In this document: positions 1 through 64,000 of the stretch, one piece after another
Numbering within the stretch: position 1 is the first letter of the stretch
Layout: every line of letters begins with the position of its first letter
Assembly (NCBI RefSeq): GCF_013111185.1
Contig: NZ_WVRE01000002.1
Span: forward strand, 124,001-188,000
Direction: 5' to 3'
Source: Ruegeria sp. HKCCD7303
GTDB lineage: Bacteria > Pseudomonadota > Alphaproteobacteria > Rhodobacterales > Rhodobacteraceae
DNA: 64,000 bases
Made by a program: the position numbers and the translations under genes
Notes under the pieces: generated by a model
Databases searched by the model: none
Told to the model about the DNA's origin: nothing
Seen by the model: only the letters and a program-made list of their open reading frames with translations

Positions 1-1
1 A

Positions 2-1363
2 CAACTGGCAACCCGACAGGTTTCAGCCACCGATGTAATGCGTGCCACCCTGGATCGCATCGCTAAGGTGAATGGCGATGTGAACGCTATAGTAGCGTTA
101 CGGGAAGAGAGTGCGTTGATGGCCGAGGCACAGAGATGCGATAGCGGTCCAATCACTGGCCCGCTGCACGGTCTGCCAATTGCGGTCAAGGATTTGGTCA
201 ATGTGGCAGGCGTGGTCTCGTCTCATGGATCGCCTTTGTTCAAGGACGTCGTGCCGGACAGCGACGATTTGATTGCCGCCCGGATGCGGGATGCGGGGGC
301 TATACTTATCGGAAAAACCAACACGCCGGAATTCGGATTGGGATCGCACACATTCAACCCGGTCTATGGTGCGACGCGCAATCCGTATAACGCCGACCAT
401 ACCTGCGGAGGATCGTCCGGTGGGGCGGCGGTGGCCCTGGCCACGGGAATGGTGGCGCTTGCAGACGGGTCCGACATGATGGGCAGTCTGCGTAACCCAG
501 CGGCCTGGAACAATGTCTACGGCTTTCGCCCAAGCTGGGGCAGGGTGCCGTCTGATCCTGTCGGCGACAGCTTTCTGCATCAACTGTCCACACTTGGCCC
601 CATGGCCCGCAGCCCCGAGGATTTGGGCATCTTGCTTGACGTTATCTCGGGGCCAGACCCGCGCCTGCCCTTGGCCTCTGATAGCGTTCCGGTGTCACCG
701 GTGGAAATTGCAGATTTGCAGGGTCTGCGGATTGGTTGGCTTGGGGATTGGGGCGGGGCGTTCCCGACCGAGCCTGGAATTCTCGACCTGTGCAAAGATG
801 CTTTGACCGTGTTTGAAAGCCTTGGCGCTGATGTGCAAGAAGTTGATCCGCCCTTCGATGCAGAACAACTTTGGACCAGTTGGATCACGCTGCGGTCGTT
901 CAGCGTGGCGGCGGGGCTGGAGCCCTTGGCCTCGCAAAGGGATCATCTGAAAGATACGGCTCAATGGGAACTGGATCGTGGTCTGGCGATGTGTGCAATG
1001 GAGGTGCAGCACGCCAGCGTCATCCGCTCGGATTGGTTCCGGCGCGCTGCAGACCTGTTCAAACAGTTTGACGCATTGGTTCTGCCATCCGCGCAGGTCT
1101 GGCCCTTTGGGGTCGAGATACCGTACCCGACCAGTATCGCGGGCCGGACAATGGACACCTATCACCGATGGATGCACGTCACGGTGCCTGTCAGTCTGAT
1201 CGGTTTGCCTTGTCTGGCCGCACCTGCGGGTTTCGGTTCAAACGGACTGCCGATGGGGTTCCAGCTGTTCGGTCCACGGGGCGCGGATCACAAACTATTG
1301 TCGGTTGGGGCGGCGTATCACGCCGAAACCAACTGGCCAAACAAGAGACCGGCGAGGTCATAA
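2..1363 (+). CDS. Amidase signature family protein (5' partial)
   Basis: Amidohydrolase of the amidase signature family, which cleaves C-N amide bonds through a Ser-cisSer-Lys triad. The frame stays open to the window edge, so the start lies upstream; the first ATG inside the window (position 38) is internal. Visible motifs, counted from that ATG: lysine 51 in GLPIAVKD, the GGSSGG loop (about 124-129) carrying the cis-serine, and the nucleophile serine 150 in [10 protein letters not shown]. The usual DTGGSIR motif is altered to DMMGSLR, but the serine is kept. The substrate cannot be told. It is followed after 25 bases by a DUF2189 gene on the same strand. Confidence 0.9.
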
Positions 1364-1388
1364 CGCCGGATCGGGAGGAGGAGACAAC

Positions 1389-2186
1389 ATGGATAAGCCT
1401 TTTGGTGTGCCGGAAATGCGACCGGTGGATACCGCCATGCTGCGCACGGCATTGCAGCGCGCGTGGACTGATTTTCGCCGCGCACCGCTATTCGGGGTGA
1501 TCTTTGCTGGCTTTTACGTGCTGGCGGGTTGGGCCATGGCGTGGGTGACTGTGCAGACCGGAACAACCTTTTGGCTGGTACTGGCGGCCATCGGGTTTCC
1601 GTTGATCGGACCTTTCGCAGCGGTCGGGCTTTATGAGGTCTCGCACCGGCTTGAGCAGGGTGAGCCCTTGGATTTTGGTGCGATCTTTGGCGTGGTACTG
1701 CAGCAAAGCCGCAGGCAGTTGCCTTCGATCTGTGCAATCATCGTTGTCGTCTTCCTGTTTTGGTTCTTTCTCGGGCACATGATCTTTGCCCTGTTTCTGG
1801 GCCTGGCCACGATGACGAACATATCGACGTCGACAGAGGTGTTCCTGACGTTGAACGGCCTGACCATGCTGGCCGTGGGTACGGTCGTGGGGGCGGTCTT
1901 TGCCACCATTTTGTACATGATCACCGTTCTTTCGATCCCATTGCTGCTGGATCGCGAGCTGGATTTCGTGACCGCCATGATCACAAGTTTTTCTTACGTG
2001 AAAGAAAATCTGTTTGTGATGCTTGGCTGGGGGGCCTTGGTCGCGATTTTGACATTCATCGCGATGGTGCCCTGGTTTTTGGGGTTGTTGATCGTTTTGC
2101 CAGTGCTTGGCCACGCCAGCTGGCATCTTTATCGGCAGATTACCCAGGTCGATGCCGCGCAGACACCCACAACTGCGGCAGGTTAG
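1389..2186 (+). CDS. DUF2189 domain membrane protein
   Basis: Inner-membrane protein of 265 residues. It has about six hydrophobic segments and the DUF2189 pattern, with an N-terminal stretch ([19 protein letters not shown]) before the first membrane segment and an RELDFVTAM motif in the second half. Function unknown. An upstream ATG at 1305 is in frame, but the start at 1389 is preceded by GGAGGAG at ideal spacing and matches the family length. The gene lies just downstream of the amidase. It is convergent with the XRE regulator, and the two reading frames overlap by four bases. Confidence 0.85.
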
Positions 2187-2902
2187 AACTGCTGTGCAAG
2201 ATTGTTCGTGGACAGGCGCGCAGCGGCAAAAATAGCTGCAGAGTCGTGCCCCAGGTACTTGAGAACAACCGGTTCCGGGTTGGATGTATCCGCGGAATTA
2301 ACCACCGATCCGCGCCAATGAACCGCAGTTCCGTTTTGATCGGGTGAGATCAGGTAGACCCGGCTGTTGTGGCCGCCCCGTTGGGATGTCAGCATATAAA
2401 CGGTATCGCCGCTACAGGCGGCGATACCTTGGATTTCACGGTCTTGCGGTGTGGCATCTGGCATGGCAGTGCGTGATACATAGCCCCGTATCAAAGTGCA
2501 CTGGGCCAGCGGTCGTGCGTGCAACAAGGTCATGCGGTGTGTATCCGAAAGGCTTTCGATGACGGCATAAAACCCAAGTGAAAAGGCGGACTTCCCGATC
2601 GCCTCTGCACCCGAACCCAGAAACTCAGTCAGAGTTTTGGTGGCCGGGTGGTTTTCTGATTTCTCGATCTCGTCCAAGGGCTGGAGAAGAATTCGGGCAT
2701 CTACGTCGAAAAAGCGACAAATCCGATCCAGAACATCCGGGCGAGGAACGCTTTCGCCAGAAAGATATCTGTTAAACTGCGTGCGGTTCACCCCGAGCTT
2801 GCGGCACAGGGCTGAGACCGAGCGATGCTGCTGCGCCAAACGCCGAAGGTTCTCGCTGAACATCGCGCGTAACATTTCAGGGCTGCGGGTATCGTCAGTC
2901 AT
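2183..2902 (-). CDS. XRE-family helix-turn-helix transcriptional regulator
   Basis: DNA-binding regulator of 239 residues. Residues about 27-55 ([20 protein letters not shown] and following) form a lambda-repressor-like helix-turn-helix, ending in [18 protein letters not shown]. The remaining 160 residues look like a sensor or effector domain that I cannot name. The frame extends 66 codons upstream, but that part is low-complexity and the ATG at 2902 ([11 protein letters not shown]) begins the plausible protein. Targets unknown; no adjacent gene is an obvious partner. Confidence 0.8.
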
Positions 2903-3218
2903 GGCCTTCCACGTATTGCTGTGTCTTCGAATGAAACCCATTGAACACCGAGGCAAAAACCGGCTGCACAAAAAGTAATCGTACAGAATAACCCCAAGCA
3001 ACGTATCCCCACGCCGCGTTGCAGCTTCGACGCTAGCGCCGCAAAGCTCAATGGCAATAGGCTTTATGCGAAAAAGACTGATCTTTATCTGGAAAAACAA
3101 ACCCTATGGCAATTATGGCGCAAAAGGCTCGTGTAGGTTGAGAGCGTGCTGCCTGACCAACCAAAGGTGTGCCCCCGCCCGGAAAGACGCTAAAACGTCA
3201 GCGGGCGGGGAACAGATT
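2903..3218. other. Intergenic region between the XRE regulator and ilvH
   Basis: This 316-base gap has no credible gene. It should hold the promoter of the minus-strand XRE regulator. It also contains GCAACG and CGTTGC, six-base inverted arms 13 bases apart near 2999-3023, and the ilvH 3' hairpin annotated separately. Confidence 0.5.
3173..3210 (-). terminator. Hairpin downstream of ilvH
   Basis: CCCCGCCCG (3173-3181) pairs perfectly with CGGGCGGGG (3202-3210). A second inner stem, GACG/CGTC, lies at 3186-3199. It starts 8 bases past the ilvH stop on the minus strand. No U-tract follows, so it may act as a mRNA 3'-end stabiliser or a weak terminator. Confidence 0.5.
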
Positions 3219-3779
3219 TTAGTCGCCGCGCAGCAAGGCTGCGACACCTGTACGGGCGATCTCGACCAGACCCAATGGGCGCATAAGGTCCGCAAAGGCA
3301 TCGATCTTGTCCGGTGCACCGGTGATTTCGAAGATGAACGAATTCAGAGTGCTGTCGACCACATTGGCGCGGAAAATATCGGCCAGCCGCAGGGCCTCGA
3401 CCCGCTTGTCGCCTTCACCCACGACCTTGATGATAGCCAGTTCGCGCTCGACCGAAGGGCCTTCGACAGTAAGGTCATGCACGTCGTGCACGGTTACAAT
3501 TCGGCCCAGCTGCGCCTTGATCTGCTCAATAACCTGGGGGGTCCCGGTGGTGACGATGGTGATGCGGCTGAGGTGGCCTGTGTGATCAACTTCGGCCACG
3601 GTCAGGCTTTCGATGTTATAACCGCGCCCCGAGAACAATCCGATCACACGTGCCAGAACGCCAGGTTCGTTCTCGACCAACACCGCTATCGTGTGACGTT
3701 CCTGCACGTCCGAAAAGGTGGGTCGTAGGTTATAGGCCGAATGGCGGGTGGCACCTTTTTTGATATGTAGGGCAGACAT
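3219..3779 (-). CDS. ilvH: Acetolactate synthase small (regulatory) subunit
   Basis: Regulatory subunit of acetohydroxyacid synthase, the first common step of valine, leucine and isoleucine synthesis; it confers activity and valine feedback on the large subunit. It has 186 residues. An N-terminal ACT domain is clear (about residues 28-100: HTIAVLVENEPGVLARVIGLF, then RGYNIESLTVAE), followed by the ALS_ss C-terminal domain. It lies 69 bases downstream of ilvI on the same strand, so the two are very probably co-transcribed and both under the attenuator upstream of ilvI. The family is also called ilvN. Confidence 0.95.
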   Translation of the reverse strand: MSALHIKKGATRHSAYNLRPTFSDVQERHTIAVLVENEPGVLARVIGLFSGRGYNIESLTVAEVDHTGHLSRITIVTTGTPQVIEQIKAQLGRIVTVHDVHDLTVEGPSVERELAIIKVVGEGDKRVEALRLADIFRANVVDSTLNSFIFEITGAPDKIDAFADLMRPLGLVEIARTGVAALLRGD

Positions 3780-3848
3780 TTATGTCCCTTTCATCATCCT
3801 TGATATATCGGGCGCGGCAAGGCGCCCGACCAAATCCGTCGAATTTTG

Positions 3849-5600
3849 TTAAACCAGAACCGAACCTTTGGAATCGATCACGCCCTGCGTTTCTGCTTCG
3901 CCCAGAAGCATCTCGTTATGGGCCTTGCCCGATGGGATCATTGGGAAGCAGTTTTCGTGCTTTTCAACCAGACAGTCGAAGATCACCGGACCGTCATAGT
4001 TGATCATCTCCATGATCGCGTCGTCCAGATCGGCAGGATCGGAACACAGGATGCCCTTTGCTCCGAACGCTTCGGCGAGTTTAACGAAATCAGGCAGGGC
4101 TTCGGACCAGCTGTGTGAATAGCGTTCGCCATGCAGCAGTTCCTGCCACTGACGGACCATGCCAAGGCGTTCATTGTTCAGGATGAACTGCTTCACGGGC
4201 AGACGGTATTGCGCGGCGGTGCCCATTTCCTGCATGTTCATCAGCCAAGACGCCTCACCAGCCACGTTGATCACCAATGCATCTGGATGCGCCATCTGCA
4301 CGCCGATAGAGGCGGGGAAGCCATAGCCCATCGTGCCCAGGCCACCCGAGGTCATCCAGCGGTTGGGGTCTTCGAACCCAAGGTACTGAGCCGCCCACAT
4401 CTGGTGTTGGCCCACTTCGGTGGTGATGTAGCGATCGTGCTTTTTTGTCAGCTCTTCAAGGCGTTGCAGCGCGTATTGCGGTTTGATGGATTTTTCGCTG
4501 TTGGCATATGCAAGGCAGTTGATCTTGCGCCATTCCGCGATCTGGTTTTGCCACTGCTTCACGTTCGCAGCATCCGTCTTGCGACCGCGAGACTTCCAGA
4601 TCTTCAGAATGTCTTCCAGTACATGCGCCACGTCACCGACAATGGGTATGTCCACACGGATTACCTTGTTGATCGAGGACGGATCGATGTCGATATGCGC
4701 CTTTTTCGAGTTCGGCGAAAACGCATCGATGCGGCCGGTGATCCGGTCGTCGAAACGTGCGCCGATATTGATCATCAGATCGCAGTCATGCATCGCCAAA
4801 TTGGCCTCGTAGAGACCATGCATGCCCAACATTCCAAGCCAGTTCTCGCCCGAGGCTGGGTAAGCGCCCAGACCCATCAGGGTCGAGGTGATCGGGATAC
4901 CAGTCGCGTCCACCAGTTCACGCAGCAACTGGCTGGCTGCAGGGCCAGAGTTGATGACACCGCCACCGGTATAAAAGACCGGTTTCTTAGCGGTTTCCAT
5001 GGCGGCAACCAGTTCCGTGATCTCTTCCAGGTCGCCTTTCAAAACCGGTTGGTAATGCGACGTTGAAGGCTTGGGGCTGGTGTACTCGCCCGAGGCAAAC
5101 TGCACGTCCTTGGGAATGTCGATCAACACAGGACCGGGACGGCCCGAGGTGGCGACGTGAAAGGCTTCGTGCATCGTTTCCGCCAGCGAATCCGTGTCTT
5201 TAACCAACCAGTTATGCTTGGTGCAGGGGCGGGTGATGCCAACAGTGTCAGCCTCTTGAAACGCGTCTGAACCGATCATGAAGGTCGGAACCTGACCCGT
5301 CAGAACAACCAGCGGGATCGAATCCAACAATGCGTCGGTCAGGCCGGTGACAGCGTTGGTCGCGCCAGGGCCGGACGTTACAAGCGCAACGCCGGGTTTG
5401 CCGGTCGACCGGGCATAGCCTTCGGCGGCATGGATTGCACCTTGTTCGTGACGCACCAGAATGTGGCGAATGTCGTTTTGCAGAAAGATCTCATCATAGA
5501 TCGGTAGGACGGCGCCACCGGGGTATCCGAATACCGTGTCCACGCCCTGATCCTTGAGGGCCTGAACCACCATCTTTGCGCCGGTCATCTCACGTGTCAT
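3849..5600 (-). CDS. ilvI: Acetolactate synthase large (catalytic) subunit
   Basis: ThDP-dependent catalytic subunit of acetohydroxyacid synthase (583 residues). It condenses two pyruvates, or pyruvate with 2-oxobutyrate. The N-terminal ThDP domain carries the catalytic glutamate in VRHEQGAIHAAEGYARSTG. The central FAD/DHS-like domain follows, then the C-terminal ThDP-binding domain around VAGEASWLMNMQE, where the usual GDGS reads GEAS. The frame continues 24 codons upstream through the attenuator terminator. The ATG at 5600 (MTREMTGAKMVVQALKDQG) has GGAGC upstream and is the proper start. Also called ilvB. Confidence 0.95.
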   Translation of the reverse strand: MTREMTGAKMVVQALKDQGVDTVFGYPGGAVLPIYDEIFLQNDIRHILVRHEQGAIHAAEGYARSTGKPGVALVTSGPGATNAVTGLTDALLDSIPLVVLTGQVPTFMIGSDAFQEADTVGITRPCTKHNWLVKDTDSLAETMHEAFHVATSGRPGPVLIDIPKDVQFASGEYTSPKPSTSHYQPVLKGDLEEITELVAAMETAKKPVFYTGGGVINSGPAASQLLRELVDATGIPITSTLMGLGAYPASGENWLGMLGMHGLYEANLAMHDCDLMINIGARFDDRITGRIDAFSPNSKKAHIDIDPSSINKVIRVDIPIVGDVAHVLEDILKIWKSRGRKTDAANVKQWQNQIAEWRKINCLAYANSEKSIKPQYALQRLEELTKKHDRYITTEVGQHQMWAAQYLGFEDPNRWMTSGGLGTMGYGFPASIGVQMAHPDALVINVAGEASWLMNMQEMGTAAQYRLPVKQFILNNERLGMVRQWQELLHGERYSHSWSEALPDFVKLAEAFGAKGILCSDPADLDDAIMEMINYDGPVIFDCLVEKHENCFPMIPSGKAHNEMLLGEAETQGVIDSKGSVLV

Positions 5601-5640
5601 CTGCTTTGCTCCGTTCGCGACATGTGTCTTGCGTTTTGCC

Positions 5641-5668
5641 AAAAAAAAGCCCCCGATTTTTCGGAGGC
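5641..5668 (-). terminator. Intrinsic terminator of the ilv attenuator
   Basis: Read on the minus strand, GCCTCCGA, a four-A loop and TCGGGGGC form an 8-base-pair stem with one G-U pair. Eight uridines follow directly. It sits 40 bases before the ilvI start and 26 bases after the leader-peptide stop, the classic position for a transcription attenuator. Confidence 0.85.
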
Positions 5669-5709
5669 GCATGGGTTCGATTATGGTTTTCCGTTACCGG
5701 CCCATGCGC
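5667..5709 (-). promoter_or_regulatory. Antiterminator stem of the ilv attenuator
   Basis: GCGCATGGG within the leader-peptide codons (5701-5709) is a perfect nine-base complement of CCCATGCGC (5667-5675). The downstream arm shares its last two bases with the terminator stem, so the two hairpins compete. A ribosome paused on the Leu-Val-Val-Ile-Val codons would leave this stem free to form, while one reaching the stop codon would cover its first arm. Confidence 0.7.
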
Positions 5710-5741
5710 GTTTTTCCTACGATTACGACTAGCGCTTTCAT
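5694..5741 (-). CDS. ilvL: ilv operon leader peptide
   Basis: Fifteen-residue leader peptide MKALVVIVGKTRMGR. Five consecutive residues (LVVIV) are the branched-chain amino acids made by the downstream pathway. It is preceded by AAGAAGGAG ten bases before the ATG. It follows a minus-strand promoter and is followed by the antiterminator and terminator. Low charged tRNA for Leu, Val or Ile would stall the ribosome on these codons and allow read-through into ilvI-ilvH. The symbol is used by analogy with other ilv leader peptides. It is far too short for routine gene callers. Confidence 0.85.
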   Translation of the reverse strand: MKALVVIVGKTRMGR

Positions 5742-5770
5742 CGCCAGAGGCTCCTTCTTTGCGTGCAGGG

Positions 5771-5799
5771 ACATTATGGTCGGGGGGAAGGGGCGTCAA
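5771..5799 (-). promoter_or_regulatory. Predicted ilv promoter
   Basis: On the minus strand, TTGACG (5794-5799) is followed after 17 bases by TAATGT (5771-5776); CATAAT is an alternative -10 box with 15-base spacing. Transcription would start near 5763, giving a leader of about 120 nucleotides up to the attenuator terminator. Confidence 0.6.
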
Positions 5800-6022
5800 C
5801 AGGCAATTGCACCAATTTTCTATCTTGGCGGCGGTTATTTGCGACATTTTATTGCGCAGATTGCCGCATGTTGGGAATTTCCGGGAAAACGATGTTCATT
5901 TCACTGGTTTTTTAGACGCATGTGAGGGTCCAAAAGCGTCAGGTCGATGTCTGAAACTGGCATGATCTGCCTATTTGACTGCGTCACGCTGACCCTGTGG
6001 GCGCGCATGAAGGAGGCGGAGA

Positions 6023-6868
6023 ATGCTGCAAGACCTGTTGGACCTTGGACGGTATCCGATCGATCGCCCGGATTCGCCCGCGTATGTTCGATTGATCGAA
6101 GATTTGAGGCGGGAACTAGATCAAGATGGATGCGCGGTTCTGCCGGGTTTTGTCCATGAAAAGGGCATCGCTCTTTTGACTGAAGAGGCCGATGCCGTTG
6201 CGCCCAATGCGCATCGCTCTTTCAGCCGTACGAACCCGTATTTCACCAAGGACGACCCGCGGTTTGGCATCGGTCATCCTATCCGACAGTTCTATGATCG
6301 TTCGAATGCCTTTGTTCCAGCGGATAATTTTCCGCAATCGGGGCCTTTGCGGAGTATATATGAGTTTGAACCCTTTCTGCCGTTCGTTCGTGATGCCTTG
6401 AATGAGCCTGCAGAGCGTTTTTTCCGTTATGATGACCCGCTGGCCGATGTGATCATTAACGTGGTCGAGGAAGGGCAGGGCTTTCCATGGCATTTCGATA
6501 CGAACAATTACACGGTGACACTGGCCATTCAGAACGGTGAGGAAGGGGGCGCGTTCGAGTACGCGCCAAATCTTCGCACAACGGAAGACGAAAACTTTGC
6601 TGAGGTCGCCGCAGTTTTGAACGGGGATATGACGTGCGTCCATCAGTTAGAGCTTCAGCCCGGTGATTTACAGATTTTCAAGGGGCGATATTCGCTTCAC
6701 CGGGTAGCGCCGGTGACGGGGCCGCGCCGCCGGTATGTCGGTATCTTTTCATTTGTCGAAACCGAAGGCATGTGCGGCGGTATCGAACGGACTGAGCAAC
6801 TGTATGGACGGGTTCTGCCACACCATTACGAACGCGCGGGGCTACGCAAAGATCAATTACTGGATTGA
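6023..6868 (+). CDS. 2OG-Fe(II) oxygenase, HalD/BesD-like
   Basis: Non-haem iron, 2-oxoglutarate-dependent oxygenase of 281 residues. The iron ligands appear to be His157 and Asp159 (WHFDTNNYTVT) and His226 (YSLHRVAPV), with arginines at 235-237 for 2-oxoglutarate. GGAFEYAPNLR and the overall layout recall the HalD/BesD family of amino-acid halogenases. Those halogenases replace the aspartate with glycine or alanine; this protein keeps it, which argues for hydroxylation. Start supported by AAGGAGG. It is followed after 46 bases by a VOC-family gene. Substrate unknown; the family assignment is from memory. Confidence 0.8.
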   Translation: MLQDLLDLGRYPIDRPDSPAYVRLIEDLRRELDQDGCAVLPGFVHEKGIALLTEEADAVAPNAHRSFSRTNPYFTKDDPRFGIGHPIRQFYDRSNAFVPADNFPQSGPLRSIYEFEPFLPFVRDALNEPAERFFRYDDPLADVIINVVEEGQGFPWHFDTNNYTVTLAIQNGEEGGAFEYAPNLRTTEDENFAEVAAVLNGDMTCVHQLELQPGDLQIFKGRYSLHRVAPVTGPRRRYVGIFSFVETEGMCGGIERTEQLYGRVLPHHYERAGLRKDQLLD

Positions 6869-6914
6869 GACACCACACCGGTAAACTGAAGGTGCTTCCT
6901 TTTCGGAGATTCAG

Positions 6915-7298
6915 ATGCCTGAGATTTTGCAGCTAACGCCGTTTGTGTTGTGTTCGTCTTTGCAGAACCAGATCGATTTCTATTGCAAGCGATTGGGGTT
7001 CACATGTGGGTTCAGGCAGGACAACTATGCTTTTCTGTCGCTGGGACCGGTGGCCATGCGCTTATTGGAATGCCCGCCGCGCCCGGATGGCAGGCCGTTG
7101 GGCGACGACCAGTCGTTTTACATTGATGTGGACGATGTGGATGGCCTGTATGAAAGCTGGCGCGCCGGGTTAGCCGATTTGCCCAAGGGGCGTGTACGAC
7201 CGCCGTTTGACCAGCCTTATTTGCAGCGTGAGTTTCACGTTTTGGATGAAGACGGGACACTGGTGTTCTTTGGTCAGGACATTAGGCCCCGAGCGTGA
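6915..7298 (+). CDS. VOC family protein (glyoxalase/bleomycin-resistance fold)
   Basis: Small protein of 127 residues with the paired beta-alpha-beta-beta-beta layout of the vicinal oxygen chelate superfamily. It begins TPFVLCSSLQNQIDFYCKRLGF and ends with VLDEDGTLVFFGQD, typical of the second half-module. Members include lactoylglutathione lyases, dioxygenases and antibiotic-binding proteins. The metal ligands are not clear enough to choose among these. It may be co-transcribed with the oxygenase upstream. Confidence 0.8.
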   Translation: MPEILQLTPFVLCSSLQNQIDFYCKRLGFTCGFRQDNYAFLSLGPVAMRLLECPPRPDGRPLGDDQSFYIDVDDVDGLYESWRAGLADLPKGRVRPPFDQPYLQREFHVLDEDGTLVFFGQDIRPRA

Positions 7299-7352
7299 AC
7301 ACTCCCGCCCATCGTCGACACGCCAGCGGCGCGTCTTCTCTGGTTGGGCAGG

Positions 7353-7371
7353 GCAGCGCGTGCCGCGCTGC
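7353..7371. terminator. Hairpin between convergent genes
   Basis: GCAGCGCG, a TGC loop and CGCGCTGC form a perfect 8-base-pair stem. It is nested inside a longer inverted repeat, ACTCCCGC (7301-7308) and GCGGGAGT (7370-7377). It lies between the convergent VOC and response-regulator genes and could serve both. No U-tract. Confidence 0.5.
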
Positions 7372-7384
7372 GGGAGTATGCAGA

Positions 7385-8032
7385 TCAAAAGCCGACGCCA
7401 GTGCCTTGCAGAACGCCGTGTTCCAGTGCATAGCGGGTCAGACCAGCTGTTGAGGAAATGCCAAGCTTGCGCTTGATGTTCTTCCGGTGGGTCTCGACCG
7501 TTCGCACTGAAATCTCCAGCTTTTGGGCAACCTCTTTGTTGGACTTGCCCTGTGCAAGTTCCAATAGGATCGTCTGTTCGCGCCCGGTGAGCGCCTCGCG
7601 CGCACTATCCTCTTTGGGTTTCAGGGATCCGCTGGCACCGGTGCACAGATATTGCTTGCCCTGCATGACAGCGTCGATGGCCTGCCTGATCTCTTCCGTA
7701 GGTACATCCTTGAGTACATAGCCTTTGGCACCGTGGCTGAGCGCGGTTGTGATGTATTCAGGACTGTCATGCATCGACAGGATCAGGATGCGCGTTTCGG
7801 GCAGACGTTCGAGGATGATTTCCGTCGCGCTGAGACCGCCCAGGCCAGGCATGTTCAGATCCATCAGGATCACATCAGGGGCCAGATCAACGGCCAGATC
7901 CACGGCCGCCTGACCGCTGCCCAGCGTGCCGACGACCTGGATATCTTCATAGCTTTCCAGAATCGACTGGATGCCCTCGGCCACCATCGGGTGGTCGTCA
8001 ACGATGAGAACCCGGGTTCTGTCAGAGCTCAT
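7385..8032 (-). CDS. NarL/FixJ-type response regulator
   Basis: Two-component response regulator of 215 residues. The N-terminal receiver domain has the acidic pair in VDDHP (12-13) and the phospho-acceptor Asp58 (DVILMDLNMPG). The C-terminal LuxR-type helix-turn-helix (about 148-205) reads LTGREQTILLELAQGKSNKEVA. It overlaps its cognate kinase gene by four bases (ATGA), so the two are translationally coupled. The pair is divergent from the TRAP transporter operon, which is its most likely target. Confidence 0.92.
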   Translation of the reverse strand: MSSDRTRVLIVDDHPMVAEGIQSILESYEDIQVVGTLGSGQAAVDLAVDLAPDVILMDLNMPGLGGLSATEIILERLPETRILILSMHDSPEYITTALSHGAKGYVLKDVPTEEIRQAIDAVMQGKQYLCTGASGSLKPKEDSAREALTGREQTILLELAQGKSNKEVAQKLEISVRTVETHRKNIKRKLGISSTAGLTRYALEHGVLQGTGVGF

Positions 8033-9462
8033 GTACCAGCCTTTCGGTTCGGAGTTGCGTCTTCCTGCGGTGGCAGAAGGTGGCTCAGCGGCAAGCTGGC
8101 TTCGATCACCGTCCCGCCACGCGGTCCGCGTGATGACAGAATCCGCAAGGACCCGTCAAGCTGTTCGATACGTTCCTGCATGTTACGCAGCCCGATGCCT
8201 GTGGTTGCTGTTCCGGGCTCAGTGCGCAACCCACGGCCATTGTCGGTGATCCGCATAGTTGCACCTTTCTTATGTCCGCGCAGGTCTATGGTAACATGAG
8301 TGGCCCCCGAATGGCGTTCGATATTGGTCAACGCTTCTTGCGCAATTCTATAAAGGGCGATCTTGCTGTCCTGATCCAGCCGGTTTCGGAAGACCACGGT
8401 GGAGAATTCGGTCTCGATCCCGGTACGGTCTCGGAAATCGTCGGTCAGGGCCTTCAACGCGGGACCAAGGCCCAGATCGTCCAACACGCCCGGACGCAGG
8501 TCACGGCTGATGCGCCGCACCTCGGTAATGGCGGCCCCCAGGTTGTCGATCCCTTTTTCCAGCGGAGCGAGCGCACCTTCGTCATCACCCCGAGTCAGAC
8601 GCCGCCGCGCGTTGTCCAAAGCATATCGAACGCCGACAAGAATTTGGCTGATCCCGTCATGTAATTCACGTGCGACCCGGCCCCGTTCTTCTTCCTGTGC
8701 GTCAAACACACGCTGGGTCAGTTCCTTCAGCTTAGCATCGGCCAACCTGCGCTCGCGAATGTTCAGCAACATGCCCGACGCAAAAACGATGAGGACAGCG
8801 GCCAGTACAATCGCGCCGATATACATGAATGTGCGCTGTACGCGGGCTTCGACTTCGGCCCGTGCGTTGGCAACGGTGGCCACGATGTCATCGATGAACA
8901 CCCCGGTCCCGACGACCCAGCGCCAGTCCTGAAGGCCAACAACATAGGCGATCATCTGCGCTTCTTGCCCCGTTGAGGGCTTCTGCCACATGAAACTGTG
9001 CCATCCTGCCCCTTGGCGAGCGAGGCGAATGAACTCGTTGACGATTGGCGTGCCTTCGCTATCCGTCAGACCTTCCCAATTCTGGTTGATGAATTGCGTC
9101 TGGCGGGGGCTGACAAGGTTGTTTCCGTCATAGTCATACACAAAGAAGAACCCGTCCTGACCATAGATCATCGCCGACAGGATCTGCGTGACGAGGTTTT
9201 TGGCCACTTCATCATTTGGTTCAGCCCGACCATAGATATAGGCAAAACCGTTGCGCGCCTGCGTTACGTAGTTGCGCAGCTCTTCCTTCTTGGCTTCGAT
9301 CAGACGGCGTTCCAGGGCCTCGATCTCGCGCTCAGCGGTGGCGCGCGCCTGATAGGCGACCAACACGGCAATTGCCGCAACAGCGACGACCAATGGTATG
9401 GCCGCAACCAACGACAATTTCTGCGCATAAGTCAGCGAAACCAGGTTTCTAAGTCTGTGCAT
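8029..9462 (-). CDS. Cache-domain sensor histidine kinase
   Basis: Membrane sensor kinase of 477 residues. Membrane segment about 15-37; periplasmic single Cache domain about 45-205 (FAYIYGRAEP ... FVYDYDGNNLVSPR ... DWRWVVGTGVFIDDI); second membrane segment about 212-234. The HisKA_3 dimerisation segment holds the phospho-acceptor His268 in ARELHDGISQ. The HATPase domain shows EALTNIERH and DNGRG. The ATG at 9462 precedes the first membrane helix; an in-frame ATG 12 codons earlier is less likely. Cache domains bind small organic acids, so with the divergent TRAP genes a role in sensing keto acids or dicarboxylates is inferred. Confidence 0.9.
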   Translation of the reverse strand: MHRLRNLVSLTYAQKLSLVAAIPLVVAVAAIAVLVAYQARATAEREIEALERRLIEAKKEELRNYVTQARNGFAYIYGRAEPNDEVAKNLVTQILSAMIYGQDGFFFVYDYDGNNLVSPRQTQFINQNWEGLTDSEGTPIVNEFIRLARQGAGWHSFMWQKPSTGQEAQMIAYVVGLQDWRWVVGTGVFIDDIVATVANARAEVEARVQRTFMYIGAIVLAAVLIVFASGMLLNIRERRLADAKLKELTQRVFDAQEEERGRVARELHDGISQILVGVRYALDNARRRLTRGDDEGALAPLEKGIDNLGAAITEVRRISRDLRPGVLDDLGLGPALKALTDDFRDRTGIETEFSTVVFRNRLDQDSKIALYRIAQEALTNIERHSGATHVTIDLRGHKKGATMRITDNGRGLRTEPGTATTGIGLRNMQERIEQLDGSLRILSSRGPRGGTVIEASLPLSHLLPPQEDATPNRKAGT

Positions 9463-9708
9463 GGTCGAATCGATACGCAAGTGGCAGCAAAAATGCAAAA
9501 AGATTGAACATTTCCATACCCAAAGGACGTCAAAAGCCCGGCTGAACTGGAACTCACCAAGGGTTTTCTCGCTAAAAAAGGTCAGAAACCCGGCTTTCTA
9601 CGCAGTAGTAGGTATTCCCATTCACAACACTGTCATTAGTCTGACGCGCACTGAATACGACAGGTCCGGCTGTGCCGGATTATGACTATGAAGGGGAGGA
9701 ACACTCAT
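9463..9708. promoter_or_regulatory. Divergent control region, sensor kinase / TRAP operon
   Basis: These 246 bases separate the two-component genes from the TRAP operon and must hold both promoters. A CTAC-GCA-GTAG dyad at 9598-9608 is a candidate response-regulator site, about 100 bases before the dctP start. GTCCGGC-TGT-GCCGGAT just upstream of dctP (about 9664-9680) is a short hairpin. Confidence 0.4.
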
Positions 9709-10791
9709 ATGGATCGTCGTTCATTTTTGAAAAAATCCGCGCTGGGCGGATCGGCAGCTGCAGCAACCGCTCTGGCGGCGCCGGCTTATGCTCAGGGCCA
9801 GCGTACCCTGACCATGGTGACGTCGTGGGGCCGTGGCTTGGCGGGCGTGTTTGACAGCGCGCAGCGCTGTGCCGACAGCATCAACGCGATGTCGGACGGA
9901 AGCCTGAATGTTGAGATCAAGGCCGCTGGTGAGCTGGTTGGCGCGTTTGAGGTTTTTGACGCGGTGTCGTCCGGTCAGGCCGATATGTACCACGCGGCGG
10001 ACTATTACTTTGTGGGTCAGCACCCGGGCTATGCCTTCTTCACTGCTGTTCCGTTCGGCATGACCGCGCAGGAACTGGTGAACTGGTATTACCACGATGG
10101 CGGCATGGAGCTGCATGACGAGCTGGGTTCGATCTTTGGCCTCAAGTCTTTCCTGGCCGGGAACACCGGCGCGCAGGCGGGTGGCTGGTACTCGAAAGAG
10201 ATCAACAGCCCCGAAGATTTCCAGGGCCTGAAGTTCCGTATGCCGGGCCTGGGTGGCCAGGCGCTGGGTAAGCTGGGCGCGTCGGTTCAGAACATTCCGG
10301 GTTCGGAAGTGTATCAGGCGCTGTCTTCGGGTGCGATTGACGGAACCGAGTGGATCGGTCCCTGGGCCGACGAAAAGGCGGGCTTCCAGGAAATCACCAA
10401 GACCTACTATACTGCGGGCTTCCATGAGCCAGGCGCGGGTCTGTCGCTGGCCACAAACCGTGACGTCTTTGACGAACTGACACCTGCACAGCAGAAGATC
10501 ATCGAGATCGCAGCGGCCGAAGCGCACCAGTGGAATCTGGCGCAGTTCCTGGCCAATAACGGTGCAGCCCTGCAGCGTCTGCAGTCGGGCGGCGTGAAGG
10601 TCATGGAGTTCCCGGACAGCGTTTGGGATGCATTTGGCCAGGCGTCGCAAGAGGTTCTGGACGAGAACATGGGCGACGAGCTGTTTAAGAAAATCCACGA
10701 CAGCGCAATGGCGTCTATGGCGGCTTCGTCTGCTTGGATCAACCTGTCGTCGGGTGCCTACACCGCTCAGCGCGACCGCGTTCGCGGCTAA
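9709..10791 (+). CDS. TRAP transporter solute-binding protein, TakP-like (DctP family)
   Basis: Periplasmic ligand-binding subunit of a tripartite ATP-independent transporter (360 residues). The N-terminus MDRRSFLKKSALGG is a twin-arginine signal with likely cleavage after AYA, which is unusual among binding proteins but typical of the TakP branch. The GNTGAQAGGW and IDGTEWIGPWADEK segments match the 2-oxoacid/lactate-binding TakP subfamily as I recall it. The ATG at 9709 is preceded by AAGGGGAGGA. It is the first gene of dctP-dctQ-dctM, followed by a stable hairpin that may favour its expression over the membrane subunits. Confidence 0.9.
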   Translation: MDRRSFLKKSALGGSAAAATALAAPAYAQGQRTLTMVTSWGRGLAGVFDSAQRCADSINAMSDGSLNVEIKAAGELVGAFEVFDAVSSGQADMYHAADYYFVGQHPGYAFFTAVPFGMTAQELVNWYYHDGGMELHDELGSIFGLKSFLAGNTGAQAGGWYSKEINSPEDFQGLKFRMPGLGGQALGKLGASVQNIPGSEVYQALSSGAIDGTEWIGPWADEKAGFQEITKTYYTAGFHEPGAGLSLATNRDVFDELTPAQQKIIEIAAAEAHQWNLAQFLANNGAALQRLQSGGVKVMEFPDSVWDAFGQASQEVLDENMGDELFKKIHDSAMASMAASSAWINLSSGAYTAQRDRVRG

Positions 10792-10812
10792 ATTCGAGCC
10801 AAATGAGCAAAC

Positions 10813-10838
10813 GGTTTCCCCGCATCAGCGGGGAAGCC
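10813..10838 (+). terminator. Intra-operon hairpin between dctP and dctQ
   Basis: GGTTTCCCCGC, an ATCA loop and GCGGGGAAGCC form an 11-base-pair stem with one wobble pair, followed by TTTCCTG. It sits 21 bases after the dctP stop. In TRAP and ABC operons such structures raise the relative level of the binding-protein mRNA by partial termination or 3'-end protection. Confidence 0.65.
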
Positions 10839-10911
10839 TTTCCTGTTGCATATGCGCGGACCCATCATGCCGCTATAATCAGCAATGCAACTGACGAGAC
10901 CCGGGGACAAC

Positions 10912-11838
10912 ATGCAGGACGACAACGGTATTTCGTTTTTCGGCGCCCTGTGGAATGGACTGATCTGGTTCATTCAGAACATTGCCGAAGCCTTCTATAA
11001 TTTCGGATACGCTATCACGCATCCGCAGCTCTGGCTGAACTGGTCCGACAAAGAGGCGATCATGCGCTTTGTCTACTACGGAGGCTCGGTCGAGTTCTTC
11101 TTCGTGGTTTTCACCTTCTTTCTGGTTCTGACCGCGATCGGGCTCTACTACCGGAACTTTATGTGGGCCATCGTGCGCGGGCTGGAGGGGTTTGCAAACA
11201 CCACCGGCCGTTTCTTTGCGTGGGCAGGTCTGCTGATGGTGATCCAGCAGATCGTGATTGTCTTCATGCAGCGGGTGTTTACGCGCCCTGATATGTCGTT
11301 CGGCTTGGGGATCCCGTTCCAGATGGACATCAGCTGGTTTGCGGAAGAACTGAAACTTTACAATGCCATGGTGGTTTGTCTGTGCTGTACCTACACATTT
11401 GTGCAGGGCGGGCATGTGCGCGTTGACCTGATCTACGCCGGCATCAGCCACCGCGCCAAGCGCGTGGTTGATATGTTAGGCGCGGTGTTGTTCATGATGC
11501 CCATGGCTGTGCTGACCTGGATGTATGGTTGGTACTTCATGTGGCGGCACCTGATCGTGCCGAAACCTTCGGCCAGTGACACGCTGGATCGTCTGGTGGC
11601 CAAGTCCCGCGCGCTGCGCTGGAATGTGGAGACCATCGGGTTCAGCCCCAATGGCTTTAACGCATACTTCCTGTTCAAGATCCTTCTGGTTGCCTTTGCG
11701 GCCATGGTGTTCCTGCATGCCATCGCATTCCTGTACCGGTCGTATCTTGAGTATGTGGAAGGGCCGGAAAGCACCGGAAAATACCTCGACAAGGACAGCC
11801 TTGGTGAGGGTGAAGAAGCCTATGAAGGCGCGCATTAA
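10912..11838 (+). CDS. TRAP transporter small permease subunit (DctQ)
   Basis: Small membrane subunit of the TRAP transporter. At 308 residues it is longer than the usual 160-200. Hydrophobic segments lie near residues 10-30, 55-80, 95-125 and 140-160; the conserved QGGHVRVDLIY motif is present, followed by further helices. The ATG at 10912 has GGGGA upstream; an in-frame ATG nine codons earlier lacks a ribosome binding site. It lies 17 bases before dctM. The extended N-terminus fits the large-subunit TakQ/TakM branch. Confidence 0.88.
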   Translation: MQDDNGISFFGALWNGLIWFIQNIAEAFYNFGYAITHPQLWLNWSDKEAIMRFVYYGGSVEFFFVVFTFFLVLTAIGLYYRNFMWAIVRGLEGFANTTGRFFAWAGLLMVIQQIVIVFMQRVFTRPDMSFGLGIPFQMDISWFAEELKLYNAMVVCLCCTYTFVQGGHVRVDLIYAGISHRAKRVVDMLGAVLFMMPMAVLTWMYGWYFMWRHLIVPKPSASDTLDRLVAKSRALRWNVETIGFSPNGFNAYFLFKILLVAFAAMVFLHAIAFLYRSYLEYVEGPESTGKYLDKDSLGEGEEAYEGAH

Positions 11839-11855
11839 GGACGGAGAACCAGACA

Positions 11856-14210
11856 ATGCTATTCGGACTTGATGGCGTCGAGATAGGCCTCATTATCGTA
11901 TTCTTCTGCCTCTTCGGAGGCATTCTTTCCGGGTTTCCGGTGGCTTTTGCCATCGGTGGGGCCGGGGTCATTTCTTTCGGGATCATCGCTGCGCTCGACA
12001 GTGCGGGTCTGTTGATCCACCAGGCGATAGACACGGGCTCGCAAGCCTATCGGGATATCGTGAACTCGGGGGTGAAACCCGACACGATATCCGTGTTCCG
12101 ATACCCTGATTTGCCAAGGATCGCCGAACCGGTCTTTGTGCAAGGCTGGGAAACGGCGCTGGATCGCAACGTCTCCTTCATCGTGAACCGAATGAACGAA
12201 CGCGTTCTGGCGGGTCAGTCCATCGAGACGCTGTTGGCCGTGCTGATGTTCGTTCTAATGGGTATTACGCTGGAACGCTCAAAGATTGCCAACGACCTGC
12301 TGACCACGATGGCGCGTGTCTTTGGCCCGCTGCCGGGCGGTCTGGCCGTATCGATCGTGGTTGTGGGTGCTTTCCTTGCCGCGTCGACCGGGATTGTGGG
12401 CGCGACGGTTGTGACCATGGGCCTTTTGGCACTGCCGACCATGCTGCGAAACAACTATGCGCCCGAACTGGCAACCGGTGTCATCGCTGCATCGGGTACG
12501 CTGGGGCAGATCATCCCACCGTCGATTGTAATTGTTTTGCTGGGTACTCTGGCCGGGGACTTGTATTCGACCGCACAGGAAACGCGCGCAATTGAGGCGG
12601 GGTGTACTGATGCTTTGACCTTCCTGGGCGAGCCTGCTGTTGTTTCTGTCGGGACGCTCTTCCAAGCGGCCTTGTTGCCGGGGATCATGCTGGCCTTGCT
12701 CTATGCGCTTTATGCCTTTGGCTATGCGTTACTGAACCCGCACAAAGCACCGGCGGTGGAAATTTCAGGCGGGTCAGGCGAGACAATCACCCGGTCCGAG
12801 GGACTGACCTGGCTGCTGGGCGCTCCGGCTGCTCTGATTGTCGGGGCAGTTCTTCTGGGCAATGTCGGCGTGATTGGAAGTCAGAACATTGCGGTCTCAG
12901 CCTTCTCGGACGTTGGACAGAGTGCCTCGCTGCGCACGAACGTGTCAGAAGAATGCAAAGCCTCGATGATCGAGCTGCACGGTCAGTCAGCCTGGGATCA
13001 GGCTGTTGTCGAGCAGGAAGCAATCGATGCCGCAGGAGGTGTTGCGGATGCTCAACGCCTGAGTGAAGAGGAACTGGCGGCCGCACAGCAAGAGAAGATC
13101 GCCGCAGCGGCCCCGATTGGAACGGGCGTGGCAGTGACCATTGTTCTTTTGGGGCTGACACTGGTTCTGGGCCGCGGGATCGCGCCTTCGCGTTCACCGC
13201 AGCCGCTGATCCTGGGGGCAATTGGCCTGTTGCTTATGGCTTTGGTCGATATCCTTTTGATTTCGCCGACAACCTCTTCGGGGGCCACTTTCCTTCTGCT
13301 GGCTTTGCCATTTGCACTCGCCATCTACGGCTGCAAGGAAGCTGCCGCACGATGCGCCACCAACGATCTGATCCGCGTTGTGTTTCCTCCGTTGGTTCTG
13401 ATCATCGCGGTGCTGGGGTCGATCTTGGGGGGCGTGACCAACCCGACACCGGCGGCTGCGCTGGGCGCGGGTGGTGCGATCATGCTGGCGGCGTATCGCA
13501 AACTTCAGGATCAGGGCCGGTCGGGCAAGGTGATCATCTGGGCAACCTTTGCCGTGATCATTGCCTTGCTGATGGGGGTTAACTTTGATCTGCGCATTTC
13601 GCAGGGCAGTGTTTCATTTGAAACTTGGGTTGCGTTTATCGTCGCTTACGGCGCTTACCTTTTTGCCCTGTTCGGCTTGATTTACGGCTGTTGGGTGCTG
13701 TTTTCGAGCGGTGTTCTGACGCCTGTTGTTCGCGAGACAGCCAAAGTAACCTCGATGGTCTTCACCATTCTGATCGGATCACAGTTACTGAACCTTGTGG
13801 TGATCTCGTTTGGAGGTGAGCACTATATCCAGCAGTTCCTGAAGAGCTTTGACAACGAGTTCACGGTCTTCCTGATCGTGATGCTGGTGCTGTTCATTCT
13901 GGGTTTTGTACTGGATTTCCTCGAGATCATCTACATCGTGATCCCCATTGTGGGGCCGGTGATTTATGGTGGATCTTTCGATCCGAAATGGGTGACGATC
14001 ATGGTGGCTGTGAACCTGCAGACCTCGTTCCTGACGCCGCCCTTTGGCTTTGCGTTGTTCTACCTGAGGGGGGTCGCGCCAAAAGAGGTCACGACGGGTC
14101 ATATCTATCGCGGGATCATACCGTTTGTGTTGATCCAGGTGGTCGGCATTGCGATCTTGTGGTTCTTCCCCTCGATCGTCACGATCGTCCCGGACCTGAT
14201 CCCGAATTGA
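11856..14210 (+). CDS. TRAP transporter large permease subunit (DctM), extended form
   Basis: Main translocation subunit of the TRAP transporter (784 residues; the usual DctM is about 425). Conserved cores are visible: ASTGIVGATVVTMGLLALP (176-194), ASGTLGQIIPPS (212-223), GGVTNPTPAAALGAGGA (525-541) and the C-terminal DFLEIIYIVIPIVGPV. The extra length comes from a polar segment at about 58-115 and a region at about 235-500. That region includes an acidic, Gln/Ala-rich stretch near 360-420 and several added hydrophobic segments. The insertions are in frame and look intact. Start preceded by GGAG. Confidence 0.9.
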   Translation: MLFGLDGVEIGLIIVFFCLFGGILSGFPVAFAIGGAGVISFGIIAALDSAGLLIHQAIDTGSQAYRDIVNSGVKPDTISVFRYPDLPRIAEPVFVQGWETALDRNVSFIVNRMNERVLAGQSIETLLAVLMFVLMGITLERSKIANDLLTTMARVFGPLPGGLAVSIVVVGAFLAASTGIVGATVVTMGLLALPTMLRNNYAPELATGVIAASGTLGQIIPPSIVIVLLGTLAGDLYSTAQETRAIEAGCTDALTFLGEPAVVSVGTLFQAALLPGIMLALLYALYAFGYALLNPHKAPAVEISGGSGETITRSEGLTWLLGAPAALIVGAVLLGNVGVIGSQNIAVSAFSDVGQSASLRTNVSEECKASMIELHGQSAWDQAVVEQEAIDAAGGVADAQRLSEEELAAAQQEKIAAAAPIGTGVAVTIVLLGLTLVLGRGIAPSRSPQPLILGAIGLLLMALVDILLISPTTSSGATFLLLALPFALAIYGCKEAAARCATNDLIRVVFPPLVLIIAVLGSILGGVTNPTPAAALGAGGAIMLAAYRKLQDQGRSGKVIIWATFAVIIALLMGVNFDLRISQGSVSFETWVAFIVAYGAYLFALFGLIYGCWVLFSSGVLTPVVRETAKVTSMVFTILIGSQLLNLVVISFGGEHYIQQFLKSFDNEFTVFLIVMLVLFILGFVLDFLEIIYIVIPIVGPVIYGGSFDPKWVTIMVAVNLQTSFLTPPFGFALFYLRGVAPKEVTTGHIYRGIIPFVLIQVVGIAILWFFPSIVTIVPDLIPN

Positions 14211-14228
14211 TCCCGGTTACCAAAATGC

Positions 14229-14252
14229 AAAGGGGGCCTAATGGCCCCCTTT
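14229..14252 (+). terminator. Intrinsic terminator of the TRAP operon
   Basis: AAAGGGGGCC, a TAAT loop and GGCCCCCTTT form a perfect 10-base-pair stem followed by TCTTGTTTG. It starts 18 bases after the dctM stop. Confidence 0.85.
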
Positions 14253-14268
14253 TCTTGTTTGTACCGGA

Positions 14269-14340
14269 GAAGGGGCCAGCCCCTTCTTGGCCTGCGGCCA
14301 ATTCATCCCCGAGGTATTTTGGGCCAGATGAAGCTGCGGA
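14269..14340 (+). repeat. Hairpin-plus-core dispersed repeat, copy A
   Basis: Hairpin GAAGGGGC-CA-GCCCCTTC (14269-14286), a second small hairpin TTGGCC-TGC-GGCCAA, then the 27-base core at 14307-14333 (CCCCGAGGTATTT, three variable bases, GCCAGATGAAG) and GGATC. It sits between the convergent dctM and VOC genes, just after an ordinary terminator. One of five copies in this window. Confidence 0.85.
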
Positions 14341-14730
14341 TCAGCTGAACTGGATCAGGTCCCACCGATTGTCGAAGGGATCGCGCCAGACGGCAACCTG
14401 GCCATAGGGTTCGGAACGTGGGGCCTCTTCGAATGTGACACCTTGCGCCAGCATGTCAGCATGATCGCGGTCGAAATCATCGGTTTGCAGGAAGAAACCC
14501 ACACGACCGCCGGTTCGGTTGCCAATAGCGGCTTTTTGGTCGGGGCCGTCGGCTTTTGCCAGAAGAAGGGCGCTGCCTGTCGATCCGGGCGGGGCGACCA
14601 GTACCCAGCGTTTGCCGTCGCCGAGCGCGAGGTCTTGCAGGAGCTGGAACTTGAGCGTTTTGGTGTAGAATGAGATCGCGGTATCATAGTCGGGCACCAC
14701 AAGGGCAACCGCATGCAGGGACTGCTTCAT
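14341..14730 (-). CDS. VOC family protein
   Basis: Protein of 129 residues with the vicinal oxygen chelate fold. It opens MKQSLHAVALVVPDYDTAISFYTKTL and closes with DPFDNRWDLIQF, the usual pattern of uncharacterised glyoxalase-like proteins. A metal site cannot be assigned with confidence. It lies eight bases downstream of bpt on the same strand and may be co-transcribed with it. Its stop codon directly abuts the GGATC box of repeat copy A. Confidence 0.82.
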   Translation of the reverse strand: MKQSLHAVALVVPDYDTAISFYTKTLKFQLLQDLALGDGKRWVLVAPPGSTGSALLLAKADGPDQKAAIGNRTGGRVGFFLQTDDFDRDHADMLAQGVTFEEAPRSEPYGQVAVWRDPFDNRWDLIQFS

Positions 14731-14737
14731 TATTTGG

Positions 14738-15562
14738 TCAGCTTTTGGTAGGGTGGCGGTCAGGTAGCTGAATATTCGCTACTTGTTCGGCTATGGGCGC
14801 AGATGACAACGGGTGATGCGATGCATCGGAATAGGCACCTGGGTCTTTGATCTTTCGCCATTGCCCCTGAATATAGGCTTCAAGCCCTGTGAACTTGGCC
14901 TTGTAACCCATTTTGGGACTGCCGGGGACCCAGTAGCCTAAATAGATATAGGGAAGCCCGGCTTCTCGCGCGATCTCAATATGATCCAGGATCATGTAAG
15001 TGCCCAGAGAGTTCTGGGGTTGGTTGGGATCGTAGAAGGAATAGACCATACTCAGCCCGTCATCGAGCACATCGGTCAGGCTAACGGCGATGAGGTTGCC
15101 GGTTTCCGGGTCGGCATACTCCACAACGCGGCTGCGGATCGGGGTTTCTTCAATCATGGCGGCAAACTCGAACACATCCATGTCGGCCATGCCCCCGTCG
15201 GCGTGCCGTGTGTCAAGATAACGGCGGAACAACTCGTATTGTTCGTCTGTGGCCCAGGGTGACGTTGCGCGGCGTTCCAGGTAGCCGTTGCGCTTGGCTG
15301 CGCGTTTCTGGCTTTTGGTGGCGCGAAAGGCCGACACATCGATCCGAGCGGACAGACAGGCCGCGCAATCGGTGCACGACGGGCGATAGAGCACATTCTG
15401 CGACCGACGAAACCCCTGTTGAGACAGGGAATTGTTCAACTGTTCCGCGCCTTCACCTTGAAGGGCTGTGAACAGTTTACGCTCCATCCTGCCGTCGAGA
15501 TAAGGGCAGGGTTGCGGAGCGGTAACATAAAACTGTGGCGCTATTGGCAGCGTGTGTCGCAT
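14738..15562 (-). CDS. bpt: Aspartate/glutamate leucyltransferase (N-end rule)
   Basis: Aminoacyl-tRNA-protein transferase of 274 residues. It transfers leucine from Leu-tRNA to proteins with N-terminal Asp or Glu, marking them for ClpS-ClpAP degradation. The N-terminal domain has the conserved [11 protein letters not shown] and [13 protein letters not shown] cysteine motifs. The C-terminal GNAT-like domain has [20 protein letters not shown] and [16 protein letters not shown]. The ATG at 15562 ([14 protein letters not shown]) matches the family N-terminus; an in-frame start 12 codons upstream is less likely. The sequence could also be called arginyltransferase (ate), but alphaproteobacterial members are mostly Bpt. 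Confidence 0.9.
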
Positions 15563-15637
15563 GAAGTTCCCATCTGGCCTCGGGACGGATGATAGCAACC
15601 GTTTCCGAGACCGCCAAGTGATTCACACAATTGGTTT

Positions 15638-16069
15638 TCACGCCCTTTGATTGATCATCACAGTCCCCAGGAAACTGTCGGTCAGACCCTGACCACGGGC
15701 GCTGGTCAGCATCATGATGATCGAAATGATCTGGACCACGAAAAACGCCATACTGACGAAATAACCGGCAGTATGGGCGATGGCTTTGCCCATATCCATC
15801 CGCTCGCCGAATGCGTCACGCAGTTCGATGCCCATGAAGCGCATACCCAGCGTAGCTGAGCCGTTCGAGATGGTGATGACCCGATACGCAAAGCTGATCA
15901 CAGCGTAAATCAGCGGAAGGAAAAACAGCCCCGCACCGAAGGTCAGGAAGACGGGCACGATGCACAGCAGCGAGATGAAGGCGATATCGAACAGCCACGC
16001 GACAAAGCGCTTGGTCGCAACCGAGCTGTAGAATTCTGGTTGAGTATCCGGGTTGGGCAGGTGGTTCAT
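15638..16069 (-). CDS. RDD family membrane protein
   Basis: Small inner-membrane protein of 143 residues with three or four hydrophobic segments. It has the RDD signature: an arginine in RFVAWLFDIAF near the N-terminus and an aspartate in the same helix, then GSATLGMRFMGIEL between helices. Function in this family is mostly unknown; some members affect ion exchange. It lies 75 bases upstream of bpt on the same strand. Confidence 0.85.
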   Translation of the reverse strand: MNHLPNPDTQPEFYSSVATKRFVAWLFDIAFISLLCIVPVFLTFGAGLFFLPLIYAVISFAYRVITISNGSATLGMRFMGIELRDAFGERMDMGKAIAHTAGYFVSMAFFVVQIISIIMMLTSARGQGLTDSFLGTVMINQRA

Positions 16070-16134
16070 TCGTCACGTCCGAAAGATAGGGTTGGTGCAC
16101 CCTGACCCGAATAACCGGGGCAGGGCAAGGGCTA

Positions 16135-16557
16135 TCAGGCAGGTGCGCCTGTGCCGTTTTCTTCGTGGTTTTCGCGGGCGCGTTCGTCCATGAACTGGTC
16201 GAATTCAGCCTTGTCTTTGGCTTCGCGAAGACGGCGCAGGAAAGCTTCAAAATCCTGCTGTTCGCGCTCCAGGCGGGCCAGAGTGTCAGCCTTGTAGGCG
16301 TCAAAAGCGCTGTTACCCGAAGGCTTCATTGCGCTCATGTGGCTGTGCCAGGATTTGCGGCGGCTGCAGGACTTGCTGAACATGCGTTTGCTCCAGATCA
16401 TGTAGGCCAGAAGGGCAAGGCCAACAGGCCAGAAGAAGATGAAACCAAGGACCATGGCGGCGATCCAGGCCCCTTTGCCTTTGTCATCCAGCCAGGCCTC
16501 AATTCGGTAAAGCCATCCCGGATTGGCGTGGACGGCGGGGTCGGACAGTGCAGTCAT
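16135..16557 (-). CDS. DUF2852 domain membrane protein
   Basis: Protein of 140 residues. One strong membrane segment (about 32-55, GAWIAAMVLGFIFFWPVGLALL) is followed by a basic patch (SKRMFSKSCSRRKSW) and a long charged helix with coiled-coil character (ARLEREQQDFEAFLRRLREAKDKAEFDQFMDERARE). This matches the DUF2852 family of Rhizobiales and Rhodobacterales, which has no known function. The ATG at 16557 is chosen because the in-frame extension upstream is not protein-like. Divergent from the small gene at 16699. Confidence 0.8.
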   Translation of the reverse strand: MTALSDPAVHANPGWLYRIEAWLDDKGKGAWIAAMVLGFIFFWPVGLALLAYMIWSKRMFSKSCSRRKSWHSHMSAMKPSGNSAFDAYKADTLARLEREQQDFEAFLRRLREAKDKAEFDQFMDERARENHEENGTGAPA

Positions 16558-16698
16558 GAAAGCTCTCCAGGGTTGATGTAAACTGTTTTCACATTGTCTA
16601 GATGGGGGCGCCTTCGGGTGATACAAGGGGTAATGTGAAAAAGATTTACATTCCACTATACAGTTGATGGTGAATGTCTCTGACGGCAGGGTGCGGCC

Positions 16699-17088
16699 AT
16701 GAATATGACTGAAAACAAAACGGCTCCTTCGCTGAATGACATTCTTGACCTGGAAAAGCAGGTCTGGACCGCGCTGGTTGAAGGAAATGCAAGCGCAGAC
16801 CGCGCTTTGCTGAGTGCGGATTTTCTGGGAGTTTACCCAACCGGGTTTGCCAACCGAGCCGATCACGTCGGTCAGTTTGCGGATGCGCCGACGATGGCAG
16901 AGTTTGATCTCAGTGATGCGCGGTTGCGTGTGCTGACACCTGACATTGTATTGTTGTCCTGTCGGGCCGATTACCAGAGACCGAGTGCAACCGGAGGCGA
17001 CGCAATGCTGATTTCCTCGCTCTGGGAAAGGCGCAACGACGCTTGGGTCAACAGTTTCAGTCAGGATACACCCGTTCAGGATATCTGA
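16699..17088 (+). CDS. SnoaL/NTF2-like DUF4440 protein
   Basis: Protein of 129 residues with the NTF2-like cone fold pattern of DUF4440. It has an N-terminal helix (LNDILDLEKQVWTALVEGNASADRALLSADFLGVYPTG, in parts) and then beta strands ending in SSLWERRNDAWVNSFSQDTP. Such proteins bind small ligands or act as isomerases and are often uncharacterised. It lies 49 bases before glnE and may share its transcript. Confidence 0.75.
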   Translation: MNMTENKTAPSLNDILDLEKQVWTALVEGNASADRALLSADFLGVYPTGFANRADHVGQFADAPTMAEFDLSDARLRVLTPDIVLLSCRADYQRPSATGGDAMLISSLWERRNDAWVNSFSQDTPVQDI

Positions 17089-17137
17089 TCAGAATACCCC
17101 ATTGACGATGGCGCATGACGATGCGCAGGGTGCGCGC

Positions 17138-19933
17138 ATGACTGACGCTCTTTCCATTACCCGGCTTCCGCGTGCTTTTGATCCGTCTCTGGGGGATGAA
17201 GCGCGGGCCCTGATGCCAGATTTGCCGCAGGAAATGGGTGAGCTCGTGGCGGGCACTGCCGGGTCCAGCCCTTATCTGAAAGGTCTGATCGAGCGTGAGA
17301 AAGGCTGGTTGCCTGAGGCATTGGAGCAGCCGGATCAGGCCCTAGCGAACGTTATGACTGCAGCGCGTGATCTGCCGCCCGATCAGTTGAAACCCGGCTT
17401 GCGTCAGGCCAAGCGACGTTTGGCGCTGCTTACCGCCTTGGCTGATATTGCAGGTGCGTGGCCGCTGGAAAAGGTCACGGCGGCCCTGACGGATTTCGGA
17501 GCACTGGCCGCGGATGTTGCGGCCAAGGCCGAGATCGCTGCGTTGATCCGGCGCAAGAAACTGCCCGGAATGACTGAAGATGATGTCGAAAACGCAGCTG
17601 GGCTGGTCATTCTTGCGATGGGCAAGATGGGCGCGCATGAGCTGAATTACAGCTCGGACGTTGATCTGATTGTTCTGTTTGACGAGACGCGTTTTGACCC
17701 CGACGATTTCTACGAGGCCCGTCAGGGCATGGTCCGGGCAACGCGGAATTTCTGCGCGACGCTCAGTGACAAGACAGCAGACGGGTATGTGTTTCGGACC
17801 GATCTGAGGCTGCGCCCAGATCCCGCCGTGACCCCGGTTTGCATGGCGATGGAGGCGGCTGAACGATATTATGAAAGCCTTGGTCGTACCTGGGAACGGG
17901 CCGCCTATATCAAGGCGCGGCCCTGTTCCGGGGATTTGGGGGCGGGTCAAAGGTTCCTGGACAGCCTGCGCCCCTTTGTCTGGCGCCGCCATCTGGACTT
18001 TGCGGCCATTCAGGACGCCCATGATATGCGTCTGCGTATCCGCGAAAACAAAGGAACTGGTGGGTCTTTGTCCATCCCCGGCCACGACATGAAGCTGGGT
18101 CAGGGCGGCATCCGAGAGATTGAGTTTTTTACGCAAACCCGCCAACTGATCGCTGGTGGGCGTGATGCGGACCTGCGCGTGCGGGGGACTGTTCCGGGGC
18201 TGTCGGCGCTGGCGTCAAAAGGCTGGGTGCCAGAGGACGTGGCTGAGAAACTGACCGATCACTACCGGGCGCATCGCGAGGTCGAGCATCGTATTCAGAT
18301 GATCCACGACGCGCAGACCCACAAGGTGCCAAATTCACCCGATGGGATCGAACGCGTTGCCTGTCTTATGGGGATCAGCAATGCAGAGTTGACACAAGAC
18401 CTCATGCGCCGCCTGACCGAAGTGCATGAGTTGACCGAGGGGTTCTTTGCGCCGGGTCAATCACCGGCCTCTACGCCGGTGCAGAACGTCGAGTTTGACA
18501 AGAATATACTGGCGCGCTGGACGACATACCCGGCGCTGCGAAGCCAGCGGGGCGCGCGGATTTTCGAACGCCTGCGGCCCGAATTGCTTTCGCGCCTCGC
18601 CAAGACAGCCAAACCGGACGAGGCGCTTATGGCTTTAGACGGGTTTCTGGCGGGTCTTCCCGCCGGGGTGCAACTGTTTTCCTTGTTCGAAGCAAACCCG
18701 CATCTGATTGACCTCTTGGTCGATATTGTTGGCACATCCCATGCGCTTGCTTCGCACCTGTCACGTAATGCGTCTGTATTTGACGCGGTGATCGGGGGCA
18801 GTTTCTTTACCGATTGGCCGGGGCAAGAGGCGCTGCAGGGCGAACTGGCACAAGCCCTTTCGGAAGAAACGGATTATGAAACCCAACTCGATCTGGCGCG
18901 GCGCTGGTGCAAGGAATGGCATTTTCGCATTGGGGTGCATCATCTGCGCGGCCTTATTGACGGAGCGCAGGCCGGTCAGCAATATGCAGAGCTTGCTCAG
19001 TCGGTGATTGCAGCCGTACTTCCCTATGTCACCGAGAACTTTGCCCGCAAACATGGTCCCGCGCCCGGTCGTGGAGCCGCCATTTTGGGTATGGGTTCGC
19101 TTGGCGCGGGGCGTATTAATTCGCAGTCCGATCTGGACATGATCGTGATCTATGATCCGCAGGACGAAGAGATGTCAGACGGTCCGCGCCCATTGGCCAC
19201 GCGCACCTATTACGCGCGCTTTACTCAGGCGCTGATCACTGCACTTTCGGCACCGATGTCGCAAGGGCGTTTGTATGAGGTCGATATGCGATTGCGCCCC
19301 TCGGGTAATCAGGGGCCGGTGGCAACAAGCTGGGCCAGCTTTACCAACTATCAGCAAAACGAAGCCTGGGTGTGGGAACACTTGGCTCTGACTCGCGCGC
19401 ATGTCGTCGCTGGAGACGCAGGGCTGGCCGAAGATATTGAATCCTTCCGGGCCGAATTCCTGTCGCGGCCAAGGGAACAGAGTAAAGTGCTTCGCGAAGT
19501 CGCCGAAATGCGCGCGCGCCTTGCTGCCGCCAAGGCACCTGCGGGCATCTGGGATGCCAAGAACGGACCGGGGCGTCTGATGGACATCGAACTGATGGCC
19601 GAAACCGGCGCTTTGCTGGCAGGCTCGGCGCAGCGCGATGTATCATCGGGTCTGGATGGGGCCGTCGCAGCCGGATTGCTGGATGTCGCGCAGGCGCAAT
19701 CGCTGAAAGACTGCTATGATTTATGCTGGTCTGTGCAATGTGCCGCCCGACTGCTGTCGGGCAAGGTCATCGAGGCCGACAAAATAGGCGAGGGCGGCGC
19801 GGCGTTTTTGTGCCGCGCGACCGGGTTCGAACATGTCGAGGCCCTACAGGCAGCATTGCAGGAAAGTTACACGACCGCAGCCGATCTGATCGGAGGCGTG
19901 ATCAACGAGGGCGAAGATGACGCGCAGCACTGA
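17138..19933 (+). CDS. glnE: Bifunctional glutamine synthetase adenylyltransferase/deadenylase
   Basis: Controls glutamine synthetase by adding or removing AMP in response to PII and glutamine. It has 931 residues and two nucleotidyltransferase domains, each with its motif: GMGKMGAHELNYSSDVDLIV (about 161-179) in the deadenylase half and GMGSLGAGRINSQSDLDMIV (about 650-670) in the adenylylation half. Each is followed by a helical PII-uridylyltransferase-like domain. The start is uncertain: ATGs at 17102, 17108 and 17138 are in frame, and MTDALSITRLP (17138) looks best. The last 17 bases overlap the next gene. Confidence 0.93.
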   Translation: MTDALSITRLPRAFDPSLGDEARALMPDLPQEMGELVAGTAGSSPYLKGLIEREKGWLPEALEQPDQALANVMTAARDLPPDQLKPGLRQAKRRLALLTALADIAGAWPLEKVTAALTDFGALAADVAAKAEIAALIRRKKLPGMTEDDVENAAGLVILAMGKMGAHELNYSSDVDLIVLFDETRFDPDDFYEARQGMVRATRNFCATLSDKTADGYVFRTDLRLRPDPAVTPVCMAMEAAERYYESLGRTWERAAYIKARPCSGDLGAGQRFLDSLRPFVWRRHLDFAAIQDAHDMRLRIRENKGTGGSLSIPGHDMKLGQGGIREIEFFTQTRQLIAGGRDADLRVRGTVPGLSALASKGWVPEDVAEKLTDHYRAHREVEHRIQMIHDAQTHKVPNSPDGIERVACLMGISNAELTQDLMRRLTEVHELTEGFFAPGQSPASTPVQNVEFDKNILARWTTYPALRSQRGARIFERLRPELLSRLAKTAKPDEALMALDGFLAGLPAGVQLFSLFEANPHLIDLLVDIVGTSHALASHLSRNASVFDAVIGGSFFTDWPGQEALQGELAQALSEETDYETQLDLARRWCKEWHFRIGVHHLRGLIDGAQAGQQYAELAQSVIAAVLPYVTENFARKHGPAPGRGAAILGMGSLGAGRINSQSDLDMIVIYDPQDEEMSDGPRPLATRTYYARFTQALITALSAPMSQGRLYEVDMRLRPSGNQGPVATSWASFTNYQQNEAWVWEHLALTRAHVVAGDAGLAEDIESFRAEFLSRPREQSKVLREVAEMRARLAAAKAPAGIWDAKNGPGRLMDIELMAETGALLAGSAQRDVSSGLDGAVAAGLLDVAQAQSLKDCYDLCWSVQCAARLLSGKVIEADKIGEGGAAFLCRATGFEHVEALQAALQESYTTAADLIGGVINEGEDDAQH

Positions 19934-20189
19934 TCCCAACGACCATAAGGGTCTGATCCGCGAAGCTTACCGCATTGAGGGCATTACCTTGCCCGAATGC
20001 CGCAGCATCTTTCTGGACTGGGCGCTCAGCCTGCCTGCCGATCGCGATCAGAATACAGCGCTGGCGGAATTGCACGCAGGCTACATGGACCAAAACCCCG
20101 ATCATCCCATGACACATGTCCTGAGCGAGGGTCTTCAGGCGGCTCAGACCCCCAAACGTCGAGGCGGATGGCGGTCTCGTAACCGCTAG
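19917..20189 (+). CDS. Conserved hypothetical protein overlapping glnE
   Basis: Soluble protein of 90 residues (MTRSTDPNDHKGLIREAYRI at the N-terminus) with a hydrophobic helix around LPECRSIFLDWALSLP and a basic tail (PKRRGGWRSRNR). It overlaps the glnE end by 17 bases in another frame, so it is likely translationally coupled to glnE. I do not recognise a domain. The coding pattern is good, and I treat it as a real small gene whose role may be tied to nitrogen control only by position. Confidence 0.65.
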   Translation: MTRSTDPNDHKGLIREAYRIEGITLPECRSIFLDWALSLPADRDQNTALAELHAGYMDQNPDHPMTHVLSEGLQAAQTPKRRGGWRSRNR

Positions 20190-20227
20190 GGGTTTTCGAC
20201 CGGCGCGTTCCTGACTATGAGAGCGCC

Positions 20228-21430
20228 ATGACCCAATCTGCCGACCGCCCCCGTATCCGCCTGAAACCCAAAGCCAATGCGCGCGGCTTGCGCCATGGCT
20301 TCCCCTGGGTCTATGCCAATGACATCGTCACCGACCGCCGCACGCGCAAGATCCCGGCGGGCGCTTTGGCCGTGCTTGAGGATGAAAAACGCGCGCCCAT
20401 CGCGCTGGTGGCGGTCAACCCCGAGTCCAAGATCATGTGCCGGGTGCTGGACCGTGATATTGACGCGCAGCTTGATGCCGCTTGGTTCGAAACCCGCCTG
20501 CGGCGCGCCCTCGAGATGCGCGAACGCCTGTTTGACGCCCCGTACTACCGCCTGCTCCATGCCGAGGCGGATGGCTTTCCCGGCGTGATCATCGACCGCT
20601 TCGGTGACGCCTGCGTTATCCAGCCGAACTCGGCCTGGGCCGAGGCACACCTGGACCTGCTGACCGATGCTTTGGTCAAGGTGACTGGCGTGATCACGGT
20701 GCTGAAAAACGCCTCAGGCCGCACACGTGGGCTGGAGGGGCTGGACGACGTCAACCAAACCCTGCGCGGCACCACACCCGATGCACCGCTGCCGGTGCCG
20801 ATGAATGGCGCGACTTATATGGCCGATTTGACCGGCGGGCAGAAAACCGGCCTGTTCTATGACCAGCGTCCCAATCATGCCTTTGCCGCGCGGCTGGTAC
20901 ATTCGGGAGCGCACGTGTTGGACGTCTTCAGCCATGTGGGCGGTTTTGGTCTCGCCATGCTGGCAGGCGGTGCAGGGCAGGCGCTGTCTGTGGATGGCTC
21001 TGCCGCGGCACTGGAGTTGGCGGCAAAGGGCGCTGAGGCTTCGGGCCTTGCTGACAAGTTCCAAACCCGGCAGGGCGACGCGTTCGACGTGTTGGCCCAA
21101 TTGGGGGAAGAGGGCGCGCAGTTTGACGTCGTAGTCTGCGACCCGCCTGCTTTCGCACCGTCGAAACAAGCGCTGGATGCAGGGTTGCGCGCCTATGAGC
21201 GGATCGCTCGACTGGCCGCACCTCTGGTCAAACCCGGCGGTTATCTGGGGCTGTGCTCATGTTCGCACGCTGCGGATCTGGGGCGGTTCCGCGATGCCTC
21301 ATCCCGCGGGATTGGTCGGGCCGGACGGCAGGCACAACTGATCCACACCGGGTTTGCGGGCCCGGATCACCCGCAATTGCCGCAACTGGCGGAAAGCGGC
21401 TATCTCAAAGCAGTGTTCTATCGCTTATGA
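20228..21430 (+). CDS. rlmI: Class I SAM-dependent rRNA methyltransferase, RlmI-like
   Basis: 23S rRNA cytosine C5 methyltransferase family protein of 400 residues. An N-terminal PUA domain (RIRLKPKANARGLRHGFPWV onward, to about residue 70) is followed by a RlmI-type linker and the Rossmann methyltransferase domain. That domain has GQKTGLFYDQR, motif I LDVFSHVGGFGLAML, motif IV VVCDPPAF and the catalytic cysteine region GLCSCSH. Specific target C1962 is inferred from the family. The stop codon overlaps the start of the PIN gene (ATGA). Confidence 0.88.
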   Translation: MTQSADRPRIRLKPKANARGLRHGFPWVYANDIVTDRRTRKIPAGALAVLEDEKRAPIALVAVNPESKIMCRVLDRDIDAQLDAAWFETRLRRALEMRERLFDAPYYRLLHAEADGFPGVIIDRFGDACVIQPNSAWAEAHLDLLTDALVKVTGVITVLKNASGRTRGLEGLDDVNQTLRGTTPDAPLPVPMNGATYMADLTGGQKTGLFYDQRPNHAFAARLVHSGAHVLDVFSHVGGFGLAMLAGGAGQALSVDGSAAALELAAKGAEASGLADKFQTRQGDAFDVLAQLGEEGAQFDVVVCDPPAFAPSKQALDAGLRAYERIARLAAPLVKPGGYLGLCSCSHAADLGRFRDASSRGIGRAGRQAQLIHTGFAGPDHPQLPQLAESGYLKAVFYRL

Positions 21431-21969
21431 AAGCCGTTCTCGACACCTGCGTGATCTACCCCACGGTGATGCGCGAGATGCTGTTGGGGGCTGCGCGTCT
21501 GGGTCATTTCACCCCGATCTGGTCTGCACGCATCCTCGAGGAATGGGCCCGCGCCGCCCGCAAACTTGGCCCAACGGGTGAGGCACAAGCCCGTGCCGAA
21601 ATCTCACTGACACAAGCCAATTGGCCGGATGCCGAGCGCGCGCCGAACGAAGGGTTGCAAAACCGCCTTTGGCTGCCGGATGCCGCAGATATCCACGTGC
21701 TGGCGACTGCAGTTGCGGCTTCCGCCGATGTAATCGTGACGGTGAACGCCAAGGATTTTCCCAAGAATATCCTGGCCGAAGAAGGCCTTGAGCGCCGTGA
21801 CCCAGACAGCCTGCTTCACGGTTTCTGGCAAGCAGACGCAATCGGGATGAACGCACTCGCGGCTCAAGTCCTTGCCGAGGCTAACCGTCTTTCAGGTGAT
21901 CAATGGACCTTGCGCACATTGATGAAAAAAGCCCGCCTTCCACGTTTGGGTAAAGCCCTTACCACGTAA
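21427..21969 (+). CDS. PIN domain protein, RSP_2648 family
   Basis: Putative single-strand-specific ribonuclease of 180 residues. PIN-domain acids are visible: Asp6 in MKAVLDTCVIYP, glutamates in ILEEWARAARKL, and Asp residues in LPDAADIHVLATAVAASADVIVTVNAKDF. It resembles the Rhodobacter RSP_2648 family. No antitoxin gene adjoins it. Instead it is coupled by an ATGA overlap to the rRNA methyltransferase, which suggests an RNA-metabolism role rather than a toxin. Repeat copy B begins 12 bases after its stop. Confidence 0.8.
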   Translation: MKAVLDTCVIYPTVMREMLLGAARLGHFTPIWSARILEEWARAARKLGPTGEAQARAEISLTQANWPDAERAPNEGLQNRLWLPDAADIHVLATAVAASADVIVTVNAKDFPKNILAEEGLERRDPDSLLHGFWQADAIGMNALAAQVLAEANRLSGDQWTLRTLMKKARLPRLGKALTT

Positions 21970-21980
21970 AAGCGATCCTG

Positions 21981-22030
21981 CTTCATCTGGCTAAAAATAC
22001 CTCGGAGAGCGCGAGAGGCTGGCCTCTCGC
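21981..22030 (-). repeat. Hairpin-plus-core dispersed repeat, copy B
   Basis: Minus orientation. The hairpin (22011-22030, GCGAGAGGC arms with a two-base loop) begins 9 bases past the M48 protease stop on its strand. The 27-base core (21981-22007; CTCCGAGGTATTT, three bases, GCCAGATGAAG when read on the minus strand) and GGATC follow. Fills the gap between the convergent PIN and protease genes. Confidence 0.85.
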
Positions 22031-22039
22031 TGCGCGCCC

Positions 22040-22726
22040 TCAGCCACGCGCCCAACGCTGTTCAAGTTTTTCAAGGGCTGCAATCCGCTCATCCGTCTTG
22101 GGATGGCTCATCAACCACGCAGGAACGACCCCGGCGCGCTGCTGCGTCAGGTCCTCCAGCTTGTGAAACAGCGATTTTTGCGGTCCAATTCCGATACCGG
22201 CCTTGGTCAGCAAAGCAGCCGCATATTCATCGGCTTCATATTCATCTCCACGTGACAGACGTGAGGCCAATAGGGCGGTCAAAGCATTGGCAATCATCGC
22301 GCCGATGAACGGGATGAACCGGTTCAGTACCAATATCAACGCCGTCCGCATTGCGTTCTGACCGGAAAAATCAATCATCCGCCGCCGCGCATGTCCCAAG
22401 GCGACATGCCCCAGCTCATGTGCGATAACGCTGGCCATTTCCTCGGCCGAGACCTCGCCATTGCGGAACTTCCGATAAAACCCGCGCGTAATGAAAATCC
22501 GACCGTCTGGGGCTGCAAGACCGTTCACCGGGTCGATCTCGTAGATAAAAACGGGCACCCGATCGATACCCAAAGCGGCCGCCAGACGGTCCGTCATACG
22601 TTTCAATGCAGGGTCAGCCAGTTCCGTCGATTTCGCATCCAGTTCCCGATGGGTACGCCAGACGGAAATCCGGTACATCACAAGACCATAGGCAATGGCC
22701 AGCAGGATCGGGGTGAAACGCAACAT
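22040..22726 (-). CDS. M48 family zinc metalloprotease
   Basis: Membrane-anchored metalloprotease of 228 residues, distantly HtpX-like. An N-terminal hydrophobic segment (FTPILLAIAYGLVMY) precedes the peptidase domain. The zinc site is HELGH at 103-107 with the downstream glutamate in DEYEADEYAA, the standard M48 arrangement. It is shorter than HtpX and lacks its set of helices, so a general quality-control role is the safest inference. Confidence 0.88.
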   Translation of the reverse strand: MLRFTPILLAIAYGLVMYRISVWRTHRELDAKSTELADPALKRMTDRLAAALGIDRVPVFIYEIDPVNGLAAPDGRIFITRGFYRKFRNGEVSAEEMASVIAHELGHVALGHARRRMIDFSGQNAMRTALILVLNRFIPFIGAMIANALTALLASRLSRGDEYEADEYAAALLTKAGIGIGPQKSLFHKLEDLTQQRAGVVPAWLMSHPKTDERIAALEKLEQRWARG

Positions 22727-22823
22727 GGCTTAGATATGGGGCCGCAACGGCGTCAGGGCAATACAAACTTTACTGCAGTCAATAGAAGGATCAGGACAGG
22801 GCTGAGCTGCGCCTCGTGCCGTT

Positions 22824-23537
22824 TCATTCAGAAATGTGGTTGATATTCATAAACGTCAGAACATCACCGGCGCGAGGGGCCCGGATATCCAAAACAAACC
22901 CTTGATCCATCACCGCTTGAAACACCCGGGCCAGACCTTTTTGGCCATAAATCCCCGGATGGACCTCGATGACAAGGCGGGACACAGAACGCAGGTCGCA
23001 CTGTTGGAACAGGTCTGCCTCACCACCTTCAATGTCACATATGATCAGTGTTGGGGCAAACTTTGCGACAATGTCATTGAAGTCCAAAATCGGCACATCG
23101 ACTTTTTCGGTATAGGCTCTTTCCTCGCCACTCAGGGATGAGGCCCAGAAATTCTTGCGGATATAGAAATCGACAGTGTTGCCATCATTTGTTTGCCCAA
23201 GGATGCCATGAAGACATTCGGCTTTGTCGGACACATCGTTTTCTTCAAAGGTTGCTTGTATCACGTCGATCAGGGCCGGGTTTGCTTCGACCGAAACAAC
23301 TTTGTCGACACCCTCGATCTGGGCGATCTTTGTGGACAAAAAACCGACCCCGGCTCCGATATCCAGAACCCGCTCGCCTTGTTCGATGCACCGTTCGGCA
23401 TGGCGCAACTCGGCTGTTTCGTAACGTCCCAGCCTCATGGATCTCAGAATTCTGCGGGTGAACAAACCGGGCTTTTTGTGAATTCTGACGCCGCGATAAC
23501 AGACCGAGCCACCGTCTTCAGCGAATTCTGTTGCCAT
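22824..23537 (-). CDS. FkbM family methyltransferase
   Basis: SAM-dependent methyltransferase of 237 residues. Motif I reads VLDIGAGVGFLSTKIAQ (about 98-114), followed by VVSVEANPALIDVIQATFEEN. The FkbM C-terminal signature ICDIEGGEADLFQQ is present near 167. Family members O-methylate glycans, antibiotics or lipids. The lack of neighbouring polysaccharide genes leaves the substrate open. The start is an ATG at the head of the conserved protein. Confidence 0.85.
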   Translation of the reverse strand: MATEFAEDGGSVCYRGVRIHKKPGLFTRRILRSMRLGRYETAELRHAERCIEQGERVLDIGAGVGFLSTKIAQIEGVDKVVSVEANPALIDVIQATFEENDVSDKAECLHGILGQTNDGNTVDFYIRKNFWASSLSGEERAYTEKVDVPILDFNDIVAKFAPTLIICDIEGGEADLFQQCDLRSVSRLVIEVHPGIYGQKGLARVFQAVMDQGFVLDIRAPRAGDVLTFMNINHISE

Positions 23538-23715
23538 GTGCGAACCTCAAGTCTTGCGTGGATGAGCGTCTGCCCCGAAACCCGGGCGGGAATGCCACTT
23601 TTCCAGATGCACCTTAGACTGTGTCTCAAGGTGATAAAACCTTAAATTCCAGCAGCCTATTGCAGTGCAATAATCAGTGGCACGCGTTTTTTTTCTTTCA
23701 TTTTCGGGGAACGAC

Positions 23716-24900
23716 CTACCGCGTCAGTTCCCGCATGCCCTGTTCCAGTCCGGCAAGTGTCATGGGCACCATGCGATCTTCGAAGATCTCTTGGATCATG
23801 CCGATTGAATGGGTGTATTCCCAATACTTCTCGGGCACCGGATTGATCCAGAGGTTGGATGTCCATTGGTCCCGCGCGCGTTGTAGCCAGACTTGCCCGG
23901 CTTCCTGGTTCCAATGTTCATTGGCACCGCCGGGATAGGCGATTTCGTACGGGCTCATCGAGGCGTCGCCAACAAAGATACACTTATAGTCGCCACCATA
24001 AGTGCGCAGAACTTCGTGGGTGGGGGTCTGTTGATCCCAGCGACGGCGGTTGTCGCGCCAAACACCTTCATAAAGGCAGTTGTGGAAGTAGTAGTATTCC
24101 AGATGCTTGAATTCAGTACGGGCGGCGGAAAACAGTTCCTCGACTACCTTAATATGCGGGTCCATTGATCCGCCCACGTCCAGAAACAACAGCACCTTGA
24201 CCGCGTTGTGACGCTCGGGGCGGGTCTTGACGTCGAGATAGCCATGTTCAGCCGTGGCGCGGATGGTGCCGTCCAGATCCAGCTCTTCAGCCGCCCCTTC
24301 ACGGGCCCAGCGGCGCAAACGCTTCAAGGCGACCTTGATGTTGCGGGTGCCCAGTTCAACTGTGTCGTCTAAATTCTTGAATTCCCGCTTGTCCCAGACT
24401 TTGACGGCGCGCTGATGGCGGCTTTCCTTTTGACCGATGCGGACGCCTTCGGGGTTATATCCATACGCACCAAACGGAGATGTTCCGGCTGTGCCAATCC
24501 ACTTGTTGCCCCCCTGATGGCGGCCTTGTTGTTCCTTCAGACGCTCGCGCAGGGTTTCCATCAACTTGTCGAACCCGCCAAGCGCTTCGATTTCGGCCTT
24601 TTCTTCGTCCGACAGGTGCTTTTCAGCCATCTTGGCCAGCCAATCGGCGGGGATATCGACAGCTTCCAGAACCTGATCGAAACTGATTTCGTTCAGTCCT
24701 TCGAAACTGGCTGCAAAAGCACGGTCGAATTTGTCGATGTTGCGCTCATCCTTCACCATCGACACGCGGGCGAGATAGTAGAACGCTTCAACATCATAGG
24801 TGGCCAAGCCCTTCTTCATACCCTCCAGAAAGGTCAGATACTCCCGAAGTGAGACCGGGATGCCTGCTTTGCGGAGGTTTTCGAAAAAGGGCAAAAACAT
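23716..24900 (-). CDS. VWA domain protein, CoxE-like
   Basis: Protein of 394 residues with a C-terminal von Willebrand A domain. Its metal-ion-dependent adhesion site starts at Asp241 (FLDVGGSMDPH). The N-terminal half is helical and charged (FENLRKAGIPVSLREYLTFLEGM). Proteins of this kind pair with MoxR AAA+ ATPases as chaperones that insert metal cofactors or remodel enzymes. Here a MoxR gene lies 3 kb upstream on the same strand, separated by three genes. The target enzyme is not visible in the window. Confidence 0.85.
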   Translation of the reverse strand: MFLPFFENLRKAGIPVSLREYLTFLEGMKKGLATYDVEAFYYLARVSMVKDERNIDKFDRAFAASFEGLNEISFDQVLEAVDIPADWLAKMAEKHLSDEEKAEIEALGGFDKLMETLRERLKEQQGRHQGGNKWIGTAGTSPFGAYGYNPEGVRIGQKESRHQRAVKVWDKREFKNLDDTVELGTRNIKVALKRLRRWAREGAAEELDLDGTIRATAEHGYLDVKTRPERHNAVKVLLFLDVGGSMDPHIKVVEELFSAARTEFKHLEYYYFHNCLYEGVWRDNRRRWDQQTPTHEVLRTYGGDYKCIFVGDASMSPYEIAYPGGANEHWNQEAGQVWLQRARDQWTSNLWINPVPEKYWEYTHSIGMIQEIFEDRMVPMTLAGLEQGMRELTR

Positions 24901-24904
24901 CGCG

Positions 24905-25075
24905 TCACGCCACCATGCGCACCAGAATCAACGAGATTACCAGCCCAAGAAGCGCAAATGCGATCCCGTAGCCAGCAGCATACTGCGCCATGTCAGCCCC
25001 GTTTCCATTGCGTTTTTTTGCGGTCAAAGCGCCCAGGATCGCCCCTAGGATCGCCATTCCCAAAACTAGCACCAT
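24905..25075 (-). CDS. Small two-helix membrane protein
   Basis: Fifty-six residues, almost all hydrophobic: MVLVLGMAILGAILGALTA, a basic turn KKRNGNG, then AQYAAGYGIAFALLGLVISL. It probably forms a membrane hairpin. It lies 7 bases after the DUF2927 lipoprotein gene and 4 bases before the VWA gene on the same strand, so it belongs to that operon. Longer in-frame starts upstream run through the neighbouring gene and are discounted. Function unknown. Confidence 0.65.
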   Translation of the reverse strand: MVLVLGMAILGAILGALTAKKRNGNGADMAQYAAGYGIAFALLGLVISLILVRMVA

Positions 25076-25082
25076 TTGTGAT

Positions 25083-26459
25083 TCACCCGTCTGTCCTGCT
25101 GCCCGAGCTCCGCTGGCCTGCGCTTTCAACCAAAGACTGGGCCACCAGTTGCGAACCAAACCCGTATCGCGCCCAACCAATGCTGTCCAGCCTGACCGAA
25201 CGGGCCTGCTGAAGCTGTCCGGCCTGTCTCAAGGCTTCAGACTTCAACAGCAACAATGTGGCCAAAATCGAGGCATTCTCGGCCCTGGTCATCACGTTGA
25301 TGGCATTGTCAAGCTCGGGCAAAACACGCGGTCCCTGATCTTGAGCCAGCGCAAATGCGGCAGTCTGAGTGGTCACATAGGCTTGATGAACCTCGGTGCC
25401 AGGCGTCGCCTTCAGAAATTGCTGGGCAATCTGAAACTGTCTAAGCGCTTCGTTTGGGTTGCGGAACTGTTCCATCCGGCCAAGCAGATAGTGGGGATAA
25501 GCGCGACGGTGATCCGTCCATCCCAATTGCTGACCAATGCGGGCGGCCTTCTTGGCGGCGCGCATTTGCCGCGGTGATCCCGGCCCGGGACCCAGCGATT
25601 TTTGAATGGCGTCTACCCATTCACGGGGTGTTTCAGTAGCGGGTTGAACGGCCAGCCGTTCGCCACGCGGGTTCAGGCGGCTCAGCACGCCGGGGATCAC
25701 GGCTTTCACCTGTTCCTGGCTCATGCCTGTACGCAGCTCTGGCGCATAGGTGGCACGCAGTATCAGCATGTCAAACCCGGTTAGAACGGTGTGAATATTG
25801 TCGTCGTTGAACACCGAATCCGGCAAATGATAGAGGTCATTCAGAGGACCCAGCGCCTGCGCCAACTCCTCATGAAGGCAATCACGTATTTCCTGAGGGC
25901 TGACATCATAAGGAATGAATATCCCTAGCCTTTCGCGTCGGCGCAGCTCGGTCCAACTGCTTTTGGCCTTGCGGCGGTCACGGCGGTATTCGTCCAGGCT
26001 TGAGGCATTCGGTACCACGAAACACGCGGCGTTGGGCAGAATCCGCAGGATGTCTTCCTGACTGACCGCCTCGATCGTGATATTGGCCTGACCGTCTTGG
26101 ATCTGCCGAATATTGATCCCGGCTTCACGTTTCAAACGGTTCAGCAGGCGCGTCAGATCCTGCTGCATACTGGCGGTCGGCGCCCCGGTCAGCCGTACTG
26201 TGACCGGTGTTTCAAACCGGGTAAACACCGGCAGGGCAGCGCCGCTTTCCAGCGCGAAGTGCAGCGACACAAAATCCTCGGCGATGTTCTTGTTGGATCG
26301 GGCGGGTGGCCATGGACGGGGAGCGCCGAAGGATTTGGTGGGTGGCAGTGCCGCCTCAACCGAGCGGATCTCGTCGGATACCGGAACGGTTTGAATAGGT
26401 TCAACCGATGTGCAACCCGCCGCAAACAACGCTACAACAAGAGCGGACCAACGCATCAT
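25083..26459 (-). CDS. DUF2927 domain lipoprotein
   Basis: Exported lipoprotein of 458 residues. The N-terminus MMRWSALVVALFAAGC is a lipoprotein signal with Cys16. The DUF2927 region follows (about 60-270), including FVSLHFALESGAALPVFTRF and DCLHEELAQALGPLNDLYHLPDSVFND. An HE-containing segment (CLHEELAQ) is reminiscent of a metallopeptidase helix, but this is weak. The C-terminal part looks like TPR-type helices. It overlaps the GNAT gene by four bases. Confidence 0.85.
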   Translation of the reverse strand: MMRWSALVVALFAAGCTSVEPIQTVPVSDEIRSVEAALPPTKSFGAPRPWPPARSNKNIAEDFVSLHFALESGAALPVFTRFETPVTVRLTGAPTASMQQDLTRLLNRLKREAGINIRQIQDGQANITIEAVSQEDILRILPNAACFVVPNASSLDEYRRDRRKAKSSWTELRRRERLGIFIPYDVSPQEIRDCLHEELAQALGPLNDLYHLPDSVFNDDNIHTVLTGFDMLILRATYAPELRTGMSQEQVKAVIPGVLSRLNPRGERLAVQPATETPREWVDAIQKSLGPGPGSPRQMRAAKKAARIGQQLGWTDHRRAYPHYLLGRMEQFRNPNEALRQFQIAQQFLKATPGTEVHQAYVTTQTAAFALAQDQGPRVLPELDNAINVMTRAENASILATLLLLKSEALRQAGQLQQARSVRLDSIGWARYGFGSQLVAQSLVESAGQRSSGSRTDG

Positions 26460-26905
26460 GAGCGGGAATACTTGATGAACGGTGTGATCGTTCCGATGCG
26501 GTCATAAAGTTGCCGCGCGGTTTGGTTGAACTCCTGCGTCAGCCAATAAACCGACGGCGCACCTTGCCGGTCGGCCTCGTCGTAAACCGCCTGGATCAGT
26601 GCTCGGCCCACGCCTGTGCCACGGGCTTCGGGTCGGGCAAAAAGGTCTTGCAGGTAGCAGACCTTTTCGATCTTCCAGGCATGACGGTGAAACAGGTAAT
26701 GCGTCAGCCCGACCAGATTGCCATCCTGCTCGGCGACAAAACAGGAAAAATCCTGCGGATCACCGCCCAACAGTCTTGAAAACGTCGTCTCGTAGATTTC
26801 TGCGGGCAGGGCGGTTTCATAAAACGCCAGATAGTCCCGCCACATGTCAGCCCACTGATCCTTGTCTTCGGCGCGAAGGGGGCGGATTTTCAGTGTGTTC
26901 GCCAA
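26456..26905 (-). CDS. GNAT family N-acetyltransferase
   Basis: Acetyltransferase of about 149 residues. The acetyl-CoA-binding motif A is LQDLFARPEARGTGVGRALIQAVYDEA. The conserved core begins at KIRPLRAEDKDQWADMWRDY. The start is uncertain: no ATG precedes the core. A TTG at 26905 has a weak GGA upstream, while a GTG at 26941 and a TTG at 26977 would add 12 to 24 residues. Substrate unknown. It overlaps the DUF2927 gene by four bases and follows the MoxR gene. Confidence 0.8.
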   Translation of the reverse strand: MANTLKIRPLRAEDKDQWADMWRDYLAFYETALPAEIYETTFSRLLGGDPQDFSCFVAEQDGNLVGLTHYLFHRHAWKIEKVCYLQDLFARPEARGTGVGRALIQAVYDEADRQGAPSVYWLTQEFNQTARQLYDRIGTITPFIKYSRS

Positions 26906-27007
26906 GCGATCTGTCCAATTCTGTGAGGTTGATCCGGTCACTCCTGCGATGCTGACACCCGGGGTGAAGCAACGCAAGCCAAGATCACCAATTTGTTCAG
27001 GTTTAAG

Positions 27008-27853
27008 CTACCGTTTGCCGCGCGCCATGAAGGCCAGCCGTTCGAACAAATGCACATCCTGTTCATTTTTAAGCAATGCGCCATGCAGCTTCGGCAGGGC
27101 ATTGGCCCCATCGCGCTTGAGGTCGTCGGCGGTCAGGTCTTCGGCCAGCAGCAGTTTCAGCCAGTCCAGAACCTCGGAGGTCGAAGGCTTTTTCTTCAAG
27201 CCCTGTGTCTCGCGGATTTCATAAAACTGGGTCAATGCGGTGGTCAAAAGCGCGTCCTTGATACCTGGGTGGTGCACTTCGACAATGCGGCGCATTGTGG
27301 TCTCATCAGGGAAGCGGATGTAGTGAAAGAAACACCGGCGCAGAAATGCGTCGGGCAGTTCCTTTTCGTTGTTCGACGTGATGATGACGATGGGCCGGTT
27401 CTTGGCCCGGATCGTGTCGCCGGTCTCGTAGACATGGAACTCCATCTTATCGAGTTCCTGTAAAAGGTCGTTGGGAAATTCGATGTCCGCCTTGTCGATC
27501 TCATCGATCAGAAGAACAACTTTTTCATCGGCCTCAAACGCCTGCCACAGCTTACCCTTGCGGATATAGTTTGACACGTCATGCACGCGCTCTTCGCCAA
27601 GCTGGCTGTCGCGCAGGCGGCTGACCGCGTCGTATTCGTAAAGGCCCTGTTGCGCGCGTGTCGTTGATTTCACGTTCCACTCGATCATCCGCAGACCCAG
27701 TGCACCGGCGACCTGTTTGGCCAGTTCGGTCTTGCCGGTTCCGGGTTCCCCTTTGACCAACAGAGGGCGCTCGAGTGTGACGGCGGCGTTCACGGCAATG
27801 GTCAGATCGTCTGTGGCGACATATTCGGCTGTACCTTGAAAACGTGCTGTCAT
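27008..27853 (-). CDS. MoxR family AAA+ ATPase
   Basis: ATPase of 281 residues. Walker A is GEPGTGKT (35-42) and Walker B is VVLLIDEIDK. Sensor residues lie in IVIITSNNEKELPDAFLRRC, and an AAA lid domain follows. MoxR proteins act with VWA-domain partners in enzyme maturation or stress response; the CoxE-like gene 3 kb downstream on the same strand is the likely partner. The ATG at 27853 (MTARFQGTAEYV) has GAGAGG upstream. Confidence 0.92.
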   Translation of the reverse strand: MTARFQGTAEYVATDDLTIAVNAAVTLERPLLVKGEPGTGKTELAKQVAGALGLRMIEWNVKSTTRAQQGLYEYDAVSRLRDSQLGEERVHDVSNYIRKGKLWQAFEADEKVVLLIDEIDKADIEFPNDLLQELDKMEFHVYETGDTIRAKNRPIVIITSNNEKELPDAFLRRCFFHYIRFPDETTMRRIVEVHHPGIKDALLTTALTQFYEIRETQGLKKKPSTSEVLDWLKLLLAEDLTADDLKRDGANALPKLHGALLKNEQDVHLFERLAFMARGKR

Positions 27854-28235
27854 GGGCCTCTCGTGTGGTTGTGCGGTATGGTCGGGCAAACTGTGTTTTC
27901 CGGGTTACAGAGCGGCAAGGTTTTTGACAACCCGCGTCCCTGCGTCGGTCAACAGGAATTTTACTGCGTCTCCAAGCGCTTTTGATTGATTCGTCCGTCG
28001 CCGACACCGGCGCATCACGCGACGTGCCTCAAAAAAGCCTGGTGAATTTCATATAAAAACAAGGTTTTCCTGATGTTTGTCTCATATTTAGACAAATCCG
28101 CGCGGGCGACTGTGGATGCAACGTTTGTGTAGTGACATTCCACGGCCCGTCGGCTAAACGCTGCGCAGAAGGGAGAGCCAAATGTCAGGTGAAACAACCG
28201 CGACCGACGTTTCTGGCCATACCGAGGGAGCAAAT
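27854..28235. promoter_or_regulatory. Divergent control region, MoxR / dksA
   Basis: About 380 bases without a gene. A perfect dyad TTTGTCT, seven bases, AGACAAA lies at 28076-28096, about 100 bases before the first dksA start candidate. The region 28040-28100 is AT-rich compared with its surroundings and is the likely dksA promoter. A GCGCCGG/CCGGCG-type fragment seen near 28005 is too short to name. Confidence 0.4.
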
Positions 28236-28658
28236 ATGAAGCAGGAAGTTTTTCTGCCGGAGGACTACCGTCCGGCCGAAGATGAACCTTTCATGAATGA
28301 TCGTCAGCTTGAGTATTTTCGTCGCAAGCTGCTGGATTGGAAGACAGAACTATTGGCAGGCAGCCGCGACACGATCGAAGGTTTGCAGGACAATACCCGT
28401 AACATTCCGGACGTCGCAGACCGCGCAAGCGAGGAAACCGACCGTGCACTTGAACTGCGCACGCGGGATCGTCAGCGTAAGCTGGTCGCCAAGATCGACT
28501 CGGCCCTGCGCCGTATCGAAGAGGGCGAATACGGGTATTGTGAAAAGACCGGCGATCCGATTTCGCTGAAACGTCTGGACGCGCGTCCGATTGCCACAAT
28601 GACGCTTGAGGCACAGGAACGCCACGAGCGCCGCGAAAAGGTCCACCGCGACGATTGA
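28236..28658 (+). CDS. dksA: RNA polymerase-binding transcription factor DksA
   Basis: Secondary-channel regulator that acts with ppGpp on rRNA and amino-acid promoters (140 residues). The coiled-coil tip carries D59-x-x-D62-x-A64 (PDVADRAS), the functional signature of DksA. The zinc-finger region (YGYCEKTGDPISLKRLDARP) keeps only one of four cysteines, as in Rhodobacter sphaeroides DksA, so it should not depend on zinc. Two starts have good ribosome binding sites: 28182 (AGGGAG) and 28236 (GAGGGAG, family-like MKQEVFLPEDY). I prefer 28236. A strong terminator follows. Confidence 0.93.
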   Translation: MKQEVFLPEDYRPAEDEPFMNDRQLEYFRRKLLDWKTELLAGSRDTIEGLQDNTRNIPDVADRASEETDRALELRTRDRQRKLVAKIDSALRRIEEGEYGYCEKTGDPISLKRLDARPIATMTLEAQERHERREKVHRDD

Positions 28659-28684
28659 TCGCCGGATTCTGGGTAAAAACTCAA

Positions 28685-28713
28685 GCGCCGGGGCCTGTGG
28701 CTCCGGCGTTTTT
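28685..28713 (+). terminator. Intrinsic terminator of dksA
   Basis: CGCCGGGGCC, a TGT loop and GGCTCCGGCG form a 10-base-pair stem with one G-T pair, followed by five T residues. It lies 28 bases after the dksA stop and ends 16 bases before the next start. Confidence 0.85.
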
Positions 28714-28729
28714 GCGTTATGGCAGGGGC

Positions 28730-29881
28730 ATGAATATCCATGGTTTGAATTTCTGCGTTATTGGTGGGGGCATCGGCGGCCTGGCTGCCGCGCTTGCATT
28801 GCAAGTCAGGGGCGCACAGGTCACTGTGCTCGAACAGGCTAGCGAACTGACCGAAGTTGGCGCTGGCCTGCAAATCAGCGCCAATGGCATGACTGTGCTG
28901 AGGGCTCTTGGCGTTGCACAAGGCAAGCCCGCGTTCGCCCAGAAATCGTTTGGTACGGTGCTGCGTGATTACCGCAAGGGGCGGGTGATCAGCCGCGTAC
29001 CCAGTCCCGCCGCCGGACCAACTTATTACTACCACCGCGCTGACCTGCTTGATTTGCTGCATAAAGCCGCCGTGCGTGCAGGGGTGGAGTTACGTCTGGA
29101 ATCGCGCGTCACCGAAGTGCTCAAACACCCCGGAGAGGCCGAGATTGTTCTGGAAAGCGGCGAAAGACTGCGGGCTGAATGTGCCATTGCGGCAGATGGG
29201 GGGCGCAGTGTGATCCGGCCGATCCTCAACGGCCTCGAAACACCCGCGTTCACCCATCAAGTTGCATGGCGGGCCACGATTCCGTGGAGACATTCTGACC
29301 AGACGCCGCGTGCCGCGCTGACCATGGGGCCCAGACGTCACGTGGTGACTTATCCTCTGCGCGATCAGAATCAGATGAACATCGTTGCGGTCGAAGAACG
29401 ATCAGACTGGCACGAGGAGGGATGGCGTCAGGAAGGAAATCCAGACGACTTGCGCGCGCGGTTTGCGGATTTCGGTGGGGAAGTTGGCACGATTCTGGCG
29501 CAGGTCGAACAGGTCAATATTTGGGCTTTGTTCCTGCGACCGGTTGCCGAGAAATGGCAAAACGGTCGCATCGTCTTGCTGGGGGATGCGGCACATCCGA
29601 CGTTGCCCTTCATGGCGCAAGGGGCCTGTTTGGCGTTGGAGGATGCTTGGTGCCTTGCCCGCGCATTCGAATTGGAGTCCGGGATCGTTAAGGCTTTGGC
29701 TGCTTATGAAAGTGCCCGAAAACCGCGCGCTCGCAAAGTCGTAGCCGCCGCAGGGTCAAATGCTCGTAACTTTCACCTGAGCGGCCCGATGCGTCTGGCT
29801 GCTCAGGCCGCCTTGATGGCGCTAGGTCCAAAGCTGGCGCAGCGATACGAGTGGATATACAGCTACGATCCGACGGTTTGA
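28730..29881 (+). CDS. FAD-dependent monooxygenase, salicylate hydroxylase-like
   Basis: Flavoprotein aromatic hydroxylase family (383 residues). The N-terminal FAD site is VIGGGIGGLAAALALQ, ending with VTVLEQ. The second FAD motif is LLGDAAHPTLPFMAQGACLALEDA near residue 280. The length and motifs fit 3-hydroxybenzoate 6-hydroxylase or salicylate 1-monooxygenase relatives. The substrate cannot be chosen, because no ring-cleavage gene lies nearby. The ATG at 28730 has AGGGGC closely upstream; the frame runs further back but through the dksA terminator. Confidence 0.88.
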   Translation: MNIHGLNFCVIGGGIGGLAAALALQVRGAQVTVLEQASELTEVGAGLQISANGMTVLRALGVAQGKPAFAQKSFGTVLRDYRKGRVISRVPSPAAGPTYYYHRADLLDLLHKAAVRAGVELRLESRVTEVLKHPGEAEIVLESGERLRAECAIAADGGRSVIRPILNGLETPAFTHQVAWRATIPWRHSDQTPRAALTMGPRRHVVTYPLRDQNQMNIVAVEERSDWHEEGWRQEGNPDDLRARFADFGGEVGTILAQVEQVNIWALFLRPVAEKWQNGRIVLLGDAAHPTLPFMAQGACLALEDAWCLARAFELESGIVKALAAYESARKPRARKVVAAAGSNARNFHLSGPMRLAAQAALMALGPKLAQRYEWIYSYDPTV

Positions 29882-29885
29882 GAGT

Positions 29886-30665
29886 TTACAGATCTAGATC
29901 AACCCAAACCGGCACGTGGTCCGAAGGTTTTTCATGTCCCCGGATTTCAAAGTCGATACGGCAATCGCGCATCAGATCGGCAGCCTGAGGGGTCAACAGG
30001 AAATGGTCGATCCGAATGCCGTCATTCCGGTTCCAGGCACCGGCCTGGTAGTCCCAGAATGAATAATGTCCGGGGCCTTGGGTCGTGGCCCGGAACGCCT
30101 CGGTGAATCCAAGATTCATGACTTTGCGAAATGCTGCGCGGCTTTCGGGCCGGAACAGCGCGTCCTCTCGCCATGCCCCAGGACGTTTGGCATCTTCGGC
30201 CTGCGGGATGATATTGTAGTCGCCCGCCATGAGTGCCGGCTCTTCACTGTCCATCAGATCACGCGCGCGCTGGTACAGTCTTTCCATCCAAGCCAGCTTA
30301 TAGTCGTATTTCGGGCCGGGCACCGGGTTGCCATTTGGTAGGTACAGACCGCAGATTCGCAGCGCTTTTTTGCCGATGACTGTCGCCTCGATCCAGCGTG
30401 CTTGTTCATCATGGTCATCCCCCGGCAGACCGCGCGAGACATCTTCCAACGGCAGCTTCGACAGGATTGCCACGCCGTTGAAGCTCTTTTGCCCATGGGT
30501 TTCCACGTTGTATCCACGCTCTTCAAACATCTCGTGTGGAAAATTTTCATCGATGGATTTGATTTCCTGCAAAAGAACGACGTCGGGTTGCGCGTCATCC
30601 AGCCACCGGGGAAGGGCCTCGGCCCGCGCTTTGATGCCGTTGATGTTGAATGTGGCGATTTTCAT
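29886..30665 (-). CDS. xth: Exodeoxyribonuclease III
   Basis: Base-excision-repair AP endonuclease and 3'-5' exonuclease of 259 residues, from the endonuclease/exonuclease/phosphatase fold. Visible motifs: NINGIKAR at the N-terminus, the metal-binding glutamate in LLQEIKS, the GDYN motif and the C-terminal SDHVPVWVDL. Its stop lies four bases from that of the FAD monooxygenase on the other strand. Confidence 0.93.
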   Translation of the reverse strand: MKIATFNINGIKARAEALPRWLDDAQPDVVLLQEIKSIDENFPHEMFEERGYNVETHGQKSFNGVAILSKLPLEDVSRGLPGDDHDEQARWIEATVIGKKALRICGLYLPNGNPVPGPKYDYKLAWMERLYQRARDLMDSEEPALMAGDYNIIPQAEDAKRPGAWREDALFRPESRAAFRKVMNLGFTEAFRATTQGPGHYSFWDYQAGAWNRNDGIRIDHFLLTPQAADLMRDCRIDFEIRGHEKPSDHVPVWVDLDL

Positions 30666-30737
30666 GCGCGATCCTCCGAAGCCATTGGCAACCTATCGCT
30701 TAGAATGAACCCAGCGGCAAGGTGGAGGGCAGGTTTG

Positions 30738-30782
30738 CGAGGCTCTGCCTCGCGCTCCGAGGTATTTTCAGCCAGATGAAGA
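30738..30782 (+). repeat. Hairpin-plus-core dispersed repeat, copy C
   Basis: Hairpin GCGAGGC-TCT-GCCTCGC (30738-30754), then the core at 30756-30782 (CTCCGAGGTATTT, three bases, GCCAGATGAAG) and GGATT. It is the only copy lying upstream of a gene (xth) rather than past a stop, and it faces copy D. Confidence 0.85.
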
Positions 30783-30857
30783 AACGGATTCTTAACCAAC
30801 TCGATCAATGCTGCTGAAGCGGTGCAGGCGGAGGCGCCGATGACCGCGCCAGGTGAA

Positions 30858-30883
30858 GCTCTCTGATCGTTGGGTCAGAGAGC
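30858..30883. repeat. Inverted repeat between repeat copies C and D
   Basis: GCTCTCTGA, eight bases, TCAGAGAGC form a perfect nine-base-pair stem. It abuts the GGATC box of copy D and may be part of the C-D composite element. Confidence 0.6.
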
Positions 30884-30892
30884 GGATCCCTG

Positions 30893-30940
30893 CTTCGTCT
30901 GGCTAGAAATACCTTGGGGGTGTGGGGGCAAAGCCCCCAC
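30893..30940 (-). repeat. Hairpin-plus-core dispersed repeat, copy D
   Basis: Minus orientation. Hairpin GTGGGGGC-TTT-GCCCCCAC (30922-30940) starts five bases after the Fe-S carrier stop on its strand. The core (30893-30919) follows with two transitions from consensus (CCCCAAGGTATTT, three bases, GCCAGACGAAG), then GGATC. Confidence 0.85.
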
Positions 30941-30945
30941 CGGTT

Positions 30946-31269
30946 TCACATCGAAAAAGACGTGCCGCATCCGCAGGAGGATGTCGCGTTTGGATTGTCG
31001 ATCACAAAACGCGCGCCGATCAGCTCTTGTGTGAAATCAATGACTGCGTTCTCAAGGAAAGGTAGCGAGATAGCATCAACGATAACTTTCTGGCCTTTGC
31101 CTTCTAGGATCAGGTCATCCTCTCTTGGGGTGTCCAACGCGATTTCGTATTGAAAGCCCGAGCAACCGCCGCCTTCCACTGCAACACGCAGGGCCTGACC
31201 CTGGTCTGCGGCGCCAATCTCGGCCAGACGCTCAAAGGCGCGTTCAGTGACTGTTGGGGGCAGATTCAT
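30946..31269 (-). CDS. erpA: A-type iron-sulfur cluster carrier (ErpA/IscA family)
   Basis: HesB/IscA-type protein of 107 residues that delivers Fe-S clusters to apo-proteins. The three ligand cysteines are present: Cys36 in EGGGCSGFQY, and Cys99 and Cys101 in SCGCGTSF. The C-terminal end and stand-alone position suggest ErpA rather than IscA, but the family cannot be split firmly from sequence alone. The ATG at 31269 has GGAGAG upstream. Divergent from dgt. Confidence 0.88.
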   Translation of the reverse strand: MNLPPTVTERAFERLAEIGAADQGQALRVAVEGGGCSGFQYEIALDTPREDDLILEGKGQKVIVDAISLPFLENAVIDFTQELIGARFVIDNPNATSSCGCGTSFSM

Positions 31270-31345
31270 GCCGCTCTCCAAAGGTTTATTTCCTTAGCGT
31301 CCTACAATATATGGAACCCAAGGACAGGCGACAAGGACTAGACCT

Positions 31346-32485
31346 TTGGTCAGAGCGAGTTTTGCCTCGGATCCGGTGCGCGCAAGAGGGCGGCTGGTGC
31401 CTGAGGACGAGAGCAGTTTCCGGTCATGCTTTCAGCGCGACCGGGACAGGATCATTCATGCCAGTGCCTTTCGGCGGCTCAAACATAAGACGCAAGTCTT
31501 TGTTGAGCATGAGGGCGACAGCTATCGCACCCGTCTGACCCATTCCATCGAAGTGGCTCAGGTGGCGCGAACCATCGCCGGGGCGTTGGATCTGAACCCC
31601 GAACTGACCGAGGCTGTGGCTCTGGCCCATGACCTCGGCCACACGCCATTTGGTCATACTGGTGAAGACGCCTTGCACGCCTTGATGGAGCCTTATGGTG
31701 GTTTTGACCACAATGCACAGGCTATTCGGATTGTGACCAGGTTAGAGCGTCATTACGCTGAGTTCGACGGCTGCAACCTGACATGGGAATGTCTGGAAGG
31801 GATCGCCAAACATAACGGCCCGGTTGTGGGTGATTTGCCCTGGGCGTTGGCCGAATGCAATCGGGGCTTTGACCTTGAACTCCACACCCATGCCAGTGCA
31901 GAGGCACAGGTAGCGGCGCTATCTGACGATATTGCGTACAACAATCATGATCTTCTGGACGGGTTGCGCGCAGGGCTTTTTGAAGATGATGACCTGCGCA
32001 ATCTTCCCATTGTAGGGGCTTGTTATGCGGATGTAGACGCAAAGTACCCGAAGCTGGACCTGTATCGCAGGCGTCACGAAGCGCTACGGCGGGTGTTTGG
32101 CGTTATGGTTTCTGATGTAATCAACTCCTCCCGTGAGTTGATTGAAAATTCGGGGGCGCAGTCTGTCGAGGATATCCGCCATCTTGGCTATCCCGTCATA
32201 CAGTTTTCAAATGGGGTTTGGGAGCAACTTCGTGAAATCCGGGCGTTTCTGTTCACTCGGATGTATCGTGCGCCCAGTGTCATGAAGGTACGAGCCGAAG
32301 TCGCAACGATTGTAGAAGACCTGTTCCCCATTTATCTGAATGACCCGAAACAGATGCCTGCACGCTGGCACAATGACATTGAAGCTGCCACGGATGAGAC
32401 CGCCTTGGCACGTATTGTTTCGGACTACATTGCGGGTATGACTGACCGGTTTGCTCTGCAGGATCACGCCCGGCTGACAGGCTGA
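31346..32485 (+). CDS. dgt: Deoxyguanosinetriphosphate triphosphohydrolase-like protein
   Basis: HD-domain dNTP triphosphohydrolase of 379 residues that removes triphosphate from deoxynucleotides. The HD motif residues lie in RLTHSIEVAQVARTIAGAL and ALAHDLGHTPFGHTGEDAL; GGFDHNAQAIRIVTRLE is also characteristic. No ATG is available: an in-frame TAG lies at 31295, and the TTG at 31346 has AAGGA eight bases upstream and gives the family N-terminus (ASFASDPVRARGR). The stop immediately abuts that of the gene on the other strand. Confidence 0.9.
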   Translation: MVRASFASDPVRARGRLVPEDESSFRSCFQRDRDRIIHASAFRRLKHKTQVFVEHEGDSYRTRLTHSIEVAQVARTIAGALDLNPELTEAVALAHDLGHTPFGHTGEDALHALMEPYGGFDHNAQAIRIVTRLERHYAEFDGCNLTWECLEGIAKHNGPVVGDLPWALAECNRGFDLELHTHASAEAQVAALSDDIAYNNHDLLDGLRAGLFEDDDLRNLPIVGACYADVDAKYPKLDLYRRRHEALRRVFGVMVSDVINSSRELIENSGAQSVEDIRHLGYPVIQFSNGVWEQLREIRAFLFTRMYRAPSVMKVRAEVATIVEDLFPIYLNDPKQMPARWHNDIEAATDETALARIVSDYIAGMTDRFALQDHARLTG

Positions 32486-32728
32486 TCACTTCACAGCGAT
32501 GTAAGCGATGACCCAGACTTGCTGACCCGCTTGTTTCGTCGATTGGTCAGCGTCGTCTGTTGGCGGGAATACGATCATCGTGGGGCCATACCCTCCGATC
32601 CCTATAAGAAAACCAACAGCGTGCGTGGTGATGGTTGGTTTGTCGGTGGCAATACTGTCCCAAGCGATTTCGGCCTGATACTCTTCTAACGCCCTGGGAA
32701 GTGCTGTTTTACCGTCCGCACCGGCCAT
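32486..32728 (-). CDS. Hypothetical protein
   Basis: Possible 80-residue protein starting MAGADGKTALPRALEEYQ, with a Gly-rich hydrophobic stretch (VGFLIGIGGYGPTMIVFPP) and no recognised domain. The ATG at 32728 has GAGG upstream. Its stop codon directly adjoins the dgt stop. It fills most of the dgt-argS gap with fair coding character, but it could be a lineage-specific orphan or chance. Confidence 0.45.
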   Translation of the reverse strand: MAGADGKTALPRALEEYQAEIAWDSIATDKPTITTHAVGFLIGIGGYGPTMIVFPPTDDADQSTKQAGQQVWVIAYIAVK

Positions 32729-32883
32729 GATCATGACCTCGAAAAGAAGGGGCCCTTAAAACGCATAGCCCCGCTGGTTGCCCGGTGGGCCGTCGGGGAT
32801 CGTGATCTCAAACTGTTCCAAGGCGTCCATTGACCTTGCCGTGCTGCGTGGTAAACCGCCGGACAAGCAAGAGGACATCCGAA

Positions 32884-34629
32884 ATGAACCTGTTTTCCGA
32901 GATCCGCGGCCTTGTATTGGACGCGCTGGCACAGATGCAGTCCGAAGGCGCGCTGCCGGAAGGGCTGAGCTTTGACAACGTGGCGGTCGAACCCCCGCGT
33001 GATGCAGCGCATGGCGACATGGCGACCAATGCGGCGATGGTGCTGGCGAAACCGGCCAAGATGAAGCCGCGCGATATTGCCGATGTGCTGGCTGGCAAAC
33101 TGGCGGCGGATAACCGGATCACCAGCGCCGAGGTTGCCGGACCGGGCTTCCTGAACCTGCGCCTTGCGTCCGCAGTCTGGCAAGGCGTGCTAACGGCGGT
33201 GCTGGAGAAGGGCACCGACTATGGCCGTTCGACCATGGGGCAGGGACAAAAGGTCAATGTCGAGTATGTCTCGGCCAACCCGACCGGTCCGCTGCATGTG
33301 GGGCATACGCGGGGGGCCGTGTTCGGAGATGCTTTGGCAAGCTTGCTGGCCTATTCCGGCCATGATGTGACTCGCGAATACTACATCAACGATGGCGGCG
33401 CGCAGGTGGATGTACTGGCGCGCTCGGCTTATGAGCGCTATCGCGAAGCCAATGGCCTGAGCCCCGAGATCGCGGAAGGCCTGTATCCCGGCGATTACCT
33501 GATCCCGATCGGTGAGGCGCTGAAAGAGAAATACGGCGACAGCCTGATCGACAAGCCTGAAAGCGAATGGCTGGAAGATCTGCGCAACTTCGCCACGGAT
33601 GCGATGATGGACCTGATCCGCGCTGACCTGAAGGCGCTGGGCGTTGAAATGGACGTGTTCTTCTCGGAAAAGTCGCTCTATGGCACAGGCCGGATCGAAG
33701 CGGCGCTGCAATCGCTGACCGACAAGGGTCTGATCTATGAGGGCGTGCTTGAGCCGCCGAAGGGCAAGAAGCCCGAGGATTGGGAGCCGCGTGAACAGAC
33801 CCTGTTCAAATCGACCGAGCACGGCGATGATGTGGACCGCCCGGTCAAGAAATCGGATGGCAGCTGGACCTATTTCGCGCCCGACATCGCCTATCACTAT
33901 GACAAGGTGAGCCGTGGCTTTGACGCGCTGATCGATGTGTTCGGCGCGGATCATGGCGGCTATGTCAAACGGATGAAGGCAGCGGTGTCGGCCCTGTCCG
34001 ATGGCAAGGTGCCGCTGGATATCAAGCTGACGCAGTTGGTGAAGTTGTGGAAGAATGGTGAGCCATTCAAGATGTCCAAGCGCGCCGGGAACTTTGTCAC
34101 CTTGCGCGACGTGGTCGATCAGGTGGGCCCTGATGTGACCCGTTTCGTGATGCTGACCCGCAAGAACGATGCGCCCTTGGATTTCGATTTCGACAAGGTG
34201 TTGGAACAAAGCCGTGAGAACCCAGTGTTCTATGTGCAATACGCTCATGCCCGTGTGATGAGCGTTCTGCGCCGTGCTGCTGAGGCCGGGATTGCCGCAG
34301 ATGACGCGACCCTCTCTGGTGCTGATCTGAGCAAGAACGACCATGCCTCGGAACTGACCGTTGCCAAAAAGCTGGCCGAATGGCCGCGTCTGGTGGAAAT
34401 CGCCGCGCGCACCAATGAACCGCACCGCGTTGCTTTCTATCTCTATGAACTTGCAGGGGATTTCCACGCGCTGTGGAACAAGGGCAATGACGAAACCCAG
34501 TTGCGCTTTATCCAGGATGGCGATGTTGCCACAAGCCAGTCGAAAATCGCATTGGCCCGTGCCGTTTCTGTTGTGATTTCAGCGGGCTTGGGTATTCTTG
34601 GCGTTACTCCGGCGCAGGAGATGCGGTAA
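32884..34629 (+). CDS. argS: Arginine-tRNA ligase
   Basis: Class I aminoacyl-tRNA synthetase of 581 residues that charges tRNA-Arg. The HIGH motif is HVGH at 138-141 ([13 protein letters not shown]). The KMSKS-like loop is [11 protein letters not shown]. The N-terminal additional domain and the C-terminal DALR anticodon-binding domain are complete. The ATG at 32884 is preceded by AGAGGA. It begins a same-strand run with SPOR, nagZ, scpA and scpB, an arrangement typical of Rhodobacterales. Confidence 0.96.
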
Positions 34630-34717
34630 CAAATATCGCCCGAACCGCCGGTACGAGGTAGGCAAGAAATGACCCGCGCGCCTTATTTTCAGGTGCGAAA
34701 CGGGCAGTGAGGCGGAC

Positions 34718-35773
34718 ATGGCGAGTTACGATTACTCGGGGCAGCAAAGCCCCGAGCAGATGCATTACCCGAATCAAGCGTATTCTGAGGATGCGTATGA
34801 TTACCCCGACGATATGCAAGATTATGACGCACCGCGCGGCACGTATGGGCTGGGCCGGGTCGTAAACGTTCTTGGGGCCGTCGCCTCATTGGCGTTGGTC
34901 GCTGGTGTAGGAGTATGGGGCTATCAACTGGTCATGCGGGATGTGAGCGGCGTGCCCGTGGTACGTGCCGCCGAAGGTCCAATGCGCGTCCAACCGGAAA
35001 ACCCGGGCGGGACGCCCGCAGATCACCAGGGTCTGGCCGTCAATGCAGTTGCCGCCAGAGGCACCGCCGCGGCCCCGGCTGATCGCCTGATCCTTGCACC
35101 GCGCCCCGTGTCGCTGACCGATGAAGATTTGCCTGGCAGCGATCTGAAGCCAACTCCGGCGCTGCATGTGGTGGAAGAGCCGATCACGACCCAGGAAGCC
35201 GCGCGTCTGCGCCAAAGTGCGGTGGACGCGTTGGTGGCTGAACTTGCGGGTGAGGCGGCCAAGACCCAGCAGGAATTCGAAGACGGGACGCAAGTGGCGT
35301 CACTGGCCACGCCCGAGGAAGAGCCGGCAATTGATCCTGTTGATTTTGCAGCGGCTTTGCCGGATCCGGCTCTTGCTGAATTGCCAGGGGTTCGCAGGTC
35401 TTTGCGTCCGGTTAAACGCCCTGCGCGCAGTCAAATCTCGCCCAGCGAGGCGTCTGAGGGCGCCATCAACGCCGCCGTCAAGGCTGCGGTTGGGTTGGAT
35501 GTTGACCCCGACACGTTGGCCAAGGGCACCCGACTGGCGCAGCTTGGCGCCTATGACAGCTCGCAGGTGGCGCAGGCCGAATGGGATCGCCTAAGTGGTC
35601 GATTCGGGGAATATATGGCTGACAAACAACGGGTTATCCAGAAAACCTCAAGCGGCGGTCGAACCTTTTACCGCCTGCGTGTTTTGGGATTTGAAGACCT
35701 GAGCGACTCGCGCCAGTTCTGTGCCGCGCTGGTCGCACAAGGGGCAGACTGTATCCCGGTCGCCGTCCGGTGA
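34718..35773 (+). CDS. SPOR domain cell-division protein
   Basis: Membrane-anchored protein of 351 residues. The N-terminal cytoplasmic part is acidic and Tyr-rich, followed by one membrane helix (about 47-72, VVNVLGAVASLALVAGVGVWGYQ). A long disordered Pro/Ala/Glu-rich periplasmic linker leads to a C-terminal SPOR domain (about 265-350, GTRLAQLGAYDSSQVAQAEW onward). SPOR domains bind denuded glycan at the division septum. Overlaps nagZ by four bases (GTGA). Confidence 0.88.
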   Translation: MASYDYSGQQSPEQMHYPNQAYSEDAYDYPDDMQDYDAPRGTYGLGRVVNVLGAVASLALVAGVGVWGYQLVMRDVSGVPVVRAAEGPMRVQPENPGGTPADHQGLAVNAVAARGTAAAPADRLILAPRPVSLTDEDLPGSDLKPTPALHVVEEPITTQEAARLRQSAVDALVAELAGEAAKTQQEFEDGTQVASLATPEEEPAIDPVDFAAALPDPALAELPGVRRSLRPVKRPARSQISPSEASEGAINAAVKAAVGLDVDPDTLAKGTRLAQLGAYDSSQVAQAEWDRLSGRFGEYMADKQRVIQKTSSGGRTFYRLRVLGFEDLSDSRQFCAALVAQGADCIPVAVR

Positions 35774-36777
35774 AGTTTGGCGCCACGATCACCGATGCCG
35801 AAGGGCTGCGTCTGACGCAGGAAGAAAGGGACCTGTTTCGCCAAATGAACCCCTTCGGGTTCATACTGTTTGCCCGCAACATCGAAAGCGCCGATCAAGT
35901 CCGCGCCTTGTGCGATGATTTCCGCGAGACGGTCGGGCGCAATTGCCCCATCACTATTGATCAGGAAGGCGGGCGCGTGCAGCGTTTGCGCGCGCCCTTG
36001 GCCCGCGAATGGCTGCCACCCTTGGATCATGTGACCCGTGCAGGCGATCAGGCCGAGCGAGCCATGTATCTGCGCTATCGCCTAATCGCGGATGAATTGT
36101 TCAGTCTTGGGATCGACAGCAACTGCGCCCCCATGGTCGATGTGGCACGGTCTGATACGCACGCTTTTCTCAAGAATCGCTGTTACGCTTCTGATCCTGA
36201 ACAGATTTCCAAAATTGGCAGGGCCGTAGCAAAGGGGCATTTGCACGGGGGCGTTTTGCCTGTAATCAAACACATGCCAGGACATGGCCGTTCCACGCTG
36301 GACAGCCACTACGACTTACCTCATGTCGATCTGTCATTGGACGAATTGGACAGCAGTGATTTCGCGCCGTTTCGTGCACTGAACGATTTGCCGATGGGGA
36401 TGACCGCACATCTGGTCTACGATCAAATCGATCCCCAACCAGCCACGATTTCAGCCACCATGATGCGTGTGATCCGCGACAAGATCGGCTTTGAAGGGCT
36501 GATCATGACCGACGATATCGGGATGAAAGCGCTGAGCGGTACACCGTCGGACGTGTCACGTCAGGCCATTCAGGCAGGCTGTGACGTTGTTCTGCACTGC
36601 AATGGCAGTTTTGCAGATCGTGCCGCAGTGATGGAAAGTGCCGGAGAGATGACCGATCAGGCACAAGCCCGCGCAGAACGGGCGCTGGCGATGCGCAAAC
36701 CTCCTCAGGAACTTGACATCCCCGCCGCCGAGGCGGAACTATCTGCCCTAATGGGCGGGCAGGTATATGAACGATAA
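35770..36777 (+). CDS. nagZ: Beta-N-acetylhexosaminidase
   Basis: Family 3 glycoside hydrolase of 335 residues that removes N-acetylglucosamine from anhydro-muropeptides in cell-wall recycling. Motifs: IDQEGGRVQRL, KHMPGHGRSTLDSHYDLP with the His-Asp general acid/base dyad, and the nucleophile aspartate in MTDDIGMKAL. The GTG start overlaps the SPOR gene stop. It overlaps scpA by 11 bases. AnmK, also in peptidoglycan recycling, lies elsewhere in the window (51.0 kb). Confidence 0.93.
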   Translation: MKFGATITDAEGLRLTQEERDLFRQMNPFGFILFARNIESADQVRALCDDFRETVGRNCPITIDQEGGRVQRLRAPLAREWLPPLDHVTRAGDQAERAMYLRYRLIADELFSLGIDSNCAPMVDVARSDTHAFLKNRCYASDPEQISKIGRAVAKGHLHGGVLPVIKHMPGHGRSTLDSHYDLPHVDLSLDELDSSDFAPFRALNDLPMGMTAHLVYDQIDPQPATISATMMRVIRDKIGFEGLIMTDDIGMKALSGTPSDVSRQAIQAGCDVVLHCNGSFADRAAVMESAGEMTDQAQARAERALAMRKPPQELDIPAAEAELSALMGGQVYER

Positions 36778-37561
36778 CCTCTTTAGCGAAGACCCTGTCT
36801 CGGTCGCGGATCGTCTTGCGGCCGAAGCGCTGATTGTTGATGTCGACGGGTTCGAAGGACCACTGGACGTTCTGCTGACCTTGTCGCGTACGCAGAAAGT
36901 GGACTTGCGGAAAATCTCGGTTCTGGCGCTGGCGCAGCAGTACCTGGCTTTTGTAGAAAAGGCCCGTGCGCTGCGGATCGAACTGGCCGCCGACTATCTG
37001 GTGATGGCCGCGTGGCTGGCCTTTCTCAAATCCCGGTTGCTGTTACCTCCGGACCCCGATGACGAAGGTCCATCGGGCGAGGAACTGGCTGCGCATCTGG
37101 CGTTTCAGCTGGAACGCCTTCAGGCCATGCGCGATGCGGCTGCGCGGTTGATGGCACGCGATCAGTTGGGCCGCGATTTCTTCAAGCGCGGGCAGGGCGA
37201 AGATATCACCCGTATCCGCACTGTAACCTATTCCGCCACGCTGCTGGATTTGATGCAGGGTTACGCCCGTATCCGCACCCGCGACGAATTCCGCCCCTTT
37301 GTGATGGATCGCGACTCGGTCTTCACGATGGAACAAGCGCTGGAACGGATGCGACCGTTGATTGGCTTTGCCGGAGCGTGGACCGACATGGAGACGTACC
37401 TGCCGGAGGGCTGGGACGCCGACCCGGTGCGCCGCAGGTCCGCAACGGCGGCAACTTTTGCGGCCTCGTTAGAGCTGGTGAAAGAAGGACATATGGAGAT
37501 GAAACAGAGCGAGACATTCGCTCCGATCCATCTGCGAAAGAGGACCGAGACACGTGACTGA
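36767..37561 (+). CDS. scpA: Segregation and condensation protein A
   Basis: Kleisin subunit of the Smc-ScpAB condensin, 264 residues. The N-terminal motif VDGFEGPLDVLLTLSRTQKVDLRKISVLALAQQYL (in parts) and the segment LAADYLVMAAWLAFLKSRLLLP are diagnostic. It is co-transcribed with nagZ and scpB; the GTG start of scpB overlaps its stop. Confidence 0.93.
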   Translation: MNDNLFSEDPVSVADRLAAEALIVDVDGFEGPLDVLLTLSRTQKVDLRKISVLALAQQYLAFVEKARALRIELAADYLVMAAWLAFLKSRLLLPPDPDDEGPSGEELAAHLAFQLERLQAMRDAAARLMARDQLGRDFFKRGQGEDITRIRTVTYSATLLDLMQGYARIRTRDEFRPFVMDRDSVFTMEQALERMRPLIGFAGAWTDMETYLPEGWDADPVRRRSATAATFAASLELVKEGHMEMKQSETFAPIHLRKRTETRD

Positions 37562-38204
37562 CGCCCCTGAAGAGACCGGTACTCTGTTCGAAGCTCCTCC
37601 GCTGGCGGAACAGGAACGCATGGTCGAGGCTGTTCTGTTTGCCAGTTCTGAGCCGGTGACAATTGCGGATCTGGAGGCCCGGATGCCCCACGGAAGCGAT
37701 GCGGCGCAAGCGGTTGAATTGCTTCAGAAACGCTATGAAGGGCGTGGCGTGCGCGTGGTGCGTGTGGGCGATGCCTGGGCCATTCGGACTGCCCCGGATC
37801 TGGGTTTTCTGATGCAGAAGGAAACGGTCGAGACCCGCAAGCTGAGCCGCGCAGCGATCGAAACTCTGGCCATCGTCGCCTATCATCAGCCCTGTACACG
37901 GGCCGAGATTGAGGAAATCCGTGGGGTTTCGGTTTCGCGCGGAACCATTGATCAGCTTTTGGAGATGGAGTGGATCAAGCTGGGCCGCCGTCGTATGACA
38001 CCGGGTCGTCCTGTGACCTTTGTTGTAACGCCAGAATTCCTGGATCACTTTGGTCTGGAAAACGCGCGTGACCTGCCTGGCCTGAAAGAACTTCGGGCGG
38101 CTGGGCTTCTCGAAAACCGGCCTCCGCCGGGTGCCATTCCCCTGGGTGAAGGGCGTGAGGACGAGGCCGACGAAGATCAGACCGAGCTGTTCGAGGAAGA
38201 GTGA
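37554..38204 (+). CDS. scpB: Segregation and condensation protein B
   Basis: Winged-helix partner of ScpA in the Smc complex, 216 residues. It has two tandem winged-helix domains, with the family motif LSRAAIETLAIVAYHQPCTRAEIEEIRGV at about 99-127. The C-terminal tail is acidic (GREDEADEDQTELFEEE). GTG start, overlapping the scpA end by eight bases. Confidence 0.93.
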   Translation: MTDAPEETGTLFEAPPLAEQERMVEAVLFASSEPVTIADLEARMPHGSDAAQAVELLQKRYEGRGVRVVRVGDAWAIRTAPDLGFLMQKETVETRKLSRAAIETLAIVAYHQPCTRAEIEEIRGVSVSRGTIDQLLEMEWIKLGRRRMTPGRPVTFVVTPEFLDHFGLENARDLPGLKELRAAGLLENRPPPGAIPLGEGREDEADEDQTELFEEE

Positions 38205-38269
38205 TTGCGCAGCCCTTTTGTTGCCGCATAAAGCGCCTATCTTTAACCCTGAGGACAGGGAGTTGAGCA

Positions 38270-38485
38270 ATGAATGCAAATCGGATCATTGATATGATTG
38301 TGCGTCAGGTCATGCGCCGACTGGTCAACAAAGGCGTGAACAAGGGCATTGATATGGCCAGTCGCATGGGCAAGGGCGACGCCACATCCAAGGGGCCAAA
38401 GCACGCCAATTCATCTGATCATGCCCAAAAGCTTCGGCAGGCCGAGAAGATGAGCCGGCAGATGCGCAGGTTCATGAAATTCTAG
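38270..38485 (+). CDS. Small basic conserved protein downstream of scpB
   Basis: Seventy-one residues, strongly basic, beginning MNANRIIDMIVRQVMRRLVN and ending KLRQAEKMSRQMRRFMKF. The N-terminal helix is amphipathic; the tail is rich in Arg, Lys and Met. No domain recognised. GGACAGGGAG upstream supports the start. In related genomes I recall tatABC near this point; here the next gene is the convergent dCTP deaminase, three bases past its stop. Confidence 0.7.
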   Translation: MNANRIIDMIVRQVMRRLVNKGVNKGIDMASRMGKGDATSKGPKHANSSDHAQKLRQAEKMSRQMRRFMKF

Positions 38486-38488
38486 AAC

Positions 38489-39568
38489 TTACCCAACAGC
38501 CTTGAAGTGCTTGGACAGTTTCAAGCCCTGACCCTGATAGTTTGATGCAATGCCCGCGCCGTACAATTGCGTCGGCATTTCGGCCATTTTCTCATAGACC
38601 AGACGCCCGACAACTTGTCCGTGCTCCAGCACAAAAGGTGCTTCGTGGCAGCGAACCTCTAAAACACCGCGCGATCCGGCCCCGCCGGCGGCGGTATGGC
38701 CAAAGCCGGGGTCAAAGAACCCGGCATAGTGCACCCGGAATTCGCCAACCATCGCCAGATAAGGTGCCATTTCAGCGGCGTACATTGGCGGGATATGTAC
38801 TGCTTCACGGCTGACAAGAATATAGAACGCACCAGGATCAAGGATAATACAACCATCCTTGGTGCGCACTTCTTCCCAATAGTCCTGCGGGTCGTATTCG
38901 CCGATACGATCCAGATCGATGACCCCGGTGTGAGGCTTGGCGCGGTAGCCAACCAGATCGGTCTCGGGAAGCTGCAGATCCACTGAGAAACCTAGTCCGT
39001 CCTGAATAACAGCAGGGCCGTCGACCAGTGGCGATTCAGCATGTAAGGCTTTCAATTCAGCGTCCGAGAGCACGGCTTGACCCTGACGGAAGCGAATCTG
39101 ATTCAGACGCATGCCCGGACGCACCAGCACCGAGAACGAGCGCGGGCAGATTTCAGCATAGAGTGGGCCTGCGTATCCAGCAGGCACCCGGTCAAACTCG
39201 GTGCCGCCATCGGTGATAGTCCGGGTCAGAAGGTCCAGCCGTCCGGTCGAGCTTTTGGCATTTGCAACAGCGCTCATATGGTCTGGCAGGGCGATTGATT
39301 CCATTAACGGAACTAAATAGACGCAACCTTTTTCCAGAACGGCCCCGTCCGTGATATCGATGCGGTGCATCTCGAACTCGGTCAAACGATCTGCGACGGT
39401 TCGCCCTTCGCCTGCAAGAAACGAAGCGCGGACGCGGTAAGCGACTGTTCCCAGACGTAAATCAAGGCTTGCTGGTTGAATCTGAGCAGGCAGAACGTCC
39501 GGGCTGGCCGTGATCTCGCCGCGCGCGATCATCGCCTCAATCTGTTGGTTTGGGCAAACACCTGTCAT
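38489..39568 (-). CDS. 2'-deoxycytidine 5'-triphosphate deaminase, long form
   Basis: Dcd/dUTPase-fold enzyme of 359 residues, about twice the normal dCTP deaminase (about 190). The N-terminal half has IQPASLDLRLG and ANAKSSTGRLDLLTRTITDGG; the C-terminal half repeats the fold with CHEAPFVLEHGQVVGRLVYEKM, so it is a tandem duplication. Dcd makes dUTP for thymidylate synthesis. The ATG at 39568 has GAGGGG upstream, favoured over the ATG 15 codons earlier. The gene lies next to tRNA-Pro on the same strand. Confidence 0.85.
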   Translation of the reverse strand: MTGVCPNQQIEAMIARGEITASPDVLPAQIQPASLDLRLGTVAYRVRASFLAGEGRTVADRLTEFEMHRIDITDGAVLEKGCVYLVPLMESIALPDHMSAVANAKSSTGRLDLLTRTITDGGTEFDRVPAGYAGPLYAEICPRSFSVLVRPGMRLNQIRFRQGQAVLSDAELKALHAESPLVDGPAVIQDGLGFSVDLQLPETDLVGYRAKPHTGVIDLDRIGEYDPQDYWEEVRTKDGCIILDPGAFYILVSREAVHIPPMYAAEMAPYLAMVGEFRVHYAGFFDPGFGHTAAGGAGSRGVLEVRCHEAPFVLEHGQVVGRLVYEKMAEMPTQLYGAGIASNYQGQGLKLSKHFKAVG

Positions 39569-39629
39569 CTCGATCCCCTCTGGTGCCAGAGCGGGATCTG
39601 GCCTGTGTGCCATAAACGTCGGTGTGATT

Positions 39630-39706
39630 TGGTCGGGCTAGCAGGACTCGAACCTGCGACCTTCCGTCCCCCAGACGGACGCGCTACCAGGCTGCGCCAT
39701 AGCCCG
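39630..39706 (-). tRNA. tRNA-Pro (anticodon GGG)
   Basis: Complete 77-base cloverleaf on the minus strand. The acceptor stem CGGGCTA/TAGCCCG has the C1-G72 pair typical of bacterial proline tRNA. The D arm is GCGC/GCGC, the anticodon stem TCCGT/ACGGA with loop CTGGGGG (anticodon GGG), and the T arm GCAGG-TTCGAAT-CCTGC. The CCA end is encoded. Confidence 0.97.
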
Positions 39707-39767
39707 ACGTTGGGGTGTTCATAAAGATTTTCCCGGCAGGGGCAAGAGGAAAACACTGCCTTTTTTC

Positions 39768-40373
39768 CTAACCCGTCGCCTGTGTCTCGACACGATCCAG
39801 CCAGTGGCGCAGGTCTTTTGCAATCGGGGCGATTCGGCGCAACAGGTCGTCGTCAAACTCTGCCCGGTTCCACGCCAACGAGGCGATTCCCCCCAAGATC
39901 GGAGAGGCGTCAAGCTGGGGCTCTGCAACCGGCTGCTGGTTGGCAGCTGGTGCCGCGTCGATCTGAGCATCTTCTTTTACCTTGGGCGCAGTTGTTTCGC
40001 CCAAATCCATATGAATCTGTTCGGTAACTGGTGCAGGTTTCGGTTCGAAAGGCACCACGGTGTCTTCAACGGGCGAGGATGGAGCCGGGGACGGGTCGTC
40101 CAAGGATTGCGACAGCGACGCAACATGCGCCACGCCTTGCTCGCGCAGAATGCGCTGAACGCCTTTGATCGTGATTCCGTCTTCGTGGAGAAGCTTTTTG
40201 ATCCCGCCCAAAAGCCGCATGTCATTGGGGCGATAGTACCGGCGTCCACCCGCCCGTTTGACCGGTTTCACCTGCGTGAACCGGCTTTCCCAGAAACGCA
40301 GAACATGGGCCTGAACACCAAGCCAATCCGCAACTTCGCTGATCGTGCGAAACGCGTCGGGAGACTTGCTCAT
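39768..40373 (-). CDS. MerR family transcriptional regulator
   Basis: Regulator of 201 residues. The N-terminal MerR winged helix-turn-helix (about 8-75) reads [20 protein letters not shown], then [14 protein letters not shown]. The C-terminal part is acidic and Pro-rich, with no visible metal-binding cysteines, so the effector is unknown. It lies 18 bases downstream of ihfA and is the last gene of the yceD-rpmF-plsX-fabH-ihfA series, a conserved alphaproteobacterial order. Confidence 0.9.
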
Positions 40374-40391
40374 ATCCGCGCGACCTCGGGG

Positions 40392-40694
40392 TTACTTGCG
40401 ATTCCCGGCAGCGACGCGATCCTTCATCAGATGCGACGGGCGGAAAGTCAGCACGCGGCGCGGCTGAATTGGAACTTCTTCACCGGTTTTAGGATTGCGA
40501 CCAACACGGGCGGTCTTGTCGCGTACACTGAACGTGCCGAAGGATGAAATCTTGACCTGCTCACCGCGCACCAGAGCGTCGGACATGTGGTTCAGAACAC
40601 TTTCAACCAGCTGTGCGCTTTCGTTTCGTGAAAGCCCAACCTCGCGAAAGACGGCTTCGCTCAGATCCATTCGAGTCAGTGTTTTATCGCCCAT
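40392..40694 (-). CDS. ihfA: Integration host factor alpha subunit
   Basis: DNA-bending HU/IHF family protein of 100 residues. The family signature [21 protein letters not shown], in two parts, includes the arm that intercalates into the minor groove with proline in [11 protein letters not shown]. The N-terminal [19 protein letters not shown] matches IhfA rather than HU. It works with IhfB (not in this window). Confidence 0.95.
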
Positions 40695-40790
40695 GCCATT
40701 TCCCCTGTTGATATCAAAGCATATGGGTATGGCAAATTCGCTGTCAATATCAATGAATTGCGGGCGGCTGTGTAAGCTGGTTTGCGCCGG

Positions 40791-41762
40791 TTACCAGCGC
40801 AGAACAACCGCGCCCCATGCCAAGCCGCCGCCAATAGCTTCGGTCACGATCAGGTCGCCAGGCTTGATCTGCCCACGCTGTTTGCCCACCGAAAGTGCCA
40901 GCGGAATCGATGCGGCCGAGGTGTTGCCATGATCCTGAACCGTCACCACGACGTTCTCCATAGGCAAGCCCATTTTCTTGGCGGTGCCCTGAATGATGCG
41001 GATATTGGCCTGATGCGGCACGATCCAGTCTACGTCCGAGTTGCCCAGACCCGCGCGTTCGAGCGCAGTTTCAGCAGTTTTTGTAAGTTTTTCAACAGCA
41101 TGGCGGAACACTTGGTTGCCTTGCATACGCAAATGCCCTGTGGATTGCGTTGAAACACCGCCATCGACATACAGCAGATCCTTGTAGCGACCGTCCGAGT
41201 TCAGATCGGTTGCCAGAATGCCGCGATCTTCCGAAGTGCCGTTGCCTTCCTGAGCTTCCAACACCAACGCCCCGGCTCCGTCGCCGAACAGGACGCAGGT
41301 GGAGCGATCCGTCCAGTCCATGATCCGAGAGAACGTCTCGGCGCCGATAACCAGCACGCGTTTGGCCTGACCCGAAACAATCAGCGCATTCGCGTTGGAA
41401 AGTGCAAAAACGAATCCCGCGCAAACGGCTTGTACGTCAAAGGCAAACCCCTTGGTCATGCCAAGCCGGGCCTGAACCATGGTTGCCGCAGACGGGAAGG
41501 TCAGATCAGCTGTCGATGTCGCTACGACGATGGCGTCAATGTCATCCGCACTCAAATCGGCATCTGCCAAAGCCGCCTCGGCAGCTTTTGTCGCCAGATC
41601 CGAGGTCGTTTCACCCTCGGCTGCGAAATGGCGGCGTTCAATGCCCGATCGCGTTCGGATCCACTCGTCGGTTGTGTCCAGCGTTTTCTCAAACTCGGAA
41701 TTGGGAACAATGCGTTCCGGCAAATAATGCCCGACACCTACTACAACTGAACGGCCTGCCAT
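40791..41762 (-). CDS. fabH: Beta-ketoacyl-ACP synthase III
   Basis: Starts fatty-acid synthesis by condensing acetyl-CoA with malonyl-ACP (323 residues). The catalytic triad is visible: Cys114 (QAVCAGFVFAL), His in IVPHQANIRI near 250, and Asn in HGNTSAASIP near 280. It follows plsX by 21 bases on the same strand and is co-transcribed with it. Confidence 0.96.
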   Translation of the reverse strand: MAGRSVVVGVGHYLPERIVPNSEFEKTLDTTDEWIRTRSGIERRHFAAEGETTSDLATKAAEAALADADLSADDIDAIVVATSTADLTFPSAATMVQARLGMTKGFAFDVQAVCAGFVFALSNANALIVSGQAKRVLVIGAETFSRIMDWTDRSTCVLFGDGAGALVLEAQEGNGTSEDRGILATDLNSDGRYKDLLYVDGGVSTQSTGHLRMQGNQVFRHAVEKLTKTAETALERAGLGNSDVDWIVPHQANIRIIQGTAKKMGLPMENVVVTVQDHGNTSAASIPLALSVGKQRGQIKPGDLIVTEAIGGGLAWGAVVLRW

Positions 41763-41783
41763 GTTGGGGTACTGCCTTTTTGA

Positions 41784-42872
41784 TTATTTTTCGGTCTGCG
41801 GCGCAGCTTGCGCGGCATCTTGTGCAAGCTGGGCTGTGGATGCAACCCGCGCGGCCAATTTTTCGGAAAAGCCCGATTGCGCCAACGTAAAGGCCAGCTT
41901 GATTGCGGCCGACACACCGGTCGCATCTGCGCCACCATGAGATTTCACCACGGTGCCGTTCAGCCCAAGAAAGACGCCGCCGTTTACACGCCTTGGGTCG
42001 ATCCGTTTCTTTAGACGGTTTAACGACGTGATGGCCAGGATCGAAGCCAGCCGGGACAGCGGAGAATACTTAAAAGCCTGGCGCAGCAGGTCACCGATCA
42101 GGCTGGCTGTACCCTCACCGGTCTTAATCGCAACATTGCCGGTAAACCCATCCGTGACAATGACATCCGCCTTATCGCCCGGAATGTCGCTGCCTTCGAC
42201 AAAGCCCACAAACTCGAAATTTGCCTGCTCTGCAAACTCGGTGATCATTGCGTGCGCTTCTTTCAGCTCGGCGCGGCCCTTGTGTTCTTCGGTGCCGACA
42301 TTCAGCAACCCAATGCGGGGCCGTGCAAGCGCCATGCCATTGCGCGCATATGAAGCGCCCATCAGGGCATATTGCAGCAAATCCTTGGCGTCGGCGCGGA
42401 CGTCGGCGCCTACGTCGAGCATCACGTTGAACCCCTGAGGGTTGCGCGAAGGCCACAGAATCGCAATGGCCGGGCGGTTCACGCCCGGCAGTTTGCGCAG
42501 GCGCATCATCGACAGCGCCATCAGCGCACCGGTGTTTCCACAAGACACCGCACCATGTGCCTCGCCCTGGCGCACAGCCTCCAGCGTGGACCACATCGAA
42601 GTTTGCTTGCCGTTGCGCACAACCTGACTTGGCTTGTCCTCCATCGTGACGACGTCCGGACAATCACGAAAAACGACGCGCCCCTCAAGGACACGCCGTT
42701 TTGCGACTAGCTTTCGCAGGACCTGCTCGGGACCGTGCAGCAAGAACCCAATATCCGGGTTCTTGTCAGCCGACTTTGCCAGACCGGCAACAACAACTGC
42801 GGGACCCTCGTCCCCACCCATGGCGTCGACCGAGATGGTGATCCGTCCGGCGTGCGTGGGCTGTTCAGTCAT
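41784..42872 (-). CDS. plsX: Phosphate acyltransferase PlsX
   Basis: Converts acyl-ACP to acyl-phosphate for the first step of phospholipid synthesis (362 residues). The family N-terminus ISVDAMGGDEGPAVVVAGLA and the GNTGALMALSMM motif are clear, as is the DGFTGNVAIKTGEG segment. The ATG at 42872 is preferred; an in-frame ATG six codons upstream overlaps the rpmF end region. Confidence 0.95.
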   Translation of the reverse strand: MTEQPTHAGRITISVDAMGGDEGPAVVVAGLAKSADKNPDIGFLLHGPEQVLRKLVAKRRVLEGRVVFRDCPDVVTMEDKPSQVVRNGKQTSMWSTLEAVRQGEAHGAVSCGNTGALMALSMMRLRKLPGVNRPAIAILWPSRNPQGFNVMLDVGADVRADAKDLLQYALMGASYARNGMALARPRIGLLNVGTEEHKGRAELKEAHAMITEFAEQANFEFVGFVEGSDIPGDKADVIVTDGFTGNVAIKTGEGTASLIGDLLRQAFKYSPLSRLASILAITSLNRLKKRIDPRRVNGGVFLGLNGTVVKSHGGADATGVSAAIKLAFTLAQSGFSEKLAARVASTAQLAQDAAQAAPQTEK

Positions 42873-42896
42873 GCCTCGGCCTGCGCTCAATCAGGC

Positions 42897-43103
42897 TTAG
42901 GCTGCGTCTTCGTCCAGGTCGATTTCGTCGGCCTGTGCGACGACTTCACGATCATCATAGTGGCCGCAGGATGCGCAAACGTGATGCGGGCGCTTCAGCT
43001 CGCCACAGTTGGGGCATTCGTTCGGGTTTGCAGCAACCAGAGCGTCGTGTGCGCGGCGGTTGTTGCGACGCGACTTGGAAACTTTGTTCTGTTGGACGGC
43101 CAT
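42897..43103 (-). CDS. rpmF: 50S ribosomal protein L32
   Basis: Ribosomal protein of 68 residues. The N-terminus [20 protein letters not shown] is conserved, and the zinc ribbon has two CxxC pairs ([18 protein letters not shown]). The C-terminus has an acidic tail (EIDLDEDAA). The gene lies in the standard yceD-rpmF-plsX-fabH order. Confidence 0.97.
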
Positions 43104-43308
43104 GGTCTCAACCTTTGTCTACTGAGGGTCAGCAGATTCGCCGCCGACCGGGTTTCATATTTCGTTTTATCGTGGTTTGACGCGCGTTTAGGCGACCAGC
43201 CCCGCAATGTCCAACCCAAAATCCGATGAGCGCGCGAAAATACTGCGATTCTCGTCATGTTCAAGCGATTTTTCTGGCCGCCTGCTATGACAGGAAATCA
43301 GCCCCCTG

Positions 43309-43845
43309 TCACTCGTCTTTTTTCAGCGCGTCGCGCAAACCCGCCAATCCGGCAAATGGCTTGACGTCTTCGTCGGTCATGGCCTGTTTGCCTGGCTCTG
43401 TATAGTCGACCTGGCCCAGTTCTGCCCCGTTCTTGCGTGGGTATTGCGGCAATGCCAGCGCCAGCGCCTCGACCATGACCAGTGCCGGATCAATCTCGGG
43501 ACCCAGCGGTTCGGATTCGTCATCTTCAGGGATCTCGAACTCGGGTTCATCAGGATCGGTCCAATCGGCCAGAAAGGTGCGATGAACCGGGACATCAATA
43601 CGGGTTGTGACAGGGTCGAGGGTCACGACGCAGGGCTGGATGACAGTGGCCCCAAGCTTGCCGTTGAGAACCCAGTCGCGCTTGCCCTGCGCTCGGATCT
43701 CTCCGACAAAGCTGAGCTTGCGCAAACCCAGCAATCCCAGATCTTGCCGAATCTCGTCTAACGAAGCGGCAGAAGGGCGCAGATCGAACGGAGTTGGAGC
43801 GTTCTGAGGCAGATCGGCCACCCGAAGTGATGTAAGGTTGCTCAT
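43309..43845 (-). CDS. yceD: YceD family (DUF177) protein
   Basis: Protein of 178 residues with the DUF177 core: GKLGATVIQPCVVTLDPVTTRIDVPVHRTFLADW, in parts, and the C-terminal NGAELGQVDY. YceD proteins are linked by genetics to 23S rRNA accumulation and large-subunit assembly in plants and bacteria. It is followed by rpmF after 205 bases, longer than usual. That gap starts with the inverted pair TGACAGG/CCTGTCA at the stop codon. Divergent from bamE. Confidence 0.88.
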   Translation of the reverse strand: MSNLTSLRVADLPQNAPTPFDLRPSAASLDEIRQDLGLLGLRKLSFVGEIRAQGKRDWVLNGKLGATVIQPCVVTLDPVTTRIDVPVHRTFLADWTDPDEPEFEIPEDDESEPLGPEIDPALVMVEALALALPQYPRKNGAELGQVDYTEPGKQAMTDEDVKPFAGLAGLRDALKKDE

Positions 43846-43930
43846 TTGTGAGCCTTTCTATGTGTTGAACCGTGGCAGCGGTTTCTGTAATCGGATAGAA
43901 GCCGCAGAAGGCCAAGGCAAGAGGGTGCGC

Positions 43931-44404
43931 ATGTTGAAGGTAATGAACCGGTTGAAACCAGCGACGAAATCGCTTGTGTTTGTTGCCTGTCTGGCCGCGA
44001 TCGGGGCCTGTACGCCAATCTTCAAGAATCACGGTTACGTGCCGCCGGCCGAGGATCTGGCCGAAATCAAAGTTGGTGTCGATACGCGCGACACCGTGGA
44101 AGAAGCCATCGGCGCTCCGGGCGCTTCGGGTGTGGTGAGGGATTCAGGCTTTTACTATGTCCGCTCGCGGGTGCGCCACTACGGCCCGAAACGGCCCGAG
44201 GTTGTATCACGCGAGTTGGTCGCCATCAGCTTTGACCAGCGTGGCGTCGTCAGCAATATCGAGCGCTTTGGCCTTGAAGACGGCCTGGTTATTCCATTGG
44301 AGCGCCGTGTGACCGATTCCAACGTTCAGGACAAAGGCTTCCTGCGACAGCTGCTTGGCAATATCGGCAACTTCAACCCGGCCAATATTCCGGGCGCCAA
44401 CTAA
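43931..44404 (+). CDS. bamE: Outer membrane assembly lipoprotein BamE
   Basis: SmpA/OmlA-type lipoprotein of the BAM complex, 157 residues. The signal MLKVMNRLKPATKSLVFVAC leads to a lipobox IGAC with the lipidated Cys27. The SmpA fold follows (EIKVGVDTRDTVEEAIGAPG, then FYYVRSRVRHYG and LVAISFDQRGVVSNI). The ATG at 43931 has AAGAGGG upstream; the frame extends further back but without a ribosome binding site. It is longer at the C-terminus than E. coli BamE. Confidence 0.9.
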   Translation: MLKVMNRLKPATKSLVFVACLAAIGACTPIFKNHGYVPPAEDLAEIKVGVDTRDTVEEAIGAPGASGVVRDSGFYYVRSRVRHYGPKRPEVVSRELVAISFDQRGVVSNIERFGLEDGLVIPLERRVTDSNVQDKGFLRQLLGNIGNFNPANIPGAN

Positions 44405-44504
44405 TTTTGTCTTCTGCAGTGTGCGGGTCACAAGACAGTCACATGTCTTGTGTTAGCGAGGTCACGACGACAACAATGGGTCAGCAACCGTGGAGGATGC
44501 GACC

Positions 44505-45245
44505 GTGGCGACAGCGGTACTGTTGAGCAAAGGGCGCTATCGCGCCCGATTGGCGCAATCGGCTGTGGATATCGACGCCGCGCAGGCGTTGCGTACATTT
44601 GCGTTTGGCACGCAACAATTAGACAGCGACGCATTCGACGGGCGGTGTTGCCACGTCTTGGTCGAGGACATGCGCGATGAAGAGCGGTTGGTGTGCTGTT
44701 TTAGGATGCTGATCATCGATCACGGGCGCGAGATCGGGCGCAGCTATTCGGCACAATTCTATGATCTCTCTGCGCTGGCTGGTTTCTCCGGTCGTATGGT
44801 CGAGATGGGCAGGTTTTGCGTCCACCCCGATTGTAACGACGCAGATATCCTGCGAGTCGCTTGGGGGGCGATGACGGCATATGTGGACCAAAATGGTGTT
44901 GAGATGCTGTTTGGTTGTTCCTCTTTTGCAGGAACCGAGACCGAGCACTATCTGGATGCTTTTGCCATGCTAAAAGACCGCCATCTGGCTCCTAAACGCT
45001 GGTTGCCGCGGGTGAAGGCTCCGGATGTGTTTCGCTTTGCTGCGCGTCTGCGGCGCAGACCGGATGTGAAACGGGCCATGTTACGGATGCCGCCCTTGTT
45101 GCGAACTTACCTGTTGATGGGCGGCTGGGTCAGTGATCACGCGGTTGTAGATCGGCACATGAACACGCTGCATGTGTTCACCGGGCTGGAGATTGGGGCG
45201 ATTCCCCCGGCGCGGAAACGTTTGCTGAGGGCGGTGGTCGAATGA
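44505..45245 (+). CDS. olsB: L-ornithine N-alpha-acyltransferase (ornithine lipid synthesis)
   Basis: Acyl-ACP-dependent acyltransferase of about 246 residues that forms lyso-ornithine lipid, a phosphorus-free membrane lipid common in marine Rhodobacterales. The GNAT-like core reads EMGRFCVHPDCNDADILRVAW, with LFGCSSFAGTE and the RTYLLMGGWVSDHAVVD C-terminal motif. Two GTG starts are in frame; the one at 44505 has GGAGG at good spacing and is preferred over 44490. OlsA is not adjacent. GNAT-type hemolysin-like proteins are an alternative label. Confidence 0.88.
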   Translation: MATAVLLSKGRYRARLAQSAVDIDAAQALRTFAFGTQQLDSDAFDGRCCHVLVEDMRDEERLVCCFRMLIIDHGREIGRSYSAQFYDLSALAGFSGRMVEMGRFCVHPDCNDADILRVAWGAMTAYVDQNGVEMLFGCSSFAGTETEHYLDAFAMLKDRHLAPKRWLPRVKAPDVFRFAARLRRRPDVKRAMLRMPPLLRTYLLMGGWVSDHAVVDRHMNTLHVFTGLEIGAIPPARKRLLRAVVE

Positions 45246-45312
45246 TTCCGTATTTTTGACGAGAAGAAGCAGGGGCGTTGACGCGCCTGCCTAGCCGGTT
45301 TAGCTGGCGGGC

Positions 45313-47121
45313 ATGGCGAGAATTCCTTTGTTGCAGATGTCCGGCATTTCCCTGACCTTCGGGGGCGATCCGGTGTTTTCCGACCTTGATTTGGTAGTCC
45401 AGCCCGGCGACCGCGTTGCCTTGGTGGGGCGAAACGGGTCTGGGAAGTCGACTCTGATGAAAGTGATGGCGGGTCTGGTCGAAGCCGATCAAGGTGAGAT
45501 CGTTGTGCCGCCGGGAAAATCCGTGGGGTATATGGAGCAAGACCCAACCATGGAAGGGTTTGCGACGCTGGGGGATTATGCGTCCAGCGGTTTGGAACTG
45601 GGCGAATTGTACAAGGTTGAGCGCGCTGGCGAAGGGTTGAAATTTGACCCGTCTCGCCCTGTTGAGACGGCATCGGGTGGTGAACGGCGGCGGGCGGCCT
45701 TGGCCAAGTTGATGGCTGAAGCGCCGGATCTGATGTTGTTGGATGAACCGACCAACCATTTGGATATTGAAGCCATTGCTTGGCTTGAGCGCGAGCTTGG
45801 CGCAACACGCGCCGCCTTTGTGCTGATCTCGCACGACCGGGCCTTTTTACGGGCGTTGACGCGGGCAACGCTTTGGATCGATCGCGGCGCGGTGCGGCGG
45901 CGAGAGCAGGGCTTTGACGCTTTTGAGGCCTGGCGGGACAAGGTGTGGGAAGAAGAGGATCAGCAGCGTCACAAGCTTAACCGGTTGATCAAGTCTGAAG
46001 CCAAATGGGCGGTTGAGGGCATCAGCGCCCGACGCAAGCGCAACCAAGGCCGGGTTAGGGCACTGAAGGCTCTGCGCGCCGAAAAGGCTGCGCAGATCAA
46101 GCGTCAGGGTTCGGCTGCCATGACGCTGGAGGCCGGGCCGAAATCGGGTCGTAAAGTGATCGAGGCCAAAGGGCTGTTCAAAGGGTTTGACGACAAGCAG
46201 ATCGTTCGGAGTTTTGATCTGCTGGTGCAGCGCGGTGATCGCGTGGCCTTTGTTGGGCCAAACGGGGTGGGTAAGACCACGCTGCTGAAGATGTTGTTGG
46301 GGCAGGTCCAGCCGGACGAAGGTACGGTGTCGCTGGGCACGAATCTTGAAATTGCGGTGTTTGATCAGACGCGTGCTCAACTGGATCCCGAGATGTCCCT
46401 TTGGGACAGCCTGACCGGCGACCCCGAAATGCGGGTGTCGGGTAAGGCCGATCAGGTGATGGTGGGCGGACAGCCAAAGCATGTTGTGGGGTATCTCAAG
46501 GAATTCCTGTTTGACGAACGGCAGGCAAGAGCGGCCGTTAAGTCCCTGTCTGGTGGTGAAAAAGCGCGGCTGTTGCTGGCGAAGCTGATGGCGAAATCCT
46601 CGAACCTTCTGGTGCTGGACGAACCGACCAACGATCTGGATGTCGAAACGCTGGATTTGTTGCAAGAGCTTCTCGACGATTACGACGGCACGGTTCTGTT
46701 GGTCAGCCACGACCGGGATTTTCTGGATCGGGTGGCCACGACGACCATTGCGATGGAGGGCAATGGTCGTGCCACGGTTTATGCCGGTGGGTGGTCGGAT
46801 TACAGCGCGCAACGGGGTGATGTGGTCGGAAAAAAAGAAGAGAAAGCAAAGGCCTCAAAGCCAAAGGTCAAGCAAGAGGCTAAGCCGAAGTCGGGTTTGT
46901 CTTTCTCGGAAAAGCACCGGTTGGACAAATTGCCTGACGAGATTGCGCGTCTTGAGGCCGAGATCGCCAAGCTGGAAGAACTGATGTCTGACCCCGAGCT
47001 GTTCAGCCGTGAGCCTGTAAAGTTCCAGAAGGCCACCGAGGCGCTGGTTGAACGGCAGGAAAAGCTGTCGGCGGCCGAGGAAGAGTGGCTAATGCTCGAA
47101 GAAAAGTCTGAAAGCGCTTAG
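45313..47121 (+). CDS. ABC-F family ATPase (Uup-like)
   Basis: Soluble protein of 602 residues with two ABC ATPase domains and no membrane part. Domain 1: Walker A GRNGSGKST, signature ASGGERRRAAL, Walker B LMLLDEPTNHLD. Domain 2: GPNGVGKTT, LSGGEKARLLLA, LLVLDEPTNDLD. The linker between them is basic, and the C-terminal coiled coil (about 530-600) is Lys/Glu-rich, as in Uup. ABC-F proteins act on the ribosome or, for Uup, on DNA structures. The stop overlaps the convergent acetyltransferase stop. Confidence 0.92.
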   Translation: MARIPLLQMSGISLTFGGDPVFSDLDLVVQPGDRVALVGRNGSGKSTLMKVMAGLVEADQGEIVVPPGKSVGYMEQDPTMEGFATLGDYASSGLELGELYKVERAGEGLKFDPSRPVETASGGERRRAALAKLMAEAPDLMLLDEPTNHLDIEAIAWLERELGATRAAFVLISHDRAFLRALTRATLWIDRGAVRRREQGFDAFEAWRDKVWEEEDQQRHKLNRLIKSEAKWAVEGISARRKRNQGRVRALKALRAEKAAQIKRQGSAAMTLEAGPKSGRKVIEAKGLFKGFDDKQIVRSFDLLVQRGDRVAFVGPNGVGKTTLLKMLLGQVQPDEGTVSLGTNLEIAVFDQTRAQLDPEMSLWDSLTGDPEMRVSGKADQVMVGGQPKHVVGYLKEFLFDERQARAAVKSLSGGEKARLLLAKLMAKSSNLLVLDEPTNDLDVETLDLLQELLDDYDGTVLLVSHDRDFLDRVATTTIAMEGNGRATVYAGGWSDYSAQRGDVVGKKEEKAKASKPKVKQEAKPKSGLSFSEKHRLDKLPDEIARLEAEIAKLEELMSDPELFSREPVKFQKATEALVERQEKLSAAEEEWLMLEEKSESA

Positions 47122-47666
47122 CGGTTCGGGCTTTTTGCTGGGTTTCCCACTACGGTCTCTCCGGCGGCAACGTCCTTGGTAACGACGCTGCCTGCGCCAA
47201 TCGTGGCATTGTTGCCGATAGAGAGACCGGGCAACAGAATTGCGCCTCCGCCCACCCAAACATGCTTGCCAATTGTGACTGGTAAGCCGATTTCCAGTCC
47301 TTGGGCCCGCTCAGCCGGGTCTTTGGCATGTTGGGCGCAATAGATCTGGACATTGGGGCCAAACATCGTGTCGTCTCCGACCCGCACCAGGGCGGTGTCC
47401 AGAACGACGCAACCGGCGTTGAAATAAACCCGTTTGCCCAGATGGATGTTCATCCCATAGGCGCAATGAAACGGGGCTTCGAGGAAACAGTCTTCACCTA
47501 CTTGACCTAGCAAGGCACGCAGCTCGGGTGCCATCGCGCCGCGTGCGTCAGGTGGGCTGGTGTTGTGCGCGTGAACCGCACCTCTTGCCCGTGCACGAAG
47601 TTCGTCCAGTTCTGGGTCCAGACAGCAATACCACTGTCCGGACTGCATTTTTTCACGTTCCGACAT
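47118..47666 (-). CDS. Sugar O-acetyltransferase (NodL/LacA/Maa family)
   Basis: Left-handed beta-helix acetyltransferase of 182 residues. The N-terminal cap (MSEREKMQSGQWYCCLDPEL) and the hexapeptide repeats (GDDTMFGPNVQIYCAQH, IGKHVWVGGGAILLPG, IGNNATIGAGSVVTKD) are typical of maltose, galactoside and nodulation-factor acetyltransferases. The catalytic His lies in YCAQHAKD. Sugar substrate unknown. Confidence 0.9.
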   Translation of the reverse strand: MSEREKMQSGQWYCCLDPELDELRARARGAVHAHNTSPPDARGAMAPELRALLGQVGEDCFLEAPFHCAYGMNIHLGKRVYFNAGCVVLDTALVRVGDDTMFGPNVQIYCAQHAKDPAERAQGLEIGLPVTIGKHVWVGGGAILLPGLSIGNNATIGAGSVVTKDVAAGETVVGNPAKSPNR

Positions 47667-47675
47667 GCGACAGAT

Positions 47676-48431
47676 TTAGCGCATCCGCAGCGCTCCGTCG
47701 ATGCGGATGACCTCACCGTTCAGGTAACCCATCTCGACAATGAATGCGGCCAGCCGTCCGTATTCTTTCGGGTCCCCTAAACGGGCCGGGTTCGGGACGT
47801 CGGCGGCGAGTTGCTGCTGTACTTCTTCGGGCAGCCCCGCCAGCATCGGGGTCATGAAGATGCCCGGCGCGATGGTCATGACCCGAATGCCGGTCGAGGC
47901 CAGATCGCGGGCCATCGGCAGGGTCATGCCGACGACGCCGCCTTTGGATGCTGCATAGGCCGCCTGACCCTTTTGGCCGTCATATGCCGCGATAGAGGCC
48001 GTGTTGATGATCACGCCCCGCGCGCCGTCTGGTTCGGGGTCATTCTTTGACATCTCGGCAGCGGCCAGACGTGAGACGTTGAACGTACCAACCAGATTGA
48101 TGTCGATTGTGCGCTGGAAGGCATCCAGAGGGTGGGGGCCTTCCTTGCCAACCGTTTTGATGCCATACGCGATGCCCGCGCAATTCACGACTGCGGTGAT
48201 CTTGCCCATCTTGGCCATGCCATGACCTACAGCAGCGGCCACCGAATCCTCATCGGTCACATCCGTCTGGGCGAAATGCCCGCCGATCTCGGCGGCGACC
48301 TGCGTGCCACGTTCTACGTCGCGGTCCAAGATCGTGACCTGTGCACCCTCAGAGGCAAAATGGCGGGCCGTGGCTTCGCCGAGGCCGGACGCGCCGCCGG
48401 TGACAAGTGCTGCTGTGGTGGACAGGTGCAT
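47676..48431 (-). CDS. Short-chain dehydrogenase, 3-hydroxyacyl-CoA dehydrogenase type II-like
   Basis: NAD(P)-dependent oxidoreductase of 251 residues. The cofactor motif is ALVTGGASGLGEATARHFA with an Asp ending strand 2 (TILDRDVERG, suggesting NAD). The catalytic Ser-Tyr-Lys set lies in INTASIAAYDGQKGQAAYAASKGG. The closest family by memory is HSD17B10-like 3-hydroxyacyl-CoA dehydrogenase. The ATG at 48431 has GGGAGGAG upstream. A TetR-like operator lies 22 bases ahead of it. Confidence 0.88.
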   Translation of the reverse strand: MHLSTTAALVTGGASGLGEATARHFASEGAQVTILDRDVERGTQVAAEIGGHFAQTDVTDEDSVAAAVGHGMAKMGKITAVVNCAGIAYGIKTVGKEGPHPLDAFQRTIDINLVGTFNVSRLAAAEMSKNDPEPDGARGVIINTASIAAYDGQKGQAAYAASKGGVVGMTLPMARDLASTGIRVMTIAPGIFMTPMLAGLPEEVQQQLAADVPNPARLGDPKEYGRLAAFIVEMGYLNGEVIRIDGALRMR

Positions 48432-48452
48432 GGTGAACTCCTCCCATAGATA

Positions 48453-48466
48453 TGAACACTTGTTCA
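48453..48466. promoter_or_regulatory. TetR-like operator upstream of the SDR gene
   Basis: TGAACA-CT-TGTTCA, a perfect 14-base dyad, ends 22 bases before the SDR start and would overlap its promoter or leader. Dyads of this type are common for TetR/AcrR repressors of acyl-CoA genes. No TetR gene adjoins it. Confidence 0.5.
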
Positions 48467-48559
48467 ATAACTGGTTCGCGGGTGCGGTGTCCATACCTTT
48501 GATGAAGACGCTGTCCATCCGGGCTGCGCTTCCGTTCCTGAAGACAAATTAATCCGGTC

Positions 48560-48585
48560 CTCACGAAAAAGCGCCTTTTCGTGAG
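48560..48585 (+). promoter_or_regulatory. Ten-base-pair hairpin ahead of the glycine-repeat gene
   Basis: CTCACGAAAA, a six-base loop (AGCGCC) and TTTTCGTGAG pair perfectly. It lies 48 bases upstream of the glycine-repeat gene start, in the leader or over the promoter. It could be an operator or an mRNA structure; as a terminator it would be oddly placed between divergent genes. Confidence 0.5.
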
Positions 48586-48632
48586 CGAAGAGATTTGGAC
48601 CGTCATGTGTTTTATCGCCAGGAGGTGCCGAT

Positions 48633-49457
48633 ATGGTTACGAGTAAGAAACAAGCGCTGGGTGCGGTTTTTGTCGCGCCTGTTTTGGGATTGGTGATGAT
48701 TGGCAGTGCATCTGCTGCACCGGAAGTCTGTACTGGAAAAACGGCCCGAAGCCTGGCCAATGCCGGGGATTACGCGGGGTTGTGTGACTGCGTTCAGGTG
48801 ACGCCGAGTTTTCTGGAGAGGCTTCAGAGACGGTCGGATTTTGAAACAACGCTGCAAGTTGTCGGGGCGCAATGTCCGGGGCTTGCCTCGCTTTTGACGG
48901 ATTTGCCGACGGCAAGCCTGTCGGGGTTAAGCAATAATCGTGGTGAAAGCCGAGGGTCTGAACCGCTTGGTGAGGCGTTTGCGGATGCTGCAAATCCAGG
49001 ATCGCCGGGCGGTGGAAACGGCGGTAACGGCGGCGGTGGAGATGGAGGCAACGGCGGCGGTGGAGACGGAGGCAACGGCGGCGGTGGAAACGGTGGCAAC
49101 GGCGGCGGTGGAGACGGCGGCGGTGGCAACGGTGGCGGTGGAGACGGCGGCAACGGCGGCGGTGGAGACGGTGGCAACGGCGGCGGTGGAGACGGCGGCA
49201 ACGGCGGCGGTGGAAATGGCGGCAACGGCGGCGGTGGATATGGCGGCAACGGCGGCGGTGGAAACGGTGGCAACGGCGGCGGTGGAGACGGTGGCCCTGG
49301 TAACGGAAACGGCAACAACGGGAACCCCGGTAATGGCGGGGGGAACACCGGGGGCTCTGGGCCTGGCACTGGCAACGGTGGCGGCAACAATGGCCAGGGC
49401 AACGGTGCCCAAAACGGCGGTGGCGGAAACGGCAATGGCGGAAGGGGTCTCCGTTAA
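48633..49457 (+). CDS. Secreted glycine-repeat protein
   Basis: Exported protein of 274 residues. A signal peptide (1-28, MVTSKKQALGAVFVAPVLGL onward, ending ASA) precedes a small domain at about 30-110 with four cysteines (33, 51, 53, 81), perhaps two disulfides. A low-complexity tail from about 124 to the end is built on an eight-residue unit GGGGDGGN. The tail is probably flexible and surface-exposed. GGAGG supports the start, and a strong terminator follows. No family recognised; loose resemblance to glycine-rich cell-wall proteins may come from composition alone. Confidence 0.75.
   Translation: MVTSKKQALGAVFVAPVLGLVMIGSASAAPEVCTGKTARSLANAGDYAGLCDCVQVTPSFLERLQRRSDFETTLQVVGAQCPGLASLLTDLPTASLSGLSNNRGESRGSEPLGEAFADAANPGSPGGGNGGNGGGGDGGNGGGGDGGNGGGGNGGNGGGGDGGGGNGGGGDGGNGGGGDGGNGGGGDGGNGGGGNGGNGGGGYGGNGGGGNGGNGGGGDGGPGNGNGNNGNPGNGGGNTGGSGPGTGNGGGNNGQGNGAQNGGGGNGNGGRGLR
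49009..49296. repeat. 24-base tandem repeat array
   Basis: About 12 imperfect units of GGCGGCGGTGGAGACGG plus GGCAAC (8 codons, GGGGDGGN). It encodes the glycine-rich tail. Variation falls at the GAC/AAC/TAT codon and in third positions, and one unit is shortened. Copy number is likely to vary by slipped-strand mispairing. Confidence 0.9.
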
Positions 49458-49480
49458 GCTCCGCCAGGTTCTTCAAAAAG

Positions 49481-49506
49481 AAACGGCCACCGTCAGGTGG
49501 CCGTTT
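49481..49506. terminator. Bidirectional terminator between the glycine-repeat gene and tyrS
   Basis: AAACGGCCACC, a GTCA loop and GGTGGCCGTTT form a perfect 11-base-pair stem. On the minus strand it is followed by CTTTTTG, so it terminates tyrS efficiently. On the plus strand it follows the glycine-repeat stop by 23 bases. Confidence 0.8.
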
Positions 49507-49542
49507 GAGTTGTGTCTTAGGTGCATAGAGGCGGGCGAGCCA

Positions 49543-50796
49543 TCAACCGAGCTGAACCAGCGCATGACGTTTTTTGCCTGCGCTCAGCTTGATGGGCGAT
49601 GACAGCGCGCCTGCGTCGATCATCATTCCCGCATCGGTCAGCGGCGCATCATCCAGCTTGGCCCCGTTCTCGGCGATCAGGCGCTTGGCCTCTTTGCCGG
49701 ATTTTGCCAGACCGGATTTGACGATGATCTGCACGATGGAAATACCGTCACCCAACTCATCAGCGCTGAGGGTCAGTGTCGGCAGGTCTCCACCTACGCC
49801 GCCTTTTTCGAACACTTCGCGCGCGGTGGCTTCGGCATTGGCCGCGGCCTGTACGCCGTGCAGCAGGGTTGTGACCTCATTGGCCAAACGGATCTTGGCT
49901 TCATTGATCTCGGACCCGGCAAGCGCGCCCAGACGATCGCACTCATCCACCGGCAATTCAGTGTAGAGCTTCAGAAACCGGCCCACATCCGCGTCGGTTG
50001 TGTTGCGCCAGAACTGCCAGAACTCATAGGGCGAGCGCATCTCGGCGTTCAGCCAGACCGCACCGTCCTGAGACTTACCCATTTTCTTGCCGTCACTGGT
50101 GGTCAGCAGAGGCGAGGTCAGGCCATAGATCTCGTGATCCAGAACACGGCGGGTCAGGTCGATACCGTTGACGATGTTGCCCCACTGGTCGCTGCCGCCC
50201 ATTTGCAGAACACAGCCATAACGGCGGTTCAGTTCCAGGAAGTCATAGGCCTGCAGGATCATGTAGTTAAACTCGAGGAAGCTCAGCGACTGCTCACGAT
50301 CCAGCCGCGACTTCACAGATTCAAACGACAGCATCCGGTTGACCGAGAAATGGCGCCCGATATCGCGCAGAAAATCGAGGTAGTTCAGGTCGTCCAGCCA
50401 TTCGGCATTGTTCAGCATCAGCGCCTTGTTCTCGGCGTCCGTGTCATAGTCGATATAGGCGGCGAACACCTTCTTGATGCCCGAGATGTTCTCGTCGATC
50501 TGTTCGGGGCCCAGAAGGGGGCGTTCATCCGCGCGGAACGAAGGATCGCCCACCTTGGTCGTCCCACCGCCCATCAGTGTGATCGGCTGGTGGCCGGTTT
50601 TCTGGAACCAGCGCAGCATCATGATCTGGATCAGGCTGCCCACATGCAACGACTTGGCCGTTGCATCAAAGCCGATATAGGCCGGTTTACACCCACTGAT
50701 CAGCGCGTCGTCAAGGCCCTGATAATCGGTGCAATCGGCGAGAAAGCCGCGCTCGATCATCGTGGCGATGAAATCCGATTTGGGGTGGTAGGTCAT
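49543..50796 (-). CDS. tyrS: Tyrosine-tRNA ligase
   Basis: Class I tRNA synthetase of 417 residues. The HIGH-like motif is HVGS (51-54), the tyrosine pocket includes [15 protein letters not shown], and the KMSKS-like loop is [11 protein letters not shown]-terminal S4 RNA-binding domain ends the protein ([23 protein letters not shown]). Divergent from anmK across 243 bases. Confidence 0.96.
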
Positions 50797-51039
50797 ATCG
50801 TGCCCTTTGGGTTAATGTTGCGGGGCACTGTATAGGCGGCAGCGCCGATGAGGAAAAGCCACGTTTTTTAATTGAGGGTGGGTGTCGATCCGGCCACGCG
50901 GTTAGCGAAAAATATGAACCGCTACATGAGAACGCTTGCGTTTTTGTGCAAACAAAAGGCAGTTTGACCGGGCTGCAACCCAGAGGTGTACTCAAGGACT
51001 CGGATGCGGCGAAGAAGACAGCCAGTTCAGGAGGCAGGC

Positions 51040-52161
51040 GTGAGCCAGACCATCAGCAAACACGGGGTGATCCGGGCACTGGGCGCGATGTCGGGCACCT
51101 CGATGGACGGGGTGGATGCCGCGATGGTCGAAACTGACGGCCACCAGATTATGGGGTTTGGACAAAGTAGCTATCGCGCTTATTCAGACGCAGAGCGAGA
51201 CGTGCTGCGGGCAGCGCTGGGTCAGTGGCATGGGCCCGATGTCGATGCAGCGGCTGAGATGGTCACTTTTGCCCATGCCGAGGCACTGTCTGAATTCGAA
51301 GAGGTCGATCTTATCGGTTTTCACGGCCAGACCGTTGCGCATGAGCCGCGCGGGCGTGGAACCTTGCAGGTGGGTGACGGTCTGGGGCTGGCGCAGGCGC
51401 TGGGGCGTCCGGTGGTTTGGGATTTCCGCAGCGATGATGTGGCGATGGGGGGCGAGGGGGCTCCGCTAGCGCCGTTCTTTCATTTTGCCTGCGCCAAGTG
51501 GTTCGGCGCGGACCGACCCCTGTGTTTTCTGAACCTGGGTGGGGTCGGCAATCTGACCTATGTTGATCCGTCCTTTGACGGCCCCGAAGCGCCGGGCGCT
51601 TTGCTCGCCTTTGACACCGGGCCTGCAAACGCGCCTGTGGACGATCTGATGCAAGCCCGACTGGGGCTGCCCATGGATCGGGACGGGGCGCTTGCGCGGG
51701 ATGGAACCGTCGAAATGGGCGCGTTGGAGCTGTTTCTGGCTGAGCCATACTTTGCTCGAATGCCACCCAAGTCTTTGGACCGGAATGATTTCGCGGAAAT
51801 GATCGGTCTGGTGAAGGAATTGAACGATGCGGACGCCGTGGCGACCCTGACCGGGATGTGTGCCGCAGGTGTCGTGCAGGGGATGGAGCATTGTCCGAAA
51901 CCTCCGTCCTGCGTGCTGGTCACTGGAGGTGGGCGCCACAATCCGGTTTTGATGGAGATGTTGCGCGTGTCGCTGGATTGTCCGGTCGAGCCGGTCGAGG
52001 CAGTGGGACTGGATGGTGATATGCTCGAGGCGCAGGCCTTTGCCTATCTGGCGGTGCGTGTGGCGCGCGGCCTGCCGACGTCGTGCCCCGGCACAACCGG
52101 CGTACAGGCGCTGGTTGGGGGTGGGGTTGTAAGTTCGGTTTCGATGGACGCTGTTGGCTAG
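51040..52161 (+). CDS. anmK: Anhydro-N-acetylmuramic acid kinase
   Basis: Peptidoglycan-recycling kinase of 373 residues that opens the anhydro ring and phosphorylates it to MurNAc-6-phosphate. The ATP-binding N-terminus [17 protein letters not shown] is diagnostic; [14 protein letters not shown] and [13 protein letters not shown] also fit. The GTG at 51040 has AGGAGG nine bases upstream; an in-frame ATG 18 codons earlier lacks support. Acts in the same pathway as NagZ (35.8 kb). Confidence 0.93.
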
Positions 52162-52239
52162 CATCAGCCGAAAACAGTTCAAAATAACAACTTGTTGTGC
52201 GACGGTTGCCCCGGACCCACGGATCAAGGGCAAGGCATT

Positions 52240-52530
52240 ATGGCGACCAAGGCAGAGCTTGAAGCTGAATTAGAGAAATTACGGAAGCGCAACGCAACGT
52301 TGGAAGTGCGGGTCAACCAAGACCCGGCCCCCAAGGAGCGAGATGAGCATACCAAATCATCGGATGAAATTCGAAAGCTTCTGGAAGAGCATGGGATCGA
52401 CCTGAGTCAAGCACAGGCTTTGGGCGAGGATGTGGTCGAGGAATTTGGCCGCTTGCAAAAAGAATATCCGATCACAGCGTTACTGATTGCGTTCTCGCTG
52501 GGGTATGTCGTCGGGCGCGCGCAGGGTTAG
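52240..52530 (+). CDS. YqjD/ElaB-like tail-anchored protein
   Basis: Protein of 96 residues. The N-terminal coiled coil is Lys/Glu-rich (KAELEAELEKLRKRNATLEV), and the C-terminal membrane segment YPITALLIAFSLGYVVGRAQG resembles the tail anchor of E. coli YqjD/ElaB/YgaM, which tether ribosomes to the membrane in stationary phase. It is followed after ten bases by a YqjE-like gene, mirroring yqjD-yqjE. This is inferred from layout and pattern, not clear homology. Confidence 0.65.
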   Translation: MATKAELEAELEKLRKRNATLEVRVNQDPAPKERDEHTKSSDEIRKLLEEHGIDLSQAQALGEDVVEEFGRLQKEYPITALLIAFSLGYVVGRAQG

Positions 52531-52540
52531 GAGGTAAGCC

Positions 52541-53002
52541 ATGAGCAGATTAAGCAGAAATCTGGTAACGATCTATCGGACAGAACGCCTGATTGCACGC
52601 CGTCGCTTGGCCGTGGTGCAGCAGCAGACGATATTATTTGGAATTGCGGGTATTGCTGCGCTGTTGGCCCTCGTGCTTTTGAACCTAGCGCTGTTCTTTG
52701 CCCTGCAAAGTACAATGTCGCCAGCTTCAGCTTCTGCGGTATTGGCGCTTGGCAATCTTGGTTTTGCGGGGCTGTTGGTTCTGATTGCACGCCGCAGCAG
52801 CGTTGAGGATGAAGTCGCGCCGGCGGTTGAGGTACGTGACATGGCAATCGCAGACATTGAGGATGAGTTGGAGGAGGTGGCGACTGAAGCGCGCGAAGTC
52901 GTGCAGGCGGTCAAAAGCATCGGCTCGAATCCATTGGGGTCGGCGACGACGGTTTTGGTGCCTCTGATCAGCATGTTGATCAAAAGCCGAAGCAACGAAT
53001 AG
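52541..53002 (+). CDS. YqjE/holin-like membrane protein
   Basis: Protein of 153 residues with two adjacent membrane segments (about 30-55 and 65-82: LFGIAGIAALLALVLLNLAL, then ASAVLALGNLGFAGLLVLIA). A cytoplasmic acidic helix (EVRDMAIADIEDELEEVATEAREV) and a short hydrophobic end follow. This matches the phage-holin superfamily III / YqjE layout, though it is not a phage gene here. Its stop codon directly abuts the hairpin of repeat copy E. Confidence 0.65.
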   Translation: MSRLSRNLVTIYRTERLIARRRLAVVQQQTILFGIAGIAALLALVLLNLALFFALQSTMSPASASAVLALGNLGFAGLLVLIARRSSVEDEVAPAVEVRDMAIADIEDELEEVATEAREVVQAVKSIGSNPLGSATTVLVPLISMLIKSRSNE

Positions 53003-53061
53003 GGGGCGCTGCCCCCGTCGCGCAAGCGCGCCTCCCCCGAGGTATTTGGGGCCAGATGAAG
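53002..53061 (+). repeat. Hairpin-plus-core dispersed repeat, copy E
   Basis: Hairpin GGGGGC-GCT-GCCCCC (53002-53016) begins at the last base of the preceding stop codon. A second CGCGC-AA-GCGCG hairpin follows (53019-53030), then the core at 53035-53061 (CCCCGAGGTATTT, three bases, GCCAGATGAAG) and GGATC. It lies between convergent genes. Confidence 0.85.
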
Positions 53062-53069
53062 AGCGGATC

Positions 53070-53960
53070 TTATGAGCTGAGCGTGTGGGTGTAGTCTTTG
53101 GTGAACTCCGCATAGCCGTTGGACGTGGATTTCAGATGCGCGCGCATCCAGTGGTGCAGCGCGGGCAGGTGATGGAATGGCACATTGGGGAAGGAATGAT
53201 GCTCGGCATGGTATGGCATGTTCCAGGCCAGAAACCGCAAGGCTCGGTTGGTGAAGGTCGTGCGGGAGTTCTCGAGCATGTTTGCCACTGGCGGGCAGAG
53301 GCCATGCTCGGCCAGCAGGTAAAGGCGTAAAACGGGTTGAGCGACCAGCACCGGAAGAAGCCAGACCCAGAACAGTATCGTACTGTAAGTCAGACTGATG
53401 AGCGTTAACGTATAGAGACCAAGCAGAATGCGGGCTTCGGCCTTCATTGCGTTGTGTTGGCGTTTCGGAAGGTAAGGCGCATCCAGGTGGCCGCTCGCGT
53501 TTTGAACCAGTACCTTTGCCATGCCGCTCCAATAGGGCCAGCCGCTGAGGTAGATCAAAAGGTCAGACCAGCTATCGGGCCGCGGTTTGCCGCCTAGCTC
53601 GGGGTCGCGCTGAGGGTCATTGGTCCATTTGTGATGGGCGAGGTGGAAATAGCGAAACCAAACAAAAGGCAAGGCAATTGGTACCGAGACCAGATGTCCG
53701 ACCGCATCGTTTAGCCATCCTGTTCTAAAAGGGGTCTTATGGGTGCATTCGTGGCTGAGCGTAAAGAGAAACACCAGCAAAACGCCTTGCGGCAGGATCA
53801 AGACCGGCCAGAACGGGATTTGCGCCACGATTGCGGCGCTTAGGGCTGACAGCGCAGCCAGATAGATCGACAAATGCTTCAGCCCAGCGGTGTTCGACCG
53901 GCGTTGCAATCGGTCCTTGGTTTCCGCAGGCAGAGAAGCGATCAGGTCTTTGTGGTCCAT
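53070..53960 (-). CDS. Fatty acid desaturase
   Basis: Membrane di-iron desaturase of 296 residues. The three histidine boxes are visible: HECTHKTPF, HLAHHKWTNDP and the C-terminal HAEHHSFPN. Four or more hydrophobic segments surround them. Substrates in this family range from acyl lipids to small alkylated or carotenoid compounds, and the context does not decide. The gene starts 45 bases downstream of the extensin-like gene, on the same strand. Confidence 0.9.
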   Translation of the reverse strand: MDHKDLIASLPAETKDRLQRRSNTAGLKHLSIYLAALSALSAAIVAQIPFWPVLILPQGVLLVFLFTLSHECTHKTPFRTGWLNDAVGHLVSVPIALPFVWFRYFHLAHHKWTNDPQRDPELGGKPRPDSWSDLLIYLSGWPYWSGMAKVLVQNASGHLDAPYLPKRQHNAMKAEARILLGLYTLTLISLTYSTILFWVWLLPVLVAQPVLRLYLLAEHGLCPPVANMLENSRTTFTNRALRFLAWNMPYHAEHHSFPNVPFHHLPALHHWMRAHLKSTSNGYAEFTKDYTHTLSS

Positions 53961-54005
53961 GCGGACATCGTTAAGTCCGGCGTAAGTCCGGTCAAGTCCG
54001 AAGAG

Positions 54006-54737
54006 CTATCGGCAAACCGGAGCACCTTTGCGTTGGGCGGTGTCAAAGTGAAAATGCCCAACGTGATAGCGGTCGGCGTCCGGGCCGAGTACGGTACTGA
54101 ACACGCCACAAGCACCGTTGTGCAGCTCGCGCAACACCGCACTTTGGGTATTGTCCGTCCACCCGTCCTTAACGGTGATTTGTGTGCCGTCCTGAAGAAC
54201 AAAGGTTGAAATATCAATGGCCCGCCCGCGTGCATGTTGAGACAGGCGCGCGCGTGGCCGGTTGTTTTGGGTTTTGCAGGCATAGTGCCCCACAACCCGC
54301 ATCCCCTTGAGCCCGCCGCCCATTTCGGCAAAGGCGGGTTTGGCAACGGTTTCGATCCATGTTTTCAGCGTGACAGCCGTCTGACAATCCATCAGCGAAA
54401 ACTGACTGAGGGCAACATTTGAAATCCGGTAGACCCGAACCGGTTTGGCAATGCCGCAGCCCCGGGCTTTGCTTTTCAGGGTTTTGCGCGTTTCGCCCAA
54501 TATGGTCCAGTCGCCGCAGACGGCCCCGCGTTCGCGCATCCGCTCGCGTCCTTGTTCCAATTGCATGGCCGCGCATGGGGACAGGTCGTCGGGCGTCTGC
54601 GCGGCTGGTTCGGCGGTTGTGGACTCGTTGGGCAATGAAACATCCAACGGTTCGCCAGAATCTGCACAGTCCGGGCTGGCGCTTGCGATCCCTGCACTTA
54701 AGCAGAGAAAAAGGACAGTCAAACAGACCTGCTTCAT
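54006..54737 (-). CDS. Extensin-like family periplasmic protein
   Basis: Exported protein of 243 residues. A signal peptide (MKQVCLTVLFLCLSAGIASA) is followed by an acidic linker, then the extensin-like C-terminal domain. Its hallmark is SQHARGRAIDISTFVLQDG and the final HVGHFHFD, which resemble the His/Asp zinc sites of LD-endopeptidases. Peptidoglycan hydrolysis is therefore plausible but unproven. The ATG at 54737 begins the signal peptide; an ATG seven codons earlier is also in frame. Confidence 0.85.
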   Translation of the reverse strand: MKQVCLTVLFLCLSAGIASASPDCADSGEPLDVSLPNESTTAEPAAQTPDDLSPCAAMQLEQGRERMRERGAVCGDWTILGETRKTLKSKARGCGIAKPVRVYRISNVALSQFSLMDCQTAVTLKTWIETVAKPAFAEMGGGLKGMRVVGHYACKTQNNRPRARLSQHARGRAIDISTFVLQDGTQITVKDGWTDNTQSAVLRELHNGACGVFSTVLGPDADRYHVGHFHFDTAQRKGAPVCR

Positions 54738-54834
54738 GCTCACTCGATACTCCATCACACACGGTTACGGGTACAGGATGGTCAAAGCTGGGCCGTCTGT
54801 AAACTCAACTTTTCAGAGATTTACGTTGGTTGGG

Positions 54835-55254
54835 CTATTCCCTCGGGATGTCAAAGCCCGGCGCGGCCAACTCAAAACCTTCGAAATCAAAGCCGGGAGA
54901 GACCGTGCAACTGACCAAGGTGTAGTCGCCGGTGCTGCGTGCAGCCTGCCAATGGCCTTCCGGTACGATCAACTGCGGTGCGCCTTTAGACAGGTCAAGT
55001 GTGAGAAGGTGATCGGCGGCGGGGCCTTTATCTGTTGCGCTGAGCGACAGGACCAGAGGCGCGCCTGCGTGGTAGAGCCAGATCTCGGTGGCGTCGACCC
55101 GATGCCAGTGGCTGCTTTCTCCGGCCTGCAACAAGAAATAGATGCAAGTGCCGGTGGGGCGGCCTGCGTTGCTGGCACGCCATGTCTCGGCATACCATCC
55201 GCCTTCGGGATGACGTTGCAGGTTCAGGTGGTCGATAATGTCTTGTGCGGTCAT
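54835..55254 (-). CDS. Cupin, DUF985 family
   Basis: Small beta-barrel protein of 139 residues. It starts with the DUF985 motif LNLQRHPEGGWYAETWR; HWHRVDATEIWLYHAG holds the putative metal-binding histidines and glutamate, and LVSCTVSPGFDFEGFEL closes it. The family resembles yeast YML079w and sugar epimerase folds; activity unknown. Divergent from selO across 86 bases. Confidence 0.88.
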   Translation of the reverse strand: MTAQDIIDHLNLQRHPEGGWYAETWRASNAGRPTGTCIYFLLQAGESSHWHRVDATEIWLYHAGAPLVLSLSATDKGPAADHLLTLDLSKGAPQLIVPEGHWQAARSTGDYTLVSCTVSPGFDFEGFELAAPGFDIPRE

Positions 55255-55340
55255 GAGTGCCCTCTTGGTTCGGCGCGATTATGCACGGGACGATACGATC
55301 CGCTATGGTATTCGTGCGCCCGAACAATATGTAATGCGAC

Positions 55341-56759
55341 ATGACCCTGACGATCCCCTTTGATAATACTTATGCCCGTCTGCCGGATGCGTTTTTTGCG
55401 CGGCAGGCTCCGCTTCCCGTCCGTGCGCCACAGATGATTGCGTTTAACGATGATTTGGCGAAGTTGCTGCAAATTGCACCAGGAGATGTGCATGACATGG
55501 CCGAGGCTTTTGCCGGCAACCATCTGCCCACAGGTGCGGAGCCTATCGCGCAGTTATATTCGGGGCACCAGTTCGGACAGTATAACCCTCAATTGGGGGA
55601 TGGGCGTGCGGTGTTGCTGGGCGAGACCGTGGGCACCGACGGTGTGCGCCGGGACATTCAGTTGAAAGGCTCGGGCCCCACGCCGTTTTCGCGCCGAGGC
55701 GATGGTCGGGCGTGGCTGGGGCCGGTTCTGCGTGAATATGTGGTGTCTGAGGCGATGCACGCGCTGGGCGTTCCGACCACGCGTGCTCTGGCGGCTGTGG
55801 AAACGGGCGAAACGGTGTTTCGCGAAGGCCCGATGCCCGGCGCTGTGCTGACGCGTGTGGCCAGCAGCCATCTGCGGGTGGGTACGTTTCAGGTTTTCGC
55901 CGCACGGGGGCAGCTGGACAGTTTGCGTCGACTAACGGAATACGCCATCGCGCGTCACTATCCTGAGGCTGACGGGCCGATGGGTCTGTTGCGGGCGGTG
56001 CGGGACGCACAGGCCAAGTTGATCGCGCAGTGGATGAGCGTGGGATTCATTCACGGTGTTATGAACACTGACAATTGCTCGATCGCGGGTGAGACGATTG
56101 ACTATGGTCCTTGCGCTTTCATGGACACGTATCACCCCAACACGGTCTACAGTTCGATTGACCGGATGGGGCGGTATGCCTATTCGAACCAGCCCGACAT
56201 TGCCGTATGGAACCTTGCGCAGTTGGCGACGTCCTTGATCCAGCAGATGGATGACAAGGAGGCCGCTGTCGAAGAGGCGACCGAGATCGTCCATGCCATG
56301 CCAGAGCTTTTGCAGCAGAATTGGTTGACCCTGTTCCGTGCCAAGATCGGTCTGACGATTGACGAAGACGCTGATCTAGAGCTTGTGACGGATTTATTGA
56401 AACGCATGGCCGAAGGGCAGGCGGATTTCACCAACACCTTCCGGGCGCTGGGCAGCGATACCGCGCGGGATCAATTTGTTGACCCCGCCAGCTATGACAG
56501 TTGGGCCCAGGGCTGGCGCGCGCGATTAGAGCGCGAAGCGCAACCGATGGACGTGATGGCCGCTTCTAACCCGGCGTTCATTCCGCGCAACCACCGTGTC
56601 GAACAGATGATCCAAGCTGCGGTGCAAGGGGATTACGCGCCGTTCCATCGGCTGAACGCCGTCCTCGCACAGCCTTACGATGATCAGGATGATGCCGCAG
56701 ATTTGAGACGGCCCCCGGCCAAGAACGAGGTGGTGCACGCAACCTTCTGTGGGACGTGA
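55341..56759 (+). CDS. selO: Protein adenylyltransferase SelO (YdiU family)
   Basis: Pseudokinase-fold enzyme that AMPylates proteins (472 residues). It has [20 protein letters not shown], in parts, the nucleotide-binding [20 protein letters not shown] and the active-site segment [25 protein letters not shown] with its Asn and Asp. Like most bacterial SelO it has no selenocysteine; it ends VVHATFCGT with a cysteine at the corresponding place. Known bacterial SelO links to oxidative-stress responses. Confidence 0.93.
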
Positions 56760-56772
56760 CCCATCTCGGGCC

Positions 56773-57660
56773 TTACTTTCGAACAATCTCCAACACGGCG
56801 GCGCTGACGATCAGCGCAGCGCCCAGAAACTCGCGCAGGCCAAAGGGTTCTCCGGATAGCACGGCAGCAGATGCGATTCCGACGACCACTTCGCTCATCA
56901 GCAGCAGGCCGACCCTTGATGGGGAAAGCTTTGTTGCTGGCCAAATCGTCATGTAGACCATGGGCAGGATGTAGAAGGCCGACAGCAGGGCGAACAGAAG
57001 CACGCGGATCGTCTCATGAGGTGCCACGGAAGGGATGTTCTGCTCGCCCAGCAATGGAAGGCTGAACAAGGACAGAATCAGCGCGCCGAATACAAAGGCA
57101 AAGACCTGCCCCGAAATCGAGATGCGATTGACACGATAAAGGCCCATAGAGCCCAGGGCCCAGCATACGCCTGATGCCAATGCCAGCCAATCGCCTATGT
57201 TTTGCGGCCAGGGCACGAAACCCGCGCCGCCCAGAACAACAAAAAGGCCGCCCAACCCGCAGAAGAGACCGGCAAGACGCATAAGGTTGAGGCGTTCACC
57301 CAAAAACATGACGCCCAGAAGCGTGCCCCAAATGGGCGTGAGGTAGAACAGCAGGATCGACCGGACAACGTCAGTGTATACAAGACTGATGGAATACAGG
57401 CTGAACGCGGCACCCGTGAACATCCCGCTGAGCATCAGGTTGCGCCATTCGCGAACAAGTGTGTGTCGGTCGCTCCAAACAAATGGGAATAGAGCGATCA
57501 GGGCCGCGCAATACATGACAATCCCGGGCCAGGGGCCGGTCAGACCCTGATCCAGAAAGAACCGAACCGGGATCCAGTAGAGCCCCCATAGCGCGCCGCC
57601 CATGACCAGAACCAGGCTGGCGCGGGTGCTGTTGACCGGCTGTGTCTGATGCAGTTCCAT
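56773..57660 (-). CDS. DMT superfamily transporter (EamA)
   Basis: Inner-membrane protein of 295 residues with ten predicted hydrophobic segments in two EamA repeats. ILLFYLTPIWGTLLGVMFLGERL ends the first, and MSEVVVGIASAAVLSGEPFGLREFLGAALI ends the second. Likely an exporter of amino acids or metabolites; substrate unknown. Convergent with selO, with 13 bases between stops. Confidence 0.88.
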   Translation of the reverse strand: MELHQTQPVNSTRASLVLVMGGALWGLYWIPVRFFLDQGLTGPWPGIVMYCAALIALFPFVWSDRHTLVREWRNLMLSGMFTGAAFSLYSISLVYTDVVRSILLFYLTPIWGTLLGVMFLGERLNLMRLAGLFCGLGGLFVVLGGAGFVPWPQNIGDWLALASGVCWALGSMGLYRVNRISISGQVFAFVFGALILSLFSLPLLGEQNIPSVAPHETIRVLLFALLSAFYILPMVYMTIWPATKLSPSRVGLLLMSEVVVGIASAAVLSGEPFGLREFLGAALIVSAAVLEIVRK

Positions 57661-57881
57661 TCAGCCCCTCGAGTTGCGGCGGTTTGGCCGTTCCACTGCA
57701 ACCGGATAGAGCAGGGGATCAAAAGGAACAATCCTTTGGTGATCGCTTGCGGGTCGTTTGCCAATAAATCGTGCGATTGGCGTTGTTTCTTTCCGAGGCA
57801 TTCGTTCTGTATCGGAACAGGGGGGGTTGCGCGCCGCGCCAGAGGTGGCACATTGAGCGCAAGCCCATTGGTCAAGCCCTT

Positions 57882-58586
57882 ATGAAACAATCTTCAACCC
57901 TACGTATCGCCAGCTATAACATTCAAAAATGCCTCGGGCTGGATTTCCGGCGTCAACCGCAGCGTATCCTGCAGGTCATCGAACACATGCGGGCCGACAT
58001 CGTTGTGCTGCAAGAGGCAGACAAACGCCTGCCGCCGCGCCCGGCAGCCCTGCCGCATTTCATGCTGGACGAGGCGGGTTGGCAGATCGTCGATCTTGGC
58101 GGGGCCGGCAGCCTTGGGTGGCATGGTAATGCAGTCATATGGCGTGGGGATGGTATTTCCGTCCGTCAAAAAGGGCATCATGACTTGCCGGGGTTAGAGC
58201 CGCGCGGTGCGGTCCGAGTCGAGTTCGATACTCAAATCGGGCCGTTGCGGGTGATGGGGATGCATCTTGGGTTGCTGCCCGCATCGCGGCGGCAGCAGAT
58301 TTCGCACATCCGGCGCTTTGATGATGATCTGGCCAAGATGCCAACCGTCTGGGCCGGGGATTTCAACGAATGGTCGCGGCAACCGGTTCTGGACCATCTG
58401 GCCCCCGAGATGCGCTTTCTACCGCCCCGACCCAGCTTTCCCGCAGCGCAACCGCTTGGCGCGTTGGACCGGATCGCGCTGGGCGCAGGGGTGAAAGCCA
58501 CCGCGCATGGGGTTCACGACGCGCGCCCGGCACATATCGCATCGGATCATCTGCCTGTCTGGGCCGATCTGACACGTGCTGCGTAA
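57882..58586 (+). CDS. Endonuclease/exonuclease/phosphatase family protein
   Basis: EEP-fold metal-dependent hydrolase of 234 residues. Motifs: RIASYNIQKCLGLD at the start, IVVLQEAD with the metal-binding Glu, WAGDFNEW, and SDHLPVWADL at the end. Relatives cleave DNA, phospholipids or phosphoinositides, and the target is not evident. The ATG at 57882 has only a weak ribosome binding site. The upstream 220 bases hold the divergent promoter shared with the DMT transporter; I see no other feature there. Confidence 0.82.
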   Translation: MKQSSTLRIASYNIQKCLGLDFRRQPQRILQVIEHMRADIVVLQEADKRLPPRPAALPHFMLDEAGWQIVDLGGAGSLGWHGNAVIWRGDGISVRQKGHHDLPGLEPRGAVRVEFDTQIGPLRVMGMHLGLLPASRRQQISHIRRFDDDLAKMPTVWAGDFNEWSRQPVLDHLAPEMRFLPPRPSFPAAQPLGALDRIALGAGVKATAHGVHDARPAHIASDHLPVWADLTRAA

Positions 58587-58669
58587 GAACAGCGGAAAAG
58601 CAGAAATCCCTGTGGCGCAAACGGCGCAGACATACTAAGACAGATACCCGAGCAAGTCTGAGGGGCATC

Positions 58670-59083
58670 ATGTCGGAAACGATTATTGGGCGTTGTGAGG
58701 CCAAGGGCCTGCGCATGACCGGTCAAAGAAGGATCATCGCGCAGGTGCTGGAACAAAGCGACGACCATCCGGATGTCGAAGAGCTCTATTCACGTGCTTC
58801 TGCCGTCGACAAAGGTATTTCGATTGCAACCGTATATCGGACGGTGAAACTGTTTGAAGAAGCGGGGATTCTGGAGCGTCTGGAATTCGGCGATGGCCGC
58901 GCACGGTACGAGGATGCCGAGCGTGACCATCATGATCACTTGATCGATATGCAATCGGGTGAGGTGATAGAATTCGTCGACCCTGAGATCGAAGCCCTTC
59001 AGGAAAAAATCGCGGCAAAGCTGGGGTACAAACTGAAAGGCCATCGGCTGGAGCTGTATGGCGTGCCACTGGAACAGGATTAA
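58670..59083 (+). CDS. Fur-family metalloregulator (Mur/Fur-like)
   Basis: Metal-sensing repressor of 137 residues. The winged helix is clear (LRMTGQRRIIAQVLEQSDDHPDVEELY, in parts, then ISIATVYRTVKLFEEAGIL). The metal site includes the HHDHLID segment. Both CxxC structural zinc pairs of classical Fur are missing, as in alphaproteobacterial Mur, which answers to manganese. The ATG at 58670 has GAGGGG upstream. It is followed after 131 bases by a DMT transporter. Confidence 0.88.
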   Translation: MSETIIGRCEAKGLRMTGQRRIIAQVLEQSDDHPDVEELYSRASAVDKGISIATVYRTVKLFEEAGILERLEFGDGRARYEDAERDHHDHLIDMQSGEVIEFVDPEIEALQEKIAAKLGYKLKGHRLELYGVPLEQD

Positions 59084-59214
59084 ATCATCACGAAACGCGA
59101 TTGATCCCCTCACGTTAATTCATCACGCGTGACGGGAAATGTCTTGCCAGAGGCCATTGGTTGAGGTTGTTGTGCGCATAGGCACCCAAAGTGCTTTTTC
59201 CTGTGGACGCGCAT

Positions 59215-60093
59215 ATGAACAACGTAAACGGCATTCTGCTGCTCATTGGGTCGATGGCGGCCTTTGCACTTGAGGACATGTTCATCAAGGTTCTGTCGGT
59301 CTCGGTGCCGACAGGGCAGATCATGGTGTTCCTCGGCGTGGTCTGTACGCTCGTGTTTGCGGCTCTGTCAGTGGCCTCGCGCAAACGCGTCTTTGACCCG
59401 ATGGCCTGGAAGCTATTGCCGTTGGCGCGCGCGGCAACCGAAGGGATCGGGGCAGTAACCTTTGTTACGGCGCTGTCTTTGATCGACCTTTCAACGGTCG
59501 CCGCCGTTTTTCAGGTCCTGCCGCTGGCTGTCACCATGGGGGCAGCAATGTTTTTGGGGGAACACGTCGGCTGGCGGCGTTGGAGCGCGATTGGCGTGGG
59601 TTTTATCGGCGTTCTGATGATCATTCGTCCCGGTTTCCAAGGGTTCCAGCCCGAGTCTCTTTTTGTGATTTTGTCCGTCCTGGCCATTGCTGCGCGCGAT
59701 CTCATCACGCGTAAGCTGGATGCGCGAGTCGCCTCGACCGTTGTAGCGATGCAAGCGTTCATTGCAGTTGCGCTGGCTGGCGGGCTGTTGATGGCGATTT
59801 CCGGTGCATCATTTGTGCCGCTTCAGGACGGACAATCGCTACCGTATCTCGGGGCCGTAGGGTCCGGTGTGATTGGGTATTACGGCATTGTCACCGCGAT
59901 GCGTGTCGGCGAAGCGTCGGCATTGATGCCGTTCCGCTACACGCGTCTGGTGTTCTCGATCGTTGCAGGAATGCTGGTTTTTGGGGAGCGGCCAGATGCG
60001 CTGACGCTTGCGGGCGCGACACTTATCATTGGGTCCGGACTTTATACCTTTGTTCGCGAGCGGCGTTTGGCAAACGAACTGGCTCCGGTCTAA
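59215..60093 (+). CDS. DMT superfamily transporter (EamA)
   Basis: Inner-membrane protein of 292 residues with ten hydrophobic segments. The first repeat ends LPLAVTMGAAMFLGEHVGWRRWSAIGVGFIGVLMIIRPGF (in parts) and the second with ASALMPFRYTRLVFSIVAGMLVFGE. This is the pattern of RhaT/PagO-like transporters of unknown substrate. The start at 59215 (MNNVNGILLLIGSM) is favoured over an ATG eight codons earlier because the membrane segment starts there. Confidence 0.88.
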   Translation: MNNVNGILLLIGSMAAFALEDMFIKVLSVSVPTGQIMVFLGVVCTLVFAALSVASRKRVFDPMAWKLLPLARAATEGIGAVTFVTALSLIDLSTVAAVFQVLPLAVTMGAAMFLGEHVGWRRWSAIGVGFIGVLMIIRPGFQGFQPESLFVILSVLAIAARDLITRKLDARVASTVVAMQAFIAVALAGGLLMAISGASFVPLQDGQSLPYLGAVGSGVIGYYGIVTAMRVGEASALMPFRYTRLVFSIVAGMLVFGERPDALTLAGATLIIGSGLYTFVRERRLANELAPV

Positions 60094-60116
60094 TTGTGTT
60101 GGCGCAAACAACAGGC

Positions 60117-60159
60117 TGTTAGCCCTAAAGGTCCGAAAATGTGCCTGTTAGCGATAACG
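60117..60159. promoter_or_regulatory. Two LacI-like operator sites upstream of eno
   Basis: TGTTAGCGATAACG (60146-60159) contains the dyad GTTA-GCGA-TAAC. A related sequence, TGTTAGCCCTAAAG, lies 29 bases upstream (60117-60130). The pair is 71 to 113 bases before the enolase start, where a promoter is expected. Enolase is a reported target of CceR-type LacI regulators in alphaproteobacteria, from memory and unverified here. Confidence 0.45.
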
Positions 60160-60193
60160 GAACCGGTTTACATTTGGGCCGGTGCTGCTATGA

Positions 60194-61507
<1,314 letters not shown>

Positions 61508-61555
61508 CACATCTGATGCTAGGCTGACCCTCGGACACAATCCGGGGGCCACGTC

Positions 61556-62095
61556 TTGCTAAAGATCATTGAACCAGAAACGCCGGACCAGTTGAACGCG
61601 GTTCGGCGTTTGTGTTGGGACTATCGGGATTTCCTGCTGACCTTGGATGAAAAATCCGTTCAGATCGTTCAGACCTTTTATCCAAAGCAAAAATACGCCC
61701 GTTTGATGGACAACATCGAGGTGGATCACGCACCGCCAAATGGTGGGATCAAGTTGGCTGTGTTGGAAGGTGAGCCGATTGGTAGCGGCATGTTTCATAC
61801 AATCGCGCCGGGCGTGGCCGAGATAAAGCGGGTGTATGTGACGGATGCGGCAAGGGGCTCTGGCGCGGGCCGTGCCATTATGTTGTCGCTGATTGAAACC
61901 TGCAGGGATCTTGGCTTTGACTATATCCGAATGGATACCGGAAAACCGCTGGAGGCAGCGACTCAATTATACCTGTCGTTGGGGTTTACCCTGCGCGACG
62001 CATACTCTGAGATTCCAGAAATCGCACGGGACCACCTGATTTTTTTCGAGATGTCGCTTACGAAACTCAAAAAAACTAAAAATAACGATAGTTGA
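61556..62095 (+). CDS. GNAT family N-acetyltransferase
   Basis: Acetyltransferase of 179 residues. Motif A is KRVYVTDAARGSGAGRAIMLSLIETC, and motif B is FDYIRMDTGKPLEAATQLYLSLGF. The N-terminal helical part starts with IIEPETPDQLNAVRRLCWDYR. The TTG start at 61556 has GGGGG upstream; no ATG is suitable. The C-terminus is basic (LTKLKKTKNNDS). Substrate unknown. Confidence 0.85.
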   Translation: MLKIIEPETPDQLNAVRRLCWDYRDFLLTLDEKSVQIVQTFYPKQKYARLMDNIEVDHAPPNGGIKLAVLEGEPIGSGMFHTIAPGVAEIKRVYVTDAARGSGAGRAIMLSLIETCRDLGFDYIRMDTGKPLEAATQLYLSLGFTLRDAYSEIPEIARDHLIFFEMSLTKLKKTKNNDS

Positions 62096-62168
62096 ATTTA
62101 ATCAGTGTTTTAGCAACCAGGATTGCCCTGATCTGTTTACGAGAACCCTGCTTTAGTAAAGTTATGTG

Positions 62169-62192
62169 TGAACTTGTTACTAACCAAGTTCA
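62169..62192. promoter_or_regulatory. 24-base dyad upstream of the small lipoprotein gene
   Basis: TGAACTTG, eight bases, CAAGTTCA: perfect eight-base arms. It ends 44 bases before the small lipoprotein start, within an AT-rich stretch (62040-62230). Size and placement suit a dimeric repressor or activator site. Confidence 0.5.
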
Positions 62193-62236
62193 TTCTGAAT
62201 GCAGTAATCTCGTTTCATTGCAGAAAGGGGAGTACG

Positions 62237-62401
62237 ATGTCTGTATCAAAATTCCTTCTGATCATCACCGCAGCGTCCATCACAGTTCTGTCCGCTTGTT
62301 CCGAGCCGGGGACATATCCGATAACCGGAGAACCAGTTTCAGCGAACGATCCGGTTCAGGACATGAATCCAGCCAATATCTTCAGAGGCGAGTCGCGCTA
62401 A
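62237..62401 (+). CDS. Small lipoprotein
   Basis: Fifty-four residues: signal MSVSKFLLIITAASITVLSA with lipobox LSAC (Cys21), then a short polar tail (EPGTYPITGEPVSANDPVQD, then MNPANIFRGESR). AAGGGGAG sits seven bases before the ATG, one of the best ribosome binding sites here. The mature part is only about 34 residues, like entericidin- or lysis-protein-sized lipoproteins, but I see no match to either. The stop overlaps that of the convergent GNAT gene. Confidence 0.75.
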   Translation: MSVSKFLLIITAASITVLSACSEPGTYPITGEPVSANDPVQDMNPANIFRGESR

Positions 62402-62847
62402 AGCGCTTTGCTCATCAGCATGTATCTGTCACGCGGTTTGAATCCGGTGCGCAGGTACAGTTTCTGAGCGGCCTCGCTGGTGCGGTCGACTTCCAAGTGC
62501 AATGCCGTCAATCCTGCTCCAGCCAGAGCTTTGGGCAGATCCAGCAAAACCTCGGTCGCGATACCGCGGCCACGAACGGCAGGACGGATATAGATTTCGT
62601 CCACGAAACCGTCCATGCCACCAAATTCGACCGACCAGCCGAAGGTCAGGATGATATACCCCAACGGTGCACGCCCCGGTCCGATCAGATAGACACAGCC
62701 ATGAGGGATGCCTTCCAGTAAGGGGGCAAGGGCATTTCGGGTTTTGTCGGCGTCCTGTTCTATTCGCGCTTCGGCGTGAAACGCAGTGACCAGCGCCATC
62801 AGGCGGTCCAGATCTTCGGGGCGCGCAAGGCGCAGAGCGGCGCTCAT
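62398..62847 (-). CDS. GNAT family N-acetyltransferase
   Basis: Acetyltransferase of 149 residues. Motif A is VDEIYIRPAVRGRGIATEVLLDLPKAL and motif B is LHLEVDRTSEAAQKLYLRTGF. It overlaps the nucleoside hydrolase gene by four bases (ATGA), so the pair is co-translated, but a functional link is not evident. Confidence 0.88.
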   Translation of the reverse strand: MSAALRLARPEDLDRLMALVTAFHAEARIEQDADKTRNALAPLLEGIPHGCVYLIGPGRAPLGYIILTFGWSVEFGGMDGFVDEIYIRPAVRGRGIATEVLLDLPKALAGAGLTALHLEVDRTSEAAQKLYLRTGFKPRDRYMLMSKAL

Positions 62848-63785
62848 AGTCGGCCCAGCCTTTCTGTCAGTAGCTCAAAGAAGCCATCCGCATCGAGATC
62901 ACCGATGAACAGGGCGTTTGGTGCGCGGTCGGTTACGCCCCACCAATCGGCGATGGTCATGCCCATGGTCAGTTCCGACCGGGTCTCAACCTCGACATTC
63001 ACTTGGCGGCCCGAGAATAGCTCAGGCCGGATCAGATAAGCGGTCACGCAGGGGTCATGCAACGGTGCACCTGCGCTTCCGTATTTTTCCTTGTCGAAGC
63101 GCTCAAAAAAGTCGGTCATTTCAGCCACTGCAATGCCGACCTTGTTTCCCAATGCTCGGAACGCATCATTGCGGGGTTTGGTGACCAGCGCCTTATGCGT
63201 GACATCCAGGGGCATAACCACGATGGGCCTGCCGGATCGGAAAACGATATCAGCAGCTTCTGGATCGACGTGGATGTTGAATTCGGCTGTGGGTGTGATG
63301 TTGCCTACTTCGAAATAAGCGCCCCCCATCAGCACGATTTCCTGCACCCGATCGACGATGTCTGGGGCCTTGCGGAACGCCATGGCGATGTTGGTCAGCG
63401 GCCCCAACGGGCAGAGTGTCACGGTGCCTGAGTCATGTTTGCGCAGTGTCTCGATGATGAAATCAACCGCATGTCCGTCTGCCAGCGGCATTTCAGGGTC
63501 CGGCAGAACGGGCCCGTCTAGCCCGGTTTTGCCGTGCACATGTTCTGCCGTGACCAAAGGGCGGATCAGGGGGCGATCACAACCCGCATAGACTGGAACA
63601 CCCGTCTGCCCCGCTAGTTCGCAGACAATCCGTGCGTTCTTGGCAGTCAGCGACAAGGGCACATTCCCGGCGACGGCAGTAATACCCAGAACCTCGATCT
63701 CATCCGGACTGGCCAAGGCCAGCAGGATGGCGACGGCGTCGTCTTGTCCGGGGTCGGTATCGATGATGATTTTGCGCGGTGCCAT
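62844..63785 (-). CDS. Nucleoside hydrolase (IunH/RihA family)
   Basis: Ribonucleoside hydrolase of 313 residues that cleaves the N-glycosidic bond to give base and ribose. The calcium-binding motif is IIDTDPGQDDAVAILLAL at the N-terminus. TLCPLGPLTNIAMAFRKAP and the PLHDPCVTAYLIRPELF segment near the C-terminus complete the site. Base specificity cannot be told. The ATG at 63785 (MAPRKIIIDTD) has GGAGG upstream. Confidence 0.92.
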   Translation of the reverse strand: MAPRKIIIDTDPGQDDAVAILLALASPDEIEVLGITAVAGNVPLSLTAKNARIVCELAGQTGVPVYAGCDRPLIRPLVTAEHVHGKTGLDGPVLPDPEMPLADGHAVDFIIETLRKHDSGTVTLCPLGPLTNIAMAFRKAPDIVDRVQEIVLMGGAYFEVGNITPTAEFNIHVDPEAADIVFRSGRPIVVMPLDVTHKALVTKPRNDAFRALGNKVGIAVAEMTDFFERFDKEKYGSAGAPLHDPCVTAYLIRPELFSGRQVNVEVETRSELTMGMTIADWWGVTDRAPNALFIGDLDADGFFELLTERLGRL

Positions 63786-63846
63786 TATGCCTCCGGGGTC
63801 TTGAAACGCGGACACTCGCAAGTGTCACCGCACTTGTCCAGCAGTT

Positions 63847-64000
63847 TCAGGCCCCGGTCGGCGCGTCCACCGGCGGGAGTTTGCCATTGGCGCGATGCTC
63901 CTCGGTTTTGACCTCGTCCCAAAGCGCATCCATCTCGGCAAGATCGCTTTGCGCGGGGGTTTTGCCCCTCTCGGCCAGACGGGCCTCGACCTGTTCAAAG
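63847..64000 (-). CDS. mazG: Nucleoside triphosphate pyrophosphohydrolase MazG (C-terminal fragment)
   Basis: The last 50 codons of a minus-strand gene cut by the right edge. It reads FEQVEARLAERGKTPAQSDL, then AEMDALWDEVKTEE and a short tail. This matches the C-terminal end of MazG, which hydrolyses NTPs to NMP and pyrophosphate. The stop TGA is at 63847-63849. The next gene on the strand, the nucleoside hydrolase, starts 61 bases downstream, so both may share a transcript. Confidence 0.75.
   Translation of the reverse strand, partial: FEQVEARLAERGKTPAQSDLAEMDALWDEVKTEEHRANGKLPPVDAPTGA

Follow-up and report, generated by a model that had tools for sequence, protein, structure and literature searches.

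The 64,000-nucleotide stretch of the Ruegeria sp. HKCCD7303 genome that was analysed (the window) carries, 5' of ilvI on the minus strand, an RNA leader that very probably switches on the synthesis of valine, leucine and isoleucine when these amino acids are scarce. Judged from sequence comparison, the leader is highly likely to be a ribosome-mediated transcription attenuator of ilvIH. The initial annotation had reported an attenuator at this place and had interpreted it as leader-peptide attenuation; the observation was confirmed and the interpretation is supported by the comparisons given here. The parts of the leader, their conservation, spacing and possible pairings were established as described below, and coordinates are collected in Table 1.

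Table 1. Coordinates and basis of the features described in the text. Positions are those of the window; the last row gives locus coordinates.
Feature	Position	Strand	Basis or remark
Whole element, promoter-like site to U tract	5799-5641	-	5' of ilvI and ilvH
-35 box TTGACG	5794..5799	-	By-eye reading; TTGACN-N17-TANNNT family recurrence
-10 box TAATGT, 17 nt from -35	5771..5776	-	By-eye reading, not scan
Shine-Dalgarno AAGGAG, 9 nt 5' of leader ATG	5751..5756	-	Sequence reading
Leader peptide ORF MKALVVIVGKTRMGR, 15 codons and stop TAA	5694..5741	-	Translation; conservation
Control codons CTA GTC GTA ATC GTA (LVVIV)	5718..5732	-	Translation; CTA/GTA enrichment
Antiterminator 5' arm (arm 1) GCGCATGGG, within last codons (..G CGC ATG GG.)	5701..5709	-	Inverted repeat
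Small hairpin CCG-GTAA-CGG, stop codon in loop	5691..5700	-	Both-side changes, 3/3 pairs
Antiterminator 3' arm (arm 2) CCCATGCGC	5667..5675	-	Inverted repeat
Terminator stem-loop GCCTCCGA-AAAA-TCGGGGGC	5649..5668	-	Shares 5668-5667 with antiterminator
U tract, T8	5641..5648	-	Directly after terminator
ilvI, acetolactate synthase large subunit (regulated gene)	3849..5600	-	NF006581, 1140 bits
ilvH/ilvN, acetolactate synthase small subunit	3219..3779	-	NF008864, 224.7 bits
Atu_C8 loci with Val-containing leader peptide	L232 1501-1620, L274 757-876, L275 832-952, L276 766-885		

Most of the parts claimed earlier were recovered unchanged, namely the 15-codon leader peptide with LVVIV in a row, its Shine-Dalgarno sequence, the perfect nine-base antiterminator, the eight-base-pair terminator with eight Us and the two-base overlap of the two stems. 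The antiterminator arms are paired at 9/9 positions and lie 25 nt apart; the window has no other pair of this kind, and 100 shuffles gave none. The terminator stem has 8 pairs, 6 of them G-C, and a loop of 4. No clear separate 1:2 protector or pause hairpin was seen in the fold of the window leader, and an Rfam scan of the window gave no riboswitch or T-box over cut-off, the only hit being a tRNA elsewhere. The claimed promoter stood as a by-eye reading with family recurrence and did not stand in a promoter scan of positions 3000-6100, which returned no sigma-70-type site by its rule. TTGACN-N17-TANNNT was found 5' of the leader in 86/117 family regions, 54-59 nt before the start codon in 73 of those 86; about 0.0008 are expected per stretch (mononucleotide shuffles). 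The control codons match the pathway 3' of the leader, where acetolactate synthase subunits for the synthesis of the same amino acids are encoded.

Using blastn, the element was found in the window's genome and in the other 36 of the genus (37/37 in all), and in 0/24 genomes of other families. The window's genome was searched with R1, a covariance model of family ilvI leaders that includes the window element among its own sequences; the element scored E 1e-22 and the next match E 0.66, and this whole-genome search gave no convincing second copy. Eighty named loci were found through IlvI, whose best named matches belong to Ruegeria. Of these loci, 75 have a short ORF containing a run of four or more I/L/V, 76 the ..RMG.-stop ending (HMG counted) and 77 the exact core of both arms; one of the misses, L096, shows 104 bases only. 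In one genome of the family (G084) two ilvI genes each carry a copy of the element (C49:87741-87850 and C24:54106-54211).

A family sample chosen independently of the leader was made from ilvI upstream regions of 120/149 genomes, one per other genus; those left out were the window's own genome, a second member of its genus and 27 more. An ORF with an I/L/V run of at least five was found in 81/120 genera, against 3/120 on the reverse strand and 4/600 dinucleotide shuffles, and a run of at least four in 98/120. Both hairpin arms were found in 89/120 genera and in 0/600 dinucleotide shuffles. The leader codons, on whose conservation in relatives the initial annotation had made its reading depend, are therefore conserved. 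A chance hairpin and terminator was ruled out by the genome search, the 120-genus counts and the window shuffles.

A permissive search placed an intrinsic terminator between leader ORF and gene in 116/120 relatives. The four without a terminator were left unscored, giving an anatomy set of 117 regions, window included, in which overlaps were searched from -8 nt on. Between the last control codon and arm 1 lie 7 nt in 43 of these and 8 nt in 44; arm 2 overlaps the terminator by 2 nt in 48 and by 3 nt in 50. With a 7-8 nt gap in 87/117 and a 2-3 nt overlap in 98/117, the geometry fits ribosome-mediated attenuation.

Codons, residues and folds were counted in 103 leaders filtered for an R-M-G-like motif. 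I, L and V were all present in 86 of them. Among 136 Leu control codons CTA made up 38%, and among 267 Val control codons GTA made up 56%; the corresponding shares in 37 window ORFs were 3% and 8%, the leaders coming from many genera and the reference ORFs from one genome's window. The codon preceding CGC-ATG encoded 13 different amino acids, and its third base was G in 101/103; this G pairs with C at the terminator foot. Such a fixed third base within a variable codon argues for selection on the RNA. Peptide-level selection for RMGR was accordingly rejected as the sole cause of arm conservation, as was also indicated by the transporter leaders described below, which end otherwise.

Covariation was scored in an alignment of 99 rows (A1), restricted to leaders with an R-M-G-like motif and cleared of near-duplicates, so that the conservation seen in it is conditional. 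Its 18 arm columns were 91-99/99 identical. Both-side changes were found at 2/10 pairs of the main helix, 3/3 of the stop-codon hairpin (CCG-GUAA-CGG) and 4/8 of the terminator. Main helix and stop hairpin together scored above every one of 500 shuffles by all five measures used, and 1/500 shuffles was as high as the terminator in both-side count, with shuffles that ignore relatedness. A control with partners slid by +1 gave 13 both-side-changed cells, against 10 for the true pairing; covariation of the main helix is weak because the arms vary so little. In three loci of a second alignment (L249, L251 and L252 of A2) arm 2 (CCCATGCGCC) is fixed, arm 1 is changed and the pairing is broken mid-helix, so arm 2 may have a second role.

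From this layout we infer ribosome positions, read-through and a response to amino acids. With Leu, Val and Ile sufficient, the ribosome would reach the stop codon, which ends 7 nt past arm 1. A ribosome covers about 12 nt beyond its A site. At the stop codon it would cover arm 1 and leave arm 2 free, the full terminator would form, and RNA polymerase would halt in the U tract. With charged tRNA for CTA, GTC/GTA or ATC scarce, the ribosome would stall on LVVIV, and the 8-nt gap would keep arm 1 largely exposed, ready to pair with arm 2 upon its emergence. The antiterminator would then take 2 bases (3 in many relatives) of the terminator foot beside the U tract, and ilvIH would be read through. 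In intrinsic terminators, loss of the foot beside the U tract should hurt termination most. The overlap looks too small for the whole switch, and the direct adjacency of the hairpins, through stacking, steric or kinetic effects, probably contributes as well.

The 103 motif-filtered leaders were folded with the ribosome-covered stretch blocked. With the ribosome stalled at the first, middle or last control codon the antiterminator formed in 87, 94 and 79 of 103, and with the ribosome at the stop codon in 0/103, the latter by construction of the blocking. In the same stalled states all three terminator-foot pairs were complete in 41/103, 20/103 and 52/103 leaders, respectively; they were complete in 85/103 with the ribosome at the stop codon and in 25/103 without a ribosome. 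Ribosome-free RNA favoured the antiterminator in 88/103, and given this preference an untranslated leader might read through. In these models the direction is right and the exclusion is leaky: with 2-3 shared bases both hairpins would often coexist.

Fourteen scored ilvI leaders lack an R-M-G-like motif, and 12 were folded (L196 and L222 were left out). In nine of these 12 (L170, L174, L176, L195, L219, L220, L224, L230 and L231) a hairpin abuts the terminator with no overlap. The nine hairpins are mostly of different sequence (e.g. GCGCAGUCGC/GCGACUGCGC in L176), start 1-11 nt past the last control codon and end 0-4 nt from the terminator. L223 was ambiguous, and L164 and L221 are laid out differently. 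Base sharing is thus hardly the sole principle of the switch, in which stacking, a steric block or kinetics may act. The initial annotation had cautioned that the overlap is small and that the switch may rely on stacking or kinetics; that caution proved well placed, both in the overlap lengths and in the stalled-ribosome folds.

The module was also found before genes other than ilvI. R1, built without any of the 23 transporter loci described here, was searched against 240 genomes of the class and matched in nine genomes outside the family. The five strongest matches (E 1e-16 to 4e-6) lie before a Bcr/CflA-type MFS gene, not ilvI. The longest ORF downstream of the four weakest (L254-L257, E 6e-4 to 0.007) is no such transporter, and these we take to be chance terminator-like matches. 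A second covariance model (R2), made from 12 transporter and 6 ilvI leaders, matched in 17/385 class genomes at E<=0.001, of which five were family members with ilvI. The other 12, from 10 other families, have a Bcr/CflA-type gene downstream in 12/12 cases; five had been used to build R2 and seven were independent. Within the window's family R2 matched in 128/149 genomes at E<=1e-4, the match being at ilvI in 125. Contig comparison placed five family matches away from ilvI, four of them (L306-L309) before a transporter; the fifth (L310, E 1e-5) has no transporter behind it. E-values of these home-made models are rough, and genes outside the window were assigned from the nearest ORF downstream with a single profile library.

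Eleven of 30 plasmid records that contain a related transporter were examined. The element was present in seven (R1 E 9e-18 to 4e-4) and absent from four (L272, L273, L277 and L278). Conjugative plasmids of Roseobacter denitrificans, Phaeobacter piscinae and Leisingera caerulea are among the carriers, and the other replicons are from Rhizobium etli, R. lusitanum, Phyllobacterium and Burkholderia cenocepacia. On the conjugative plasmids, which come from three Roseobacter-group genera, a Val-type leader with an MFS gene lies at L269 873-980, L270 870-978 and L271 870-978. TIGR00710 (Bcr/CflA efflux) was the best model for 22/23 transporter proteins at E<=1e-50, 17 of them over cut-off; the remaining protein (L275) had no profile match at E<=1e-50, but is annotated Bcr/CflA. 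A tree of the transporters did not place the 22 carriers on one side of a branch (2 changes), and it says little because only 3 non-carriers were included.

With start codons of the 23 transporter leaders chosen by hand, Val accounted for 75% (78/104) of I/L/V at leader residues 2-12, against 52% (277/530) at ilvI. I, L and V were all present in 3/23, well below the proportion at ilvI. The terminator overlap was 3-6 nt in 16/23 transporter leaders and 0 in L308, four loci (L232, L274, L275 and L276) have a 7-nt gap between hairpin and terminator, and L303 and L306 gave a different hairpin as the best. Covariation in the 23 leaders was no better than in shuffles (85.4% paired against 85.1%), and pairing in this set therefore rests on the layout. 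The natural overlaps, at 2-6 nt, 0 and negative, offer a ready series for asking how little base sharing attenuators need.

Upstream of ilvI in seven class genomes with transporter-type or Atu_C8-like matches, no significant R1 match was found (best E 0.49). At the ilvI of one of these seven genomes, which is outside the family (L262, in G347; see also L233), an I/L/V leader (MSLLIVPCAPNEGLA) is accompanied by GC-rich arms of another sequence. Atu_C8 matches the L262 leader at 32 bits, below cut-off.

Atu_C8 (Rfam RF02502, 'Rhizobiales sRNA') matches the window element at 25.4 bits (E 0.005 in a 321-base search), below the gathering score of 50, and matches L232, L274, L275 and L276 at 97-112 bits. 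At these four loci it resembles the window in having a leader peptide, identical GCGCATGGG/CCCATGCGC arms and a terminator, and differs in lying before Bcr/CflA-type genes and in having the 7-nt gap in place of the overlap. Here Atu_C8 is probably a leader under attenuation rather than a free sRNA, and the shared module would give this Rfam family a role. A TPP riboswitch takes the place of the element in two homologues, L272 and L273, on Agrobacterium pAt2 and a Mesorhizobium plasmid (824-940 each), hinting that these 'multidrug efflux' MFS genes encode a thiamine-related transporter and that proteins of this 'efflux' family can have metabolic roles.

These results allow a wider reading, which we put forward tentatively and consider possible but, taken jointly, rather unlikely to hold in every part. 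The GCGCAUGGG hairpin, the stop-codon mini-hairpin and the abutting terminator would form a portable antitermination module, conserved in sequence and common to two genes. It would serve ilvI in Rhodobacteraceae, reading Leu, Val and Ile, and a Bcr/CflA-type transporter in Alphaproteobacteria and at least one Burkholderia, reading mainly Val. The transporter would act in branched-chain amino-acid metabolism and would not be a drug pump, Atu_C8 being its attenuated leader. The hairpin would stop termination partly without base sharing, for example by blocking the terminator at the polymerase exit. Sharing of the module suggests that, in some marine and soil bacteria, 'multidrug efflux' genes respond to the availability of valine.

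The near-invariance of the two antiterminator arms and of RMGR would also be accounted for if the leader served chiefly to supply a small RNA or peptide acting in trans, with attenuation secondary, for which rnTrpL/peTrpL of Sinorhizobium meliloti is the model. The strongly conserved arm columns are common to another gene, Atu_C8 is filed as an sRNA in Rfam, and trans functions are reported for the trp leader peptide (PMC7298713). However, the transporter leaders keep most of the geometry with a different peptide (RMVR, RRVR, RLDR and RPGR endings), and the codon before R-M-G varies with its third base constant; we regard this explanation as improbable. Somewhat less likely still is that the I/L/V run serves for nascent-chain or antibiotic arrest and does not read tRNA charging. 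Hydrophobic arrest motifs are found in erm leaders. Arrest is most plausible for the copies before the transporter, which belongs to the Bcr/CflA 'efflux' family and whose leaders have VVV or longer in 16/23. At ilvI, by contrast, most leaders contain all three residues, their order varies and the codons are rare in the window, so amino-acid identity and codon choice seem important, not a fixed peptide. That the leader stretch is coding, with ilvI beginning at ATG 5672 within arm 2 (in frame with ilvI and open, a 607-aa ORF), is very improbable and was rejected on conservation, since what is conserved 5' of ATG 5600 is a leader, a hairpin and a terminator, the loops differing in length; a GGAG of its own precedes ATG 5600, which we take as the ilvI start. 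Gene callers may nevertheless put the start at ATG 5672 (minus strand).

Attenuation by the ribosome, the preferred reading, was compared with known systems by description. Leader-peptide control of ilv operons is established, Alphaproteobacteria included, and the principle is not new; a review names attenuation as the main mode in Gram-negatives (PMC6123439). Searches of the open-access literature found no publication on an ilvI leader of Rhodobacterales, and none on a leader peptide that precedes transporters of this type (the name Bcr/CflA being unsearchable). The ilvI switch is very probably ordinary attenuation, its leader now documented family-wide; sharing of the module between ilvI and the transporter may be less expected. 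In the same order, uORFC-8-2 before cysS is a predicted ribosome-mediated attenuator (PMC8632094), which differs from the window element in its cysteine codons and its gene. The Corynebacterium ilvBNC uORF (the ilvB-II motif; PMC10272879) is, like the window leader, rich in branched-chain codons, with a terminator stem before an acetolactate synthase operon, but belongs to another phylum. In the alphaproteobacterium S. meliloti an 'ilvIH cis regulatory' element lies before ilvIH (cited in PMC2573895 to the attenuation survey of Vitreschak 2004). The attenuator of Caulobacter crescentus ilvL-ilvBN (ilvIH) (Tarleton 1994, as cited in PMC4117421), also in an alphaproteobacterium, has a leader with tandem Ile/Val codons and a terminator before the acetolactate synthase operon. 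The window element is a sequence-conserved variant of such known attenuators.
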